A DNA stretch of 64,000 bases from Janthinobacterium sp. GTDB lineage: Bacteria > Pseudomonadota > Gammaproteobacteria > Burkholderiales > Burkholderiaceae_D. Both the position numbers and the translations under genes were made by a program. The stretch is taken from contig NZ_RFSK01000011.1 in the NCBI RefSeq assembly GCF_009923995.1, positions 62,001 through 126,000 on the forward strand. The letters are read 5' to 3'. Position 1 is the stretch's first letter. Every line of letters begins with the position of its first letter. The notes under the pieces were generated by a model, which saw only the letters and a program-made list of their open reading frames with translations, was not told the origin of the DNA and did not search any database. Of this stretch, positions 1 to 64,000 are shown piece after piece.

Positions 1-36
1 CTGCGGCAAGGCGCCTGGCCCTGAACATTTTTCAGG
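1..36 (-). repeat. Edge fragment of a dispersed palindromic element
   Basis: About 22 bases (12-33) match, with one mismatch, the reverse complement of the conserved end block found at 62888-62909 (core GCCCTGAACATTTTTC). The rest of the element would lie left of the window. It is the outermost of four related copies seen here; the others are at 58514, 62888 and 63000. It sits just before a strong terminator. Confidence 0.6.
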
Positions 37-53
37 CTCCTTTGTTGTTAAGT

Positions 54-88
54 AAAAAGGGCAGAACCAGTGGTTCTGCCCTTTTTTT
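54..88. terminator. Bidirectional intrinsic terminator
   Basis: A 14-bp stem (AAGGGCAGAACCA pairing with TGGTTCTGCCCTT) is flanked by an A-run on the left and a T-run on the right, so it can stop transcription from either side. It probably serves the minus-strand nucleosidase gene ending at 107 and whatever gene ends to the left of the window. Confidence 0.85.
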
Positions 89-106
89 ATGCATTGACCC
101 AAAAAA

Positions 107-865
107 TCAGCCAGCCAGGCGCCGGCACAGCTGTTGAATCACGGCAAACGCGTACGGCGACGCGACCGTCTGCACGAAACGCATGAAGTCGACGGCCGCC
201 TCTTCGTTGGCATTGTCGGAAACGGTGCGCATGACCGTAAACGGCACGCCCAGCTCAAAACACACTTGCGCCACGGCCGCGCCTTCCATCTCGAGGGCCA
301 GCAAATCGGGCAAATCCGCCTTCAATTGCCGCACCTGCGCGGCGCTGCTGATGAACTGGTCGCCGCTGGCGATCATGCCGCGGTGCACTTGCGCGTGCTG
401 CAAGCCAAATTCCACGACCTCGGCTGGCTTGAGCACGCTGGAAACATCGTCACGCAGGAAATCGGCGGCGGCGCCAGCCAGCTGCGTGCTCAATTCCCGG
501 TCCGTGGCAAAACGCTGCAGTCCCGTCAGCGGCACTTCGAAGCGGGGAAACAGAGGGCGGGCATCCATATCGTGCTGCAACAGCGCTTCGGCCACGACGA
601 TATCGCCCACTTTCACGTGTTTATCCCCGCTGCCGGCCACGCCCGTGAAGACGATGTGGGTAACTCCGTACTTTTCCACAAGGATGGAAGCCGTCATGGC
701 GGCGGCAACCTTGCCCAGACGCGACAGGACGCACACAGCGTCGATATTCCACAGGGTCCCCAGGGTGTAGTCGCGCATGCCGTGTGAACGCCTCTGGGGG
801 CCTTGCATGGCTTCTACCAGCCCCTGCTGTTCTTCGTGCAAGGCACTGATGATGCCTAAACGCAT
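107..865 (-). CDS. 5'-methylthioadenosine/S-adenosylhomocysteine nucleosidase family protein
   Basis: This is a PNP_UDP_1-fold nucleosidase of about 252 residues, close to the usual 230-250. The family hydrolyses the glycosidic bond of MTA or SAH in the cytoplasm. The start MRLGIISALHEEQQGL aligns with the beginning of E. coli Pfs. The core VFTGVAGSGD is the family's GxAG loop, and ALEMEGAAVAQVC holds the substrate-binding Met-Glu pair. The catalytic Asp is probably in the later TVSDNA segment. I chose the ATG at 865 because homology begins there. An ATG at 883 and a TTG at 913 are in frame, and none has a good ribosome site, so the start is uncertain. The gene reads away from the origin region. 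It could also be a broader-specificity nucleoside phosphorylase. Confidence 0.85.
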   Translation of the reverse strand: MRLGIISALHEEQQGLVEAMQGPQRRSHGMRDYTLGTLWNIDAVCVLSRLGKVAAAMTASILVEKYGVTHIVFTGVAGSGDKHVKVGDIVVAEALLQHDMDARPLFPRFEVPLTGLQRFATDRELSTQLAGAAADFLRDDVSSVLKPAEVVEFGLQHAQVHRGMIASGDQFISSAAQVRQLKADLPDLLALEMEGAAVAQVCFELGVPFTVMRTVSDNANEEAAVDFMRFVQTVASPYAFAVIQQLCRRLAG

Positions 866-1000
866 TTTTTTAGGTGAATTCATGCTGTTTTTACAGGTTT
901 TCAGGATTGCCAAACGGTTTTCATGGCGAAAACAGCTATTCCGGTGACTTTTCTACCGTGCGCGTTTGTCTCTGTGTTTTAAATAAAGATGTATACATAA

Positions 1001-1198
1001 AAATAGTAGTGATAGTAAACGGCCATTTTTCTGTGGATAAGTCGGTATACCGTATAAAAATCATCGACTTGGCGTACAAAAAAGTAGGCGCACAAGCATT
1101 GTATCTACGGAGGACTTGTTTGGGATAAAAATCGGCTTGTGGACAAAGAACGACTTTTCCCACATCTCATCCTGTGGATATGCAGGCACTTATCCACA
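1001..1198 (+). other. Origin module 1: DnaA-trio run plus DnaA boxes
   Basis: The triplet run at 1003-1020 (ATAGTAGTGATAGTAAAC) reads as 3'-GAT/AGT/GAT/GAT-5' triplets on the complementary strand, as in bacterial basal unwinding systems. After an 11-bp spacer comes the perfect box TGTGGATAA (1032-1040). At 1173-1181 (TGTGGATAT) and 1190-1198 (TTATCCACA) is a facing box pair with starts 17 bp apart. An extra 8/9 box, TGTGGACAA, lies at 1138-1146. Confidence 0.8.
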
Positions 1199-1464
1199 CC
1201 GGCAAGCAAAAATCACGGATTTTCTTGCTGTCGTGGCATGTTTGACGCGCTTCACTGTCCCCCATGCTTGTCGGGCAATCCACCTTGAACGAACACGAGC
1301 GCTGTTCTTGCACGGACCTTGGCATCCAGGTGATTCCTGGAAGACGGTTTGGCAGTGGGTCTGAGTGTCGCCGTTGGCTTTTTTTTTTGGTCGTTTTTGC
1401 TTGTTTTTTGGAAATATCCCCGGACTTCCGTTTTTTTTGTCGGTTTACAATAGATCTATATATA

Positions 1465-1662
1465 AAAATAGTAGTAATAGTAAACGCGTTTTTTTCTGTG
1501 GATAAGTCGCCTTTTTTCAACAGGATCAAGCGTTTACGTGAAAAATAAAGCGTGCATAATCGCTGTATCGCGCGAGGAGCAAAATTGTATAAAATGCGGG
1601 CCTGCGCATAACTTCGTGTTTACTCACAAGTCATCCTGTGGATATCAAGTGACTTATCCACA
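1465..1662 (+). other. Origin module 2: DnaA-trio run plus DnaA boxes
   Basis: The triplet run at 1468-1485 (ATAGTAGTAATAGTAAAC) is the cleanest of the three. An 11-bp spacer follows, then the perfect box TGTGGATAA at 1497-1505. The facing pair TGTGGATAT (1637-1645) and TTATCCACA (1654-1662) keeps the 17-bp start-to-start distance and lies 140 bp from the first box. The sequence between the boxes is largely different from module 1. Confidence 0.8.
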
Positions 1663-1942
1663 ATCGCTTCAAATTCCCCCTCTTTTCGACGTCGAATGGC
1701 TGGCTGGCAAGATGCCTGGCCAGGCCGGTTGACAATTCTATTTTGCGAAACGGTTTGGCAGTGCTGTTGGCGTGATGTCGGCCGTGCCGGTTTTCGTCGC
1801 TCAGTTGTTGGCTCGATTTTTTTTTGTCAGTGAACGCCGTTCGTCGGCTTTTTTTTTGACGACAAGCGGGCGAAGCTGCTTGACGGAGAAGGGCAGGCAA
1901 AACGTGTCTTGTCGGGTTTACCTTAACAAGATCGTATACAAG

Positions 1943-2140
1943 AATAGTAATAGTAGTTAACGGCGGCAACTTCTGTGGATAAGTCCTGATTTATCCTTGT
2001 AAACAATCGCTTGGCGTACGGATAAGCGCTGAGTAAGCGTTGTATGTGGCCGGGATGGTTTTGGGATAAAAAATAGCCGCTGAAAAAAATTTTCGTTTAC
2101 TCACATATCGTACCTGTGGATATCCATACGCTTATCCACA
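1943..2140 (+). other. Origin module 3: DnaA-trio run plus DnaA boxes
   Basis: The triplet run at 1943-1961 (AATAGTAATAGTAGTTAAC) is followed by a 12-bp spacer and the perfect box TGTGGATAA at 1974-1982. The facing pair TGTGGATAT (2115-2123) and TTATCCACA (2132-2140) is again 17 bp start to start and 141 bp from the first box. A TTGGCGTAC block at 2011 and a TTGGGATAAAA block at 2061 are shared with module 1 (1069 and 1120). Confidence 0.8.
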
Positions 2141-2362
2141 GCTTGCAGCCCCTGTGCGGGGACGATTTTTGGCTGCCGAAACGGCGCGTTGCTGCGCGGA
2201 TCATGGAAGCCCGACGATTAATGTCGCCCTGGGCCGGCACTGGTGGTAATCTCACTGCGGCTCAGCAGCCATGCATGCATGAAGAAAGACAGACTCTGGT
2301 AACGGGACGCGGCGGGGAGACACGCTGCGCGACAGCTTGATGGCATACCGAAAGGAGCTTCA

Positions 2363-3988
2363 TTGGAATCGGCAGGCGAATACGACTACATCATCGTGGG
2401 CGGCGGTACGGCAGGTTGCGTGCTGGCCAACCGGCTCACGCGCGACAAGGATGCCAACGTGTTACTCGTGGAAGCGGGTGGCAAGGATGACTATGTGTGG
2501 ATACATATCCCCGTCGGCTATCTGCATTGCATCGGCAATCCCCGCACGGACTGGCTGTATTCCACGCAGGCGGACGCGGGCCTGGGCGGACGCAGCCTGA
2601 TGTATCCCCGCGGAAAAGTACTGGGCGGCAGTTCTTCCATCAACGGCATGATCTACATGCGCGGCCAGGCCGGCGATTACGATCACTGGGCCGACCTGAC
2701 GGACGACGCTTCCTGGCGCTGGGACAAAGTCTTGCCGCTATTTAAGCAAAGCGAGGATTATTACGGCGGCGCCTCGGAAAACCATGGCGTGGGCGGTGAA
2801 TGGCGCGTGGAAAAACAGCGCCTGTCGTGGGATATCCTGAATGCGTTCCGCGATGCGGCGCAGCAGGTCGGCATCCCGAAAACCAGCGATTTCAATGGCG
2901 GCGACAATAGCGGCAGCGCGTATTTCGACGTCAACCAGCGCCGTGGCATCCGCTGGAATACCTCGAAAGCGTTCTTGAAACCGGCGGCCCGGCGGCCGAA
3001 CCTGACCATCATGACGGGTTGCCACGTGGAACGCCTGTTGCTGGAAACGACAGAATCGGGCCCGCGCTGCACGGGCGTCGTGTTTACGGGCGGCGGCACG
3101 CAGTGGCAGGCGACGGCGCGGCGGGAAACCCTGCTGACGGCGGGCGCCATCGGCTCGCCCCAGTTGCTGCAACTGTCCGGCATCGGTCCGGCCGCCTTGC
3201 TGCAGCAGCACGGCATCGTTCCCGTACTGGATTCCGCTGGCGTGGGCGGCAATCTGCAGGACCATCTGCAGCTGCGCATGGTGTTTAAGGTACAGGGCGT
3301 CAAGACCTTGAACGTGATGGCCAGCAATCTCGTCGGCAAGATGCAGATCGGCTTGCAGTATGCGCTGTTCCAGAGCGGGCCCATGTCGATGGCGCCGTCG
3401 CAGCTGGGGGCGTTCGCCAAGTCCGACCCGCAGCAAGCCACGCCGAACCTGCAATACCACGTGCAGCCGCTGTCGCTGGATAAATTCGGCGAGCCGCTGC
3501 ATGCGTTTCCCGCGTTTACAGCCAGCGTCTGCAATCTGCGTCCCACCTCGCGCGGCCATGTGCACCTCGCCTCGGCCGACAGCTACGCGGCGCCGAAGAT
3601 CGTGCCCAATTACCTGAGTACCGAGCAGGACCGCGCCGTGGCGGCCGATGCCTTGCGCCTGACGCGGGCCATCGCCGCCGCGCCGGCGCTCAAGCGGTTT
3701 GCGCCGCAGGAATACAAGCCGGGCGTGCAATTCCAGAGCCAGGAAGAACTGGCGCAGGCGGCCAGCCAGATCGGCACCACCATCTTCCACCCGGTGGGCA
3801 CGTGCCGCATGGGCGTGGCCAGCGATCCGTCGAGCGTTGTCGACAGCACCCTGCGCGTGCTCGGCGTGGCGGGTCTGCGCGTCGTCGATGCGTCCATCAT
3901 GCCGTACATCACGTCGGGCAATACCAACTCGCCCACCGTGATGATCGCGGAAAAAGCGGCGCAAATGATACACGCGGCCTGGAAATAA
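2363..3988 (+). CDS. GMC family FAD-dependent oxidoreductase (choline dehydrogenase-like)
   Basis: This 541-residue glucose-methanol-choline oxidoreductase is of normal length for the family. The FAD-binding GGGTAGCVLANRL lies at residues 13-25, GGSSSINGM at 88-96, and the second signature near TAGAIGSPQLLQLSGIGP. The C-terminal HPVGTCRMG and SGNTNSPTVM segments carry the catalytic His (about 476) and Asn (about 520). It oxidises a primary or secondary alcohol to the carbonyl with FAD; the substrate cannot be read from the sequence. The start is a TTG, chosen because AAAGGAG sits 5 bases upstream and the FAD motif follows at once. No signal peptide is visible, so it is probably cytoplasmic. 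It precedes a Liv-type transporter operon that may import its substrate, but a promoter separates them. Confidence 0.9.
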   Translation: MESAGEYDYIIVGGGTAGCVLANRLTRDKDANVLLVEAGGKDDYVWIHIPVGYLHCIGNPRTDWLYSTQADAGLGGRSLMYPRGKVLGGSSSINGMIYMRGQAGDYDHWADLTDDASWRWDKVLPLFKQSEDYYGGASENHGVGGEWRVEKQRLSWDILNAFRDAAQQVGIPKTSDFNGGDNSGSAYFDVNQRRGIRWNTSKAFLKPAARRPNLTIMTGCHVERLLLETTESGPRCTGVVFTGGGTQWQATARRETLLTAGAIGSPQLLQLSGIGPAALLQQHGIVPVLDSAGVGGNLQDHLQLRMVFKVQGVKTLNVMASNLVGKMQIGLQYALFQSGPMSMAPSQLGAFAKSDPQQATPNLQYHVQPLSLDKFGEPLHAFPAFTASVCNLRPTSRGHVHLASADSYAAPKIVPNYLSTEQDRAVAADALRLTRAIAAAPALKRFAPQEYKPGVQFQSQEELAQAASQIGTTIFHPVGTCRMGVASDPSSVVDSTLRVLGVAGLRVVDASIMPYITSGNTNSPTVMIAEKAAQMIHAAWK

Positions 3989-4050
3989 CGGGTGAAAAGC
4001 GCGAGTTTGCGCCATTCGGCCTGGCCAAAAATCCCCGTAGTTATACTGTA

Positions 4051-4079
4051 TTGTGCGTTAAATTTAAGTTGTGTATTAT
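4051..4079 (+). promoter_or_regulatory. Sigma-70-type promoter of the liv operon
   Basis: TTGTGC (4051-4056) and TATTAT (4074-4079) are separated by 17 bp. The -10 is bracketed by AGTTGT (4067-4072) and ACAACT (4106-4111). A direct repeat AGTACAA occurs at 4092 and 4101. These could form an operator. The ribosome site AGGAGACACG follows before livG. Confidence 0.55.
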
Positions 4080-4121
4080 AAAAATGACTAAGTAGTACAA
4101 AAAGTACAACTAGGAGACACG

Positions 4122-4892
4122 ATGTCAAACGTAATCTTGGAAACAAGAAATTTGACCAAGGAATTCAAGGGTTTCACCGCCGTCAGCGAGGTGAACCTGA
4201 AGGTAGAGCGGGGCCATATCCACGCCTTGATCGGTCCGAACGGCGCCGGCAAGACCACGTGTTTCAACCTGCTCACCAAATTCCTGGTTCCCACCGCCGG
4301 ACAGATCCTGTTCAATGGCAAAGACATCACGGCCGCCAAGCCGGCCCAGATCGCCCGCATGGGCGTGATCCGCTCGTTCCAGATTTCCGCCGTCTTCCCC
4401 CATTTATCCGTGCTGCAGAATGTGCGCATCGGCTTGCAGCGCCAGCTGGGCACCTCGTTCCACTTCTGGAAAAGCGAACGTTCATTGAGCCAGCTCAACG
4501 ACCGCGCCATGGCCTTGCTGGCCGAGGTGGACCTGACGGAGTTCGCCGACACCATCACGGTCGACATGCCCTACGGGCGCAAGCGGGCGCTGGAAATTGC
4601 CACCACCCTGGCGATGGAACCGGAAATGATGCTGCTCGACGAACCGACGCAGGGCATGGGCCACGAAGACGTGCACCGCGTTACGGAACTGATCAAGAAG
4701 GTTTCGGCCGGGCGCACCATCCTGATGGTGGAACACAATATGAACGTGGTCTCCGGCATCTGCGACAAGATTTCCGTCTTGCAGCGCGGCGCCATGCTGG
4801 CCGAAGGCAGCTACGCGGAAGTGTCGCGCAATCCGCAAGTGATGGAAGCGTACATGGGCACCACCCACGCGGAACTGGAAGGGGCACATTGA
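4122..4892 (+). CDS. livG: Liv-type (HAAT) ABC transporter ATP-binding protein LivG
   Basis: This 256-residue cytoplasmic ATPase is of the branched-chain amino acid/HAAT class. It has a complete Walker A (GPNGAGKTTCFN near residue 37) and a Walker B in MLLDEPTQGMG. The LSGG signature is replaced by the segment around PYGRKRALEIATTLA, as is common in some HAAT LivG proteins. It forms a heterodimer with LivF and powers the LivH-LivM permease. The start has a good AGGAG site, and its stop overlaps the livF start by one base (TGATG), which implies translational coupling. The substrate may be an amino acid, an amide or an aromatic acid, since HAAT systems vary widely. Confidence 0.92.
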   Translation: MSNVILETRNLTKEFKGFTAVSEVNLKVERGHIHALIGPNGAGKTTCFNLLTKFLVPTAGQILFNGKDITAAKPAQIARMGVIRSFQISAVFPHLSVLQNVRIGLQRQLGTSFHFWKSERSLSQLNDRAMALLAEVDLTEFADTITVDMPYGRKRALEIATTLAMEPEMMLLDEPTQGMGHEDVHRVTELIKKVSAGRTILMVEHNMNVVSGICDKISVLQRGAMLAEGSYAEVSRNPQVMEAYMGTTHAELEGAH

Positions 4893-5614
4893 TGACCGCT
4901 AGCAACAAGGCACCGGCGCTGGAAATTGCACAACTGCATACCTGGTATGGCGAATCGCACATCCTGCACGACGTGAACCTGAAAGTGGAGCAGGGCGAAG
5001 TGGTGACTTTGCTGGGCCGCAACGGCGCCGGCCGCACGACGACCTTGCGCGCCATCATGGGACTGACGGGCGCCCGCACGGGGTCCATCAAGGTCAACGG
5101 CGCCGAAGCCATCGGTTTGGCCACGCACAAGATCGCCCACCTGGGCATCGGGTATTGTCCCGAAGAGCGCGGCATTTTTTCCTCGCTGTCGACGGAGGAA
5201 AACCTGCTGCTGCCGCCCACCCTGGCCAGCGGCGAGAAGGGCATGTCGGTCGAGGAAATCTACGCCATGTTTCCCAACCTGCAGGAGCGCCGCCACAGCC
5301 AGGGCACGCGCCTGTCGGGCGGCGAACAGCAGATGCTGGCCGTGGCGCGCATCCTGCGCACGGGCGCGCGGCTGCTGCTGCTCGATGAAATTTCCGAAGG
5401 CCTGGCGCCCGTCATCGTGCAGGGCCTGGCGCGCATGATCACCACCCTGAAAGCGAAGGGCTACACCATCGTCATGGTGGAACAGAATTTCCGGTTTGCC
5501 GCGCCGCTGGCGGACCGGTTTTATGTGATGGAGCACGGTCAGATCGTCGAGACTTTTGCTGCATCCGAACTGGAGGCCAAGATGCCGGTCCTGACCGAGC
5601 TGCTCGGCGTGTAG
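4892..5614 (+). CDS. livF: Liv-type ABC transporter ATP-binding protein LivF
   Basis: This 240-residue ATPase is the partner of LivG. The start ATG at 4892 shares a base with the livG stop. It has a complete signature (RLSGGEQQMLAVARIL) and Walker B (LLLLDEISEGLAP). The Walker A reads GRNGAGRTTT, with Arg in place of the invariant catalytic Lys; codon CGC at 5032-5034 encodes it. The signature, D-loop and switch His region look intact. I have the impression that similar K-to-R variants occur in other LivF/UrtE-like proteins, but I cannot check this here. The paired LivG keeps its lysine, so the transporter probably has at least one normal site. Confidence 0.92.
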   Translation: MTASNKAPALEIAQLHTWYGESHILHDVNLKVEQGEVVTLLGRNGAGRTTTLRAIMGLTGARTGSIKVNGAEAIGLATHKIAHLGIGYCPEERGIFSSLSTEENLLLPPTLASGEKGMSVEEIYAMFPNLQERRHSQGTRLSGGEQQMLAVARILRTGARLLLLDEISEGLAPVIVQGLARMITTLKAKGYTIVMVEQNFRFAAPLADRFYVMEHGQIVETFAASELEAKMPVLTELLGV

Positions 5615-5686
5615 TCCCAGTCCGTTTTACCCGTCATCGTCCAGCAATCGACTGAATAGCAAACAATAATCCCCAACGGAGACACT

Positions 5687-6895
5687 ATGAAACGTAACGC
5701 TATCGCCATTGCCACCGCCACCCTGTGCGCCCTGGGCTTGTCCTGCGCCGCGCACGCCCAGGTATCGGGCGACACCATCAAGATCGGCTTTATTTCCGAC
5801 ATGTCCGGCGTGTATTCCGACGTCGACGGCCTGGGCGGCGCCGAAGCCATCAAGATGGCGATTGCCGATGCCGGCGTGGTCATCGCCGGCAAGAAAGTGG
5901 AATTCATTTCCGCCGACCACCAGAACAAGGCCGACATCGCCGCCTCGAAGGCGCGCGAATGGTTTGACCAGCAGGGCGTCGACATGCTGATCGGCGGCAC
6001 CAATTCCGGCGCCAGCCTGGCCATGGCCAAGGTGGCGGCGGAAAAGAAAAAAATCTTCATCGCCATCGGCGCCGGCTCCTCGCGCCTGACGAATGAAGAG
6101 TGCACGCCCTACACCGTACATTACGCTTACGACACGGTGGCACTGGCGCGCGGCACGGGCGGCACCATCGTCAAGCAGGGCGGCAAGAACTGGTATTTCA
6201 TGACGGCCGACTATGCGTTCGGCCACTCGCTGGAAAAAGACACGGCCGAGGTCGTCAAGGCGGCCGGCGGCAAGGTGCTGGGCAGCGTCAAGCATCCGCT
6301 GGGCGCCTCGGACTTCTCGTCCTTCCTGTTGCAGGCACAGGCAGCCAAACCGCAAATTCTCGGCCTGGCCAATGCGGGAGGCGACGCCATCAACAGCATC
6401 AAGGCGGCCAACGAGTTCGGCCTGACGAAATCCATGAAGCTGGCCGGCTTGCTGATCTTTATCAATGACATCCATTCGCTGGGCTTGAACCTGACGCAGG
6501 GCATGTACCTCACCGATGGCTGGTACTGGGACCTGAATCCGGAAACGCGCGCCTGGTCGAAGCGTTACTTCGACAAGATGAAGAAGGAACCGTCGATGCT
6601 GCAGGCGGCCGATTATTCGGCGGCGGCCAATTACCTGAAGGCCGTCAAGGCGGTGGGCTCGGACGATACGGACAAAGTCATGGCCTACCTGAAAAAGACC
6701 AAGATCAACGACATGTTCACCAAGAACGGCGAAGTGCGTCCCGACGGCCGCATGGTGCACGATATGTACCTGATGGAAGTGAAGAAGCCGTCCGAGTCCA
6801 AATATCCATGGGATTACTACAAGGTGGTGGCCACCGTGCCCGGCGCGCAGGCGTACGTGACGAAGGCTGAGTCGAAGTGTTCGCTGTGGAAGTAA
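5687..6895 (+). CDS. Periplasmic substrate-binding protein of the Liv-type transporter
   Basis: This 402-residue protein is of the Peripla_BP_6 (LivK/AmiC-like) family. A Sec signal peptide (MKRNAIAIATATLCALGLSC, then AAHAQ) is cleaved after about residue 24. Mature sequence begins VSGDTIKIGFISDMSGVYSD, typical of HAAT binding proteins. The ligand loop region GGTNSGASLAMAKVA and GAGSSRLTNEECTPYTVHY suggest a compound other than leucine, perhaps an amide, carboxylate or aromatic acid. It sits between livF and livH, preceded by a strong ACGGAGACACT site. A weak hairpin follows the gene and may lower expression of the permease genes relative to this protein. Confidence 0.9.
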   Translation: MKRNAIAIATATLCALGLSCAAHAQVSGDTIKIGFISDMSGVYSDVDGLGGAEAIKMAIADAGVVIAGKKVEFISADHQNKADIAASKAREWFDQQGVDMLIGGTNSGASLAMAKVAAEKKKIFIAIGAGSSRLTNEECTPYTVHYAYDTVALARGTGGTIVKQGGKNWYFMTADYAFGHSLEKDTAEVVKAAGGKVLGSVKHPLGASDFSSFLLQAQAAKPQILGLANAGGDAINSIKAANEFGLTKSMKLAGLLIFINDIHSLGLNLTQGMYLTDGWYWDLNPETRAWSKRYFDKMKKEPSMLQAADYSAAANYLKAVKAVGSDDTDKVMAYLKKTKINDMFTKNGEVRPDGRMVHDMYLMEVKKPSESKYPWDYYKVVATVPGAQAYVTKAESKCSLWK

Positions 6896-7024
6896 CGCGG
6901 TAGCAAACCTTGCGGATTGCCCGCCGCGCGCGGGCAGTCTGTTTTCCTGCGCGCCACCTGCCGGTGCGCGGGGTGAGCCTTGCGCCGCCGCGCCCGTCTG
7001 CGGTGGCGTGTTTCCCTTGATGCC

Positions 7025-7047
7025 ACACCGTCGTCCGGCGGTGCTTT
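7025..7047 (+). terminator. Weak hairpin with T-run between binding-protein and permease genes
   Basis: CACCG pairs with CGGTG across an 8-base loop and is followed by CTTTTT. The stem is short. It lies 17 bases before livH and may act as a partial terminator that limits permease expression. Confidence 0.3.
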
Positions 7048-7062
7048 TTATACTGTGATGCC

Positions 7063-7947
7063 ATGGAAATTTTCGGCGTTCCATTACAAGCGATGATGAG
7101 CCAGCTGCTGCTGGGCCTCGTCAACGGCTCGTTCTATGCCATGTTGTCTCTCGGTCTGGCCGTCATCTTCGGCTTGCTTAACGTCATTAATTTCTCGCAC
7201 GGCGCCATGTACATGATGGGCGCCTTCCTGGCCTGGATGGGCCTCAGCTATTTCGACATCAATTACTGGGCCATGCTGGTCATCGCCCCCATCCTCGTGG
7301 GCCTGGTCGGCATCCTCATCGAAAAGACCATGCTGCGCTGGCTGTATAAACTCGACCACCTGTATGGCTTGCTGCTGACCTTTGGCATCACCCTGATCAT
7401 GGAAGGCGTGTTTCGCTCCTTCTACGGCGTCTCGGGCCAGCCGTATGCCGTGCCTGAAGCGCTGGCCGGCGCGACGGACCTGGGCTTCATGATCCTGCCG
7501 AACTACCGCGCCTGGGTCGTCATCGCTTCGCTCTCCGTCTGCCTGGCCACCTGGTTCGTCATCGAGAAAACCAAGCTGGGCGCCTACCTGCGGGCGGGTA
7601 CGGAAAACCCGAAACTGGTGGAAGCGTTCGGCATCAACGTGCCGCTGATGGTCACGCTGACCTTCGGCTTCGGCGTGGCGCTGGCGGGGTTTGCCGGCGT
7701 GCTGGCCGCGCCCATCATCCAGGTCTCACCGCTGATGGGCTCGAACCTGATCATCGTCGTCTTCGCCGTCGTGGTCATCGGCGGCATGGGCTCCATCATG
7801 GGCTCCATCCTCACGGGCCTGGGCCTGGGCGTGATCGAGGGCCTGACCCGCGTGTTCTACCCGGAAGGCTCGGCCACCGTGGTCTTCGTGGTGATGGTCA
7901 TCGTGCTGCTGCTGCGTCCCGCCGGCCTGTTCGGCAAAGAAAAGTAA
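7063..7947 (+). CDS. livH: Liv-type ABC transporter permease LivH
   Basis: This 294-residue inner-membrane permease has about eight hydrophobic segments. The N-terminal GLVNGSFYAMLSLGLAVIFG and NVINFSHGAMYMMGAFLA are hallmark LivH sequences. The EAFGIN loop near residue 187 matches the ATPase-contact region. It pairs with LivM. The start ATG lacks a strong Shine-Dalgarno sequence (upstream is TTTTATACTGTGATGCC), so expression may depend on the leader structure before it. Confidence 0.92.
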   Translation: MEIFGVPLQAMMSQLLLGLVNGSFYAMLSLGLAVIFGLLNVINFSHGAMYMMGAFLAWMGLSYFDINYWAMLVIAPILVGLVGILIEKTMLRWLYKLDHLYGLLLTFGITLIMEGVFRSFYGVSGQPYAVPEALAGATDLGFMILPNYRAWVVIASLSVCLATWFVIEKTKLGAYLRAGTENPKLVEAFGINVPLMVTLTFGFGVALAGFAGVLAAPIIQVSPLMGSNLIIVVFAVVVIGGMGSIMGSILTGLGLGVIEGLTRVFYPEGSATVVFVVMVIVLLLRPAGLFGKEK

Positions 7948-7978
7948 TCCTCATCAGTCATGTATTGGAGCTACCACG

Positions 7979-8959
7979 ATGAATAAGAATGTAGGCTACG
8001 CCATTGCCCTGCTGCTGGCACTGGCGGCCCCGTTTTACGGCTATCCCGTCTTCCTGATGAAGTTGCTGTGCTTTGCCCTGTTTGCCTGCGCCTTCAATTT
8101 GCTGATCGGCTATACGGGCCTGCTGTCCTTCGGCCATGCGGCGTTTTTTGGCGGCGCCGGCTATGTCACCGGCTATGCCTTGCGCACGTGGGGCTGGCCG
8201 ACGGAACTGGGCTTGCTGGCGGGGGTCGCCACGGGAGCGCTCCTGGGCCTGGTGATGGGCGGCCTGGCCATCCGCCGCCAGGGCATCTACTTTACGATGA
8301 TTACCCTGGCGCTGGCGCAGATGGTGTACTTCCTGGCCTTGCGCCTGCCGTTTACGGGCGGCGAGGATGGCTTGCAGGGTGTTCCACGTGGAACCTTGCT
8401 GGGCACCATAGACCTGGGCAACGACACGGTGCTGTACTACGTCGTGCTGGCCATCTTTGTCGCCGGCTTCGCCCTGATCGTGCGCACCATCCATTCGCCG
8501 TTCGGTCAGGTGCTCAAGGCCATCAAGGAAAACGAGCCGCGCGCCATTTCGCTGGGCTACGACGTCAACAAGTACAAGCTGATGGCCATCGTGCTGTCCG
8601 CGTCGCTCGCCGCCCTGGCCGGCGCCACCAAGACCCTGGTGCTGGGCTTTGAGACTTTGACCGATGTGTACTGGGGTATGTCGGGCCTGGTCGTGCTGAT
8701 GACACTGGTAGGAGGCATGGGTACCCTGGCCGGTCCCATCCTCGGCGCCGTGCTCATCATTGCCCTGGAAAACAAGCTGGGCGATTTCGGCACCTACCTG
8801 GCCGCGCACACGGGCGTCGAGTGGTTCGGGACGTTGGGCGAATCGGTGGGCATGGTCACCGGCGTGATCTTCGTCATCTGCGTGCTGCTGTTCCGGCGCG
8901 GCATCGTCGGCGAGGCCATCGCGCGCTTCGGCGGCAGGGCCGCCAAGGCCGCTGTCTGA
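7979..8959 (+). CDS. livM: Liv-type ABC transporter permease LivM
   Basis: This 326-residue permease has about nine membrane segments. The NLLIGYTGLLSFGHAAFFG motif is typical of LivM, and AIKENEPRAISLGYDVNKYK is the cytoplasmic EAA-like loop. It starts 31 bases after livH with a TGGAG site. A parS-like site is embedded in its coding sequence at 8380-8395 (encoding QGVPRGT). The liv operon ends at the terminator immediately downstream. Confidence 0.92.
   Translation: MNKNVGYAIALLLALAAPFYGYPVFLMKLLCFALFACAFNLLIGYTGLLSFGHAAFFGGAGYVTGYALRTWGWPTELGLLAGVATGALLGLVMGGLAIRRQGIYFTMITLALAQMVYFLALRLPFTGGEDGLQGVPRGTLLGTIDLGNDTVLYYVVLAIFVAGFALIVRTIHSPFGQVLKAIKENEPRAISLGYDVNKYKLMAIVLSASLAALAGATKTLVLGFETLTDVYWGMSGLVVLMTLVGGMGTLAGPILGAVLIIALENKLGDFGTYLAAHTGVEWFGTLGESVGMVTGVIFVICVLLFRRGIVGEAIARFGGRAAKAAV
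8380..8395. promoter_or_regulatory. parS: parS-like ParB binding site inside livM
   Basis: TGTTCCACGTGGAACC is almost a perfect palindrome and matches the ParB site family (TGTTYCACGTGRAACA) at 15 of 16 positions. It is 5.2 kb from the best parS (13600) and 8.9 kb from parB. Confidence 0.7.
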
Positions 8960-8970
8960 TTTTCCAGCAA

Positions 8971-8996
8971 CGCCGGACGGATCGTCCGGCGTTTTT
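8971..8996 (+). terminator. Intrinsic terminator of the liv operon
   Basis: A perfect 9-bp stem (CGCCGGACG / CGTCCGGCG) with a 3-base loop is followed by TTTTT. It lies directly after livM. Confidence 0.9.
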
Positions 8997-9035
8997 CATT
9001 GTGCGTCCACTGTGTCCTCAACGGAGAGAACCACC

Positions 9036-11102
9036 ATGCAAACGACGATCTTGCGCGCGGCCAACGGCACGGGCCTGTGCACCTTGCTGCTGCTGGCCGG
9101 CTGCGGCAGCAACCATGCGCCGGAAGAATTGAACCAGCTGCCCAACTACCTGGGCACCATTTCGCGGGCCGACTACGACGGCAAGAGCAATGACCTGCTG
9201 ACGGCCGGCCTGGGCAAGACGGGGCTGGCGGGCGCTACGCCCGCGTATGCGAATGGAGAGCAGCCGACGCCGGCCGAGCTGCGTCGCAACGCCATCCACG
9301 CCAATTACCGCGCCGTGCTCGACATCGCCGCCAACAGCGGCTACGGCACCCTGTACGGCCCCAACGTGGATGCGGCCGGCAATGTCGGCACGGGGGAGGG
9401 CCTGGTGGCGGGCAGCGAATACATCGCCTATGCGGACGATGGCACGGGCAAGAAGAACGTCACCTTGATGGTGCAGGTGCCGGCCAGCTTCGACCCGGAC
9501 CGCGCCTGCATCGTCACGGGCACGTCGAGCGGCTCGCGCGGCATCTACGGCGCCATCGGCAGTTCCGGCGAATGGGGCCTGAAAAAGGGCTGCGCCGTCG
9601 CGTATGCGGACAAGGGTTCCGGCACGGGCCTGTACGTGTTCGAGGACGACAGCGTCAACCTGCAGAACGGCGTGCGCACGGGCAGGGTGGCCGCCGGCAA
9701 GAACGCGCTCTTCGCGCCGGACCTGGGCGACGCCGACCGGCTGGCCTGGGCTGGCGCCTACCCGAACCGCGTCGCCTTCAAGCACGCGCACTCGCAGCAG
9801 AATCCGGAGAAGGACTGGGGCAAGGTCACCTTGCAGGCCGTCGAGATGGCGTATTACGTGTTGAACGAGCGCTACGGCGTACTGGCCCGCGACGGCAGTT
9901 CGCACATCGTGCGCCTGACGCCGAAGAACACCGTCACGATAGCGTCGAGCATTTCCAACGGCGCCGGCTCGGCCCTGCTGGCGGCGGAACAGGATACCAA
10001 GGGATTGATCAGCGGCGTGGCCGCCAGCGAGCCGCAAATACAGCCCCAGCCATCGAACGCGTACACCGTGCGCCAGGGCGGCGTGGTGGTGAATGCGCCG
10101 GGGCGCGCCCTGTTCGACTATGCCACGTATGCCGCCCTGTACCAGCCATGCATCGCTTCCGTGGCTGGCAGCGCGGGACGCTGCACGGCGCTGGCCGCCA
10201 AGGGTTTGCTCAACGGCGCCGACCTGGCATCGCAGCAGGCGGACGCAAAACTGCGCCTGCAGGCGTATGGCTGGCTGCCTGACTCCGATCCGCTGCAGGC
10301 GGCGCATGCGGGCACGAATATCCTCGTGGCCGTCACGTATGCCTATGCTTACGGGAAATTCTCCGTGACGGACAAGGTGTGCGGCTTTACCTTTGCGCAG
10401 ACGGATGGCAGCGGCAATCCGGTCGCGTTCACGTCGGCGCAGAAGGCGGCCAGCTTTGCCGCGCAAAACGGCATCCTCGGCAATGTGCTGTATGAGGACA
10501 GCGTCGGCGGCGCCAGGGTGTACACGGCGGGCGTGTCGCCGTCGACCAGCCTGGCGGACCAGTCGCTCGACGGCTTCCTGTGCCTGCGCAGCCTGGCGAC
10601 GGGACTGGATGCCGTCAATGGCGCCGGCCTGCGCGGCACGCTGGCCACGCAAAGCGCGCGCGTGCGCGCCGGCATGACCGAAGTGCAGGCGAGCGCCAAA
10701 CTCAACGGCAAACCGGCCATCCTCGTGCATGGCCGCAGCGATACCTTGATTCCCGTCAATCATGCTTCGCGTGCCTACCTGGGTCTGAATGCTGCCGTGG
10801 AAGGCGCGAACAGCAAGTTGCGCTATATCGAGGTGACGCACGCCAACCACTTCGATTCCTTCAGCAGTGCCTTGCCGACCCTGATCGTGCCCTTGCATGT
10901 GTACCTGAACCGGGCGCTCGATGCCATGTATGCGCACCTGACCGCCAAGCAGGCGCTGCCGCCATCGCAGGTGGTGCGCACGGTAACGCGGGCCGATGCA
11001 TCGACCCTGATCACGAATGTCAACGTGCCGGCCATCGCGGCGGCGCCGGCGGCCGGCAATGTGATCAACGTGGCGGGCACGGTGGTGGATATCCCCAACT
11101 AA
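9036..11102 (+). CDS. 3-hydroxybutyrate-oligomer hydrolase (lipoprotein-like)
   Basis: This protein of about 688 residues is of the 3HBOH family, which cleaves (R)-3-hydroxybutyrate oligomers from PHB breakdown to monomers. The N-terminus has a lipoprotein-type signal ending LLLLAGC, then the family-typical RADYDGKSNDLLTAGLGKTG and GYGTLYGPN segments. The likely nucleophile Ser is in ASSISNGAGSALLAAEQ. AILVHGRSDTLIPVNHASRAY and VTHANHFDSF resemble the acid and histidine regions of an alpha/beta hydrolase. I chose the ATG at 9036 because ACGGAGAG lies 7 bases upstream; a GTG at 9012 is in frame but poorly placed. A PHB depolymerase-like esterase at 56139 fits the same PHB-using lifestyle. Confidence 0.88.
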   Translation: MQTTILRAANGTGLCTLLLLAGCGSNHAPEELNQLPNYLGTISRADYDGKSNDLLTAGLGKTGLAGATPAYANGEQPTPAELRRNAIHANYRAVLDIAANSGYGTLYGPNVDAAGNVGTGEGLVAGSEYIAYADDGTGKKNVTLMVQVPASFDPDRACIVTGTSSGSRGIYGAIGSSGEWGLKKGCAVAYADKGSGTGLYVFEDDSVNLQNGVRTGRVAAGKNALFAPDLGDADRLAWAGAYPNRVAFKHAHSQQNPEKDWGKVTLQAVEMAYYVLNERYGVLARDGSSHIVRLTPKNTVTIASSISNGAGSALLAAEQDTKGLISGVAASEPQIQPQPSNAYTVRQGGVVVNAPGRALFDYATYAALYQPCIASVAGSAGRCTALAAKGLLNGADLASQQADAKLRLQAYGWLPDSDPLQAAHAGTNILVAVTYAYAYGKFSVTDKVCGFTFAQTDGSGNPVAFTSAQKAASFAAQNGILGNVLYEDSVGGARVYTAGVSPSTSLADQSLDGFLCLRSLATGLDAVNGAGLRGTLATQSARVRAGMTEVQASAKLNGKPAILVHGRSDTLIPVNHASRAYLGLNAAVEGANSKLRYIEVTHANHFDSFSSALPTLIVPLHVYLNRALDAMYAHLTAKQALPPSQVVRTVTRADASTLITNVNVPAIAAAPAAGNVINVAGTVVDIPN

Positions 11103-11280
11103 GCAAGGCCCAATAAATGATGGTGATGTCTGACGTCCATAACCGGCGCACTACGGCGTTGCCCACTGCTGGCCGTGCGCGTACAGCGTCGCAGCGGGCG
11201 GCTGGCATCGCATTCGCTTCTGTTCGTCATAACGTCCCAAGAATTTCCTGAGGATTACTGGCGGCTTGGCCGTTGCAGGA

Positions 11281-11307
11281 AAGCCACGTGCTGTACGTGG
11301 CTTTTTT
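11281..11307 (+). terminator. Intrinsic terminator between convergent genes
   Basis: AGCCACGT pairs with ACGTGGCT around a 5-base loop and is followed by TTTTTT. It ends the 3HB-oligomer hydrolase transcript before the convergent dehydrogenase. Confidence 0.85.
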
Positions 11308-11313
11308 ACGTCC

Positions 11314-12471
11314 TTACAAGGCCGCCGCGTAGATGGCGCGGGCGTCGAGGCGCGTGAGCGGGCGGGGATTGTTGCCCAGCAGGCGAGTCTGCAGCATGGC
11401 TTCGTCGGCCAGCCGGTCCAGGTCGCCGGCCGCGATGCCCACTGCGCGCAGGGTGCGCGCGATGCCGGTGGCGTGGGCAAGGTCCTGCATGGCGTCGATC
11501 AGGGTGTGCGCCCGTGCCTCGTCGCTGCCCGTGATGCCGGGCTGGAGCAGGGTGGCCAGCTGCGCATACAGGGGCGCCGCATGGGGCAGGTTGAAGTGCA
11601 GCACGTGTGGCAGCACGAGCGCATTCGACAGCCCGTGCGGCACGTGGAACAGGCCGCCGATGGGATAGGCGAGGGCGTGCACGGCGGCCACGGGCGCATT
11701 GGCAAAGGCCTGGCCAGCCAGCATGGCGCCCAGCAGCATCGCTTCGCGCGCGGCCAGGTTCTGCCCATCGCGACACGCCGTCACGAGGTGCGCATGCAGC
11801 AGCGACAGCGCCTGTCTTGCCAGCATGTCGGACAGGGGATTTTTCAGCAAGCGGCTGGTGTACGCTTCGATCGCATGCACCATGGCATCGATGCCGGTGG
11901 CGGCCGTGATGGCGGGCGGCAAGCCCAGGGTCAGGCTGGCATCGAGGATAGCCAGGTCCGCGTACAGCTGTGGTGCCGCCACGCCCATCTTGGTCGTGGC
12001 GCCCGTGGTGACGATGGCGATATTCGTCACTTCGGAGCCCGTGCCCGCCGTGGTCGGTAATTGCACGAGGGGCAGGCGCTGGCCGTGGGCATTGCCGATA
12101 CCGTACAGTTGCGTCAGTTCCTGGCGGCCGGGCGCCAGCACGGCGATCAGTTTGGCGACGTCCAGCGAACTGCCGCCGCCCAGGCCGATAATCAGTTCCA
12201 CGTGAAACATCTGCGCCTGGCGCACGCCGGCCAGCACAATGGCTTCGGGGGGATCGGCTTGTACCTCGGAAAAGACGTGGACCTCGATCCCTGCTGCCTG
12301 CAGGCTGCGCAAGGGAGCCTCGGCCAGGCCCGTGCGCAGGAAGCCCGCGTCGGTAACGAGCAGGGCACGGCGCACGGCGGGGAAGTGGTGGCCGATGTGC
12401 GTACCCAACTGGGCGGCGGCACCTGCCTCGACGATCACATGCGGCACGGTGCGGAACTGGAAGGCGGACAT
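11314..12471 (-). CDS. Iron-type (group III) alcohol dehydrogenase
   Basis: This 385-residue Fe-ADH family enzyme reduces or oxidises alcohols and aldehydes with NAD(P) in the cytoplasm. The nucleotide-binding GLGGGSSLDVAKL is near residue 100 and PTTAGTGSEVTN follows. The metal ligands are in TGIDAMVHAIEAY (Asp and His) and LFHVPHGLSNALVLP (His). Length is standard for the family. Two parS-like features are near its 5' end: one inside the gene (12194-12209) and one just upstream (12529-12544). The upstream gap of about 95 bases separates it from the sugE-nuoA operon. The physiological substrate is not apparent; maleylacetate reductase and lactaldehyde reductase are relatives. Confidence 0.9.
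   Translation of the reverse strand: MSAFQFRTVPHVIVEAGAAAQLGTHIGHHFPAVRRALLVTDAGFLRTGLAEAPLRSLQAAGIEVHVFSEVQADPPEAIVLAGVRQAQMFHVELIIGLGGGSSLDVAKLIAVLAPGRQELTQLYGIGNAHGQRLPLVQLPTTAGTGSEVTNIAIVTTGATTKMGVAAPQLYADLAILDASLTLGLPPAITAATGIDAMVHAIEAYTSRLLKNPLSDMLARQALSLLHAHLVTACRDGQNLAAREAMLLGAMLAGQAFANAPVAAVHALAYPIGGLFHVPHGLSNALVLPHVLHFNLPHAAPLYAQLATLLQPGITGSDEARAHTLIDAMQDLAHATGIARTLRAVGIAAGDLDRLADEAMLQTRLLGNNPRPLTRLDARAIYAAAL
12194..12209. promoter_or_regulatory. parS: parS-like ParB site inside the Fe-ADH gene
   Basis: AGTTCCACGTGAAACA differs from the best site at 13600 (TGTTCCACGTGAAACA) by one base. It is embedded in coding sequence. Confidence 0.75.
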
Positions 12472-12528
12472 GCATGCTCCTGGAAGTTAGGCCAGCAGCA
12501 AGCTTACTCCGCTTTCCGCTGACACGCA

Positions 12529-12544
12529 GGTTTCACGTGGAACG
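12529..12544. promoter_or_regulatory. parS: parS-like ParB site, intergenic
   Basis: GGTTTCACGTGGAACG is the inverse arrangement of the 13600 site with both outermost bases changed. The inner 14-mer GTTTCACGTGGAAC is intact. It sits in the promoter area of the Fe-ADH gene. Confidence 0.75.
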
Positions 12545-12566
12545 TAGCGACGGGCCGGTGCGAGCG

Positions 12567-12743
12567 TCAGCCGCCGTGCCGCAGGCCATGCAGCAGCAGC
12601 GCCAGGCTGGCCACGACGGACACGCTGGCCGTGCCGGCCAGCACGCGGAAGGTGGGGGCATGCTGCCGCCTGGGGTATTCCCGCTTGGCGGCATAGGCCA
12701 GGGCCACCCCCATCAGCAGGTTCAGGAACAGGAGCTGGTTCAT
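12567..12743 (-). CDS. Small membrane protein of unknown function
   Basis: This 58-residue protein has two hydrophobic stretches: the N-terminal [16 protein letters not shown] and a C-terminal segment around [15 protein letters not shown] basic linker (KREYPRRQH) separates them. Its ATG overlaps the stop codon of nuoA (ATGA), so it is translationally coupled to nuoA. I do not recognise the family. It may be an accessory subunit or chaperone for the neighbouring NuoA-like protein or for the SMR exporter. Confidence 0.6.
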
Positions 12744-13099
12744 TCCCAGTCCAGCGCGCCGCGTTTCCATTCATACGCCAGCCCGATGGTCAGGAGACTC
12801 AGGAAGCCCATGACGGCCCAGAAGCCGGGCAGTCCCAACGCGTTCACATTCGCCGCCCACGGCATCAGGAAGATGACTTCGATATCGAAGAGGATGAACA
12901 GGATGGCGACCAGGTAGAAGCGGATGTCGAATTTCATGCGCGCATCGCCAAAGGCTTCGAAGCCGCATTCATATGGGGACAGTTTTTCCGGGTCGGGTTT
13001 GTGCGGACCCAGCACGCGTCCCAGCAGCATGGGCACGATGCCGACCAGGATGCCGATCAGGATGAACAGCAGCACGGGGAAGTAGCTTTCGAGGAACAT
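12740..13099 (-). CDS. nuoA: NADH-quinone oxidoreductase subunit A (stand-alone copy)
   Basis: This 119-residue protein is a full-length NuoA/NDH-1 subunit 3. It has three membrane segments, the loop [20 protein letters not shown] with the conserved ECG, and [12 protein letters not shown] (conserved Asp-Ile-Glu). The rest of the 14-gene nuo operon is absent here. The gene sits between a guanidinium exporter and a small membrane protein. It starts 11 bases after sugE and overlaps the next gene by four bases, so it is probably transcribed from the guanidine riboswitch leader. It may be a paralog of the nuo-operon copy, which I expect elsewhere in the genome. Its role in this setting is not evident. 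Confidence 0.9.
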
Positions 13100-13110
13100 G
13101 GTGCTACTCC

Positions 13111-13431
13111 TCAGTGGCTGGAAGATAATTTCATCAGCACGATGCCGCTGACGATGAGGACGGCGGCGCACACGCGCATGGCGTTGAGCTGCTCGCCCAG
13201 AAAGACAACGCCGACGATGAAGGCGCCGACGGCGCCGATGCCCGTCCAGATGGTGTACGCCGTGCCCAGGGGCAGGGTGCGCATGGCCAGCGACAGCAAG
13301 CCGAAGCTGGCGATCATCATGACCACGGTAACGATGGAGGGGGTGAGGCGGGTGAAACCCTCGGAGAGTTTCATCGAGTATGCCCACACGACTTCCAGCA
13401 TGCCGGCAATGAGTAAGAGTATCCAGGCCAT
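13111..13431 (-). CDS. sugE: SMR-family guanidinium exporter (SugE/Gdx type)
   Basis: This 106-residue protein has four membrane helices, normal for small multidrug resistance proteins. The membrane Glu is in [18 protein letters not shown], and the surrounding pattern is that of the Gdx (SugE) subclass, which exports guanidinium in exchange for protons. [18 protein letters not shown] is also conserved. TAAGGAG lies 5 bases upstream of the ATG. The leader carries two ACGG-looped hairpins of the guanidine-II riboswitch, which strongly supports guanidinium as substrate over quaternary ammonium drugs. It is the first gene of a likely operon with nuoA and a 58-residue membrane protein. Confidence 0.93.
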
Positions 13432-13450
13432 GGCGGCTCCTTATACAGAG

Positions 13451-13494
13451 CGGGCCGTCCCGGTGTGTTCCCATGATGGGGGAGGCCGTCCTCC
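13451..13494 (-). promoter_or_regulatory. Guanidine-II (mini-ykkC) riboswitch
   Basis: Read on the minus strand, there are two perfect hairpins: GGAGG-ACGG-CCTCC (13494-13481) and CGGG-ACGG-CCCG (13462-13451). Both have the ACGR tetraloop that defines the class. They are separated by 18 bases, and the second ends about 8 bases from the sugE ribosome site. Ligand binding in this class normally frees the ribosome site, so the operon should be turned on by guanidinium. Confidence 0.9.
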
Positions 13495-13599
13495 TGGATG
13501 ATCGTCCCGACGGCCACTGGCGTGGCCACGCATACGGACAATGCGGCAATTGTAGCAAACATTTCACGGGACCGCAGCCCTCTGCCTGGCCAGGCAGCG

Positions 13600-13615
13600 T
13601 GTTCCACGTGAAACA
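13600..13615. promoter_or_regulatory. parS: parS ParB binding site upstream of mnmG
   Basis: TGTTCCACGTGAAACA matches the bacterial parS consensus TGTTTCACGTGAAACA at 15 of 16 positions. It lies in the intergenic region between the sugE leader and the mnmG promoter, 2.9 kb from parA. Confidence 0.88.
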
Positions 13616-13673
13616 GAAACGGCGCTCGCCATGCTCTTGCTGAGTAAAAATTAAGCAAAAATTGGCCCCTGGA

Positions 13674-13702
13674 AGGTTGCGCTTGCAAAAAGACTCTATA
13701 AT
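13674..13702 (+). promoter_or_regulatory. Promoter of mnmG
   Basis: A perfect TATAAT (13697-13702) is preceded by a weak -35 (AGGTTG/GGTTGC at 13674-13680). A leader of about 40 bases follows before the ATG at 13749, which rules out upstream in-frame starts such as 13662. Confidence 0.55.
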
Positions 13703-13748
13703 CGGAGCTCTCTCCTCGCATTTTTACTTGCACTGTTACCTATTTATC

Positions 13749-15686
13749 ATGTTATTTCCTACAGAATTCGACGTCATCGTTGTCGGTGGTGGTCACGCCG
13801 GTACCGAGGCGGCCCTCGCTTCCGCCCGCATGGGACAGAAGACGCTTTTGCTCACGCATAATATCGAGACACTGGGCCAGATGTCGTGCAATCCTTCCAT
13901 CGGCGGCATCGGCAAGGGCCACCTGGTCAAGGAAGTCGATGCCATGGGCGGCGCGATGGCCATCGCCACCGACGAGTCCGGCATTCAGTTCCGCATCCTG
14001 AATTCCTCGAAAGGCCCGGCAGTGCGCGCCACGCGCGCCCAGGCCGACCGTATTTTGTACAAGGCCGCCATCCGTACGCGCCTGGAAAACCAGCCGAACC
14101 TGTGGCTGTTCCAGCAAGCCGTCGATGACTTGATCGTCGAAGGCGACCGCGTCGTCGGCGCCGTGACGCAGATCGGCCTGAAGTTCCTGGCGCGCGCCGT
14201 GGTGCTGACGGCGGGGACTTTCCTCGACGGCAAGATCCACGTGGGCCTGAACAATTACTCGGCCGGCCGCGCCGGCGACCCGCCCGCCATCTCCCTGTCG
14301 GCCCGCCTGAAAGAGCTGAAACTGCCGCAGGGCCGCCTGAAAACGGGCACGCCGCCGCGCATCGACGGCCGCAGCATCGACTTTTCCGTGATGCAGGAAC
14401 AGCCGGGCGACCTCGATCCCGTGCCCGTGTTTTCCGTCATGGGCAACACGGCCATGCACCCGCGCCAGGTGCCGTGCTGGGTCACGCACACGAATAGCCA
14501 GACGCACGACATCATCCGCGCCGGCCTCGACCGCAGCCCCATGTACACGGGCGTCATCGAAGGCGTCGGCCCCCGTTACTGCCCCTCGATCGAGGACAAG
14601 ATCCACCGTTTCTCGGGCAAGGAATCGCACCAGATCTTCCTCGAGCCGGAAGGCTTGACGACGCACGAGTTCTACCCGAACGGCATCTCGACGAGCCTGC
14701 CGTTCGACGTGCAGATCGCCCTGGTGCAGTCGATGAAGGGTATGGAAAACGCCCACATCCTGCGTCCCGGCTATGCCATCGAATACGACTATTTCGACCC
14801 GCGCGGCTTGAAAGCCTCGCTGGAAACGAAGGCCGTGGCCGGCCTGTTCTTTGCCGGCCAGATCAACGGCACCACGGGCTACGAGGAAGCGGCCGCGCAA
14901 GGCATGCTGGCGGGCCTGAATGCGGCCTTGCTGACGCAGGACAAGGACGCCTGGGTGCCGGGCCGCTCCGAGGCCTATCTGGGCGTGCTGGTCGACGACC
15001 TGATCACGCAGGGCGTGCAGGAGCCGTACCGCATGTTTACCAGCCGCGCCGAGTACCGTCTGAGCCTGCGCGAAGACAATGCCGACATGCGCCTGACGGA
15101 AATCGGCCGCGCCCTGGGTTGCGTCGGCGACGCCCAGTGGCAAGCGTTCGAGACCAAGCGCGAAGCGGTGGCGCTGGAACTGGAGCGCCTGCGTTCCACG
15201 TGGGTCAACCCGCGCATCCTGGCGGCCGCCGAGTCGGAGCGCATCGTCGGCCAGGCCATCGAGCGCGAATACTCGCTGGCGGACCTGCTGCGCCGTCCGA
15301 ACGTCGCCTACGACACCCTGATGAGCATGACGGGCATGGAAGGCCAGGCCCTGGCCGGCCCCGGCGTGGAAGACGCGGCCGTGCGCGAACAGGTGGAAAT
15401 CCAGCTCAAATACGCGGGCTACATCGAGCGCCAGAGCAAGGAAATCGAGCGCCACGAACACTATGAGAACCTGGCCTTGCCGGAAGGTTTTAACTACCTG
15501 GACATCGGTGCGCTGTCGGTCGAAGTGCGGCAAAAACTCGACAAGCAGCGCCCGGAAACCCTGGGCCAGGCATCGCGCATTTCCGGCGTGACGCCGGCGG
15601 CGATTTCGCTGCTGTTGGTCCACCTGAAAAAGCGCGGCTTCGGTGCCGCGCAGACCACCACTTTAAAGGACGAGGTTGTTGAATGA
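13749..15686 (+). CDS. mnmG: tRNA uridine-5-carboxymethylaminomethyl(34) synthesis enzyme MnmG (GidA)
   Basis: This 645-residue FAD protein works with MnmE to install cmnm5/nm5 on the wobble uridine of several tRNAs. The start [20 protein letters not shown] is the canonical FAD-binding N-terminus. It also has [29 protein letters not shown]-type ([17 protein letters not shown]), [18 protein letters not shown] and the C-terminal helical MnmE-binding domain ending [15 protein letters not shown] chose the ATG at 13749 since homology begins there and the TATAAT promoter lies upstream. Its stop overlaps the rsmG ATG (ATGA). It begins the origin-proximal mnmG-rsmG-parA-parB block conserved in many bacteria. 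Confidence 0.97.
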
Positions 15687-16327
15687 AGCAGTTTGACCGG
15701 GCGCTACTGGCCCCCATTTTGAATGAAGGCATCGCCGCGCTGGGCCTGGAGCTGAGCGCGGATCAGACGGAAAAACTGCTCGATTACCTGGCCTTGCTGG
15801 CCAAATGGAACAGCGTGTACAACCTGACGTCGGTGCGCGATCCCCTGCAGATGCTGACCCTGCACGTGCTCGATTCGCTGGCGGCCGTGCCGGCCTTCGC
15901 TGAAGCGAAAAACGTGCTCGACGTGGGTGCCGGCGGCGGCTTGCCGGGCATGGTCCTGGCCATCGCGCGGCCCGATATCAAGGTGTCGATGATCGACACC
16001 GTGCATAAAAAGACGGCCTTTTTGACGCAGGTGAAGGCGGAACTGGGACTTTCCAACGTCACCGTGTACACGAAACGGGTGGAACAGCTGGAAGTGGCGC
16101 AAAAATTCGACGTCATCACCTCGCGCGCCTTTGCCGACCTGTCCGACTTCGTCAACTGGTCGAACCACGTGCTGGCCGAGGGCGGGCAATTCATCGCCTT
16201 GAAAGGGGTGGCGCCACCGGACGAGCGGGAGAGACTGCCGGCAGACTGGCAAGTGAGGGAATTGCGGCCGATCCAGGTGCCAGGGCTAAATGCAGAGCGT
16301 CATCTGGTCTTTATAGCAAGAATTTAA
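15683..16327 (+). CDS. rsmG: 16S rRNA (guanine(527)-N7)-methyltransferase RsmG (GidB)
   Basis: This 214-residue class I SAM methyltransferase makes m7G527 in 16S rRNA. The family N-terminal helix contains [14 protein letters not shown], and the SAM motif is [18 protein letters not shown] near residue 75. [14 protein letters not shown] is the conserved catalytic-region segment. It is translationally coupled to mnmG through a 4-base overlap. Downstream is a 168-bp gap with an unusual 9-bp repeat array, so parAB may have separate transcription. Confidence 0.97.
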
Positions 16328-16336
16328 AGACCTGAA

Positions 16337-16435
16337 AATTAAACGGTATAAATAGTATAAACAGTTTATACGGTATAAATTATATAAACCGTATAAACGA
16401 TTTATATCGTATAAATGAAATAAACAGTATAAATC
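16337..16435. repeat. AT-rich 9-bp repeat array upstream of parA
   Basis: Eleven contiguous 9-mers of the type GTATAAA(C/T)N run from 16337 to 16435 with no slippage. Examples are GTATAAACA at 16355, GTATAAACG at 16391 and GTATAAATC at 16427. Units 4 (GTTTATACG, 16364) and 8 (ATTTATATC, 16400) are inverted, giving a higher-order 36-bp period. A degenerate twelfth unit (GTTTCGGAT, 16436) begins like an inverted one. The array fills the space between rsmG and the parA leader. It could be an array of repressor or ParA sites, a promoter cluster (TATAAA is -10-like) or an easily melted region. Confidence 0.85.
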
Positions 16436-16495
16436 GTTTCGGATAAATGCCGGGGCGCACGATGAAGTTTGCATCTCTTTACAACTAGAAGATAC

Positions 16496-17266
16496 ATGGC
16501 CAAAATTTTTTGTGTAGCAAATCAAAAGGGTGGTGTTGGTAAAACCACAACAAGTGTCAACCTCTCCGCCGGTCTGGCCAAGTTGAACCAGCGCGTGCTG
16601 CTGGTCGACCTCGACCCGCAGGGCAATGCGACCATGGGCGCCGGCATCAACAAGGCCGGCCTGAAGGCGTCGACCTATGAAGTGATGCTGGGCGAGTCCG
16701 ATGTCAAAACGGCACGCCAGCGTTCGGAAGCGGGGCGCTTCGATGTCTTGCCGTCGAACCGCGAGCTGGCCGGCGCGGAAGTGGAGATGGTCGAACTGGA
16801 CAACCGCGAACGCCGCCTGAAGGATGCGCTGGCCGAAGTGGACGCGGAATATGACTTCATCCTGGTTGATTGCCCGCCGGCATTATCGATGCTGACCCTG
16901 AACGGCCTGTGCGCCGCGCATGGCGTGATCATCCCGATGCAGTGCGAGTACTACGCGCTGGAAGGCTTGTCCGACCTGGTCAACACCATCAAGAAGGTGC
17001 ACGCCAACCTGAACCCGGATCTGAAGATCATCGGCCTGTTGCGCGTGATGTTCGATCCACGCATGACATTATCGCAACAAGTGTCGGCGCAGCTGGAGCA
17101 GCACTTCGGCGACAAGGTCTTCAATACCATCATCCCGCGCAACGTGCGCCTGGCCGAAGCGCCATCGTACGGCTTGCCCGGCGTCACCTTCGACCCCAGC
17201 TCGAAAGGGGCCCAGGCCTATATCGCCTTCGGCGCCGAGATGGTCGAACGCATCAAACATATGTAA
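16496..17266 (+). CDS. parA: Chromosome partitioning ATPase ParA (Soj)
   Basis: This 256-residue deviant Walker-type ATPase uses ATP-dependent DNA binding to move ParB-parS complexes and segregate the origin region. The deviant Walker A is NQKGGVGKTTTSVNLS at residues 9-24, with the signature Lys. The A' motif is VLLVDLDPQGNAT, Walker B is FILVDCPPALSML, and the C-terminal NVRLAEAPSYG is typical of chromosomal Soj proteins. I chose the ATG at 16496 because the conserved N-terminus begins there; the ribosome site (AGAAG) is weak. There is no N-terminal HTH, which fits a chromosomal rather than plasmid ParA. Confidence 0.97.
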   Translation: MAKIFCVANQKGGVGKTTTSVNLSAGLAKLNQRVLLVDLDPQGNATMGAGINKAGLKASTYEVMLGESDVKTARQRSEAGRFDVLPSNRELAGAEVEMVELDNRERRLKDALAEVDAEYDFILVDCPPALSMLTLNGLCAAHGVIIPMQCEYYALEGLSDLVNTIKKVHANLNPDLKIIGLLRVMFDPRMTLSQQVSAQLEQHFGDKVFNTIIPRNVRLAEAPSYGLPGVTFDPSSKGAQAYIAFGAEMVERIKHM

Positions 17267-17330
17267 ACAAGGGGCGAGCGTCTGCAGAATATGATGTAAG
17301 CGCTTACTCTGAAAACACGATTAGGACAGC

Positions 17331-18215
17331 ATGGCTACGAAAAAATTAAAAGGACTGGGTCGCGGACTCGACGCCCTCCTGGGCGGCGGGGGCGACTTCG
17401 CCAGTGCGGAAACGCATCAACCGTCGAACTTGCCCGTGTCACAAATGCAAGCCGGCAAATACCAGCCGCGCACGCGCATGGACGAAGGGGCCCTGAATGA
17501 ACTGGCCGCCTCGATCAAGGCGCAGGGACTGATGCAGCCGATCCTGGTGCGCCCGATCGGGCAGGACACCTTGAGCGGACTTGTCAAATATGAAATCATC
17601 GCCGGCGAACGCCGCTTCCGCGCCTCGCAGCTGGCCGGCCTGACGGAAGTGCCGGTCCTCGTGCGCGACGTGGATGACCTGGCCGCCGCCGCCATGGCGC
17701 TGATCGAGAACATCCAGCGCGAAGACTTGAATCCCCTGGAAGAGGCGCAGGGCATCCACCGCCTGATCGCCGACTTCAGTTTCACGCATGAGCAAGCGGC
17801 CACTGCGCTGGGACGCTCGCGCAGCGCTGTCTCCAACCTGCTGCGCCTGATGAACCTGGCCAGTCCCGTGCAGACCATGCTGATGGCCGGCGATATCGAC
17901 ATGGGCCATGCGCGCGCGCTGCTGGCCGTCGATGCGGCCAGCCAGATCACCCTGGCCAACCAGGTGGTGGCCAAGCGCCTGTCCGTGCGCGAGACGGAAA
18001 AGCTCGTCACCCGCACGGTGGAGGAAGCGGCCAACCCGGTCGAACCGCGGCACAAGGAAAAGTCCGGCGATATCGCGCGCCTGGAAGAAGAGCTGTCCGA
18101 TGCCCTGGCCACGCCCGTGGTGTTCAAGATGGGCAACAAAGGCCGTGGTCAACTGGTGATCGATTTTGCCGATCTTGACGTGCTGGATGGATTGCTGACC
18201 CGTTTGCGTGGTTAA
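17331..18215 (+). CDS. parB: Chromosome partitioning protein ParB (Spo0J)
   Basis: This 294-residue ParB has the N-terminal RGLGRGLDALLGG motif that contacts ParA. The CTPase domain holds LVKYEIIAGERRFRASQLAGL, and NIQREDLNPLEEAQG follows. An HTH around HEQAATALGRSRSAVSNLLRL binds parS, and a C-terminal dimerisation domain ends the protein. It binds the TGTTCCACGTGAAACA-type sites found at 8380-13615 and spreads along DNA as a CTP clamp. It is 64 bases from parA. Confidence 0.97.
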   Translation: MATKKLKGLGRGLDALLGGGGDFASAETHQPSNLPVSQMQAGKYQPRTRMDEGALNELAASIKAQGLMQPILVRPIGQDTLSGLVKYEIIAGERRFRASQLAGLTEVPVLVRDVDDLAAAAMALIENIQREDLNPLEEAQGIHRLIADFSFTHEQAATALGRSRSAVSNLLRLMNLASPVQTMLMAGDIDMGHARALLAVDAASQITLANQVVAKRLSVRETEKLVTRTVEEAANPVEPRHKEKSGDIARLEEELSDALATPVVFKMGNKGRGQLVIDFADLDVLDGLLTRLRG

Positions 18216-18424
18216 ATAGCAAGTTGGCAAAGACGGGAGCGCCGGCCGTCACCAGCGCTCTGGACAAGCTGACCATGCTTTCCAGGCGCACTGCATAATT
18301 CCTTGATAACACGGCTGGAAGCGGCCCGGCAAGCGACTTTGCCATATAGTGGTGCAAATGGCGGCGAATAGTCGGTAAAGCGTCAGTTTCGCGCAGCAAT
18401 CGCCCTGCTGCGGTGCAGCAACGT

Positions 18425-18454
18425 TTGACTCTATAGATCAAAGCCAACTATAAT
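18425..18454 (+). promoter_or_regulatory. Promoter of the atp operon
   Basis: TTGACT (18425-18430) and a perfect TATAAT (18449-18454) are separated by 18 bp. They lie 43 bases before atpI. The preceding 210 bases (18216-18424) after parB show no gene. Confidence 0.75.
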
Positions 18455-18496
18455 CCCGTGTCTTTGCGTGTGTAGATTTTTCTGGGAAGCTGGCAA

Positions 18497-18865
18497 TTGA
18501 GTGATTCACAACAAAATATTGCCAAACCAGTCTACAAAGTAGTTGCTTTGCAGCTAGCTATCGCTATCAGTTTTGCCACGGTCACCCTGTTTTTCGGTGG
18601 CAGTGTGAGAGGCTGGTCCGCCGCATACGGCGGCGCTATCGCAGTCATCGGTAGCCTGGTGTATGCCATGTTGGTGGTTCGCGGTTCTAGCGACGCCAAC
18701 AAGGCATTCCGGGCGCATTTGCGCGCAGAAGTGGTGAAAATATTTATCACAGCGGTGCTCTTTATCTTGGCACTGGTGTTGTTTCAGTCGGCCGCCTGGT
18801 TATGGCTGATCTTGGGTTTCGCGGTGGCAACCTTAGCATACTGGTTTTCATTGCTCGCTGTTTAA
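18497..18865 (+). CDS. atpI: ATP synthase accessory protein AtpI
   Basis: This 122-residue membrane protein has about four hydrophobic segments. It is the first gene of the atp operon, as in many proteobacteria. AtpI helps assemble the c-ring in some species. GWSAAYGGAIAVIGSLVYAM and HLRAEVVKIFITAVLFI match the family pattern. The start appears to be a TTG preceded by GGGAAG; no in-frame ATG would preserve the N-terminal region. Confidence 0.88.
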   Translation: MSDSQQNIAKPVYKVVALQLAIAISFATVTLFFGGSVRGWSAAYGGAIAVIGSLVYAMLVVRGSSDANKAFRAHLRAEVVKIFITAVLFILALVLFQSAAWLWLILGFAVATLAYWFSLLAV

Positions 18866-18895
18866 TCATTGGTTTTGGGGCCTGTTGTGCTCTGA

Positions 18896-19726
<831 letters not shown>

Positions 19727-19776
19727 TCATCGACTTTATATTTTGTTTTTTTAGTATCTTTCGTTTTTAAATTTAG

Positions 19777-20064
<288 letters not shown>

Positions 20065-20107
20065 TTCGCTCCAACCCTAGGAGAAACTTTTAGTTAGGAG
20101 CAAAGGT

Positions 20108-20578
20108 ATGGACATCAATATGTCGCTCATCGGCCAGATGATCACCTTCGCGGTGTTGGTCTGGTTCTCGATGAAGTTCGTATTTCCAGCGTTGAACAAT
20201 GCGCTGGATGAGCGTGCCAAACGAATCGCGGATGGATTGGCTGCGGCCGATCAAGGTCAAGCTTCGATGGCTGTCGCTGAAAAGCGTGCGCAAGAGGCAT
20301 TGAACAGTGCACGTGAAGAAGCTTCGCAACGCGTTGCGGACGCTGAAAAGCGCGCGCAGCTGGTTGCTGAAGAGATCAAGCAAAATGCTCAAGCTGAAGC
20401 TGCGCGTATCATTGCGCAAGCCCAGTCGGACGCCGAACAGCAACTGTCGAAAGCACGCGAACAATTGCGCGCTCAGGTGGCTGACCTGGCTGTCAAGGGT
20501 GCCGAGCAGATCTTGAAGCGTGAAGTAAACCCAACGGCTCACGCCGAAATGTTGCAGCGTCTTGCTGTCGAGCTGTAA
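20108..20578 (+). CDS. atpF: ATP synthase Fo subunit b
   Basis: This 156-residue protein has one N-terminal membrane helix (residues about 5-26). A long charged coiled coil rich in Ala, Glu, Gln and Arg follows, forming the peripheral stalk. Length equals that of the E. coli subunit. It lies two bases before atpH. Confidence 0.96.
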
Positions 20579-20580
20579 TC

Positions 20581-21126
20581 ATGGCAGAACTCGCAACCGT
20601 CGCCCGTCCCTACGCGGAAGCTTTGTTCCGCGTAGCCCAAGCTGGTAAGGAGTCAAGCAACCTCGCGGCGTGGTCCGAACTGGTGTCCGAACTGGCACAG
20701 ATCGGTAGCCACCCCGAGGTACAGGCGTACGCGCGCAATCCGAAAGTTTCGGAAAGCGACGTCGCCGCCACCATCCTGTCGTTGTTGAAATCGCCGCTCA
20801 ATGAGGAAGTGAAAAACTTCGTCACCATGTTGATCGAAAATGGCCGCATCAGCCTGCTGCCGGAAATCGGCGCGCAATTCCATGCCTTGAAAAATGGCCT
20901 GGAAGGTGCGGCTGACGCCGAGATCACGAGCGCTTTCGATCTGAGCGAAGGCCAAACGGCCGAGCTGGTCGCAACGCTGGAAAAGAAATTCAGTCGTAAG
21001 CTCAACCCTGCCGTCACAGTGGATCCATCGCTGCTCGGCGGCGTGCGCGTGGTTGTTGGCGACCAAGTGCTCGATACCTCGGTGCGCGCCAAGCTGCAGC
21101 AACTGCACGCTGCACTGGTGTCGTAA
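20581..21126 (+). CDS. atpH: ATP synthase F1 subunit delta
   Basis: This 181-residue OSCP/delta protein links the peripheral stalk to the top of F1. The N-terminal [14 protein letters not shown] and the C-terminal [23 protein letters not shown] are family signatures. The atpH-atpA gap is 78 bases. Confidence 0.96.
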
Positions 21127-21204
21127 GACACGCGCTTCGGCAGGCCAGCTTAGACAGACCCTTACCCCTCGCGCAAGCTGAGAGAAACACTTTTAGGAGT
21201 TAGT

Positions 21205-22746
21205 ATGCAACTCAACCCATCTGAAATCAGCGAGTTGATCAAGAGCCGGATCCAAGGTCTTGACGGCGGCGCTGAAGTGCGTAATCAAGGCACGGTTATT
21301 TCCGTCGCCGACGGTATCTGCCGCATCCACGGTTTGTCGGACGTGATGCAAGGCGAGATGCTGGAATTCCCAGGCAACACGTTTGGCCTGGCAATGAATC
21401 TGGAACGCGACTCCGTCGGTTCCGTGATTCTGGGTGCCTACGAGCACATCTCCGAAGGCGACACGGTGAAATGCACCGGACGCATTCTGGAAGTGCCAGT
21501 CGGTCCTGAGCTGCTCGGCCGCGTAGTCAACGCGCTGGGCCAGCCGATCGACGGCAAAGGCGCCATCGAAACCAAAATGACGGCCGCGATTGAAAAAATC
21601 GCCCCGGGCGTGATCGCCCGTGAGTCCGTGTCGCAACCGATGCAAACCGGCCTGAAGTCGATCGATGCGATGGTTCCAGTTGGCCGCGGCCAGCGTGAAC
21701 TGATCATCGGCGACCGTCAAACCGGCAAGTCGGCCGTGGCGATTGATGCGATCATCAATCAAAAAGGCCAGGGCATGAAATGTATCTACGTCGCGATTGG
21801 CCAAAAAGCCTCGTCGATCAAGAACATCGTGCGCTCGCTGGAACAGCACGGCGCGATGGAATACACCATCGTTGTCGCCGCTTCCGCTTCGGAATCGGCC
21901 GCCATGCAATACATCTCGCCGTACTCCGGTTGCGCCATGGGCGAATACTTCCGTGACCGCGGTGAAGATGCACTGATCGTCTACGATGATCTGTCCAAAC
22001 AAGCTGTTGCATACCGTCAAATCTCGCTGCTGCTGCGCCGTCCACCAGGTCGCGAAGCGTACCCAGGCGACGTGTTCTACCTGCACAGCCGCCTGCTGGA
22101 ACGCGCAGCACGCGTGAACGCCGACTACGTCGAGAAGTTCACCGACGGCGCCGTCAAAGGCAAGACCGGTTCCCTGACGGCACTGCCGATCATTGAAACG
22201 CAAGCTGGCGACGTGTCCGCATTCGTTCCAACCAACGTGATTTCGATTACCGACGGTCAGATCTTCCTGGAAACCTCGCTGTTCAACGCCGGTATCCGTC
22301 CTGCAATTAACGCCGGTATTTCCGTATCGCGCGTCGGTGGCGCCGCCCAGACCAAGGTCATCAAAAACCTGTCCGGCGGTATCCGTACCGACTTGGCGCA
22401 GTACCGTGAACTGGCCGCGTTTGCGCAGTTCGCTTCGGACCTGGACGAATCGACCCGCAAGCAGCTGGACCGCGGTGCCCGCGTAACGGAATTGCTGAAG
22501 CAAGCCCAGTACTCGCCACTGTCGATCTCGCTGATGGCCGTATCGCTGTTCTCGGTGAACAAAGGCTTCATGGACGACGTGCCAGTCAAGCAAGTGCTGT
22601 CGTTCGAAGCTGGTGTCCACGCTTACATGAAGACCAAGCAAGCTGCTCTGCTGGCCAAGATCGAAGAAACCAAGCAACTCGACAAAGACAGCGAAGCAAC
22701 TCTGTCGGCGGCCATTGCTGATTTCAAGAAATCCGGCGCATATTAA
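21205..22746 (+). CDS. atpA: ATP synthase F1 subunit alpha
   Basis: This 513-residue subunit forms the non-catalytic nucleotide sites. The P-loop is [15 protein letters not shown] near residue 170. The segment SALPIIETQ-like ([17 protein letters not shown]) and the arginine-finger region [15 protein letters not shown] are present. It begins [19 protein letters not shown], typical of proteobacterial AtpA. Its codons use more T-ending choices than the flanking metabolic genes, as expected for high expression. Confidence 0.98.
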
Positions 22747-22808
22747 GCGGCCAGGCGGCGCCCACCTTGAGTGAGGTGCCGCCCTACGCGCAGAAGGAGT
22801 AAGGACTC

Positions 22809-25114
<2,306 letters not shown>

Positions 25115-25176
25115 GTTAAGTCTGGGCCTAACCCCGCCCGTTACACGGCGGGGTTCTTCAACCCGATAGGACACAC

Positions 25177-25596
25177 ATGGCACACACAATTCACGTTGAC
25201 GTGGTTTCCGCTGAAGAACTGATTTTTTCAGGCGAAGCAGAATTCGTCGCGTTGCCGGGTGAACAGGGCGAGCTGGGTATCTACCCACGCCACACGCCTT
25301 TGATTACCCGCATCCGTCCGGGCGCGGTCCGCATCAAGGTAGTCGGCCAGGCTGAAGAAGAGTTCGTCTTCGTTGCCGGCGGCCTGCTGGAAGTGCAACC
25401 GGATACCGTGACCGTCCTGGCCGATACCGCGATCCGCGGTCACGACCTCGACGAAGCGAAAGCGCTGGAAGCGAAGAAGTTGGCGGAAGAAAATATCCAC
25501 AACAAGGATTCGGGCATCGACTACGCGCAAGCGCAAGCCGAGCTGGCCAGCGCAATTGCGCAGCTGGCAGCGATCCAGAAGCTGCGCAAGATTTAG
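25177..25596 (+). CDS. atpC: ATP synthase F1 subunit epsilon
   Basis: This 139-residue protein has an N-terminal beta-sandwich and a C-terminal two-helix regulatory domain, which inhibits ATP hydrolysis in many species. [21 protein letters not shown] is the family signature. It is the last atp gene, followed directly by a terminator. Confidence 0.97.
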
Positions 25597-25613
25597 TTCT
25601 TTGCGCCGCACAG

Positions 25614-25640
25614 AAAGGCAGCCTTCGGGCTGCCTTTTTT
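25614..25640 (+). terminator. Intrinsic terminator of the atp operon
   Basis: AAGGCAGCC pairs with GGCTGCCTT around a TTCG-type loop and is followed by a T-run. It separates atpC from the convergent rsgA. Confidence 0.92.
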
Positions 25641-25658
25641 TATGCCTGCTTTGGACGA

Positions 25659-26726
25659 CTATTCCTGGCGCTTCTGCCTGCTCCTTTCCTGCCCCGCCTT
25701 CAATATCGTCTTCCACCTGGCGCGCGCGCTGATGCGCTCGAGCGGCGTTGCTTCGCTGCGCCGGGCGTCGCGCAGCAGCTTGTGATAATTGCACAGGCGG
25801 TCCGCATCGACGGCGCCGCGCACGGCGCAACCGGGTTCGCTCGCATGCCGGCAATCGCGGAACTGGCACGTGGCAGCGAGTGCCGCGATGTCGTCGAAGG
25901 TGGCGGCCACGGTCTCGGCACCGGCGTCGGCCTGCCAGCTGCGCAAGCCCGGCGTATCGATGATGCAAGCGCCGCCCGCACACAGGTGCAGTGAGCGGGC
26001 CGTCGTCGTGTGGCGGCCGCGGCCATCGCCGTGGCGCACGCCCTGCGTCGATTGCCCCGCTGCGCACAGGGTATTGGTCAGGCTGGATTTGCCGGCGCCC
26101 GATGAACCGAGCAGCACCAGGGTCTGGCCCGCATCCAGCCAGGGTTCCAGGATGGCCACGTCATACGCATGGCGCGTATCGACGGCAAACAGGGGCACGT
26201 GGGATGGCAGGCGCTGTTTGAGCAGGCTGAGCTTGCCCGCCACGTCGTCGGCCACGTCGGCCTTGCTGAGTACCACCACGGGGCTGACCCGGGCAGCCAG
26301 CACGATGGCCAGATAGCGTTCCAGCCGGCGCGGGTTGAAGTCCGCGTCCAGCCCCATCACCAGCAGGGCGGTGTCGACATTGTTCGCGAGCACCTGGCGC
26401 CGGCCGTCATTGCCGCGCCGGGCGATTTGCGTGAATGGGGATAAATGCGCCGTTATCCACAGCGCGCCGTGCGCATCGGCTTCGGTGGCGACCCAGTCGC
26501 CGACGGCAAGCACGGTGTCCTGTGCCTGCAAGTCATGCAGCAGGCGCGGCAGGATATGCGCCGGGTGTTCCTGGCTGCCGTCGTGCACGACGATGCTGTC
26601 GCGGTGCACGGCGCTCACGCGCATCAGCTGTGCGGTGGAACAAGGGAAGTCGAGTTGGGCGGCTGCGCTGGCGGTGGCCTGCTGCAGTCCGATGGGGCGT
26701 AGTTGCGCAAAATCGAATGCGATCAT
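25659..26726 (-). CDS. rsgA: Ribosome small subunit-dependent GTPase RsgA (YjeQ)
   Basis: This 355-residue protein has an N-terminal OB-fold, a circularly permuted GTPase and a C-terminal zinc knuckle. It checks 30S maturation. The permuted G-motif order is visible: VVLSKADVAD (G4), then LLGSSGAGKSSLTNTL (G1), then HTTTARSLHL (G2) and IIDTPGLRSW (G3). The zinc ligands are in CQFRDCRHASEPGCAVRGAV. The ATG at 26726 gives normal length. The protein ends KAGQERSRQKRQE, a basic tail. Confidence 0.95.
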   Translation of the reverse strand: MIAFDFAQLRPIGLQQATASAAAQLDFPCSTAQLMRVSAVHRDSIVVHDGSQEHPAHILPRLLHDLQAQDTVLAVGDWVATEADAHGALWITAHLSPFTQIARRGNDGRRQVLANNVDTALLVMGLDADFNPRRLERYLAIVLAARVSPVVVLSKADVADDVAGKLSLLKQRLPSHVPLFAVDTRHAYDVAILEPWLDAGQTLVLLGSSGAGKSSLTNTLCAAGQSTQGVRHGDGRGRHTTTARSLHLCAGGACIIDTPGLRSWQADAGAETVAATFDDIAALAATCQFRDCRHASEPGCAVRGAVDADRLCNYHKLLRDARRSEATPLERISARARWKTILKAGQERSRQKRQE

Positions 26727-26894
26727 GGTAGCGTGATTCCGTATTCTGTCGTCCGCGTGCGGACATGTCGCCTGCGCGTGCAGGCACCGCCAATCGGCAT
26801 GACTGGCACGAAAGAAGGGGAAGTCGGCTACGCGATCACGCGCAAGGGAACAACAGGATCAATGCAATATGAATGCAGACTGGAACGGTAGTGA

Positions 26895-26933
26895 TCAGGC
26901 AGCCGACAGCACGGCAGTATCCGAATGGCGCAT
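26895..26933 (-). CDS. Possible 12-codon leader or micropeptide upstream of rsgA
   Basis: On the minus strand, CAGGAG lies 8 bases before an ATG that opens a 12-codon frame (MRHSDTAVLSAA) ending in TGA. It is 168 bases ahead of rsgA. The ribosome site is among the best in this area. The rest of the gap 26727-26997 shows no other gene. It could be an upstream regulatory peptide, or a chance occurrence. Confidence 0.3.
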   Translation of the reverse strand: MRHSDTAVLSAA

Positions 26934-26997
26934 GTTGTCTACTCCTGTTGTGTGATGGAAAGCGCCAGTGTGCCAGCGGCGTGCGCCGCCGTCAACA

Positions 26998-27561
26998 TCA
27001 GCTGCACATGCCGTACGCGCTGCGCTCGGGGAAATAGCGGTAGGTAAACGTGCGTACGGGGTAGCGCTTGCCGCCGATGAGCATGTCGGGCATCGACAAA
27101 TCAAAGCGCTGCGGCAACTGGCGCGGCAGTTGCAGGCGCAGCCGCCACTGGGTCTCGGCGCTGGAACCCACGGCGGAAAACATGATGGGCAACGTTTCGA
27201 TGACGTCGACGATTTCCGCCTTGCGGTTCATGCCGCGTTGATAGATGGTCAGCACCTTGGCCTCGGCGAACGGTTCCTTGTGCGGTTCTTCCAGCAGGAA
27301 GGACAGGCGCGTGAAGCTGGCCTGGGTACCGATAGGCAAGGTGAAGATCAGCGCCAGTTCCGTGCCGCCTTCCTTCAGGGTGACGGGGGGCGTGGCATAT
27401 ACGCTGATGCCGCGCGGCAGCTCGAAGCGCGAACCTTCCGTCCACGTCTTGCACTCGGGCGTGGTCGCCTGGTACAGGCTGGGTGCCGTGTAGTCATTGC
27501 AGGCGGAGACCAGCAGCAGCAGGGGCAGGGCAAGAAGGGCGGAGCGGCGCATGGGAATCAC
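26998..27561 (-). CDS. Predicted lipoprotein, unknown function
   Basis: This 187-residue protein has a lipoprotein signal peptide: MIPMRRSALLALPLLLLVSA, with Cys21 as the lipidation site in the lipobox LVSAC. Asp after the Cys-Asn (CND) leaves inner-membrane retention uncertain. The mature part is probably beta-rich (GISVYATPPVTL, WRLRLQLPRQLP). I do not recognise the family. It lies 54 bases downstream of the ybjQ-speD operon and may belong to it. Confidence 0.75.
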   Translation of the reverse strand: MIPMRRSALLALPLLLLVSACNDYTAPSLYQATTPECKTWTEGSRFELPRGISVYATPPVTLKEGGTELALIFTLPIGTQASFTRLSFLLEEPHKEPFAEAKVLTIYQRGMNRKAEIVDVIETLPIMFSAVGSSAETQWRLRLQLPRQLPQRFDLSMPDMLIGGKRYPVRTFTYRYFPERSAYGMCS

Positions 27562-27615
27562 GGTTGGAGAATGAGCCGACAGTGTAAGCGATCCCCACCT
27601 GATCCACCAGTGACC

Positions 27616-27948
27616 TCAGGCTTCCGCTTCGACGATGACGGCCGTGCCATAGCACAACACTTCGGTGATGCCGGCCATGACGTCCGTGGCGTCGTAGCGC
27701 ATGCCGATGATGGCGTTGGCTCCCATGGCGCGCGCGTGGTCGCACATGAGCTGATACGCGTCGGCGCGCGCCCGTTCGCACAAGCTTGTATAGATGGTGA
27801 TATTGCCGCCGAACAGAGACTGGATGCCGCCAAAGAAATTGCCGACGATGGAGCGTGAGCGCACGGTAATGCCGCGCACGACACCAAGGTTGCTGACGAT
27901 GCGCTGGCCGGGCAGGGTGAAGGCGGTGGTGATCAAGGCGTCTTGCAT
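27616..27948 (-). CDS. YbjQ/UPF0145 family protein
   Basis: This 110-residue heavy-metal-binding-like fold protein is of the YbjQ family. Conserved segments are [20 protein letters not shown] and [19 protein letters not shown]. YbjQ-type proteins form pentameric rings of unknown role and often sit near envelope or stress genes. The ATG at 27948 follows speD by only 8 bases. A longer upstream extension in the same frame overlaps speD and is unlikely. Confidence 0.88.
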
Positions 27949-27956
27949 GGGGGCTT

Positions 27957-28337
27957 TCAGTTGGGGGAAGGCGATGAGGGCGGTGCGCGCCGCACGGATT
28001 GCAACTGGCACTGGGTCGCCTGCAGCGCATCCTTGACGATGTCCAGCGCCCGTTGCGGCTGGGCCGCACCGCACATGAAGATATCCACGGCGGCAAAGTT
28101 GCATTCCGGCCAGGTGTGGATGGAAATGTGCGATTCGGCCAGCAGCAGCACGCCCGTGATGCCCTGGCCCGGCCCAAAGCTGTGGAAATGGCCGTGCAGC
28201 ACCTGTGCGCCAGCCGCGACGGCGGCTTCGCGCAGCAGGCGTTCGAGTGCGTCGCAGTCGCGCAGGCGCTCAGCAAGAATGCCAGACAGGTCGGCCAGAA
28301 GATGGGTGCCCAGGGGCAGATGCGCTATGGATGCCAT
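27957..28337 (-). CDS. speD: S-adenosylmethionine decarboxylase proenzyme (short SpeD/SpeH type)
   Basis: This 126-residue class 1b AdoMetDC makes decarboxylated AdoMet, the aminopropyl donor for spermidine. Self-cleavage should occur between Glu68 and Ser69 in [15 protein letters not shown], giving the pyruvoyl group. His74 and Cys89 (DIFMCG) match the processing His and catalytic Cys of the Thermotoga-type enzyme. The C-terminus is slightly extended. It sits in a cluster with a SpeE-like aminopropyltransferase 3.2 kb away, so both polyamine enzymes are present. Confidence 0.93.
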
Positions 28338-28339
28338 GC

Positions 28340-28552
28340 TTATTTGTGGCTCCCGCCGCCGCCGCCCGAGCCTCCGCCGTAGCCGCCACCGTAGCTGCCG
28401 CCGCCCGTGCCCGTGCGCGAACTCCAGCTGCTGCCGCCAGTGTTCGTGCTGGTACTGCGCATGGTGCTGCTGGTCAGCATGAACATGCGCACCCAGTTGG
28501 TGGTCGTGACGGTGAAGGTCACCATCAGCGCGTAGATCACATATTTACTCAT
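28340..28552 (-). CDS. Small membrane protein with Gly/Ser-rich tail
   Basis: This 70-residue protein has one N-terminal hydrophobic segment (YVIYALMVTFTVTTTNWVRMF). A Ser/Thr patch follows, then a Gly-rich tail (GGGSYGGGYGGGSGGGGG) ending SHK. Its ATG overlaps the stop of the DUF4178 gene (ATGA) and its stop lies two bases before speD, so it is inside the operon. Similar Gly-rich tails are known in TPM/YgcG-like envelope proteins. No catalytic motif is visible. Confidence 0.7.
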   Translation of the reverse strand: MSKYVIYALMVTFTVTTTNWVRMFMLTSSTMRSTSTNTGGSSWSSRTGTGGGSYGGGYGGGSGGGGGSHK

Positions 28553-30012
28553 GGGGAATTCTTTGCATTCTTGTCGAGGAAAACGGCCGGCAGGAACAGC
28601 GCCAGGCAGCCCAGCACACTCCATAGCAGGGTGCTGGAAAACGAGACAAACATCGGGATCGCGTTCAGGACCAGCACGATGGCGATGAAGATCCTGGCGG
28701 TTTGCGTATGACTGAGCTTGATGTTGCGGCCAGCGGCCACGCCATGGAAGGCGGCGCCGAACCAGGCGCTCATCTGGTCGTAGGCGACGGGCACGGAGCG
28801 TGACCAGGTCATCTCCTCTTCGGTGATTTCCGCCGCCAGTTTGGTCTGCCCCTGTTCGAATTCATAGACGCGTGTGCTGTCGCCGACCGTCACCTTCCAG
28901 TTGAAGGCGCCCGCCGCATACACCACCTGCGAACCGTAGTCATACAGCTTGGCATAGGTGGTGCCGTCGAGCGCGCACCGGTCGGCATCCATGGACGGCC
29001 AGGTGGGCCAGTTCGGCAGCACGTTGGAGCGCGACCAGCCGTCGTCCGTCTCCACCAGCCAGAAGAAGCCGGCGCGCGCGCCGTACAGCAGGTATTCATT
29101 CCACTCGCTGCCCTCATCGTCCGCGCGGCGCATCATGCCAATGACGGTGAAGTCGGCATTGTTGATCTTCGCGCTGGCGCCCAGCTCCAGGGTGATGTCG
29201 ACGTTGTCGTGCACCTGCTTGGCGATGGCCAGCACCTGTGCTTCCGGACCGCTGGCGTCAAGCTGGGCGTGGCAGGCGGGGCAGACCAGCTGCGCCGCCG
29301 CGCCCGGGATGTACTTGATGCCGCTGCCGCAGGAAGGGCAGTCGAGCGCATCGAGCTTGCCACGGTACTTGCCGGCGCTTTTGGCGATGGTATCGTCGTC
29401 GCGCAGCAGCTGGCACTGCAGGCCTGCCAGCGTGACGGCCACGCCCTGGTAGACGACGGGGTGCGGTCCATCCGTGTAGTCGAGCGTGACAAAACTGGCG
29501 TAGTTGCGGAAGTCCGCCACCTGGATGCGCCAGCCGGCGCCCACCTTGAACGGCAATTCTCCCTGGCCGGCGATGCATTCGGCGTTGCGGATCTCGGCAG
29601 CCGTGTAGGGTTCACCGCAGATCGTATAGCGTTTGCCCGGTGCCAGCTCGCCAAAGGCGGGCAGGGCGTCTTGCGTGGCGCGTTCGCGCGTCATGGTGTA
29701 CAGGCCGGACGAGTCGCCCAGCCAGGCCGTGCTCGTGTCGTCGAACAGCACATACCACTCATTCCACGTGCCGGCGCTATAGCGCTGCTGGATGCGCCCG
29801 ACGACTGTGAAGTGTCGGCCATCGTAGACGCCGGCCGTGCCGATCTGGATCGGTGAATAGTCTTCCAGGACGGCCGACATCTTGCCCACGTCCTTGACGG
29901 AATCGGCGTCCTTCAGAATGGTGCTGTGGCAGTACTCGCACACGGCGAGCACGGAAGCATGCGAGCGGAAGTGAACTTCCGCGCCGCAGCTGGGACAGGA
30001 AACAGTTTGCAT
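28549..30012 (-). CDS. Zinc-ribbon DUF4178 membrane protein
   Basis: This 487-residue protein begins with a zinc ribbon (Cys6, Cys9, Cys25, Cys28). A DUF4178 domain follows (TAGVYDGRHFTVVGRIQQRY, WNEWYVLFDD). A second zinc ribbon lies around LDCPSCGSG and LVCPACHAQ, then a second DUF4178 copy (INNADFTVIGMMRRAD, WNEYLLYG). The C-terminus has two membrane helices. It resembles zinc-ribbon partners of YdjI/PspA-type envelope-stress systems in layout. It lies between the SPFH protein gene and the Gly-rich gene, with tight spacing. The molecular function is unknown. Confidence 0.88.
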   Translation of the reverse strand: MQTVSCPSCGAEVHFRSHASVLAVCEYCHSTILKDADSVKDVGKMSAVLEDYSPIQIGTAGVYDGRHFTVVGRIQQRYSAGTWNEWYVLFDDTSTAWLGDSSGLYTMTRERATQDALPAFGELAPGKRYTICGEPYTAAEIRNAECIAGQGELPFKVGAGWRIQVADFRNYASFVTLDYTDGPHPVVYQGVAVTLAGLQCQLLRDDDTIAKSAGKYRGKLDALDCPSCGSGIKYIPGAAAQLVCPACHAQLDASGPEAQVLAIAKQVHDNVDITLELGASAKINNADFTVIGMMRRADDEGSEWNEYLLYGARAGFFWLVETDDGWSRSNVLPNWPTWPSMDADRCALDGTTYAKLYDYGSQVVYAAGAFNWKVTVGDSTRVYEFEQGQTKLAAEITEEEMTWSRSVPVAYDQMSAWFGAAFHGVAAGRNIKLSHTQTARIFIAIVLVLNAIPMFVSFSSTLLWSVLGCLALFLPAVFLDKNAKNSP

Positions 30013-30022
30013 GCAGTCGCGC

Positions 30023-31057
30023 TTAGCCGATCAGTTTTTTCAGCAGTTCAGCCTTGGCGCCGTCGTAGTCGGCTGGCGAGATGAGACCCTTGTCGAGCAG
30101 GCCCTTGAGCTTTTCCAGGCGCGCCTCGATCGGCTCTTCCGCGGGCGCCGGTGGCGCCGCAGGTGCCAGAGCGGGTTGCTGCAGCGCGCCGCCCATGCTT
30201 TGCGCCATCACCTGGCCGATCGACAGCCCGGCACCGAGGCCCGCGCCGATGCCGGCCATGCCGCCCTCGTTCTGCGCCGCCAGCGGGATCGCATTGGCCA
30301 CCTGGAATTTGGTGTAGCCGCTCATCTTGTCGGCGCCCAGGCCGCCCTTCATGCCGGCCGAGATGCGCTCGTCCAGCGCCGCCTGCAATTCCTCGGGCAG
30401 GCTGATGCTGGCCACGTTGAATTCATTGAGGCCCACGCCATAGCGGGCGAAAGCCTGCGCCAGGCCATCCTTGACTTCCTGCGCCATCAGCGCCTGGTTG
30501 GCCGCCATGTCGAGGAAGGGCACGTTGGCGCCGCCCAGCGAGCTGGCCATGCTCGACATCAAAATGCCGCGCAGTTGATCTTCCACCTCGTCGCGCGTGT
30601 AGACCTCGCGCGTGCCGCTGATTTCGGTGAAGAAGGTACGGGCGTCGGCGATGCGGTACGAGTACATGCCGAAGGCGCGCACGCGGATCATGTCGAAATC
30701 CTTGTCGCGGATGGTGATCGGCTGCGGCGTGCCCCACTTGCGGCCCGTCTGTACGCGCGTGCTGAAGTAATACACGTCCGACTTGAACGGTGAATCGAAC
30801 AGCTTGTCCCAGTTTTTCAGGTTGGTCAGCAGCGGCAGGGTTTGCGTCGTCAGCTTGTGCGTGCCGGGACCGAAGACGTCGGCGATCTTGCCTTCGTTGA
30901 CGAAGACGGCCACCTGCGATTCGCGCACATTCAGGATGGCGCCGTTCTGGATCTCGAAATCCTGCATGGGGAAGCGCCAGGCCAGCACGCCGTCCGTCTC
31001 TTCGTTCCACTGCAGTACGTCGATAAACTGTTTCTTGATGAAGCTGCCGAGGCTCAT
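30023..31057 (-). CDS. SPFH-domain protein with C-terminal SHOCT motif (YdjI-like)
   Basis: This 344-residue protein has an N-terminal SPFH-like ('virion core protein') domain, with hallmarks LAWRFPMQDFEIQNGAILNV and FGPGTHKL. A Gly/Met-rich segment (GGMAGIGAGLGAGLSIGQV) and an Ala/Pro linker follow. A SHOCT motif (EARLEKLKGLLDKGLISPAD) ends the protein. B. subtilis YdjI has this layout and helps bring a PspA protein to the membrane. No PspA gene is present in the window. It is 10 bases upstream of the DUF4178 gene and 31 bases after the DUF350 gene. Confidence 0.9.
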   Translation of the reverse strand: MSLGSFIKKQFIDVLQWNEETDGVLAWRFPMQDFEIQNGAILNVRESQVAVFVNEGKIADVFGPGTHKLTTQTLPLLTNLKNWDKLFDSPFKSDVYYFSTRVQTGRKWGTPQPITIRDKDFDMIRVRAFGMYSYRIADARTFFTEISGTREVYTRDEVEDQLRGILMSSMASSLGGANVPFLDMAANQALMAQEVKDGLAQAFARYGVGLNEFNVASISLPEELQAALDERISAGMKGGLGADKMSGYTKFQVANAIPLAAQNEGGMAGIGAGLGAGLSIGQVMAQSMGGALQQPALAPAAPPAPAEEPIEARLEKLKGLLDKGLISPADYDGAKAELLKKLIG

Positions 31058-31088
31058 GATGGATATCCTTGAATAAGATGAAGCGGTG

Positions 31089-31475
31089 TCAGGAAATGCA
31101 GGCGGCGTTGATGGCGCCGATCGACAGGGAAATGGCGGCCAGCAGGCCGCCGAAAGCGCTGTTGTTCGATTCGATCTGGTCCTTCGACATGCGCAGCAGG
31201 CGCGTGGTGACCACGTACGCCAGCAGTTGCACCAGCATGGCGCCGAAGGCCCAGGCGAAGAACTGCTGATAGTCGGCCGTGTGCATCAGCGACGAGGCAA
31301 CGGTGGCGGAAAAGCCCAGCATGGCGCCGCCCAGCGACAGGGCCGCCGCCTGGTTGCCCTGGCGGATCAGCAGCACTTCGTCGTAGGGCGTGACGCGCGT
31401 ATAGATGATAAAAAATACAATCAGCAGCGCGGCGGCCAGTAAAAGATGGATCAGATAGTTTAGGATGTCGGGCAC
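31089..31475 (-). CDS. DUF350 membrane protein (YjfL-like)
   Basis: This 128-residue protein has four hydrophobic segments of the DUF350 repeat type. GNQAAALSLGGAMLGFSATV is characteristic. The start is a GTG (31475) with ACGAGGA upstream; the nearby ATG is out of frame, and a longer in-frame extension overlaps the divergent promoter area. It is the first gene of the minus-strand operon. E. coli YjfL, the same family, sits beside PspA-like YjfJ and the glutathionylspermidine-synthase-like YjfC, a parallel to the polyamine genes here. Confidence 0.85.
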   Translation of the reverse strand: MPDILNYLIHLLLAAALLIVFFIIYTRVTPYDEVLLIRQGNQAAALSLGGAMLGFSATVASSLMHTADYQQFFAWAFGAMLVQLLAYVVTTRLLRMSKDQIESNNSAFGGLLAAISLSIGAINAACIS

Positions 31476-31584
31476 GGCATTCCTCGTAGTGATCGCGCGT
31501 CCGGCTCGCGGCAAGACGAGGCCGAGATGAGCAACGAATGATCAAGTTAATAACGTCACAGCATATTAGAACAAAAAAAGCCCC

Positions 31585-33096
31585 ATGAACAAAAAGATTC
31601 TGATCTTGTCCGTCTTCGTGGTCGCCTCCTGCGGCCTCGCCTATGAGCTGATCGCCGGCGCCATGTCCAGCTACCTGCTCGGCGACTCCATCCTGCAGTT
31701 TTCCACCATCATCGGCTGCTACCTGTTTGCCATGGGTGTGGGTGCTCACTTTTCCAAGTATGTGCGGGATGACGACGTGCTCTCGCGCTTCGTCGACATC
31801 GAACTGGCCGTGGGCCTGATCGGTGGCCTGTCGGCCGCCATCCTCTTCATGACATTCTCGTGGATGGCGGCGCCATTCCGCGCCTTATTGTATGTGATGG
31901 TTTTCCTCATCGGCGCACTGGTCGGCATGGAAGTGCCGCTGGTGATGCGCGCCCTGAACTCGCGCCAGACGGAATTTTCCGAGTTGGTCAGCCGCGTGCT
32001 GACCTTTGACTACCTGGGCGCACTGGCCGTCTCCCTGCTGTTCCCGCTGGTGCTGTCGCCCTACCTGGGCCTGGTACGCACGGGTTTCCTGTTCGGCATG
32101 CTGAATGTGGGCGTGGGCCTGTGGACGATCCATGTGTTTCGCGCGGAGCTGAAGAACCTGACCGGACGTTTCCTGCGCGCCTGTGCCGTGATGCTGCTGC
32201 TCGTCGCCGGCTTTGCCATGTCCGATCGCATGGTGGCCTGGGGCGAACACGGCCTGTTCGGCGACGAGATCGTGTATTCCACTACCACGCCTTACCAGCG
32301 CCTCGTGATCACCCGCTGGAAGGACGATACACGCCTGTACATCAATGGTAACCTGCAATTTTCCTCACGCGACGAGTACCGCTACCATGAAGCGCTCGTG
32401 CATCCCGTGCTGGAAGCGCTGCCCTGGGCGCGCCGCGTGCTGGTGCTGGGGGGCGGCGACGGCCTGGCGCTGCGCGAAATCCTGCGTTATCCGAATATCG
32501 AGCACGTCACGCTGGTGGACCTGGACCCCGCCATGACGGCAGCGTTTACCACGCGCCCGGAACTGGCCAAGTTGAACAACGGCTCGTTCTCTGACAAGCG
32601 CGTCACCGTCGTCAATGCCGATGCCGCCGTCTGGCTGCGCAATAATGGCGACATGTTCGACGCGGCCATCGTCGACTTCCCGGATCCGTCCAGTTTCGCG
32701 CTTGGCAAACTGTATTCCGTGCCGTTCTACGACCTGGTGAAAAAGCACCTGGCCGCCAAGGGCCTGATGGTGGTGCAGTCGACGTCGCCGTTCTTCGCAC
32801 CGCACGCCTACTGGACCATCGATGCCACCCTGCGTGAAGTGGGCATGCGCACCTGGCCCTACCATGCCTACGTGCCCTCGTTCGGCGAATGGGGTTTTAT
32901 ACTCGCCTCGCCGCAGCTCGACTACCAGCCGCCGGCGACATACCGCCTGCCCATGCGCTACCTGAATGCGGACACCACGCGCGAGATGTTCCTCTTCCCG
33001 CCCGACATGCAGCCCCTGCCCATGGCGCCGAACCGCCTGAATACCCAGTCACTCGTGCATGAATTCGAGCAGGACTGGAACCGGGTGATCCGCTGA
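31585..33096 (+). CDS. Membrane-anchored spermidine synthase-like aminopropyltransferase
   Basis: This 503-residue protein has seven or so N-terminal membrane helices (about residues 5-215). A spermidine synthase fold follows: VYSTTTPYQRLVITRW, LYINGNLQFSSRDEYRYHE, VLVLGGGDGLALREIL and AAIVDFPDPSS (proton-acceptor Asp region). In the family the enzyme transfers aminopropyl from decarboxylated AdoMet to a diamine. The membrane domain suggests the reaction is coupled to the membrane or transport. It is divergent from the DUF350 operon that includes speD. Its TGA shares a base with the ATG of the next gene. The start has no strong ribosome site. Confidence 0.9.
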   Translation: MNKKILILSVFVVASCGLAYELIAGAMSSYLLGDSILQFSTIIGCYLFAMGVGAHFSKYVRDDDVLSRFVDIELAVGLIGGLSAAILFMTFSWMAAPFRALLYVMVFLIGALVGMEVPLVMRALNSRQTEFSELVSRVLTFDYLGALAVSLLFPLVLSPYLGLVRTGFLFGMLNVGVGLWTIHVFRAELKNLTGRFLRACAVMLLLVAGFAMSDRMVAWGEHGLFGDEIVYSTTTPYQRLVITRWKDDTRLYINGNLQFSSRDEYRYHEALVHPVLEALPWARRVLVLGGGDGLALREILRYPNIEHVTLVDLDPAMTAAFTTRPELAKLNNGSFSDKRVTVVNADAAVWLRNNGDMFDAAIVDFPDPSSFALGKLYSVPFYDLVKKHLAAKGLMVVQSTSPFFAPHAYWTIDATLREVGMRTWPYHAYVPSFGEWGFILASPQLDYQPPATYRLPMRYLNADTTREMFLFPPDMQPLPMAPNRLNTQSLVHEFEQDWNRVIR

Positions 33097-34727
33097 TGCG
33101 GCGCCGTTCCTTCATGCTGTGGGCTGCCGGCGGGACCGCGGCAGCGTTGGCCGGCACCGGCAGCATCGCCGCGTATCTGCGCTGGCAGGAAATCACGCCC
33201 AGGGTGCTGTATCCGGGCCGCACGGAAGGCCACTATTTGCGCGAGCTGCTGCGCGAGCACAAGACCTTGCCGCCGCCTGCGGAAACCATCAGTACCGACG
33301 TGGCCATCTTCGGTTCCGGCATCGCGGGCCTGACGGCCGCCTGGCGCCTGAACAAGCTGGGGCACCGGGATTTCCTCATGATCGATGGGCCGCAGCCGTA
33401 TGGCAATGCTGCTGGCGGGCAGTTCGGCGACCTGGCCTATCCTACGGGCGGCCACTATCTGCCGCTGCCGTCGCCCGAATCGACGCACGTGCGCGAAATC
33501 CTGTTTGACCTGGGCATCATCCAACGCGATCCGATGGCGGAAAAGCCGACCTATGACGAGCGCTACATCCTGCACGCGCCCGAGGAACGCCTGCTGTTCA
33601 ACGGCCAGTGGCAGGACGGCTTCATTCCCACGGAGGGCGTGCCGCCGGCGGAACTGGCGCAGCACGAGCGCTTCTTTGCCGAGGTACGGCGCCTGCGCCA
33701 GACGCATGGCAACGATGGCAAGCGCGTCTTCGTCTTCCCCACCGTGGAGTCGTCGCAGGACCCGGCCTGGCAGGCGCTCGATGACATCACCTTGAAGCAG
33801 TGGCTGGAGCGCGAAGGCTATACCTCGCCCACCCTGCACTGGTATTTGAACTACTGCTGCCGCGACGACTACGGCACGCGCTACGATCAGGTGTCGGCCT
33901 GGGCCGGCCTGCATTACTACTGCAGCCGCTGGGGCCAGGCAGCGAATGCCGGCAATGGCGCCTGGCTGACCTGGCCGGGCGGCATGCAACCGGTCGCCAC
34001 GGCCATGGAGCAAGCCTCAGGTGTCAAACGTCATGCGGGCACGGTGGTTTCCCTCACGACGACGAGCAACGGCGTCGAGGCGCTGTGCCTGGAACTGGTC
34101 GATGGTCAGCCGCGTACCTACCTGGTCAAGGCGCGCAAGGCCATCTGTGCCATGCCCTTGTATGTGGCTGCGCGCGTGGTGAGCAATATCGCCGACTATG
34201 GTTTCGACCTCAAACGCGATACGCCCGCGTATGCGCCCTGGATGGTAGCCAACTTCCTGCTCAAGCGCTTTCCCGACGAACTGCCGCACGCGCCCCTGTG
34301 CTGGGACAACGTGGTGTACCAGGAGCCTGGTCTCGGTTATGTCGTCGCCACGCACCAGGATATCCGCGTGCGTCCACCCGAAAAAACCGTCTTCAGCGCT
34401 TACGTGGCCCTGTCCGACCGCACGCCACAGCAGGCCCGCAAATGGCTTGACACGGCCACGCCCGAGGAATTGCTGGCGCTGGCCAGTGTCGACCTGAAAA
34501 CGTCGTACGGGCGCGATTTTGCCAACTGCGTCGAACGTGTCGACATCACCGTGCGCGGCCACGCCATGGCCGCTCCCTTGCCGGGATTTCGCAGCAATGC
34601 GGGCTTGAAAGCGCTGCGCGAGCACGACGGTGCCATCCTGTTCGCGCATGCCGATTTGTCGGGCTTTTCCGTGTTCGAGGAAGCGGCGTGGTGGGGGGAT
34701 CGGGCGGCGCGGCTGGCAATACAATGA
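33096..34727 (+). CDS. Tat-exported FAD-dependent amine oxidase-like oxidoreductase
   Basis: This 543-residue protein starts MRRRSFMLWAAGGTAAALAG, a twin-arginine signal, so it is probably exported folded with its FAD. The Rossmann motif is VAIFGSGIAGLTAAWRL (residues about 68-84). The C-terminus has LFAHADLSGFSVFEEAAWWG, like the FAD-closing region of flavin amine oxidases. The substrate is unknown; coupling to an aminopropyltransferase suggests a polyamine or another amine. It overlaps speE by one base (TGATG). The final codons run into a terminator that serves the facing operon. Confidence 0.85.
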   Translation: MRRRSFMLWAAGGTAAALAGTGSIAAYLRWQEITPRVLYPGRTEGHYLRELLREHKTLPPPAETISTDVAIFGSGIAGLTAAWRLNKLGHRDFLMIDGPQPYGNAAGGQFGDLAYPTGGHYLPLPSPESTHVREILFDLGIIQRDPMAEKPTYDERYILHAPEERLLFNGQWQDGFIPTEGVPPAELAQHERFFAEVRRLRQTHGNDGKRVFVFPTVESSQDPAWQALDDITLKQWLEREGYTSPTLHWYLNYCCRDDYGTRYDQVSAWAGLHYYCSRWGQAANAGNGAWLTWPGGMQPVATAMEQASGVKRHAGTVVSLTTTSNGVEALCLELVDGQPRTYLVKARKAICAMPLYVAARVVSNIADYGFDLKRDTPAYAPWMVANFLLKRFPDELPHAPLCWDNVVYQEPGLGYVVATHQDIRVRPPEKTVFSAYVALSDRTPQQARKWLDTATPEELLALASVDLKTSYGRDFANCVERVDITVRGHAMAAPLPGFRSNAGLKALREHDGAILFAHADLSGFSVFEEAAWWGDRAARLAIQ

Positions 34728-34752
34728 AAAAGGCCGGCGCGGACGCCGGCCA
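34727..34752 (-). terminator. Intrinsic terminator of the minus-strand sugar transporter operon
   Basis: GGCCGGCG pairs with CGCCGGCC around a short loop (34732-34752). On the minus strand a run of T follows. It ends the chvE-gguA-gguB transcript; the stem can also act on the facing oxidoreductase transcript. Confidence 0.85.
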
Positions 34753-34776
34753 GAGCCCCCTAAGGCTCGAACCGGT

Positions 34777-36000
34777 CTACTTGTTCTTGTTGATCACGTC
34801 GATGAACACGGCCGCCAGCAGCACCAGTCCCTTAATCACCTGCTGGTAGTCGATGCCGATGCCCATGATGGACATGCCGTTGTTCATGACACCCATGATG
34901 AAGGCGCCGATGACGGCGCCCATCACCTTGCCCACGCCACCCGAGGCGGAGGCGCCGCCGATGAAGCAGGCGGCGATTACGTCCAGTTCGAAGCCCGTGC
35001 CCGCCTTTGGCGTGGCCGTGTTCAGGCGTGCCGCGAAGATCAAGCCCGCCAGCGCGGCCAGCATGCCCATGTTGACGAAGGTGTAGAAGCTGACCCGTTC
35101 CGTCTTGATGCCGGACAGGCGCGCCGCCTTTTCGTTGCCGCCCACGGCGTAGACGCGGCGTCCCAGCACGGTGCGGTTGGTAATGAAGGTGTAGGCGACG
35201 ATCAGCACCGACATCACGGCCAGCACGTTGGGAAAGCCGCGGTACGATGCCAGCAGATAGCTGAAATACACCATCACGGCGGCAAAGATGCCGTTTTTCA
35301 GCAGGAAGAAGGTACGCGGCTCGTTTTCCATGCCGTGCCTGAGCTGCCTGGCGCGGCTGCGCAGCGAGGTGACAATCAGTGCGGCGGCAGCGATCACCCC
35401 CAGCAGCAGCGAGAAGCCGCGCAGGTTCTCGCCGCCAAATGGGTCGGGCAGGAAGCCCGAGCTGAGCATCTGGAAGCCTTCGGGGAAGGGGCCGACCGAC
35501 TGGCCCGCCAGCAGCGCCAGGGTCAGGCCCTTGAACACCAGCATGCCGGCCAGGGTGACGATGAAGGAGGGGATCTTGAAAAAAGCGACAAAATAGCCTT
35601 GGGCACCGCCGATGACGGCGCCGGCGATCAGGCACAGGATGCTGGCAGCGATAAAGTGCATGTGGTAATTGACGATCAGGACGGCCGCCAGCGCGCCGAC
35701 GAAGCCCACCACCGAGCCGACGGATAAATCGATATGGCCGGCCACGATCACCATCAGCATGCCCAGCGCCATGATGACGATGTAACTGTTCTGCAGCACC
35801 AGATTGGTCAGGTTCAGCGGCTGCATCAGGGTGCCGTCCGTCATGTACTGGAAGAAGCCCATGATGACGATCAGCGACAGCAGCATGCCGTAGTCGCGCA
35901 TATTATTTTTCAGGAAGCCGGCGTAGCTTTTGGCGGCCGGTACCGTGCCAGGGGGGCTGCCTGTCGCCGCTGCCGCATCCGCAGTCAGTTTATTCTCCAT
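34777..36000 (-). CDS. gguB: Multiple monosaccharide ABC transporter permease (GguB/MmsB type)
   Basis: This 407-residue inner-membrane permease of the sugar CUT2 class has about ten helices. [21 protein letters not shown] and the C-terminal [20 protein letters not shown] are typical CUT2 signatures. [25 protein letters not shown] matches the ATPase-contact loop. Its length and layout fit the GguB/XylH-like subgroup that transports several sugars (xylose, arabinose, galactose, glucose). It overlaps gguA by 11 bases and lies last in the operon. Confidence 0.92.
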
Positions 36001-37531
36001 GCTTGTCTCCGTGTGTGACGATGGCGCGCATGATTCTCTCCTGCGACGCCTCTGCTGCGCTTAATTCGGCCGCGAAGCGGCCTTCGTTCATGACGTAGAT
36101 CCGGTCGCACATGCCCAGCAATTCAGGCATTTCCGAGGAAATCATGATGATGCATTTGCCTTCGGCGGCCAGCTCGCTGATGATGCTGTAGATCTCGTAC
36201 TTGGCGCCCACGTCGATGCCCCGGCTCGGTTCATCGAGGATCAGAATGTCCGGACGCGAAAACAGCCACTTCGCCAGCACCACTTTCTGCTGGTTGCCGC
36301 CGGACAGGTTGACCACCTTTTGCAGGATGCTGGAACAGCGGATCTTCAGCCTGCGGCGGAAATCGTCGGCCACGCCGAATTCGCGTGCCTCGTCGATCAC
36401 CATGTGCTTCGCCACGGCGTCCAGGTTGGCCAGGCTGGTGTTTTTCTTGATGTCCTCCTCGAGGATCAGGCCCAGGCCCTTGCGGTCTTCCGTTACATAT
36501 GCCAGGCCATGGGCGATGGCCTTGCCGATGGTGCTGACGTCGATCTCCCGGCCGTTCTTGAGCACCGTGCCGCTGATGCGCTGGCCGTAGGCGCGGCCAA
36601 AGATGCTCATCGCCAGTTCCGTGCGTCCGGAACCCATCAAGCCGGCGATGCCGATGATCTCGCCCTTCCTGGCGTGCAGGTTGATGCCCTTGATGACGGG
36701 ACGCTCGGCATGCTCAGGGTGGAACACGCGCCAGTCGCGCACCTCGAAGATGGTTTCGCCGATGGAAGGCCGCCGCGGCGGATAGCGGTCGGCCATCTCG
36801 CGCCCGACCATTTTTTCGATGATGCGGTCTTCGCTGACGGGCTCCACGCGGCAGTCGAAGCTGCCGACCGTGTTCCCGTCGCGCAGCACCGTGATGGCAT
36901 CGGCGACGCGCGAGATTTCATTGAGCTTGTGCGAGATCAGGATCGAGGCGATGCCCTGGCGTTTCAGCTCCAGCAGCAGGTCGAGCAGGGCCGCGCTGTC
37001 GCTTTCGTTCAGGCTGGCCGTGGGTTCGTCGAGGATCAGGAGCTTGACGTCCTTGCACAGCGCCTTGGCGATTTCGATCAGCTGCTGCTTGCCCACGCCC
37101 AGGTTGGTGACCAGGGTATCGGGCGACTCCTTCAGGCCGACCTTCTGCAGCAGCTCGCGCGTCCTGCCTTGCGCGTATTCCCAGTCGATGACCCCCATTT
37201 TTGCCGGCTCGTTGCCGAGGAAGATATTCTCGGCGATCGACAGCAACGGCACCAGCGCCAGTTCCTGGTGAATGATGATGATGCCGATTTCCTCGCTGTC
37301 CTTGATGCCGCGGAAATGCCGCGTCTGGCCTTGGTAATCGATATCGCCCGTGTAGCTGCCATGGTCGTAGACGCCGCTCAGCACCTTCATCAGGGTGGAT
37401 TTGCCGGCGCCGTTTTCCCCCACGATGGCGTGGATCTCGCCGCTGCGCACCCGCAGGTTCACATTGTCGAGCGCAACGACGCCCGGGAAGGTCTTGCGTA
37501 TCGCGCGCATTTCCAGGATCGTGTTCGTCAT
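35990..37531 (-). CDS. gguA: Multiple monosaccharide ABC transporter ATPase (GguA/MmsA type)
   Basis: This 513-residue protein has two fused ATPase domains, as in CUT2 importers. The first Walker A is [16 protein letters not shown] (near residue 35), with Walker [12 protein letters not shown]. The second domain has the usual degenerate P-loop [16 protein letters not shown] and an intact [15 protein letters not shown] with [12 protein letters not shown]. It powers GguB for the ChvE-like binding protein. Confidence 0.93.
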
Positions 37532-37580
37532 ATAGCCTCTCTGGGCCCGGCCAGGCCGGGCCTTGCGTACCGCGTGCGTC

Positions 37581-38657
37581 TTACTTCACTTGCGCTTCGG
37601 TGTAATAGCCGCTGCCCGTGACCAGTACCTGCTTCCAGTTCGCCTTGTCGACGGTGACGGGCTTGAGCAGATAGGACGGCACCACCTTGATGCCGTTGTT
37701 GTAGGTCTTGGTATCGTTGACGGCCGGCGTCTTGCCGCTCATCATCGCGTCGACCATATTGGCCGTCACCTTGGCCAGCTCGCGCGTGTCCTTGAACACG
37801 GTCGATGACTGCTCGCCGCGGATGATGGATTTGACGGATGGGATTTCCGCATCCTGGCCCGTGACGACGGGGAAGGGCTGCTTCGGCGTGCCGTAACCGA
37901 CGCCTTTGAGCGACGACAGGATGCCGATGCTCAGGCCATCATAGGGCGACAGCACGGCATCGACGCGTGCATTGCCATAGTAGGCGCTGAGCAGGTTGTC
38001 CATGCGTGCCTGCGCCACGGCGCCGTCCCAGCGCAGGGTGGCTACCTTGTCCATGCCCATCTGCTTCGAGCGCACCACCAGCTTGCCGCTGTCGATGTAG
38101 GGTTTGAGCACCGACAGCGCGCCGTTGTAGAAGAAGTGCGCGTTGTTGTCGTCGGCCGAGCCGCCGAACAGTTCGATATTGAACGGCCCCTTGCCCTCCT
38201 TGAGCTTCAGCGCCGATTCGATATAGCCAGCCTGCAGCACGCCCACCTGGAAGTTGTCGAAGGTGGCGTAGTAATCGATATTCTTCGTGCCGCGGATCAG
38301 ACGGTCATATGAGATGACCTTGATGCCCTTGTCGGCCGCCTTTTGCAGCACGTTCGACAGGGTGGTGCCATCGATGGCGGCGATCACCAGCACCTTGGCG
38401 CCCTTGGTGATCATGTTTTCCACCTGCGCCAGCTGGTTGGGGATATCGTCGTCGGCAAACTGCAGATCCGTCTTGTAGCCGCGCTCCTTGAATACCTTGA
38501 CCATATTGTCGCCGTCGGCGATCCAGCGCATCGAGGATTTGGTCGGCATCGAGATGCCGATGGCGCCCTTGTCCGCGGCATTCGCCATGGGAGTGACTGC
38601 CATACCGGACGTCGCCAGCACCAGGCTTGCGGCCAGCATTTTCATTGTTGTTTTCAT
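37581..38657 (-). CDS. chvE: Sugar-binding periplasmic protein, ChvE/MmsE type
   Basis: This 358-residue binding protein of the Peripla_BP_4 family has a signal peptide ([20 protein letters not shown], cleavage near PMANA-AD). [20 protein letters not shown] and [20 protein letters not shown] match ChvE-like multiple sugar-binding proteins. I set the start at the ATG at 38657, which has GGAGACC upstream; the very long upstream extension in the same frame lacks a signal peptide and overlaps the divergent gene. It leads the operon chvE-gguA-gguB. Confidence 0.92.
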
Positions 38658-39033
38658 TTCAGGTCTCCACCGTCTTTTGAGTGTGAATGTGCCGGCGTCG
38701 CGGTCTCTGTGGGCCGGCTCCGTGCCGATGGCCGCATGTGGGCCACGGCTGATACTAGTTTGTCCATACCGGCCCCACCAATCACTTTTTTCGCATTGTC
38801 GATATCCAAAACGGTATCGCTGGCGCGATTGATGCGATGCGCAAAAAGGCCCGCCCCAGGCGCGAGAAGGGAAGCCTGCACAGGGCTTTGTCCAGGCATT
38901 TTTTGGTGCGTTGCAATACCAATAATCATCATGCAATTTGGTGATTTTCGTAATTGCGGTGGCCCATGGCGGCGCGCAGAATCGGTCCGGACTTGAAGTT
39001 AGCCACCCGATGACGATTTTTCTGAAAGCTGCC
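38658..39033. promoter_or_regulatory. Divergent control region between chvE and xylX
   Basis: This 376-bp gap contains no gene. A motif GGTATGGACAAACTAGTATC on the minus strand (38749-38768) and TTGGTATTGCAA (38911-38922) share GGTAT-G and may be related operator halves. AT-rich patches near 38787-38815 could hold the chvE promoter. The regulator could be the XylR encoded at 46743 or an unlinked GntR/LacI protein; no assignment is possible by eye. Confidence 0.4.
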
Positions 39034-40194
39034 ATGTTGCCGATTTCTCCCGCTTCCCTGCTACCCGTCGACCTGGCGCAGGCCACCCTGATTGGCCGCA
39101 TCTGGCGCGATGGCCCTTGCGTCGCCGCCGTGCGCGGCGGTGAAGTCGTCGACATCACAGAAACGGTCGCCACCGTGGCCGAGCTGTTCGAGAGCGACGA
39201 TGCGCTGGGCATCGCCCGCCATGCGCCGGGCACCGCGCTCGGTCCAGTGCAGGCGCTGATGGCGCAAGCGTTGAAGGCGCCGGCGGATCGGCCGCTGCTG
39301 CTGGCGCCATGCGATCTGCAGGCAATCAAGGCCTGCGGCGTGACGTTTGCCGTCAGCCTGCTCGAGCGCGTGATCGAGGAGCAGGCGGGCGGCGACGCGG
39401 CGCGTGCCGCCAGCTTGCGCAGCGCGCTGCAAGATACTTTGGGCAGCGACCTGTCGGCCCTGCGTCCCGGCTCGGAGGCGGCGCAGCGCCTGAAGCAGCA
39501 GTTGCAGCAGCGGGGCGCCTGGTCGCAGTACATGGAGGTGGGCATCGGTCCCGATGCGGAAGTGTTCACCAAGGCGCAAGCCATGTCTTCCGTCGGCTGC
39601 GGTGCGCAGGTGGGCCTGCTGCCGTCGTCCGCCTGGAACAACCCGGAGCCCGAGATCGTCCTGGCCGTCAACAGCCGCGGGCAGGTGCTGGGGGCTTCTC
39701 TGGGCAACGACGTCAACCTGCGCGACATCGAAGGGCGCAGCGCGCTGTTGTTGGGCAAGGCCAAGGACAACAACGGTTCCTGCGCCATCGGCCCCTTCAT
39801 CCGCCTGTTTGACGAGGGCTTCACGCTCGACACCGTGCGCCAGGCGGAAGTATCGCTGCTGATCGAGGGCGCGGACGACGGTTTTGTACTGGAAGGCGCC
39901 AGCTTCATGCGCGAGATCAGCCGCGATCCGCTGGATCTGGTGCGTCAGACGGCCGGCGCATACCACCAGTATCCGGACGGCTTCATGCTCTTCCTCGGCA
40001 CCATGTTCTCGCCCGTGAAAGACCGCGGCGCGCAGGGCGGCGGATTTACGCACCACCTGGGCGACCGCGTCACCATCGCCAGCGCCGCGCTGGGCGCGCT
40101 GGTCAATGAAGTGCAGCGCTGCGATGCGATCCCGCCCTGGACCTTTGGCGTGCGCGCCCTGTACCAGAACCTGGCGCAGCGCGGCCTGATCTGA
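39034..40194 (+). CDS. xylX: 2-keto-3-deoxy-D-xylonate dehydratase-like FAH-family enzyme (XylX)
   Basis: This 386-residue fumarylacetoacetate hydrolase-fold enzyme closely resembles Caulobacter XylX, which converts 2-keto-3-deoxyxylonate to alpha-ketoglutarate semialdehyde in the Weimberg pathway. Shared blocks as I recall them are [57 protein letters not shown] and [12 protein letters not shown]. The metal-binding Glu residues are likely in the EVGIGPDAE area. I chose the ATG at 39034 since homology begins nearby; an ATG at 39010 is possible. It starts the operon with an SDR sugar dehydrogenase and XylD. L-arabinose pathway 2-keto-3-deoxy acids are possible alternative substrates. Confidence 0.87.
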
Positions 40195-40222
40195 TTTCCT
40201 CATTCCCATAACGAGAGACACC

Positions 40223-40990
40223 ATGCAGCATGCAACTTACCCCAGCCTGGCCAACAAGCGCGTCGTCATCACGGGCGGCGGCACCGGCATCGGCGTGGCC
40301 ATCGTCGAGGCATTCGCGCGCCAGGGCGCCCACGTCACTTTTCTCGACATCGCCCGCGAGGCGTCGCTGGCGCTGCAGGAAAAGCTGGCGCACCTGCCGC
40401 AGCCGCCCGTTTTCCGCTACTGCGACCTGACGGATCTCGATGCACTGGCCGCCACCTTTGCCGACATCGGCAGCAGCGGTGGCGCCACCGATATCCTCGT
40501 CAACAACGCGGCCAACGACGACCGCCACCAGCTGCAGGATGTCACGCCAGCCTACTGGGACGAACGCATCGCCGTCAACCTGCGCCACCAGTATTTCTGC
40601 GCCCAGGCTGTGGCGCCGTCCATGCGCGCGCTGGGCAGCGGCGTGATCCTCAACCTGGGCTCGATTTCCTGGCACCTGGCGCAGGCCAACCTGTCGATCT
40701 ACATGACGGCCAAGGCGGGCATCGAAGGTTTGACGCATGGCCTGGCGCGCGACTTGGGCGGCGATGGCATCCGCGTCAATTGCATCATTCCCGGCGCCGT
40801 GCGCACGCCGCGTCAGGAGCGTCTGTGGCATACGCCGGAAGCGGAAGCCATCATCCTGCAGGGCCAGTGCCTGCAGGTGCGCGTGGAACCGGATGACGTG
40901 GCGGCGCTGGCGCTGTTCCTGGCGTCCGACAACGCGGCCAAGTGCACGGGCCGCGAATATTTCGTCGACGCGGGATGGTACGGCGCATGA
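40223..40990 (+). CDS. SDR-family aldose (xylose/arabinose) 1-dehydrogenase
   Basis: This 255-residue classical short-chain dehydrogenase has the NAD motif VVITGGGTGIGVAIVEAF (residues 13-30), NNAAND, and the catalytic Ser-Tyr-Lys set in SISWHL and YMTAKAG. IPGAVRTPRQERLWHTPEAEA and the C-terminal EYFVDAGWYGA fit sugar dehydrogenases like Caulobacter XylB. It would oxidise D-xylose (or L-arabinose) to the lactone. Its stop overlaps the xylD start by four bases. Confidence 0.85.
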   Translation: MQHATYPSLANKRVVITGGGTGIGVAIVEAFARQGAHVTFLDIAREASLALQEKLAHLPQPPVFRYCDLTDLDALAATFADIGSSGGATDILVNNAANDDRHQLQDVTPAYWDERIAVNLRHQYFCAQAVAPSMRALGSGVILNLGSISWHLAQANLSIYMTAKAGIEGLTHGLARDLGGDGIRVNCIIPGAVRTPRQERLWHTPEAEAIILQGQCLQVRVEPDDVAALALFLASDNAAKCTGREYFVDAGWYGA

Positions 40991-42771
40991 GCGGCACGAC
41001 GACACCGGCGCGGCGTTTCCGCTCTCAGGACTGGTTCGACAATCCTGAGCACATCGACATGACGGCGCTGTACCTGGAGCGCTTCATGAACTACGGCATC
41101 ACGGCCGAGGAACTGCGTTCGGGCCGGCCCATCATCGGCATCGCGCAAAGCGGCAGCGACATCAGCCCGTGCAACCGCATCCACCTGGAACTGGCCCAGC
41201 GCGTGCGCGACGGCATCCGCGACGCGGGCGGCATCCCGATGGAATTCCCGCTGCATCCGATCTTCGAGAACTGTCGCCGTCCCACTGCCGCGCTGGACCG
41301 CAACCTGGCCTATTTGGGCCTGGTGGAGATCCTGCACGGCTACCCGATCGACGCCGTGGTGCTGACGACGGGCTGTGACAAGACGACGCCGGCCCAATTG
41401 ATGGCCGCCGCCACGGTGGACATTCCCGCCATCGTGCTGTCGGGCGGCCCCATGCTCGACGGCTGGATGGACGGCGAACTGGTGGGTTCCGGTGCGGCCA
41501 TCTGGAAAGGCCGCCGCCAGCTGGCCGCCGGCGCCATCGACAACGATAAATTCCTGCAGATCGCCGCCGCCTCGGCGCCGTCGGCCGGCCACTGCAACAC
41601 CATGGGCACGGCGTCGACCATGAATGCGCTGGCCGAGGCGCTGGGCATGTCCCTGACGGGCTGCTCGGCGATTCCCGCACCCTACCGGGAACGTGGGCAG
41701 ATCGCCTACGCCACGGGACAGCGCATCGTCGGCATGGCGCATGAGGATATGCGCCCGTCCAGCATCCTCACGCGCGAGGCGTTTCTGGACGCGATCATCG
41801 TCAACGCGGCCATCGGCGGCTCGACCAATGCGCAGCCGCATCTGATGGCCATGGCGCGCCACGCGGGTGTGGACCTGCACTCCAGTGACTGGATGGCACA
41901 TGGCTACGACGTGCCGCTGCTGCTGAACATGCAGCCGGCCGGGAAATACCTGGGCGAGCGCTTCCACCGCGCCGGCGGTGTGCCGGCCGTCATGTGGGAG
42001 CTACAAGAAGCGGGCTTGCTGCACACGGACCGCCTGACAGTCACGGGACTGAGCATGGCAGCCAACCTGCAAGGCCGCGAAAGCGCGGACCGCGAGATGA
42101 TCCTTCCGTTTGCCGCGCCATTGAAGGACAAGGCGGGTTTCCTGGCCCTGCAGGGCAATCTGTTCGACTTTGCCATCATGAAGACCAGCGTGATCTCGCC
42201 CGCCTTCCGCGAGCGCTACCTGTCGCGTCCCGGCTATGAGGGCGTGTTCGAGGCGCGCGCCATTGTGTTCGATGGCTCGGCCGACTACCACGCGCGCATC
42301 AACGATCCCGCCCTGCAGATCGACGACGGCTGCATGCTGGTGATGCGCGGCGTGGGACCCGTGGGCTGGCCCGGCTCGGCCGAAGTGGTCAACATGCAGC
42401 CACCCGACGCCTTGCTCAAGGCCGGCATCCTGAACCTGCCCACCCTGGGCGACGGGCGCCAGTCGGGCACCTCGGACAGCCCGTCGATCCTGAACGCGTC
42501 GCCGGAAAGCGCCGTCGGCGGCGGCCTGGCCCTGCTGCGCACGGGCGACATCATCCGCGTGGACTTGAACGGCGGCCGCTGCGACATGCTGGTCGACAGC
42601 GTTGAGCTGGCGCGCCGCGCGCAGGAACTGCCGCCCCCCGTCAATGAGAGTTCTACGCCGTGGCAGGAGATCTACCGCGCCAGCGTGGGCCAGCTGGAGA
42701 CGGGCGCCTGCATGGAGCTGGCGCTGAAATACCGGGCCGTGGGGCAGACCCTGCCGCGCCACAATCACTAG
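40987..42771 (+). CDS. xylD: D-xylonate dehydratase (XylD), IlvD/Edd family
   Basis: This 594-residue Fe-S dehydratase removes water from D-xylonate to give 2-keto-3-deoxyxylonate. Cluster cysteines are probably in ISPCNRIH, VLTTGCDKTTPAQ and SAGHCNTMGTAST. The SGGPMLDG loop and DGRQSGTSDSPSILNASPE are family signatures. Length and the N-terminal RSQDWFDNPEHIDMTALYLE match XylD rather than IlvD or Edd. It completes XylB-XylD-XylX; the fourth Weimberg enzyme, a ketoglutarate semialdehyde dehydrogenase, may be the aldehyde dehydrogenase at 54527. Confidence 0.92.
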   Translation: MSGTTTPARRFRSQDWFDNPEHIDMTALYLERFMNYGITAEELRSGRPIIGIAQSGSDISPCNRIHLELAQRVRDGIRDAGGIPMEFPLHPIFENCRRPTAALDRNLAYLGLVEILHGYPIDAVVLTTGCDKTTPAQLMAAATVDIPAIVLSGGPMLDGWMDGELVGSGAAIWKGRRQLAAGAIDNDKFLQIAAASAPSAGHCNTMGTASTMNALAEALGMSLTGCSAIPAPYRERGQIAYATGQRIVGMAHEDMRPSSILTREAFLDAIIVNAAIGGSTNAQPHLMAMARHAGVDLHSSDWMAHGYDVPLLLNMQPAGKYLGERFHRAGGVPAVMWELQEAGLLHTDRLTVTGLSMAANLQGRESADREMILPFAAPLKDKAGFLALQGNLFDFAIMKTSVISPAFRERYLSRPGYEGVFEARAIVFDGSADYHARINDPALQIDDGCMLVMRGVGPVGWPGSAEVVNMQPPDALLKAGILNLPTLGDGRQSGTSDSPSILNASPESAVGGGLALLRTGDIIRVDLNGGRCDMLVDSVELARRAQELPPPVNESSTPWQEIYRASVGQLETGACMELALKYRAVGQTLPRHNH

Positions 42772-42839
42772 TTTATTTGTTGTCCGTTGTACCCGCAGTT
42801 AGAAAACGTCGTTAATAAAATCCAACAAGGAGACACGTA

Positions 42840-43841
42840 ATGAACAAGATCATCAGTGCAGCCATCATGACCGCCATGCTGGCGCTGACCAGCAGCGCCG
42901 CCCTGGCCGACGCGAAGAACCCGAAGATCGGTTTTTCCATCGACGATTTGCGCGTGGAGCGCTGGACGCGCGACCGCGATTTCTTCATCGCCGCGGCCGA
43001 AAAGCAGGGCGCCAAGGTCTTCGTGCAATCGGCGGACGCCAGCGAGCAGCGCCAGATTTCGCAGATCGAAAACCTGATTTCGCGCGGCGTGGACGTGCTG
43101 GTGATCGTGCCGTTCAATGCGACGGTCCTCAACAACACCATCAAGGAAGCGAAAAAGGCCGGCATCAAGGTGCTGTCGTATGACCGTTTGATCCTGGGCG
43201 CCGATATCGACGCCTACATCTCGTTCGACAACGAAAAAGTGGGCGAGATGCAGGCCGAAGGCGTCGTCAAGCTGCAGCCGAAGGGCAATTACTACCTGCT
43301 GGGCGGCGCGCCGACGGACAACAACGCGAAGATGCTGCGCGAAGGCCAGATGAAGGTATTGAAGCCGTACATCGACAAGGGCGACATCAAGGTCGTCGGC
43401 CAGCAGTGGGTGAAGGACTGGAGCGCCACGGAAGCCCTGTCCATCGTGGAAAATGCGCTGACGGCGAATAACAACAAGATCGACGCCATCGTCGCCTCGA
43501 ACGACGGCACGGCCGGCGGCGCCATTCAGGCACTGGCCGCGCAAAAGCTGGCGGGCAAGGTGCCCGTTTCGGGCCAGGACGCCGACCTGGCGGCAGTGAA
43601 ACGCGTGATCGCCGGCACGCAGGCGATGACCGTCTACAAGCCGCTGAAAACCATCGCTGCCGAAGCGGCCAGGCTGGCGGTGCAACTGGCGCGCAATGAA
43701 AAGCCGGCCTACAACTCCAGCTATGACAACGGCCTGAAAAAGGTCAGCACCGTGCTGCTCAAACCAACGCCCTTGACCAAGGCGAATGTCAACATTCTCG
43801 TCGATGACGGTTTCTATACCAAGGCGCAGCTGGGCAATTAA
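42840..43841 (+). CDS. xylF: D-xylose-binding periplasmic protein XylF
   Basis: This 333-residue Peripla_BP_4 protein has a signal peptide cleaved near ALADA (about residue 24). The mature start KIGFSIDDLRVERWTRDRDF and the DASEQRQISQIENLISRGVD block are typical of E. coli XylF. AGGAGACACGT gives a strong ribosome site. It follows xylD by 68 bases. A palindromic element separates it from xylG, which may let the binding protein be made in excess. Confidence 0.93.
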   Translation: MNKIISAAIMTAMLALTSSAALADAKNPKIGFSIDDLRVERWTRDRDFFIAAAEKQGAKVFVQSADASEQRQISQIENLISRGVDVLVIVPFNATVLNNTIKEAKKAGIKVLSYDRLILGADIDAYISFDNEKVGEMQAEGVVKLQPKGNYYLLGGAPTDNNAKMLREGQMKVLKPYIDKGDIKVVGQQWVKDWSATEALSIVENALTANNNKIDAIVASNDGTAGGAIQALAAQKLAGKVPVSGQDADLAAVKRVIAGTQAMTVYKPLKTIAAEAARLAVQLARNEKPAYNSSYDNGLKKVSTVLLKPTPLTKANVNILVDDGFYTKAQLGN

Positions 43842-43846
43842 GAGCT

Positions 43847-43912
43847 GGGGTCAGACCCGCCGGGGGAGTACGCCCCAATGGGACGTACTCCGATCCCGCA
43901 GGGACTGACCCC
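43847..43912. repeat. Nested palindromic element between xylF and xylG
   Basis: Outer arms GGGGTCAG (43847-43854) and CTGACCCC (43905-43912) enclose inner arms GGAGTACG (43865-43872) and CGTACTCC (43884-43891). The whole 66 bp can fold as a two-level hairpin. Its form resembles REP-like elements of this bacterial group. It lies 6 bases after the xylF stop and could stabilise or partly terminate the xylF message. Confidence 0.75.
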
Positions 43913-43952
43913 TGATTTCTGTTGATCAGCAACTACCGCAACGAGAGCAAGA

Positions 43953-45536
43953 ATGTCCGACTATCTGCTTGAAATGAAAGGCATCGTCAAACAGTTTGGC
44001 GGTGTGCGCGCGCTCGATGGCATCGACCTGCAGGTGCGGGCCGGCGAGTGCATCGGCCTGTGCGGCGAAAATGGCGCCGGCAAATCGACCCTGATGAAGG
44101 TGCTGTCCGGCGTCTACCCGCATGGCAGCTGGGAAGGCGAGATTTTGTGGGAAGGCCAGCCCTTGCGCGCCCAGTCCATCCGCGATACGGAGGATGCGGG
44201 CATCATCATCATCCACCAGGAACTGATGCTGGTGCCGCAGCTGTCCGTGGCCGAGAATATCTTCATGGGCCGCGAGATCACCTTGCCCGGCGGGCGCATG
44301 CACTATACCGCCATGTACCAGCGCGCCGACGAATTGCTGCGAGAATTGAAGATTCCGCAGCTGAACGTGGCGCTGCCCGTGATGAATTACGGCGGCGGCC
44401 ACCAGCAGCTGGTGGAAATCGCCAAGGCGCTCAACAAGAATGCGCGCCTGCTGATCCTCGACGAACCCTCGTCGTCCCTGACGGCGTCGGAAATCGCCGT
44501 GCTGCTCGACATCCTGCGCGCGCTGAAGGCGCGCGGTGTCACCTGCATCTACATTTCGCACAAGCTCGATGAAGTGGCCGCCATCTGCGACACCATCGTC
44601 GTCATCCGCGATGGCAAGCATATCGCCACCACGCCGATGGCGCAGATGAACGTGGAGCGCATCATCGCGCAGATGGTGGGCCGCGAAATGAGCCAGCTGT
44701 ATCCGCAGCGCGCAGCGGGAAACAATGCGTCGGCGGCCATCGGCGAGGTGCTGTTCGAGGCGCGCCACGTGACGTGCATCGACGCGGACAACCCGCAGCG
44801 CAAGCGGGTCGACGATGTGTCGTTCACCCTGCGCAAGGGGGAGATCCTCGGCATCGCCGGCCTGGTGGGGGCGGGGCGCACGGAGCTCGTCTCCGCCCTG
44901 TTCGGCGCCTACCAGGGGCCGTGCCAGGCCGAGGTGTGGCTCGACGGCCGCCGCATCGATACCGGCACGCCGCAAAAGGCCATCGCCATGGGCCTGGCCA
45001 TGGTGCCGGAAGACCGCAAGCACCACGGCATCGTGCCCGACTTGGATGTGGGGCAGAACATTACCCTGGCCGTGCTGGCGGAGTTTGCGCGCGCCACGCG
45101 CATCGATGGCGAAGCGGAATTGACTGCCGTGCGCGGCGAGATCGCCCAGCTGGAGCTGAAGACGGCCAGCCCGTCGCTGCCGATCACGAGCCTGTCGGGC
45201 GGCAACCAGCAAAAGGCCGTGCTGGCCAAGATGCTGCTGACGCGCCCGCGCGTGCTGATCCTCGACGAACCCACGCGCGGCGTGGACGTGGGTGCCAAAT
45301 ACGAAATCTACAAATTGATGCTGGCGCTGGCCGACCGGGGCGTGGCCATCATCATGGTCTCGTCGGAACTGGCCGAAGTGCTGGGCGTGTCCGACCGCGT
45401 GCTGGTGATGGGCGAAGGCCGGCTGCGCGGCGACTTCATCAACGATGGCCTGAGCCAGGAAACCGTGCTGGCGGCGGCGCTGTCCCAGCATCCGGTGCCT
45501 GCCGCCACCACCGCACACAAGGAACCCGTCGCATGA
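43953..45536 (+). CDS. xylG: D-xylose ABC transporter ATPase XylG
   Basis: This 527-residue protein has two fused ATPase domains. The first has Walker [17 protein letters not shown] and Walker [12 protein letters not shown]. Its signature region is the variant [16 protein letters not shown]. The second has the usual degenerate P-loop [16 protein letters not shown], with [13 protein letters not shown] and [12 protein letters not shown]. It pairs with XylH, whose start overlaps its stop by four bases. Confidence 0.94.
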
Positions 45537-46675
45537 ACACCCCTAGCGTGAAACAGTTATTTACCCAGTATAAAATGCTGGCCCTCCTGATCGCCGTGGC
45601 GCTGATCTGGGCCTTCTTTTCGTGGAAGACGGAGGGCAGTTTCCTCACGCCGCGCAACCTGTCGAATCTGTTGCGCCAGATGTCCGTGACGGGCATCCTC
45701 GCCTGCGGCATGGTGCTGGTGATTATCGCCGGCGAGATCGACCTGTCCATCGGCTCGCTGCTGGGGCTATTGGGCGGCATCGCCGCCGTGCTGGACGTGA
45801 CGCAGCACTGGCCGCTGGCGCTGAACCTGGCGGCCGTGCTGGGCTGCGGCCTGGTGATCGGCCTCTTGAATGGCTACCTGACGGCGTACCGGGGCATTCC
45901 GTCCTTCATCGTCGGCCTGGGCGGCATGCTGGCCTACCGGGGCATTTTGCTGGGCATCACGGGCGGCATCACCATCGCGCCCGTCTCCGAGCCGCTGGTC
46001 TACCTGGGGCAGGGTTACCTGCCCGCGCTGCCCGGCATCGCGCTGGGCATCGGCCTGTTCCTGCTGGCCGCCTTCCTCACATGGCGCGCGCGCGCCAGCC
46101 GCGCGCAGCATGGCTTGCCGCAGACGGCCGCTTGGCTCGATGGCCTGCGCGTGATCGTCATCGGTGCCGTGCTGTATGCCTTCGTGCAGACCCTGAACGG
46201 CTATGAAGGCATCCCGCTGCCCGTGCTGCTGTTGCTGGCGTTGCTGGGCCTGTTCAGCTACATCACCAGCCAGACCGTGTTTGGCCGGCGTATCTACGCC
46301 GTCGGCAGCAATATGGAGGCGACGCGCCTGTCCGGCATCAACGTGAAAGCCGTCAAGCTGTGGATCTTCGGCATCATGGGCCTGATGTGCGCCCTGGCTG
46401 GCTTAATCAACACGGGCCGGCTGGCGGCCGGTTCGCCCTCGGCCGGCACCTTCAGCGAACTCGATGCGATCGCCGCCTGTTTCATCGGCGGCACGTCGAT
46501 GCGCGGCGGCTCGGGCACCGTGTACGGGGCGCTGATCGGCGCGCTGGTGATGGCCAGCCTGGATAACGGCATGTCCATGCTGGACGTGGATACCTACTGG
46601 CAGATGATCGTGAAAGGCAGTATTCTGACCCTTGCCGTCTGGGTGGATGTCAGCACCAGAGCGGGACGCAGGTAA
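45533..46675 (+). CDS. xylH: D-xylose ABC transporter permease XylH
   Basis: This 380-residue CUT2 permease has about ten helices. [21 protein letters not shown] and [22 protein letters not shown] are hallmark segments. The ATG at 45533 lies in an ATGA overlap with xylG; much longer upstream frames are shadows. It ends the xylFGH transport set and is followed 67 bases later by the regulator gene. Confidence 0.94.
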
Positions 46676-46742
46676 GACCGATGCGTGACCGGCAGCCAGG
46701 GATGAATATACGTCCCGGCCGCCACATGGAGGAGACACCAGC

Positions 46743-47924
46743 ATGAAGTTACCGACCGCGCATCGCATCGCGCTGCTGTTCAACGGGAACAAGATCTATG
46801 ACCGCGACATCATCGCGGGCGTCGCCGCCTACCTGAACACCACGCGCGTGTCGTGGGATCTGTTCCTAGAAGAGGATTTTCGCTGTCGCCTGCCCGGCAT
46901 CGAGCGCTGGCAGGGTGACGGCATCATTGCCGACTTCGACGATCCCGCCGTGTGCGCGGCGCTGGCGCACAGCCGCGTGCCCGTGGTCGCCGTGGGCGGC
47001 TCGTATGCGCGCGAAGACGCCTACCCGGCCGGCATTCCCTACGTGGCCACGGATAATTTCAAGATCGTCAAGCTGGCCTACGACCACCTGGTGGAGGCGG
47101 GCCTGACACGCTTTGCCTGTTTCAGCTTGCCCGAGGCGGATGTCAACCGCTGGGCGCAGGAGCGCGAAACGGCGTTTTGCGCGCTGATGCAGCGCGACCA
47201 CCTGCCTGCCGACGTGTACCGCGGCGTCGCCACCAGCGCGCCCTCGTGGGACGAGGCGGTGGAGCAGCAGATCGCCTGGCTCAACAGCCTGGAAAAACCC
47301 GTCGGCATCATCGCCGTCAGCGATGCGCGCGCGCGTCAGCTGCTGCAGGCCTGCATGCACGCGGGGATCGCCGTGCCGGAGCAAGTGGCCCTGATCGGCA
47401 TCGACAACGACCCGCTGGCGCGCATGCTCACGCGCATACCCCTGAGTTCCGTCATCCAGGGCACGGAGGAAATGGGCCGCACGGCGGCGCATCTGCTGCA
47501 CCAGATGCTCAATGGCGCGCGCCTGTCCGGCACGCGCATCCTCGTGCCGCCGGCCGGCCTGAACGTGCTCGCCTCCACGCGCCACCAGCCCTTCCAGCAT
47601 CCGCAGGTGATGCAGGCGCGCCATTTCATCCGCCAGTACGCCTGCCAGGGCATCAAGACGGAGCAGGTGGCCGATTACGTGGGCGTGTCGCGCTCCTCGC
47701 TGGAAGCGCACTTCCGCCACGAACTGGGACGCAGCGTGCACGACGAAATCCTGCATTTCAAGCTTGATGCGGCCAAGACCCTGCTGGTGCGCGAACCGGG
47801 CCAGGTGGCCGACGTGGCCGTGCGCTGCGGCTTTACGACGGTGCAGTACATGCATGCTGTCTTCAAGCGCGAACTCGGTTGCACGCCGCGCGAATTCCAG
47901 CAGCGCAGCCGCCCGCCCCCATGA
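46743..47924 (+). CDS. xylR: Xylose operon regulator XylR (PBP domain plus AraC HTH)
   Basis: This 393-residue regulator has an N-terminal LacI/PBP-like sugar-sensing domain (about 8-275). It includes VPVVAVGGSYARE, FKIVKLAYDHLVEAGLTRFA and VALIGIDNDPLARMLT. A C-terminal AraC-type double HTH follows (TEQVADYVGVSRSSLEAHFR; LLVREPGQVADVAVRCGFTT). E. coli XylR has this layout and activates xylose genes when xylose binds. It sits downstream of xylFGH with a GGAGGAGACACC-type ribosome site. Likely targets are xylF and the xylX operon. Confidence 0.93.
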   Translation: MKLPTAHRIALLFNGNKIYDRDIIAGVAAYLNTTRVSWDLFLEEDFRCRLPGIERWQGDGIIADFDDPAVCAALAHSRVPVVAVGGSYAREDAYPAGIPYVATDNFKIVKLAYDHLVEAGLTRFACFSLPEADVNRWAQERETAFCALMQRDHLPADVYRGVATSAPSWDEAVEQQIAWLNSLEKPVGIIAVSDARARQLLQACMHAGIAVPEQVALIGIDNDPLARMLTRIPLSSVIQGTEEMGRTAAHLLHQMLNGARLSGTRILVPPAGLNVLASTRHQPFQHPQVMQARHFIRQYACQGIKTEQVADYVGVSRSSLEAHFRHELGRSVHDEILHFKLDAAKTLLVREPGQVADVAVRCGFTTVQYMHAVFKRELGCTPREFQQRSRPPP

Positions 47925-48703
47925 CGACTTTTACCTTGTACAACGCGCGCGGCATGCGCGTGGTGATCGATAGCCATGACGCCAGCCTGCAAGCCTGGTG
48001 GGCGCCCGACCGCTATGGCCGCATGGCCGACGTGCTGGCAGTCACCGCACCCCTCGCGCCATCGCTGGCGGGCTGGCAGGGGCAGATGCCGGACGAAGGC
48101 AGCTTGTTGCTGCACTGGTCGCGCGATGGCTTGTCGGCGCGCCTGCTGTACCGCCTTGGCGACGATGGCAGCCTGCACCTCGCTTGCGAGGCCACGGCCG
48201 ATGCCGTGTCGCGGCTGCAGCTTCCCGCACCGTGGTTCAATCTGCACGGCCGGAACACGAACGTGGCCGACCATGTACTGCGTCTGGTGGCCGGCCGCTG
48301 CCGTCCCGCAGGGCGGTTGACGGAGGAGCCATGCGATGTGGCGGGAAGCGCCCTGGATTTTCGCCAGCCCGCGCCCATGGGCACCCGTCTGGGATGGCCG
48401 TCGCTGGCGGGGGCGGCCGGTTTCGACCACGATTTTTACTGCGCCGATGGCGGTCCGTCACGCGAGGCAGGCACGGAGGCGGCGCGCGTCGCCGATCCGG
48501 CATCGGGCCGGGTCTTGCGTGTTTCCACCACGCAGAACGGCTTGCACTTGCGCTCCGATGCGGGCGGTTTTTGCTGTGCCGCGCAGGCCCTGGAACTGCT
48601 GCCCGGCCAGTGTGCGCGGCTGGCGTTGAGCTACCGTTTGGGCGTGCAGGATATCGATGATTTTGACATATCCGAACCGGTATCAATGATGTTAAATAAG
48701 TGA
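47921..48703 (+). CDS. Aldose 1-epimerase-like protein, probably lacking the catalytic Glu
   Basis: This 260-residue GalM-fold protein is short (GalM is usually 300-345). WFNLHGRNTNVADHVLRL aligns with the GalM region holding the first catalytic His, although the normal NHTYFNL pattern is altered. RVSTTQNGLHLRSDAGGFCC aligns with the strand before the catalytic base. In canonical GalM the next motif is LE-Q with the catalytic Glu; here it reads CAAQALELLPGQ, so the Glu seems replaced by Ala. The ATG overlaps the xylR stop. It may bind sugars without epimerising them or have a shifted active site. The alignment is by eye. Confidence 0.7.
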   Translation: MTTFTLYNARGMRVVIDSHDASLQAWWAPDRYGRMADVLAVTAPLAPSLAGWQGQMPDEGSLLLHWSRDGLSARLLYRLGDDGSLHLACEATADAVSRLQLPAPWFNLHGRNTNVADHVLRLVAGRCRPAGRLTEEPCDVAGSALDFRQPAPMGTRLGWPSLAGAAGFDHDFYCADGGPSREAGTEAARVADPASGRVLRVSTTQNGLHLRSDAGGFCCAAQALELLPGQCARLALSYRLGVQDIDDFDISEPVSMMLNK

Positions 48704-48784
48704 TTGGTCAGATATGCGGGGCAGTTCTACCATGAGGTAGTTTTTCCCCTTTTTTTCTTTCTTACCGACGCTGCGAACCTGCCC

Positions 48785-49798
48785 ATGAATATAGTCACCA
48801 TCGATGCCGGCACCACCAACACGCGTACCCTCTTATGGCGGGACGGCGCCGTGCTGGCCCAGGCGCAGCAGGAAACGGGCGTGCGCAATACGGCCATCGA
48901 TGGCCATAACGGCGCGCTGAAACAGGCGCTGCGCGAGACCATCGCCGCCGTGCTGGCCAATGCCGGTATCGCGCCGGCGGACGTGCACTTGGCGCTGGCG
49001 TCGGGCATGATCAGTTCACCCATGGGCTTGCAGGAAGTGCCGCATTTGCCGGCGCCGGCCGGCCTGGCGCAGCTGGCGCAAGGCATGCAGGCGGTGGTCA
49101 TGCCCGATGTGCTGGCGCAGCCCCTGTGGCTGATTCCCGGCGTGCGCAACCAGCACGGCGCCATCGGCCTGCATAACGTCGAAGCGATGGACATGATGCG
49201 CGGCGAAGAGACGGAAGTCATCGGCTTGCTGGAGCGGCTGCAGCTGCATGGTGCGGCCACCATCATCGTGCCCGGTTCGCACACGAAACTGATCAGTGTG
49301 GACGAGCAGCGCCGCATCCTCGGTTGCAGCACCACCATCGCCGGCGAACTGCTGCAGGCGATTTCGCAGCATACGCTGATCAAGCAATCGGTCGAGGGCG
49401 GCTTTGCGCAGACCCTGGTGCCGAAAATGCTGCTGGCAGGCGCCGCCGCCGCGCAAAAAACGGGACTGGCGCGCGCCTGCTTCAGCGTGCGCACGCTAGG
49501 CCAGTTCAGCGCCGTCGACTGCAATGAACGGGCCAATTTCCTGATGGGCGCCGTGCTCAGTGGCGACTTGCTGGCGCTGCGCAACAGCACGGCCATCCAG
49601 ATGCGCCCCGATACGCCGCTCGTCATCGCCGGCAAGCCGATGCTGCGCCAGGCGCTGTCGCTGCTGATCGAGGAGCAGGGTTTCTTTTACGGCAAGCGCA
49701 TCGTTGTCGACGACCGCCAGCAGGAGTATCTGGCGGGCCATGGCGCGCTGCTGATCGCCGCCGCACGCGGCCTGATTCCCCGCCAGGAGGCAGCATGA
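48785..49798 (+). CDS. dgoK: 2-dehydro-3-deoxygalactonokinase (DgoK)
   Basis: This 337-residue kinase phosphorylates 2-keto-3-deoxygalactonate to the 6-phosphate. The N-terminal IVTIDAGTTNTRTLLW is the phosphate-binding loop. SGMISSPMGLQEVPHLPAPA and IIVPGSHTKLISVDEQRRI are family blocks. The ATG at 48785 matches the family start; the upstream ATG at 48704 adds 27 residues not seen in relatives. The 82-base gap after the epimerase contains TTGACA at 48663-48668 but no clear -10. Confidence 0.92.
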   Translation: MNIVTIDAGTTNTRTLLWRDGAVLAQAQQETGVRNTAIDGHNGALKQALRETIAAVLANAGIAPADVHLALASGMISSPMGLQEVPHLPAPAGLAQLAQGMQAVVMPDVLAQPLWLIPGVRNQHGAIGLHNVEAMDMMRGEETEVIGLLERLQLHGAATIIVPGSHTKLISVDEQRRILGCSTTIAGELLQAISQHTLIKQSVEGGFAQTLVPKMLLAGAAAAQKTGLARACFSVRTLGQFSAVDCNERANFLMGAVLSGDLLALRNSTAIQMRPDTPLVIAGKPMLRQALSLLIEEQGFFYGKRIVVDDRQQEYLAGHGALLIAAARGLIPRQEAA

Positions 49799-51525
49799 GC
49801 GAATTGAAAGCTAAGCGTCCCTTGCGCTCGCAGGCGTGGTTCGGCGGCGATGACAAGGACAGTTTCATCCACCGCAGCTGGATGAAAAACCAGGGTTATC
49901 CCAGCGACGCCTTCGATGGCCGTCCCGTCATCGGCATCTGCAATACCTGGTCCGAGCTGACGCCCTGCAATGGCCATTTCCGCGACCTGGCCGAGATGGT
50001 CAAGCGCGGCGTGCTGGAAGCGGGCGGCTTTCCCGTCGAGTTTCCCGTGATGTCGCTGGGCGAAACGAATCTGCGGCCCACGGCCATGCTCTTCCGTAAC
50101 CTGGCCAGCATGGACGTGGAAGAATCGATCCGCGCCAACCCCATCGACGGCGTGGTGCTGCTGACGGGTTGCGACAAGACGACGCCGGCGCTGCTGATGG
50201 GCGCGGCCAGCGTGGACTTGCCCACCATCGTGCTGTCCGGCGGCCCCATGCTGAATGGAAATTACCGCGGCCAGCCCATCGGCTCGGGCACGGATGTGTG
50301 GAAGTTTTCCGAGGACGTGCGTGCCGGCCGCATGACCTCAAACGAATTCAAGCAGGCCGAATCGTGCATGTCGCGTTCCGCCGGCCACTGCATGACCATG
50401 GGCACGGCGTCCACCATGGCCAGCATGGTCGAAGCGCTGGGCGTGACCTTGCCAGGCAACGCGGCCATTCCCGCCGTCGATGCGCGCCGCAAGCTGCAGG
50501 CGCAATTGACGGGCCGGCGCATCGTCGGCATGGTGCATGAAGACCTGAAATTGTCGCAGATACTGACCCGGGCAGCGTTTGAAAACGCCATCATGGTCAA
50601 TGGCGCCATCGGCGGCTCGACCAATGCGGTGATCCACCTGCTGGCCATCGCCGGGCGCATCGGCGTGGACATGCGCCTGGGCGACTGGGACCGCCTGGGG
50701 CGCGACATTCCGTGCCTGCTGAACCTGATGCCGTCGGGGCAGTACCTGATGGAAGACTTTTATTATGCGGGCGGCTTGCCCGTCATCCTGCGCGACTTGC
50801 TGGGCAAGCTGCATGGCGAGGCCTTGACGGTGACGGGCGCCACCCTGGCCGTCAACGTGGCGGAAGCGGAAAACTTCAACCCGCAGGTAATCACGCCGCT
50901 GGCGCAGCCATTCAAGGAAGAGGGCGGCATCGCCGTCCTGCACGGCAACCTGGCGCCGCGCGGCGCCGTCATCAAGCCGTCGGCCGCCACGCCCGCCCTG
51001 ATGCAGCACCGGGGCCGCGCCGTCGTCTTCAACAGCATCGAGCACTATAAAAAACGCATCGACGATCCGGCGCTCGATATCGACGCCAGCTGCGTAATGG
51101 TGCTGCAAAACTGCGGCCCGCAAGGTTATCCCGGTATGGCGGAAGTGGGCAACATGGGACTGCCGAAAAAACTGCTGGAGCAGGGCGTGCGCGACATGGT
51201 GCGCATCTCGGATGCGCGCATGAGCGGCACGGCATACGGCACCGTGGTGCTGCACGTGGCGCCGGAAGCGGCCGTGGGCGGGCCGCTGGCCCTGGTGCGC
51301 GACGGCGACATGATCGAACTGGACGTGGAAGGCCGGCGTTTGCACCTGGACGTCGACGAGGCGGAACTGGCGCGCCGCCGCGCGCAGTGGACGGCGCCGC
51401 AGCAGGCCATGAAAGGCGGCTACCAGTCGATGTACATTAAGCACGTGACGCAGGCTGACGAAGGCGCGGACCTGGACTTTCTCGTCGGCTGCCGCGGCTC
51501 CGCAGTGCCGCGCGAATCGCATTGA
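49795..51525 (+). CDS. IlvD/Edd-family sugar acid dehydratase (arabonate/galactonate type)
   Basis: This 576-residue Fe-S dehydratase has the layout of L-arabonate dehydratases. Segments include PVIGICNTWSELTPCNGHFR, VLLTGCDKTTPALLMGAAS, SCMSRSAGHCMTMGTAST and ISDARMSGTAYGTVVLHVAPE. Rhizobium leguminosarum enzymes of this group also dehydrate D-galactonate and D-fuconate, which would suit the adjacent DgoK and KDPGal-type aldolase. It is a different subgroup from xylD. It starts in an ATGA overlap with dgoK. Confidence 0.88.
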   Translation: MSELKAKRPLRSQAWFGGDDKDSFIHRSWMKNQGYPSDAFDGRPVIGICNTWSELTPCNGHFRDLAEMVKRGVLEAGGFPVEFPVMSLGETNLRPTAMLFRNLASMDVEESIRANPIDGVVLLTGCDKTTPALLMGAASVDLPTIVLSGGPMLNGNYRGQPIGSGTDVWKFSEDVRAGRMTSNEFKQAESCMSRSAGHCMTMGTASTMASMVEALGVTLPGNAAIPAVDARRKLQAQLTGRRIVGMVHEDLKLSQILTRAAFENAIMVNGAIGGSTNAVIHLLAIAGRIGVDMRLGDWDRLGRDIPCLLNLMPSGQYLMEDFYYAGGLPVILRDLLGKLHGEALTVTGATLAVNVAEAENFNPQVITPLAQPFKEEGGIAVLHGNLAPRGAVIKPSAATPALMQHRGRAVVFNSIEHYKKRIDDPALDIDASCVMVLQNCGPQGYPGMAEVGNMGLPKKLLEQGVRDMVRISDARMSGTAYGTVVLHVAPEAAVGGPLALVRDGDMIELDVEGRRLHLDVDEAELARRRAQWTAPQQAMKGGYQSMYIKHVTQADEGADLDFLVGCRGSAVPRESH

Positions 51526-51547
51526 ACGAAAAATAAAGAGGAAAAAA

Positions 51548-52441
51548 ATGGGGACACAGGCCCAATTACTGGTCGACGCGCAAAATTTTCTCGGCGAGGG
51601 CGTGCGCTGGTGCGAACGCAGCGGCCGGGTTTTCTGGACGAATATCGAGGGCTGCCAGCTGCATGCGCTGGAGCTGGCCTCGGGGGCGCGCCAGACGTGG
51701 GACATGCCCGAACGCCTGGCCTGTTTCGCGCAGACGGACAGCGACGATATTCTGCTGCTGGGACTCGCCTCGCGCCTGGCGTGGTTTGACGTACACAGCG
51801 GGGCCGTCATGCCCTTGCACACGGTGGAGGGTGAGCTGCCCATGACGCGCCTGAACGATGGCCGCTGCGACCGCCAGGGACGCTTTGTCTTCGGTACGCT
51901 CGACGAGCGTCCTTGCCGCGACGCCATCGCCAGTTTTTACCGCCTCAACCTGGATCTGAGCCTGGAGCGCCTGCCGCTGCCGGCGATCGCCATCTCGAAC
52001 AGCATCTGCTTCAGCGTCGATGGTACGGTCATGTACTTTTGCGACTCGATGAAGAAGGCCATTTACCGCTGGGACGATTACCTCGGGGGTGATGTCAGCA
52101 AGGTGAGGGTCTTTGCCGTGCTCGATTCTGGCCCGGGAGCGGCCGATGGCGCCACCATCGATGCCCGCGACCACCTGTGGAGCGCGCAGTGGGGCGCCGG
52201 CAAGGTGCTGCGCTTCGCGCCCGATGGCAGCATCGAGCGCACGGTGCAGCTGCCCGTGTCGCAGCCCAGCTGCGTGAGCCTGGGCGGTGCCGCGTTTGAC
52301 GAATTGTTCATCACCACGGCGCAGGAAAGCCTGGCGCCGGCGCAGCTGGCGGCCGAACCTTTGGCCGGTGGCCTGTTCCATGCGCGCCAGCCGGGCGTGC
52401 GCGGCTTGCCGGAAGTGCGCTTCGGCGCCCTGCCGGCCTGA
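51548..52441 (+). CDS. SMP-30/gluconolactonase-family sugar lactonase
   Basis: This 297-residue six-bladed beta-propeller lactonase is probably cytoplasmic. FLGEGVRWCERSGRVFWTNI carries the first metal Glu, RLNDGRCDRQGRFVFGTLDE the Asn/Asp region and ISNSICFSVDGTVMYFCDS the second Asn/Asp. It would open sugar-1,5- or 1,4-lactones made by the sugar dehydrogenases. Close homologs serve xylonolactone, arabonolactone and galactonolactone. It lies between the dehydratase and the aldolase with short gaps. Confidence 0.88.
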   Translation: MGTQAQLLVDAQNFLGEGVRWCERSGRVFWTNIEGCQLHALELASGARQTWDMPERLACFAQTDSDDILLLGLASRLAWFDVHSGAVMPLHTVEGELPMTRLNDGRCDRQGRFVFGTLDERPCRDAIASFYRLNLDLSLERLPLPAIAISNSICFSVDGTVMYFCDSMKKAIYRWDDYLGGDVSKVRVFAVLDSGPGAADGATIDARDHLWSAQWGAGKVLRFAPDGSIERTVQLPVSQPSCVSLGGAAFDELFITTAQESLAPAQLAAEPLAGGLFHARQPGVRGLPEVRFGALPA

Positions 52442-52453
52442 GAGGAGAAAAAC

Positions 52454-53107
52454 ATGGACAAGCACACGGTTTTCCAGGGCATCCTCGAACGGGGCATGGT
52501 GGGCATCGTGCGCGCCGACACGCCCGAAGCGGCCTTGCAGATCGCCGAGGCGTGCATCGCTGGCGGCGTCACGGCGCTGGAAGTGGCGTTTACCACGCCC
52601 GACACCCTGGGCGTGCTGCGCGCCCTGCGCGAGCGCCATGGCAACGGCGTGCTGCTGGGCGCGGGCACGGTGCTCGATGGCGAGACGGCGCGTGCGGCCA
52701 TCCTGGCTGGTGCCCAGTTCATCATCTCGCCCGGTGTCAATGTGGATACCATTACGCTGTGCCAGCGCTATCAGGTGCTGGCCATGTCGGGCGCCATGAC
52801 GCCGACGGAAATCGTCACGGCCCTGCAGGCGGGCGCCGACATCGTCAAGGTCTTCCCCGCCGAGATGTTCGGCCCGGCCTACATCAAGGCCCTGCGCGCC
52901 CCGCTGCCGCAGGCGCCCTTGATGCCGACGGGCGGCGTGACGGTGGAAAACCTGGCCGAGTGGTTCGCCAGCGGCGCCGTCGCCGTGGGCATCGGCAGCA
53001 GCCTGAGTGGCCCGGGCGCCAAGGGCGACTATGCTGCCGTGACGGCGCGTGCGCAAGCCTTCGTGGCGCAGATGGCGGCGATACGCGCGGCTAAGTCTTC
53101 TGGCTAG
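52454..53107 (+). CDS. KDPG/KDPGal aldolase-family enzyme
   Basis: This 217-residue class I aldolase of the Eda/DgoA family cleaves 2-keto-3-deoxy-6-phospho sugar acids to pyruvate and glyceraldehyde-3-phosphate. The Schiff-base Lys is in DIVKVFPAEMFGPAYIKAL. The catalytic Glu is in GGVTALEVAFTTPD and the phosphate-binding site is in LMPTGGVTVENL. It closes the lactonase-dehydratase-kinase set, giving a De Ley-Doudoroff type route. KDPGal is the favoured substrate because of dgoK. Confidence 0.9.
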   Translation: MDKHTVFQGILERGMVGIVRADTPEAALQIAEACIAGGVTALEVAFTTPDTLGVLRALRERHGNGVLLGAGTVLDGETARAAILAGAQFIISPGVNVDTITLCQRYQVLAMSGAMTPTEIVTALQAGADIVKVFPAEMFGPAYIKALRAPLPQAPLMPTGGVTVENLAEWFASGAVAVGIGSSLSGPGAKGDYAAVTARAQAFVAQMAAIRAAKSSG

Positions 53108-53172
53108 CTCCCACGGTGGGCTAATTCTGCTACGCTAGACGGGCAATGTCGCACGCCTGACCATAGAAAAAT

Positions 53173-53595
53173 ATGTCCAACATCGCCCGCATCCTGCAAG
53201 AGAGCCATATCATCGCCATCGTCGGCATGTCCGACAAGCCGGAACGCGCCAGCCACGAGGTGGCCGATTACCTGCTGCAGCATGGCTACCGCGTGCTGCC
53301 CGTCAATCCAGCCCTGGCCGGCAAGGAAGTGCTGGGCCAGCGTGCCTATGCCACCCTGACGGAGGCGGCTGCGGCGGTAGCGCCCGCGCGCATCGACATC
53401 GTTGATTGCTTCCGCAAGTCCGAGGATATCCTGCCCATCGCCGAGGAAGCCATCGCCGTCAAGGCGGGCTGCCTGTGGCTGCAGCTGGACGTCATCAACG
53501 AGGCGGCGGCGCAGCTGGCGCGGACGGCAGGGCTGGAGGTGGTGATGGACCACTGCACGAAAATCGAGCACCGCAAGCTGGCGGTGACGGCATGA
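53173..53595 (+). CDS. CoA-binding domain protein (YccU-like)
   Basis: This 140-residue Rossmann protein is of the CoA_binding_2 family. IIAIVGMSDKPERASHEVADYL is the nucleotide loop, with YRVLPVNPALAGKEVLGQ and DCFRKSEDILPIAEEAI as conserved blocks. It may bind CoA; the cellular role is not established. Its stop overlaps the ppk2 start by four bases. Confidence 0.9.
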   Translation: MSNIARILQESHIIAIVGMSDKPERASHEVADYLLQHGYRVLPVNPALAGKEVLGQRAYATLTEAAAAVAPARIDIVDCFRKSEDILPIAEEAIAVKAGCLWLQLDVINEAAAQLARTAGLEVVMDHCTKIEHRKLAVTA

Positions 53596-54434
53596 AGGCG
53601 CGCACGCAATTCCGGGCTGGCAAGGGCTATGCGCTGGACGAGGATTTCGCCGGCAAGCGCCTGCTGGGCGCTGCCACCAAGGCGGCCAACAAGAAGCTGA
53701 CGGCGGCCCAGTGCAAGGCGCTGGACCGCGAGGAAACCGTGGCGCTGACGGCGCAGATCGCCGAGTGCCAGAGCATGTTGTACGCGCAGCACAAGAAAAA
53801 GGTCTTGCTGGTATTGCAGGGCATGGATACCTCGGGCAAGGACGGCACCGTCAAGGCGATCTTCAGCAATATCAACCCGATGGGCATCCGCGCCGTGGCC
53901 TTCAAGGGCCCGACCGACATCGAACTGGCGCACGACTACCTGTGGCGCGTGCACCAGCACGTGCCCGTGAAGGGCGAGATCGCCATCTTCAACCGCAGCC
54001 ATTACGAGGATGTGCTGATCACGCGCGTGCAGGACATGATCGACAAGCCGGAATGCCAGCGCCGCTATGCGCAGATCCGCGATTTCGAGCGCATGCTGAG
54101 CGAAACGGGCACCGTCATCCTGAAAGTCTTCCTGCATATTTCCAAGGACGAGCAGCGTGGGCGGCTGCAGGAACGGCTCGATGATCCCGACCGCCAGTGG
54201 AAGTTCGATCCGAACGATATCGCCCAGCGCAAGAAGTGGGAAGCTTACCAGCGCGCCTATGAAACAGCCATCCGCGAGACGGACGCCGACCACGCGCCGT
54301 GGTACGTGGTGCCGTCCAATTCCAAGACCCAGCGCAACCTGGTGGTGGCGACTCTGCTGCTGGAAACCCTGCAGGGCATGAAGCTCGCGTATCCGCCGCC
54401 GGACCCGAAGCTGTCGTCGTTCAAGGTCGAGTAA
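53592..54434 (+). CDS. Polyphosphate kinase 2 family protein
   Basis: This 280-residue PPK2 enzyme transfers phosphate between polyphosphate and nucleotides. Walker A is LQGMDTSGKDGTVKAIF (near residue 80), Walker B is EIAIFNRSHYEDVLITR, and the lid region contains HISKDEQRGRLQERL. The one-domain length fits class I or III enzymes; class cannot be settled by eye. The ATG at 53592 is preceded by a weak ribosome site and depends on coupling with the CoA-binding gene. Confidence 0.92.
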   Translation: MKARTQFRAGKGYALDEDFAGKRLLGAATKAANKKLTAAQCKALDREETVALTAQIAECQSMLYAQHKKKVLLVLQGMDTSGKDGTVKAIFSNINPMGIRAVAFKGPTDIELAHDYLWRVHQHVPVKGEIAIFNRSHYEDVLITRVQDMIDKPECQRRYAQIRDFERMLSETGTVILKVFLHISKDEQRGRLQERLDDPDRQWKFDPNDIAQRKKWEAYQRAYETAIRETDADHAPWYVVPSNSKTQRNLVVATLLLETLQGMKLAYPPPDPKLSSFKVE

Positions 54435-54526
54435 ATACACGGGCGATTCGGCCGTGCGCCTGCGGAATCGGCCGCGCTGTGGCATAGTATCTCCCGTCGA
54501 TAATTCAAACCAGACCGGAGATCCAT

Positions 54527-55981
54527 ATGCTGCAGTTGAAAGATCCTACCTTGTTGCGTCACCAGGCTTACCTGAATGGAGCCTGGGTCGATGCCGACGG
54601 TGGCCAGACGATTAATGTGAGCAATCCCGCCACGGGCGAGCATATCGGCACGGTGCCCCTGATGGGCGCGACCGAGACGCGCCGCGCCATCGAAGCGGCC
54701 AATGCGGCCTGGCCCGCCTGGCGCAAGAAGACGGCCAAGGAGCGCGCTTCCGTGCTGCGCCGCTGGCACGACCTGATCCTGGAAAACGCCGACGACCTGG
54801 CGCTGATCATGACCACCGAGCAGGGCAAGCCCCTGCCGGAAGCGAAGGGCGAAGTGCAGTTCGGCGCCTCGTTCATCGAGTGGTTTGCCGAGGAAGGCAA
54901 GCGCGTCTCGGGCGACACCCTGCAGTCGCCATGGCCGGACCGCCGCCTCGTCATCACCAAGGAACCGATCGGCGTGTGCGCCGCCATCACGCCGTGGAAT
55001 TTCCCGGCCGCGATGATCACGCGCAAGGTAGGCCCGGCCCTGGCCGCCGGCTGCCCGATGGTCCTGAAACCTGCCGAAGCGACGCCGTTTTCCGCGCTGG
55101 CGCTGGCCGTGCTGGCCGAGCGCGCGGGCGTGCCTGCCGGCGTGTTCAGCATCGTCACGGGTGCGCCGAAGGACATCGGCGGCGAAATGACGTCGAACCC
55201 CATCGTGCGCAAGCTGACCTTTACGGGCTCGACCCAGGTGGGCCGTCTGCTGGCCGAACAGTGCGCGCCGACGATCAAGAAGCTGTCGCTGGAACTGGGC
55301 GGCAATGCGCCGTTCATCGTCTTTGACGACGCCGATCTGGATGCGGCAGTGGAAGGCGCCATCGCCTCGAAATACCGCAACGCGGGCCAAACCTGCGTGT
55401 GCGCCAACCGCCTGTACGTGCAGGACAGCGTGTATGAAGCGTTCGCCGAAAAACTGGTGGCGGCCGTGGCCAAGCTGAAGGTCGGCAATGGCATCGAGGC
55501 GGGCGTCACGCAAGGCCCGCTGATCGACGACAAGGCCGTCGCCAAGGTGGAAGAGCACGTGGCCGACGCGCTGGGCAAGGGCGGCCGCCTGCTGGCCGGC
55601 GGCAAGCGCCATGCGCTGGGCAACGGCTTCTTCGAGCCGACCATCATCGCCGACGTGACGAACGACATGCGCGTGGCCACCGAAGAAACCTTCGGCCCGC
55701 TGGCGCCGCTGTTCCGCTTCAAGACCGACGATGAAGTGATCGCCCTGGCCAACAACACCGAATTCGGCCTGGCCGCCTATTTCTATTCGCGCGACATCGG
55801 CCGCATCTGGCGCGTGGCCGAAGGCCTGGAAACGGGCATGGTCGGCGTCAACACGGGCCTGATCTCGAACGAGATCGCGCCCTTCGGCGGCGTCAAGCAG
55901 TCTGGCCTGGGCCGCGAAGGGTCGACCTACGGTATCGAGGACTACCTGGTCATCAAGTACATCTGCATGGGCGGTATCTAG
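54527..55981 (+). CDS. gabD: Succinate/ketoglutarate semialdehyde dehydrogenase (GabD type)
   Basis: This 484-residue NAD(P) aldehyde dehydrogenase is of the GabD class. PWNFPAAMITRKVGPALAAG is the cofactor region. The general base Glu is in LELGGNAPFIVF and the catalytic Cys in NAGQTCVCANRLYVQ. It oxidises succinate semialdehyde; some relatives oxidise alpha-ketoglutarate semialdehyde, which would finish the Weimberg pathway encoded at 39-43 kb. CCGGAGATCCAT provides the ribosome site. The stop codon TAG overlaps the left end of a palindromic element. Confidence 0.9.
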   Translation: MLQLKDPTLLRHQAYLNGAWVDADGGQTINVSNPATGEHIGTVPLMGATETRRAIEAANAAWPAWRKKTAKERASVLRRWHDLILENADDLALIMTTEQGKPLPEAKGEVQFGASFIEWFAEEGKRVSGDTLQSPWPDRRLVITKEPIGVCAAITPWNFPAAMITRKVGPALAAGCPMVLKPAEATPFSALALAVLAERAGVPAGVFSIVTGAPKDIGGEMTSNPIVRKLTFTGSTQVGRLLAEQCAPTIKKLSLELGGNAPFIVFDDADLDAAVEGAIASKYRNAGQTCVCANRLYVQDSVYEAFAEKLVAAVAKLKVGNGIEAGVTQGPLIDDKAVAKVEEHVADALGKGGRLLAGGKRHALGNGFFEPTIIADVTNDMRVATEETFGPLAPLFRFKTDDEVIALANNTEFGLAAYFYSRDIGRIWRVAEGLETGMVGVNTGLISNEIAPFGGVKQSGLGREGSTYGIEDYLVIKYICMGGI

Positions 55982-56128
55982 GATGCTTGATTAAATCTAC
56001 TGCGCGGCGCGCTTTCCCGCCTGCGATGCGCGCTGCCTCGGCGGCCCCGTACTCAGTACAGCTGCGCTTCTTAGCCAGATGGGGGCGCCGAGCCTCGTTG
56101 CCGCTCGCTACGATTTCCTCAAGCATCC
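55981..56128. repeat. MITE-like palindromic element between convergent genes
   Basis: Terminal arms GGATGCTTGA (55981-55990) and TCAAGCATCC (56119-56128) are perfect inverted repeats, extending to 17 bp with two mismatches. Inner arms CTCGGCGGCCCC (from 56038) and GGGGGCGCCGAG (near 56084) pair at 11 of 12. A GTACTCAGTAC palindrome lies near the centre. The element has no ORF. It lies between gabD and the PHB depolymerase-like gene and may also act as a terminator. Confidence 0.7.
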
Positions 56129-56138
56129 GTGACGTCTG

Positions 56139-57257
56139 TTATCGACGGCTGTTGCGAGCCGATCCTAACCTGTCCAGCATGCCCTTGACCGCTTCCATCT
56201 GTGTGCCGCTCTTGCGGTAAAAATCCGGGTCGATGGGGTTGACGCTGGTGTAGCCCCAGAAATCCCAGCAGCCTTTCGGGTTGTAGGGATAGATGGGGCT
56301 CGGCTCGGCCTGCGGATACAGTACGATGATCTTGTTGGCATCGGCCACCTGGTTGTAGCCGGTGCGAGTGTAGAAGCGGTCGCCGATGGCCTGCGTCGTT
56401 TGCAGGCAGCCGTGGAACACCACGTGCACGCGACAGCTCTCGCTGTCGCAGGCTTTCGGGATGTAGGCGTAGCCCGTATTGTTCATGCTGGAGTAGGAGT
56501 TCTGGATGAAGCTGCGCTGGTTGAAGGCGATCACCTTGCCCGTCAGGGTGCCGGACGACGGCTGCAGATCCGGATACAGGTGTTGCAGGATATCGCGCGC
56601 CTGTACGTAGTCGCAATCGTTGATGAATGGCGACTCCGTCACGGCGCATGGCTTGTCGGCGTTGCTGTCCGTCAGGATGGCGTGGCCTGCGCCGACATTC
56701 TCGACGAAGCGGATCTGCGCCGCCGGCGTGCCCGCCAGCTGATAGAACTGGCTCACCTGTTCCACCACCGGTCGCGTCACGGTGCGGTCTTTCGTCCCGC
56801 TGAACAGATACACGCGCTGGCGTTTCAGGTTGGCCGTATCGTCGATCAGGCTGGCACGTGCGAAATCGTTCGCCGCACGCAGCAATTCGCTGGCCACGGG
56901 CGGCGCCACCTGCGACTCGCCCGGGTTCATGCAGGTCGTCAGGGCATTCGTCAGATACGGAATGTAGGGAAAACGGCCCGGCTGGCCCGAGCAGAAATAC
57001 GGCCCGCCCGCGATGATGCCGGCGCCGGCGACGGTGGCCGAATAGGCGACGGCGAACTGCGCCGCCATGAAACCGCCCGATGACAGGCCGGAAACGGTGG
57101 TCTGGCGCAAGTCGGCCAGGTAGCCGGGCAGGGCGGGAGCATCTTTGGTGGCGGCGGCCTTGACGGCCGTGGCGGCATGGGCGCCGGCCGGTGCCAGGAT
57201 CAGCAGGCTGGCGGCCAGCAAGGCGGCGGGGAATGCGGTCAGGTGCGGGAAGGGCAT
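56139..57257 (-). CDS. Secreted PHB depolymerase-family esterase
   Basis: This 372-residue protein has a signal peptide (MPFPHLTAFPAALLAASLLI, cleavage after AGAHA). The lipase box is SGLSSGGFMAAQFAVAYSAT, giving the nucleophile Ser. VYLFSGTKDRTVTRP carries the likely Asp, and RVHVVFHGCLQTTQ holds the likely oxyanion/His region of PHB-depolymerase-like enzymes. It probably acts outside the cytoplasm on PHB or related esters. The ATG at 57257 has GGAG upstream; an earlier in-frame ATG adds a poor N-terminus. Confidence 0.85.
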   Translation of the reverse strand: MPFPHLTAFPAALLAASLLILAPAGAHAATAVKAAATKDAPALPGYLADLRQTTVSGLSSGGFMAAQFAVAYSATVAGAGIIAGGPYFCSGQPGRFPYIPYLTNALTTCMNPGESQVAPPVASELLRAANDFARASLIDDTANLKRQRVYLFSGTKDRTVTRPVVEQVSQFYQLAGTPAAQIRFVENVGAGHAILTDSNADKPCAVTESPFINDCDYVQARDILQHLYPDLQPSSGTLTGKVIAFNQRSFIQNSYSSMNNTGYAYIPKACDSESCRVHVVFHGCLQTTQAIGDRFYTRTGYNQVADANKIIVLYPQAEPSPIYPYNPKGCWDFWGYTSVNPIDPDFYRKSGTQMEAVKGMLDRLGSARNSRR

Positions 57258-57432
57258 GGCAACTCCACAGGACATGGGCAGGAAGGACGAGCATAGGTAA
57301 AAAAACTGTGCGCTGGGCAAGTACTGCACTAGCCTTGATGTCGCTCAAGTCCTTACCGTTGTTGTTGCTCTCATACGCACTTATGGTGTTTGGCATAAAA
57401 TGGTTTTTTTCTTTTCGACCATGGTGCCCTTC

Positions 57433-58026
57433 ATGTCCAAGACCCTTGTCCAGCTGTTCGCGCTGACCACCCTTGCCGCCAGTGCCAGCCTGGCCGTCGT
57501 GCCGGCCCATGCTGCCGATGCCACTGCCAGCGCCGCGCCGGCAGCCTGTCCCGCCATCCTCAAGCAGACCTTCAACCGCCTGCAGGACGAAGCGCCGCAA
57601 AACCTGTGCCAGTACGCTGGCAAGGTCGTACTGGTGGTCAACACGGCCAGTTATTGCGGTTTTACCAATCAGTACGAAGGGTTGGAAGCACTGTACGCCA
57701 AGTACGGCAGCAAGGGCCTGGTAGTGCTGGGTTTCCCGTCCAACGATTTCGGCAAGCAGGAGCCGGGTAACAGCAAGGAAATCGCCGATTTTTGCTACAA
57801 CACCTATGGCGTGAAGTTTCCCATGTTCGCCAAATCGGTGGTGTCCGGCCCTACGCCGAACCCGCTGTACGTGAACCTGATCAAGGAGACGGGCAAGACG
57901 CCGGCCTGGAATTTCCATAAATACCTGATCGACCGCCACGGCAAGGTCGTGGAAAGCTTCCCCAGCAAGGTGACGCCGGATGACAAGAAACTCGTGGGCG
58001 CGGTGGAAAAAGCGCTGGCGATGTAA
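57433..58026 (+). CDS. Glutathione peroxidase family protein, exported
   Basis: This 197-residue thiol peroxidase has a signal peptide (MSKTLVQLFALTTLAASASL, cleavage after VPAHA). The peroxidatic Cys is in VVNTASYCGFTNQYEGLEAL, and Gln and Trp partners are likely in GFPSNDFGKQEPG and TPAWNFHKYLID. It removes peroxides in the periplasm, probably with thioredoxin-like donors. In-frame ATGs at 57400 and 57421 exist; I prefer 57433 for its clean signal peptide, but no start has a good ribosome site. Confidence 0.88.
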   Translation: MSKTLVQLFALTTLAASASLAVVPAHAADATASAAPAACPAILKQTFNRLQDEAPQNLCQYAGKVVLVVNTASYCGFTNQYEGLEALYAKYGSKGLVVLGFPSNDFGKQEPGNSKEIADFCYNTYGVKFPMFAKSVVSGPTPNPLYVNLIKETGKTPAWNFHKYLIDRHGKVVESFPSKVTPDDKKLVGAVEKALAM

Positions 58027-58032
58027 GGAAGA

Positions 58033-58058
58033 AGCAGGCTTGCGGGCCTGCTTTTTTT
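58033..58058 (+). terminator. Intrinsic terminator after the glutathione peroxidase gene
   Basis: AGCAGGC pairs with GCCTGCT around a 6-base loop, followed by a 7-T run. Confidence 0.88.
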
Positions 58059-58148
58059 AAAGCCGCGCTTGTCGTCTTGCCATGCTTGTCCTAAGCTGGT
58101 GGTTCGCGTTTGTCAAAATTTGTCAAAACAACCATCAAGGAGAACATC

Positions 58149-58508
58149 ATGGCGTATGTGGATGGATTTGTGGTGCCCGTGCCGAAAGCCAAGCTCGATG
58201 CCTATCTGGCCATGTCGCGCAGCTGCGGCGCCGTCTGGCGCGAATATGGCGCGCTGGAGTTTCGCGAATGCGTGGGCGACGATGTCAAGCCGGGCAAGCT
58301 GACCTCGTTTCCGCAGGCGGTAGACCTGCAGGACGGCGAAGTCGTGGTGTTCTCCTGGATCGTGTACGAATCGCGCGCCAAGCGCGATGAAGTCAACGAC
58401 AAGGTCATGAAGGATCCCCGCCTGGCTGACATGATGGACCCTGCCAAGCTGCCGTTCGATGGCAAGCGGATGATTTATGGCGGCTATGAAATGCAGGTGG
58501 ATCTCTAG
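58149..58508 (+). CDS. DUF1428 (YbaA-like) protein
   Basis: This 119-residue protein belongs to DUF1428, a dimeric alpha/beta-barrel family. MAYVDGFVVPVPKAKLDAYL, REYGALEFRECVGDD and FSWIVYESRAKRDEVNDKVM are conserved segments. AAGGAGAACATC sits before the ATG at 58149. No enzymatic role is established for the family. Confidence 0.9.
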   Translation: MAYVDGFVVPVPKAKLDAYLAMSRSCGAVWREYGALEFRECVGDDVKPGKLTSFPQAVDLQDGEVVVFSWIVYESRAKRDEVNDKVMKDPRLADMMDPAKLPFDGKRMIYGGYEMQVDL

Positions 58509-58513
58509 CGGTT

Positions 58514-58594
58514 GAAACAGTCCATGGCGGCGTTGCAGTGTCTCGTCGTGCGGCTGCACTGCCGTCGACACTGTACCTTGCCCTGAATGGTTTC
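58514..58594 (-). repeat. Copy of the dispersed palindromic element
   Basis: GTCCATGGCGGCGTTG (58520-58535) and CCTTGCCCTGAA (58576-58587) match both end blocks of the pair at 62888-63080 in reverse orientation. The middle differs: it holds an inverted repeat CAGTGTC (58536) / GACACTG (58567). It lies between the convergent DUF1428 and pabB genes and slightly overlaps the latter's 3' end. Confidence 0.7.
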
Positions 58595-60437
58595 AGGTGC
58601 TGGCGATAAGATGTGCCGGCAATGCGCCGCGCAGCGCATTGCACACGACGATGGATTCTGCCCGCGCCAGCATGGCGCGCGTGATGATGGTTTCCTGTGC
58701 GTTCCAGGCGGGATCGGCCAGCATGACGGCGCGCTGCACGCCGGGCAGCAGGCCGCAGGACAGGGGCGGCGTATGCCAGCGGCCGTCCAGCCGGACGAAG
58801 ACGTTGCTGCGCCCGCCTTCCGTCAATTCGCCCCGTTCGTTAAAGAACAGCATGTCGAAGGCACCCTGCGCTTCGGCGGCGCGCCAGGCCGCATCGTAGC
58901 GCGTGCGCACGCTGCTCTTGTGGCGCAGGAACAGGTCGTCCGCCGTGGTGGCGTCTTCCGCCAGCATGACTTTCACGGTGTCCGGCAAGGCGGTCAGGGC
59001 GCCGCTTTGCACGCTGAACTGGCCGTCCTGGCGCAGCGCCAGGCGCAGGCGGAAAGGGACGTCGTCGGGACGCGCCGCGCATGCGGCCTGCAGGGCGGCG
59101 CGGGCGGCCTTGTCATCCCAGCGAAAGCCGAAGTAGGCGCTGGACGCGGCCAGGCGCGCCAGGTGGCGTTCCTGCTGGCGGCAGCCATCGGCACGGCTGG
59201 CGTGCAGGGTTTCGAACAGCTCGAAGTCGTTGCTCAAGCCTGTGAGGAAGCGCGCCTTGAGCTGGCATTCCGCGAATTCATCGGGCGGATCGCTGTCCAG
59301 GACGATGCCGGCGCCCACGCCCATTTCGCCGCGCCGCACGCCGTTCGCCCCTGTCGCTTGCAAGGCCAGGGTGCGAATCGGCACGGACATGCAGAAGTCG
59401 CCCACTGGGTGGGCAGGGCCGGCGGCCGGCGGATCGAACCAGCCGATGGCGCCCGTGTAGATGCCGCGTGGCGCCGGCTCCAGTTCGGCGATGATTTCCA
59501 TGGTGCGCCGTTTCGGCGCGCCCGTGATCGAGCCGCACGGGTACAGGGCCTGGAAGATGTCCGCCAGGCTGGCGTCATCGCGCAGACGCGCCTGCACGGT
59601 AGACGTCATCTGCAGTACGCTGCTGTAGCGCGTCACCTGGAACAGTGCCGGCACCTTGACGGAGCCCGTCACGGCGATGCGGCCGATGTCGTTGCGCAGC
59701 AGGTCGACGATCATCAGGTTTTCCGCGCGGTTTTTGGGGTCCTGTGCCAGGGCGCTGGCGCGGCGCGCGTTTTCTTCCACCTGTTCTGCAGGGGCGGCTG
59801 GCGCCGTGCCCTTCATGGGGCGCGCCGTCAGTTCGCCCTGCGCATGGCGCACGAACAATTCGGGCGACAGCGACAGCAGGGCGCCGCCATCGGGCAGCAT
59901 CACCAGCGCGCCGTAGGGCACGGGCTGGCGCGCGCGCAGCCGCGCATACAGGGCAAGGGGCGAGCCGAAGGCGTCGAAGCGCAGGCGGTACGTATAGTTG
60001 ACCTGGTAAGTGTCGCCGGCCACGATGTAGTCGTGGATGCGGTTGAGGGCGCGCGTAAATGCGGCCAGGTCGACATTCGCGCGGATAGCGGCCACGCCGG
60101 CCGGCGTGGCGGTCACTGGCGCGTGCTCCTCCAGCCACTGCGCCACGGCGTTCTGCGACAGGTGGGTGCACTGCTCGAAGACGAGCACCTGCGCCAGTGG
60201 CGGCGCGTCGGCCGTAGCGCCGCGCGGCGGCATGGCCAGCAGGTGCGCCCCCAGTTCGTAGCTGCACACGCTGACGGCGTACTGGCCGCGTTCCAGGGCG
60301 CCTTGCAGCCCTTCCAGCAAGGCTGGCCACGACTCCCCCCCGGTGCACTGCAAGACCGTCGCCAGGCCCGTGTACAGGCGCGAGCCGGCGCCGGGCGTGC
60401 TGGCGTCGTCGAGCAGGGCGAAACAGTCGGTAGGCAT
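58593..60437 (-). CDS. pabB: PabB-PabC fusion: aminodeoxychorismate synthase component I / lyase
   Basis: This 614-residue two-domain enzyme makes p-aminobenzoate for folate. The N-terminal chorismate-binding half (1 to about 370) has YIVAGDTYQVNYTYRL, RPMKGTAPAAP (key Lys), NLMIVDLLRNDIGRI and GSITGAPKRRTMEI. The C-terminal half is a fold-type IV PLP lyase (SNDFELFETLHASR, RHKSSVRTRYD with the Lys, GELTEGGRSNVFV). Such fusions are common in beta-proteobacteria. No PabA is adjacent. Confidence 0.93.
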   Translation of the reverse strand: MPTDCFALLDDASTPGAGSRLYTGLATVLQCTGGESWPALLEGLQGALERGQYAVSVCSYELGAHLLAMPPRGATADAPPLAQVLVFEQCTHLSQNAVAQWLEEHAPVTATPAGVAAIRANVDLAAFTRALNRIHDYIVAGDTYQVNYTYRLRFDAFGSPLALYARLRARQPVPYGALVMLPDGGALLSLSPELFVRHAQGELTARPMKGTAPAAPAEQVEENARRASALAQDPKNRAENLMIVDLLRNDIGRIAVTGSVKVPALFQVTRYSSVLQMTSTVQARLRDDASLADIFQALYPCGSITGAPKRRTMEIIAELEPAPRGIYTGAIGWFDPPAAGPAHPVGDFCMSVPIRTLALQATGANGVRRGEMGVGAGIVLDSDPPDEFAECQLKARFLTGLSNDFELFETLHASRADGCRQQERHLARLAASSAYFGFRWDDKAARAALQAACAARPDDVPFRLRLALRQDGQFSVQSGALTALPDTVKVMLAEDATTADDLFLRHKSSVRTRYDAAWRAAEAQGAFDMLFFNERGELTEGGRSNVFVRLDGRWHTPPLSCGLLPGVQRAVMLADPAWNAQETIITRAMLARAESIVVCNALRGALPAHLIAST

Positions 60438-60458
60438 GGGGACAGCGACGGCGGTGCT

Positions 60459-61034
60459 TTATCCCAGCAGCATGGCGATTTGCAGCGCCGCTTCCTGGGA
60501 GGGATTGATCTTGAAGCCGCTCTTGGCGTAGCGGTGCCAGCGTCCGATGACGAAGCTGACGATCAGGGTGGCGCGCGCCGCCACTTCGCTTTCCTTGCCA
60601 TGGCCTTCCGTGGCCGCCACGCGCAAGGCCTGCTTGAGCGCCAGTTCCACGCGGTCGTAGAACTGGTTCATGCGCACTTGCAGGCGCTCGTCCTCATTGA
60701 CCAGCGCATCGCCGATCAGCACGCGCGTCATGCCCGGATTGCTGATGGCGAAGTTGAGCAGCATGCCGATGATGTCGCGCGTCTGCGTCATGCCGTCGCT
60801 GTGCTTTTCCGCGATCTGATTGATCAGGCCGAAGACGCTCGACTCGATGAATTCGATCAGTCCCTCGAACATTTGCGCCTTGCTGGCGAAATGGCGGTAC
60901 AGGGCCGCTTCCGAGACGGCCAGTCTGGCGGCCAGTGCGGCCGTGGTGATCTTTTCGCCTTTCGGCTGCTCCAGCATTGCGGCGAGGGCCTGAAGAATTT
61001 GTAGCCTGCGTTGGCCCGGCGGTGTGCTTGCCAT
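60459..61034 (-). CDS. slmA: TetR-family nucleoid occlusion factor SlmA
   Basis: This 191-residue protein has an N-terminal TetR HTH (ITTAALAARLAVSEAALYRHF) and a long C-terminal helical domain. The block KAQMFEGLIEFIESSVFGLINQI and ISNPGMTRVLIGDALVNEDERL match SlmA, which blocks FtsZ assembly over DNA. A start at 61034 is favoured by homology. It lies 21 bases before pabB. Confidence 0.9.
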   Translation of the reverse strand: MASTPPGQRRLQILQALAAMLEQPKGEKITTAALAARLAVSEAALYRHFASKAQMFEGLIEFIESSVFGLINQIAEKHSDGMTQTRDIIGMLLNFAISNPGMTRVLIGDALVNEDERLQVRMNQFYDRVELALKQALRVAATEGHGKESEVAARATLIVSFVIGRWHRYAKSGFKINPSQEAALQIAMLLG

Positions 61035-61137
61035 ATTTTCTCTTGTCGTTAAAAAAAATGCTGCCTTGATGGGGAGTGCCAAAACCGCCGCTAGCGGTGC
61101 GGCTTCCGATGTCAACCGGAGGCCAAGGAGTTCCCCT

Positions 61138-61872
61138 TCAACGCAGGCGGTGAAGGCGGCGTGCCAAATGCCGGACAGATTTTACTTTGACATCGACGTA
61201 AGCGGGGCGATTTAACGCCTTGGGCAGCTTTGCCACGCCGATGGGATCGGCCATTTTCAAATATTGCGTGACCCAGGCCGTGCGCAAGCCCAGTCTTTTC
61301 GCGCCCTTCAGGTTGGCCAGGGTGTCTTCCACCAGAATGCAGCGGCTGGGCCGGATCTGGTGCTTGCGCATCAGTTTGCGCAGCATCAGGGTCGAAGGCT
61401 TAGGCCGCAGCTGGCGGTGCACCTGCATCGCTTCGATGGCGATGTGGTGTGAAAAATGCTGGCGCAGGCCCAGGTGGCGCATCACGTCGCTCGAATAGCG
61501 CAGCGGCGCATTGGTGAGTAAAATTTTACGGCCAGGCAGGCGCTTGAGTAAAGACCCCAGTCCCCGCTCGGCGCGTATCATGGCGCGCAAATCGTCGAAC
61601 GCATGCGTCTCGTGCAGGAAATGCGCGGCCTGCACCTGGTGGTGCTTGACCATGCCCAGCAAGGTGGCGCCATAGCGACGCCAGTAGGCTGCGCGCGCCG
61701 CGTTGACGATGGCGTCGTCGGCCGGCGTCACGCCGTCGCCCAGCACGCGGGCAATATAGGTGTTCATATTGGCCGTGATGGTGGGAAAGATGGCGTGCGA
61801 GGCATTGTGCAGCGTGTTGTCGAGGTCAAACAGCCAGACCGGCGACGAGCGGTTAAGATGGGACACAGGCAC
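61138..61872 (-). CDS. HAD-family pyrimidine 5'-nucleotidase
   Basis: This 244-residue HAD phosphatase of the Sdt1/PhoSc-like group dephosphorylates pyrimidine nucleotides. Motif I is WLFDLDNTLHNASHAIFP (Asp17, Asp19), motif II is ILLTNAPLRYSS, motif III Lys is near LRPKPST, and motif IV is CILVEDTLANLKGAKRLG. Two charged C-terminal basic patches (HLARRLHRLR) are present. It lies upstream of slmA and divergent from the TraB-like gene. Confidence 0.9.
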   Translation of the reverse strand: MPVSHLNRSSPVWLFDLDNTLHNASHAIFPTITANMNTYIARVLGDGVTPADDAIVNAARAAYWRRYGATLLGMVKHHQVQAAHFLHETHAFDDLRAMIRAERGLGSLLKRLPGRKILLTNAPLRYSSDVMRHLGLRQHFSHHIAIEAMQVHRQLRPKPSTLMLRKLMRKHQIRPSRCILVEDTLANLKGAKRLGLRTAWVTQYLKMADPIGVAKLPKALNRPAYVDVKVKSVRHLARRLHRLR

Positions 61873-61896
61873 AGGAGTCTTTGCTAGCGAGATAAG

Positions 61897-62832
61897 ATGA
61901 AAAATTCAACAATCAGGAAAACCATGCGACGCCAGATTATAGTGATGTTTTGCGGATTATTCTTGCTGCCCTTGCAGGCAGCCCGCGCCGAAGCACCGCC
62001 CGTGACGCAAAACCGGGGTGCCCTGTTCAAGGTGCAGGATGCCAGCCACACCCTGTATTTGTTCGGCACCATCCATGTTGGTGCACCCGATTTTTATCCG
62101 CTCGAACCGACGGTGACGCGGGCCTTGCAGGGTGCCGGGGCGCTGGCGCTGGAGATCGATCCGGGCGCCGATCCGCGCACGGCCATGCGCGCCGTGCTGA
62201 AATACGGCATGGAGGCACCGGGCAGCAAGGTACCGTCAGATTGCCGCCAGACCCTGGCGCCGCGCCTGGCGCCGCTGTTGCAAAAATACGGCATCGCGCC
62301 CGAAGCGGTGGTGCCGATGAAGCCGTGGATGCTGGCCAGTGTGCTGGCTATCGGCGAATTTTCCACCCTCGGCTACCGCTCCGACCTGGCGGTCGATAAT
62401 TATCTGTCGCAGCAGGCCAAGGCGCACAAGATCCCCGTGGTGGAACTTGAATCGATGGAGGGCCAAATGGCGCTGTTCGGCGCCATGTCGCCGGCTGACC
62501 AGTGCCGCTTCCTGGAGGACGGCGTGGCCTCGATCGAAGACCAGGAGCAAAGCCAGGAAGCGCGCGAAATCGCCGATGCGTGGCGTAACGCCGACGCGGC
62601 CGCCTTCGACAAGCTGGCGGCGAAGGCGGCGACAGACCCCTCGTTCGCCGCGCAGTTCGTGCAAAAGGTGTTGTTAGATGGCCGCAACCCGGCCCTGGCC
62701 GATGGCATCGCCCGCCTGCTGGCGCGCGAGCAGTCCAGCCTGGCCGCCATTGGTGTACTGCATCTGGTCGGGGCGAAAAGCGTGCCGGATTTATTGCGTC
62801 AGAAGGGCTTGAAGGTCGAGCGGCTTTATTGA
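61897..62832 (+). CDS. TraB/GumN family protein
   Basis: This 311-residue protein has a signal peptide ending near QAARAEA. The TraB/GumN motif LYLFGTIHVGAPDFYPLE, ALALEIDPG and the C-terminal AAIGVLHLVGAKSVPDLLRQ with the conserved His are visible. Family members are thought to be metal-dependent periplasmic or cytoplasmic proteases. An ATG at 61924 is an alternative start with a more compact signal peptide. Confidence 0.88.
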   Translation: MKNSTIRKTMRRQIIVMFCGLFLLPLQAARAEAPPVTQNRGALFKVQDASHTLYLFGTIHVGAPDFYPLEPTVTRALQGAGALALEIDPGADPRTAMRAVLKYGMEAPGSKVPSDCRQTLAPRLAPLLQKYGIAPEAVVPMKPWMLASVLAIGEFSTLGYRSDLAVDNYLSQQAKAHKIPVVELESMEGQMALFGAMSPADQCRFLEDGVASIEDQEQSQEAREIADAWRNADAAAFDKLAAKAATDPSFAAQFVQKVLLDGRNPALADGIARLLAREQSSLAAIGVLHLVGAKSVPDLLRQKGLKVERLY

Positions 62833-62853
62833 ACTGCAGAAGGGATGACGGTA

Positions 62854-62882
62854 GCTCAGCCGCGTAAAACACGCGGCTGAGC
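62854..62882. terminator. Strong hairpin after the TraB/GumN gene
   Basis: A perfect 12-bp stem (GCTCAGCCGCGT / ACGCGGCTGAGC) with a 5-base loop follows the gene by 21 bases. There is no T-run on either strand, so it may work as an mRNA stabiliser or a weak terminator. Confidence 0.45.
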
Positions 62883-62887
62883 AGATG

Positions 62888-62971
62888 GAAAAATGTTCAG
62901 GGCAAGGCGGACTGACGAAGACAGTACGCAAGTACGGCGAGGAAGGACAACGCCGCCATGGACATTTTTTC
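62888..62971 (+). repeat. Dispersed palindromic element, tandem copy 1
   Basis: The left end GAAAAATGTTCAGGGCAAGG and the right end CAACGCCGCCATGGACATTT form imperfect inverted termini: on opposite strands both read AAATGT(T/C)CA(G/T)GGC. The centre holds GTACGCAAGTAC. A second copy follows at a 110-bp period. Confidence 0.8.
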
Positions 62972-62999
62972 TATGGGGAGACGACGGCAGAGTAGAAGA

Positions 63000-63080
63000 A
63001 AAGTGTTCAGGGCAAGGCGTCGAGCCGAAGACAGTACGCATGTACGGCGAGGCGAGACAACGCGGCCATGGACATTTTTC
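63000..63080 (+). repeat. Dispersed palindromic element, tandem copy 2
   Basis: This copy matches copy 1 closely: GTGTTCAGGGCAAGGCG at the left, GAAGACAGTACGCATGTACGG in part in the centre, and GCGGCCATGGACATTTTTC at the right. It ends 20 bases from the tRNA-Thr gene. Confidence 0.8.
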
Positions 63081-63099
63081 AGATACGGGGATAAATCGA

Positions 63100-63174
<75 letters not shown>

Positions 63175-63239
63175 AAATTAAAAGCGGCGCCAGGTGATCT
63201 GCGCCGCCAAACTACTCGCTGTGATGCGTTGCGATTTTT

Positions 63240-64000
63240 TTAGTGCGAACGGATCATAGTACCAAAAGCCTGCTCGGTCAACACTTCCAGCAATAATGAG
63301 TGTTCGATGCGGCCATCGATGATGTGCACCGTGTTCACGCCGGACTTGGCGGCGTCGAGCGCGGAGGAGATCTTCGGCAGCATGCCGCCCGAGATCGTGC
63401 CATCGGCGAACATCTCGTCGATTTCGCGTGCCGACAGGTCGGTCACCAGGTTGCCCTGCTTGTCCTGGACGCCGGCGATGTTGGTCATCATGATCAGCTT
63501 TTCCGCCTTCAGGATTTCCGCGATCTTGCCCGCCACCACGTCGGCGTTGATATTGTAGGCCTGGCCATCCTGGCCGAAACCGATTGGCGAGATGATGGGA
63601 ATGAAGGCGTCGTCCTGCAGCGCCTTGACGACGGCAGGGTTGATCGCGTCGATCTCGCCGACGAAGCCGATGTCGAGGAATTCGCCCGGATGTTCGCGGT
63701 CCGGCATCTGCATCTTGCGCGCGCGGATCAAGCCGCCATCCTTGCCCGTCAGGCCGACTGCCTGGCCGCCGTAATGGTTGATCAGCATGACGATATCCTG
63801 CTGCACTTCACCGCCCAGCACCCACTCCACCACTTCCATGGTTTCTTCATCGGTGATGCGCATGCCTTGCACGAAAGTGCCTTGCTTGCCGATTTTTTTC
63901 AGCGCGTTGTCGATTTGCGGGCCGCCGCCGTGCACCACGACGGGGTTCATGCCGACCAGCTTGAGCAGGATGACGTCGCGCGCGAAGCCATGCTTCAGGC
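63240..64000 (-). CDS. argB: Acetylglutamate kinase ArgB (5' part beyond the window)
   Basis: About 253 C-terminal residues are present, and the reading frame stays open to the window edge. It phosphorylates N-acetylglutamate in arginine synthesis. [20 protein letters not shown] is the phosphate-binding region. [35 protein letters not shown] and [21 protein letters not shown] are signature segments of the family. The expected N-terminal 40 or so residues lie to the right of 64000. Confidence 0.95.

Follow-up and report, generated by a model that had tools for sequence, protein, structure and literature searches.

Three tandem same-orientation copies of a candidate DnaA/IHF unwinding module at the probable chromosomal origin of Janthinobacterium, far from dnaA

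Introduction

Models of replication initiation in bacteria place a single opening site in each origin.

Several described systems resemble parts of the locus analyzed here. The incC BUS of Bacillus subtilis and its homologues, as presented in PMC6669920 and PMC8287927, combine a DnaA box, a short spacer and TAG/TAA-type trios running 3' to 5' from the box. The search rule given in the latter asks for at least three contiguous NAN trios no more than 16 bp from a box with no more than two mismatches, and the program described there ranks candidates to one per origin in more than 99% of genomes (PMC8287927). Since a single candidate is kept for each origin, copies would not show. In Escherichia coli, the left region of oriC with R1 and IBS1 is described as needed for unwinding and helicase loading (PMC10380432). 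The oriC of Thermotoga maritima, according to PMC10316083, has a DUE with two functional modules; its TAG repeats are essential for unwinding, and the helical phasing between box and array matters.

We analyzed a window of 64,000 nt of Janthinobacterium sp. (NZ_RFSK01000011.1, positions 62,001-126,000), whose own genome, a 154-contig draft, is labelled G000 below. An earlier sequence-only reading of this DNA had proposed an origin with three tandem basal unwinding modules. The locus resembles the BUS in its box, short spacer and trios of the same type and polarity; unlike the BUS, it has three copies per origin, each with an IHF-type site and a facing pair of DnaA boxes at a fixed distance. 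With the left half of E. coli oriC (DUE, R1, IBS1 and the left DnaA oligomerisation region) it shares an AT-rich DUE, the TGTGGATAA box and an IHF site at 27 bp, whereas it differs by TAG-type trios in place of the TT[A/G]T(T) motifs, by the pair lying about 141 bp from the box and by the three copies. SeqA control also sets E. coli apart, as SeqA gave no match in the Janthinobacterium genome (G000) in a search that detected the E. coli control. Like the bipartite origins of B. subtilis and Helicobacter pylori, the locus has more than one DnaA-box cluster; as those origins are described in PMC10316083, however, dnaA lies between the clusters and there is one unwinding region, whereas here trio-like repeats accompany each unit and dnaA is hundreds of kb away. 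TAG repeats are also common to T. maritima, but there they belong to two parts of one DUE, in the account of PMC10316083, and here whole modules are repeated.

The component parts are thus already known. For their triplication with a fixed inner geometry we found no description in the literature searched, nor for several unwinding modules in one origin in the open-access literature searched, which is weak evidence of absence.

Results

The whole presumed oriC lies in one intergenic region that holds three modules of the same orientation, each in the order trio-like repeats, perfect DnaA box and facing DnaA-box pair. The features are, in window coordinates:

107-913, minus strand: nucleosidase-type gene flanking the presumed oriC (Pfam PF01048)
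914..2362, no strand: intergenic region with the whole presumed oriC (from the ORF list)
1004..1018, plus strand: trio-like repeats of module 1, 5'-TAG-TAG-TGA-TAG-TAA, bordered by AT-rich DNA; hardly any variation across 38 genomes
1032..1040, minus strand: module 1 putative DnaA box (R1-like), plus strand reads TGTGGATAA
1059..1071, plus strand: module 1 IHF-type site AATCATCGACTTG, differing from WATCAANNNNTTR at one position; offset from the box start 27 bp
1156..1164, plus strand: weak third box of module 1, TTTCCCACA, preceding the facing pair by 17 bp
1173..1198, no strand: module 1 facing DnaA-box pair TGTGGATAT/TTATCCACA, starts 1173/1190
1469..1483, plus strand: module 2 DnaA-trios 5'-TAG-TAG-TAA-TAG-TAA, fitting the strict BUS rule
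1497..1505, minus strand: module 2 putative DnaA box (R1-like), TGTGGATAA on the plus strand
1524..1536, plus strand: module 2 IHF-type site GATCAAGCGTTTA, one mismatch
1620..1628, plus strand: weak third box of module 2, TTACTCACA, preceding the facing pair by 17 bp
1637..1662, no strand: module 2 facing DnaA-box pair TGTGGATAT/TTATCCACA, starts 1637/1654
1945..1956, plus strand: module 3 DnaA-trios 5'-TAG-TAA-TAG-TAG, then TTAAC; spacer to the box 17 bp
1974..1982, minus strand: module 3 putative DnaA box (R1-like), TGTGGATAA on the plus strand
2001..2013, plus strand: module 3 IHF-type site AAACAATCGCTTG, one mismatch
2097..2105, plus strand: weak third box of module 3, TTACTCACA, preceding the facing pair by 18 bp
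2115..2140, no strand: module 3 facing DnaA-box pair TGTGGATAT/TTATCCACA, starts 2115/2132
2363-3988, plus strand: GMC oxidoreductase gene flanking the presumed oriC (Pfam PF00732/PF05199)

Reading the window DNA confirmed the coordinates and spacings of the three modules: the distance from box to pair is 141, 140 and 141 bp in modules 1, 2 and 3, and the paired box starts are 17 bp apart. The triplets, which the sequence-only reading had assigned to the complementary strand, are instead found on the plus strand (the one reading TGTGGATAA), running 3' to 5' away from the box, and the complementary strand has no GAT trios at the trio zones of the three window modules. The same reading gave spacers of 11/11/12 bp, which hold when counted from the end of the conserved TAAAC/TTAAC, but become 13/13/17 bp when counted from the last NAN trio.

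Across the 64-kb window there are 17 matches to TTATCCACA with at most one mismatch against 5.6 expected, a number reached by none of 100 shuffles. The DnaA-box cluster adjoins AT-rich, unstable DNA at the presumed oriC, as is typical of a chromosomal oriC. By nearest-neighbour energies, the trio zones of modules 1, 2 and 3 rank third, first and sixth among the least stable separate 40-bp stretches of the window; the stretch of module 1 is 980-1019, while that of module 2 (1445-1484) overlaps the trios and is the lowest of all. Another facing DnaA-box pair, with starts 17 bp apart and one mismatch in one box, occurs in GC-rich DNA at window positions 26436-26461.

The three modules do not fare equally under the published BUS rule. 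Module 2 satisfies it strictly, with seven NAN trios and a spacer of 13 bp in G000, and does so in 37 of 38 genomes. Module 1 fails because a TGA breaks the run and leaves two trios (4/38 genomes qualify), and module 3 because its run of six trios is separated from the box by 17 bp (1/38, rising to 33/38 when the limit is relaxed to 20 bp), so that both can be called BUS-like only. The description as three basal unwinding modules is therefore sound for module 2 by the published rule and too strong for the other two. These failures argue against three equal unwinding sites and raise the odds of one main site with two helpers. All the same, the repeats of modules 1 and 3 are nearly invariant in the 38 genomes.

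We aligned the three window copies and then 56 modules from 24 family loci, which had been picked by box, trios and a pair at 136-146 bp, the IHF site not being a criterion. A match to the IHF consensus WATCAANNNNTTR with at most two mismatches is found at exactly +27 from the box start in 56/56 modules (none in 13, one in 35 and two in 8). The mean number of mismatches at this position is 0.91 versus 6.0 over 150 offsets, the next-best forward offset having 4.46 and the best reverse one 2.96. In E. coli K-12 oriC (NC_000913) the offset from R1 to the IHF site is also 27 bp, and the E. coli site has two mismatches to the consensus. The modules would thus possess, as a predicted site, the fixed IHF-type site beyond an R1-like box that characterizes an E. 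coli-type left half. An IHF-alpha homologue is present in the genome, above the curated cut-off. When the modules were compared with the same-orientation low-affinity array of E. coli (R5M, tau2, I1, I2), a TGGNNAAAA-like stretch proved conserved, together with a weak box that points the other way.

Within the genus, 39 of 40 genomes were examined, the one omitted being G013 (82% complete), which gave no match. Three complete modules are present in 38 of the 39 loci, the exception being the metagenome assembly G021 with two, and the expectation that close relatives would keep all three is thus borne out. Searching distances of 120-164 bp, we found the pair 141 bp from the box in module 1 and 140 bp in module 2 in 38/38 genomes each, and 141, 140 or 139 bp in module 3 in 29, 8 and 1 of the 38, respectively. 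The linkers, on the other hand, measure 254-364 and 226-933 bp. An inner distance of 139-141 bp across 114 modules, set against linkers of 226-933 bp, supports the selection on geometry proposed by the sequence-only reading.

The alignments point the same way. Cores show 121 indels to 1662 substitutions and linkers 809 to 3085, that is, 0.073 versus 0.262 indels per substitution, in pairwise and hence non-independent comparisons of 37 genomes against the single reference G000. In the 12 most diverged genomes substitution reaches 0.15-0.25 in cores and 0.18-0.23 in linkers; their cores contain 2-18 alignment gaps that cancel out, so that the net length is kept. Throughout the genus there is almost no variation in the trios and box of each copy, and more in the bases between them.

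The three copies of the window are mutually 61-64% identical. Those of Rugamonas rubra match modules 1, 2 and 3 of the window in order, with identities of 0.81, 0.73 and 0.73 versus 0.58-0.65 off the diagonal. Two Duganella loci pair likewise with modules 2 and 3, and Massilia loci show no clear pairing; of the 21 loci in the same comparison that have at least two modules, 15 carry a TTAAC-type copy on the right-hand side. The position-specific identities common to Rugamonas and Duganella indicate that the copies predate the split of these genera, each with its own identity.

We surveyed 126 genomes of the family with a sequence-only module profile (E ≤0.001, with stricter filters), counting matches per genome and not per locus. 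Three matches were obtained in 22 genomes, two in 59, one in 33 and none in 12; two or three matches are hence found in 81/126 family genomes, while outside the family one weaker match is commonest. Scored by the most matches in any genome, 7 of the 44 family genera have three, 18 have two, 16 have one and 3 have none. The tandem modules are conserved in the genus and in a large part of the family. Their arrangement varies: in several Duganella and Rugamonas loci the modules are about 3 kb apart. Separately, two matches are inverted in three other genera (G042:C191:18253-19584, G057:C361:3854-4672 and G153:C1:221809-224813).

In the wider order, 130 genomes were drawn, 126 of them from other families, and searched at E ≤0.01. 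A match was present in 76 of these 126 (one in 61, two or three in 15) and absent from 50. Some of the 15 genomes with multiple matches have them overlapping or far apart, and a neighbouring pair in G482, G487, G417 and G447 means that multiplicity is not unique to the family. Of 17 loci from the other Burkholderiales families, 7 share the trio-box-IHF unit, the IHF site lying at 26-28 bp with at most one mismatch. These families differ in that the match is mostly single and that no facing pair closer than 5 mismatches in 18 positions occurs in the 16 loci with a box. Both places were known in 13 other-family genomes: six of these (G026, G027, G029, G032, G421 and G465) have the match no more than 1 kb from the dnaA domain, and in at least six of the remaining ones the two are at least 17 kb apart. 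An exact-pattern search of the order matched 6 of 250 genomes, one of them outside the family; it missed diverged modules that the profile caught.

As a control we used at least 117 stretches with the exact facing pair, all chosen for holding that pair, and allowed distances of 106-259 bp. Among the matches listed, modules were found in 54 of 58 family stretches, hand-picked from Massilia, Duganella, Pseudoduganella, Rugamonas, Telluria, Undibacterium and other relatives, and their 107 modules all measure 140-143 bp. Likewise among the matches listed, 8/8 further stretches from the family or Burkholderiales (140-142 bp) and 15/15 from the Janthinobacterium group have modules, whereas 0/36 stretches of other taxa have one at 140-143 bp, the two hits in these 36 lying at 154 and 175 bp. 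Twelve distances of 105 bp, which weaker boxes had produced as sub-matches of modules, were discarded, and the recount was made with the lower limit of 106 bp.

G000 being a draft with its dnaA on a different contig, complete relatives were used for GC skew. The sequences looked at were G004 and G015, both of the same genus, the window's own contig, and G144 and G109 from other genera; the skew minimum is at the modules in G004 and G015. In G004 (one contig, 6.31 Mb) the first module box is at 363,233, and the cumulative minimum over 120 contiguous kb, at 362,962, precedes it by about 0.3 kb. Among forty 20-kb samples of this genome, 5/5 before the modules are negative, 16/16 from the modules to 3.52 Mb positive and 16/19 beyond negative, with a second skew turn near the antipode of the modules. 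In the more distant G015 the minimum over 200 contiguous kb, at 5,672,112, falls within the module cluster; 9/9 samples below it are negative and 9/11 at or above it positive. The skew switch foreseen by the sequence-only reading is thus present in these two genomes but not as a clean minimum on the window's own contig, where the lowest cumulative skew lies 50 kb upstream of the modules and only a local dip is seen near them.

Other features of the window on this side of the modules are:

13600..13615, no strand: parS-like 16-mer TGTTCCACGTGAAACA, one mismatch, about 11.5 kb from the modules
13662..18215, plus strand: mnmG-rsmG-parA-parB cluster, a kind often near origins
18917-19726: ATP synthase A-chain gene, after the mnmG-rsmG-parA-parB cluster

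The gene we take to be rsmG was assigned from its sequence. mnmG and parAB are 11-16 kb from the modules, on the opposite side from dnaA. With at most one mismatch allowed, parS was searched in nine genomes: in seven a site lies at 11-14 kb from the modules, in G010 at 44 kb, and G015 has none at this setting. Based on the skew minima in two complete genomes of the genus, the low-stability trio zones and the nearby mnmG/parAB and parS-like site, the claim that this locus is an origin stands, and it is very probably the chromosomal one.

The modules are not close to dnaA, the distance being 301-567 kb in 15/15 same-genus genomes measured. This remoteness, the IHF-type site at +27 and the weak third box had escaped the sequence-only reading. 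The single full-length dnaA match of G000 is on another contig, so the locus departs from the B. subtilis-type bipartite layout with dnaA between box clusters. In 4/4 genomes looked at, a perfect box and one with a mismatch lie immediately upstream of dnaA; those of G000 (contig C47, about 22,794-22,851) probably have a role in dnaA promoter control. In G255 (C1:388-868) the dnaA domain is broken up into two matches that overlap, perhaps by a sequencing or assembly frameshift in this essential gene.

Discussion

We favour, with fair rather than high confidence, a reading in which this oriC lies far from dnaA and comprises three tandem same-orientation copies of a DnaA/IHF unwinding module, more than one of which is probably used, since selection keeps all three copies. 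The module anatomy, the fixed geometry, the separate conservation of each copy and the position of the skew minimum in relatives are read from the DNA, and from them we infer binding by DnaA and IHF, bending, opening and the use of more than one copy. DnaA would bind the R1-like box of each module and IHF would bend the DNA at the site 27 bp on, which would fold back the DnaA that occupies the weak box and, about 141 bp off, the facing pair. DnaA would then extend across the spacer onto the TAG-type trios of the plus strand, melting the AT-rich flank, where the helicase would be loaded. Each module may accordingly be a folded DnaA-IHF-DnaA unit in the style of the E. coli oriC left half, with trios of the TAG type known from B. 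subtilis and T. maritima. The fixed 141 bp fits the importance of box-array phasing in T. maritima. The opening sites of several modules could be alternative or cooperating, and module 2 may be the strongest, as judged by its fit to the published rule. The sequence-only reading had suggested that three modules might provide several initiation points or a fail-safe.

The conserved trios and geometry show selection on each copy, which is no proof that each copy opens. It also speaks against the favoured reading that relatives in the family make do with one or two matches and that 12/126 gave none. A bolder version, in which the three are independently competent unwinding and helicase-loading sites, each able to start replication in vivo, is one we advance tentatively and hold to be doubtful; under it, several genera would have retained a natural multi-start origin in which selection acts on the DnaA-IHF-DnaA geometry as a unit. 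A serious rival, held with a similar degree of doubt, is the idea that there is one real unwinding site, most likely module 2, and that the other two are DnaA- and IHF-binding helper or regulatory arrays, which arose by duplication and were kept for a role in titration, in the turnover of DnaA-ATP or in orisome assembly. It draws strength from module 2 alone fitting the published trio-and-spacer rule (37/38 genomes) and from the varying copy number across the family. Furthermore, the origins of B. subtilis and H. pylori are described as one unwinding region plus a separate DnaA-box region (PMC10316083), and E. coli datA, in the account of PMC10380432, joins an IHF site and DnaA boxes. However, such an array needs neither trios nor a melting zone, and yet the repeats of modules 1 and 3 are among the best-conserved bases, next to a more variable spacer, and the trio zones of all three modules are unusually unstable. 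Alternatively, the modules might form one composite origin, DnaA on the facing pair of one module cooperating with the next and no module sufficing alone. The close tandem packing in the same orientation throughout the genus would suit this arrangement, which nevertheless seems unlikely to us: the geometry is fixed inside the modules and not between them, with linkers of 226-933 bp in the genus and about 3 kb between modules in several Duganella and Rugamonas loci, matches are inverted in G042, G057 and G153, and 33/126 family genomes have a single match.

Two further explanations have very little left in their favour. Local duplication does yield tandem same-orientation copies, and the 61-64% identity among them could suggest a recent event that left extra copies without function. 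This is extremely improbable, and recent neutral duplication was ruled out as a candidate, given the three modules in 38/39 loci, the constant core lengths versus changing linkers, and the copy identities shared with Rugamonas and Duganella. Hardly more probable is a distant DnaA/IHF regulatory site at this locus with oriC at dnaA. The two boxes upstream of dnaA (4/4 genomes) and the proximity of match and dnaA domain, within 1 kb, in 6/13 genomes outside the family would be in line with it. In the two complete genomes, though, the skew minima coincide with the modules and dnaA sits well within one arm, and the module profile gives only three matches in G000, none of them near dnaA; GC skew and box content together ruled out oriC at dnaA.

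Returning to the tandem-module origin that we favour, three parallel copies with diverged sequence and constant spacing indicate which parts matter, namely the trios, the box, the IHF site at +27 and the pair at about 141 bp. They also raise the testable question of a bacterial origin opening at several places. The copies offer a direct route to asking how once-per-cycle control operates if several sites might open, or what role two conserved near-copies have next to a single main site. In practical terms, the modules flag likely origin positions in a group where proximity to dnaA would mislead. Several of these genomes are numbered from dnaA, which in the 15 same-genus genomes measured is 301-567 kb off the likely origin.

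A separate observation concerns the DNA upstream of the window. About 13-14 kb from the origin, at -13,146 to -12,609 relative to the window, DnaA boxes that all point the same way form a dense array, flanked by what are presumably an AsnC/Lrp-like gene and glmU, judging from the ORFs. The array could be a DnaA titration site or a datA/DARS-like site, and it is present in 7/7 same-genus genomes examined (G000, G004, G009, G010, G015, G018 and G024).
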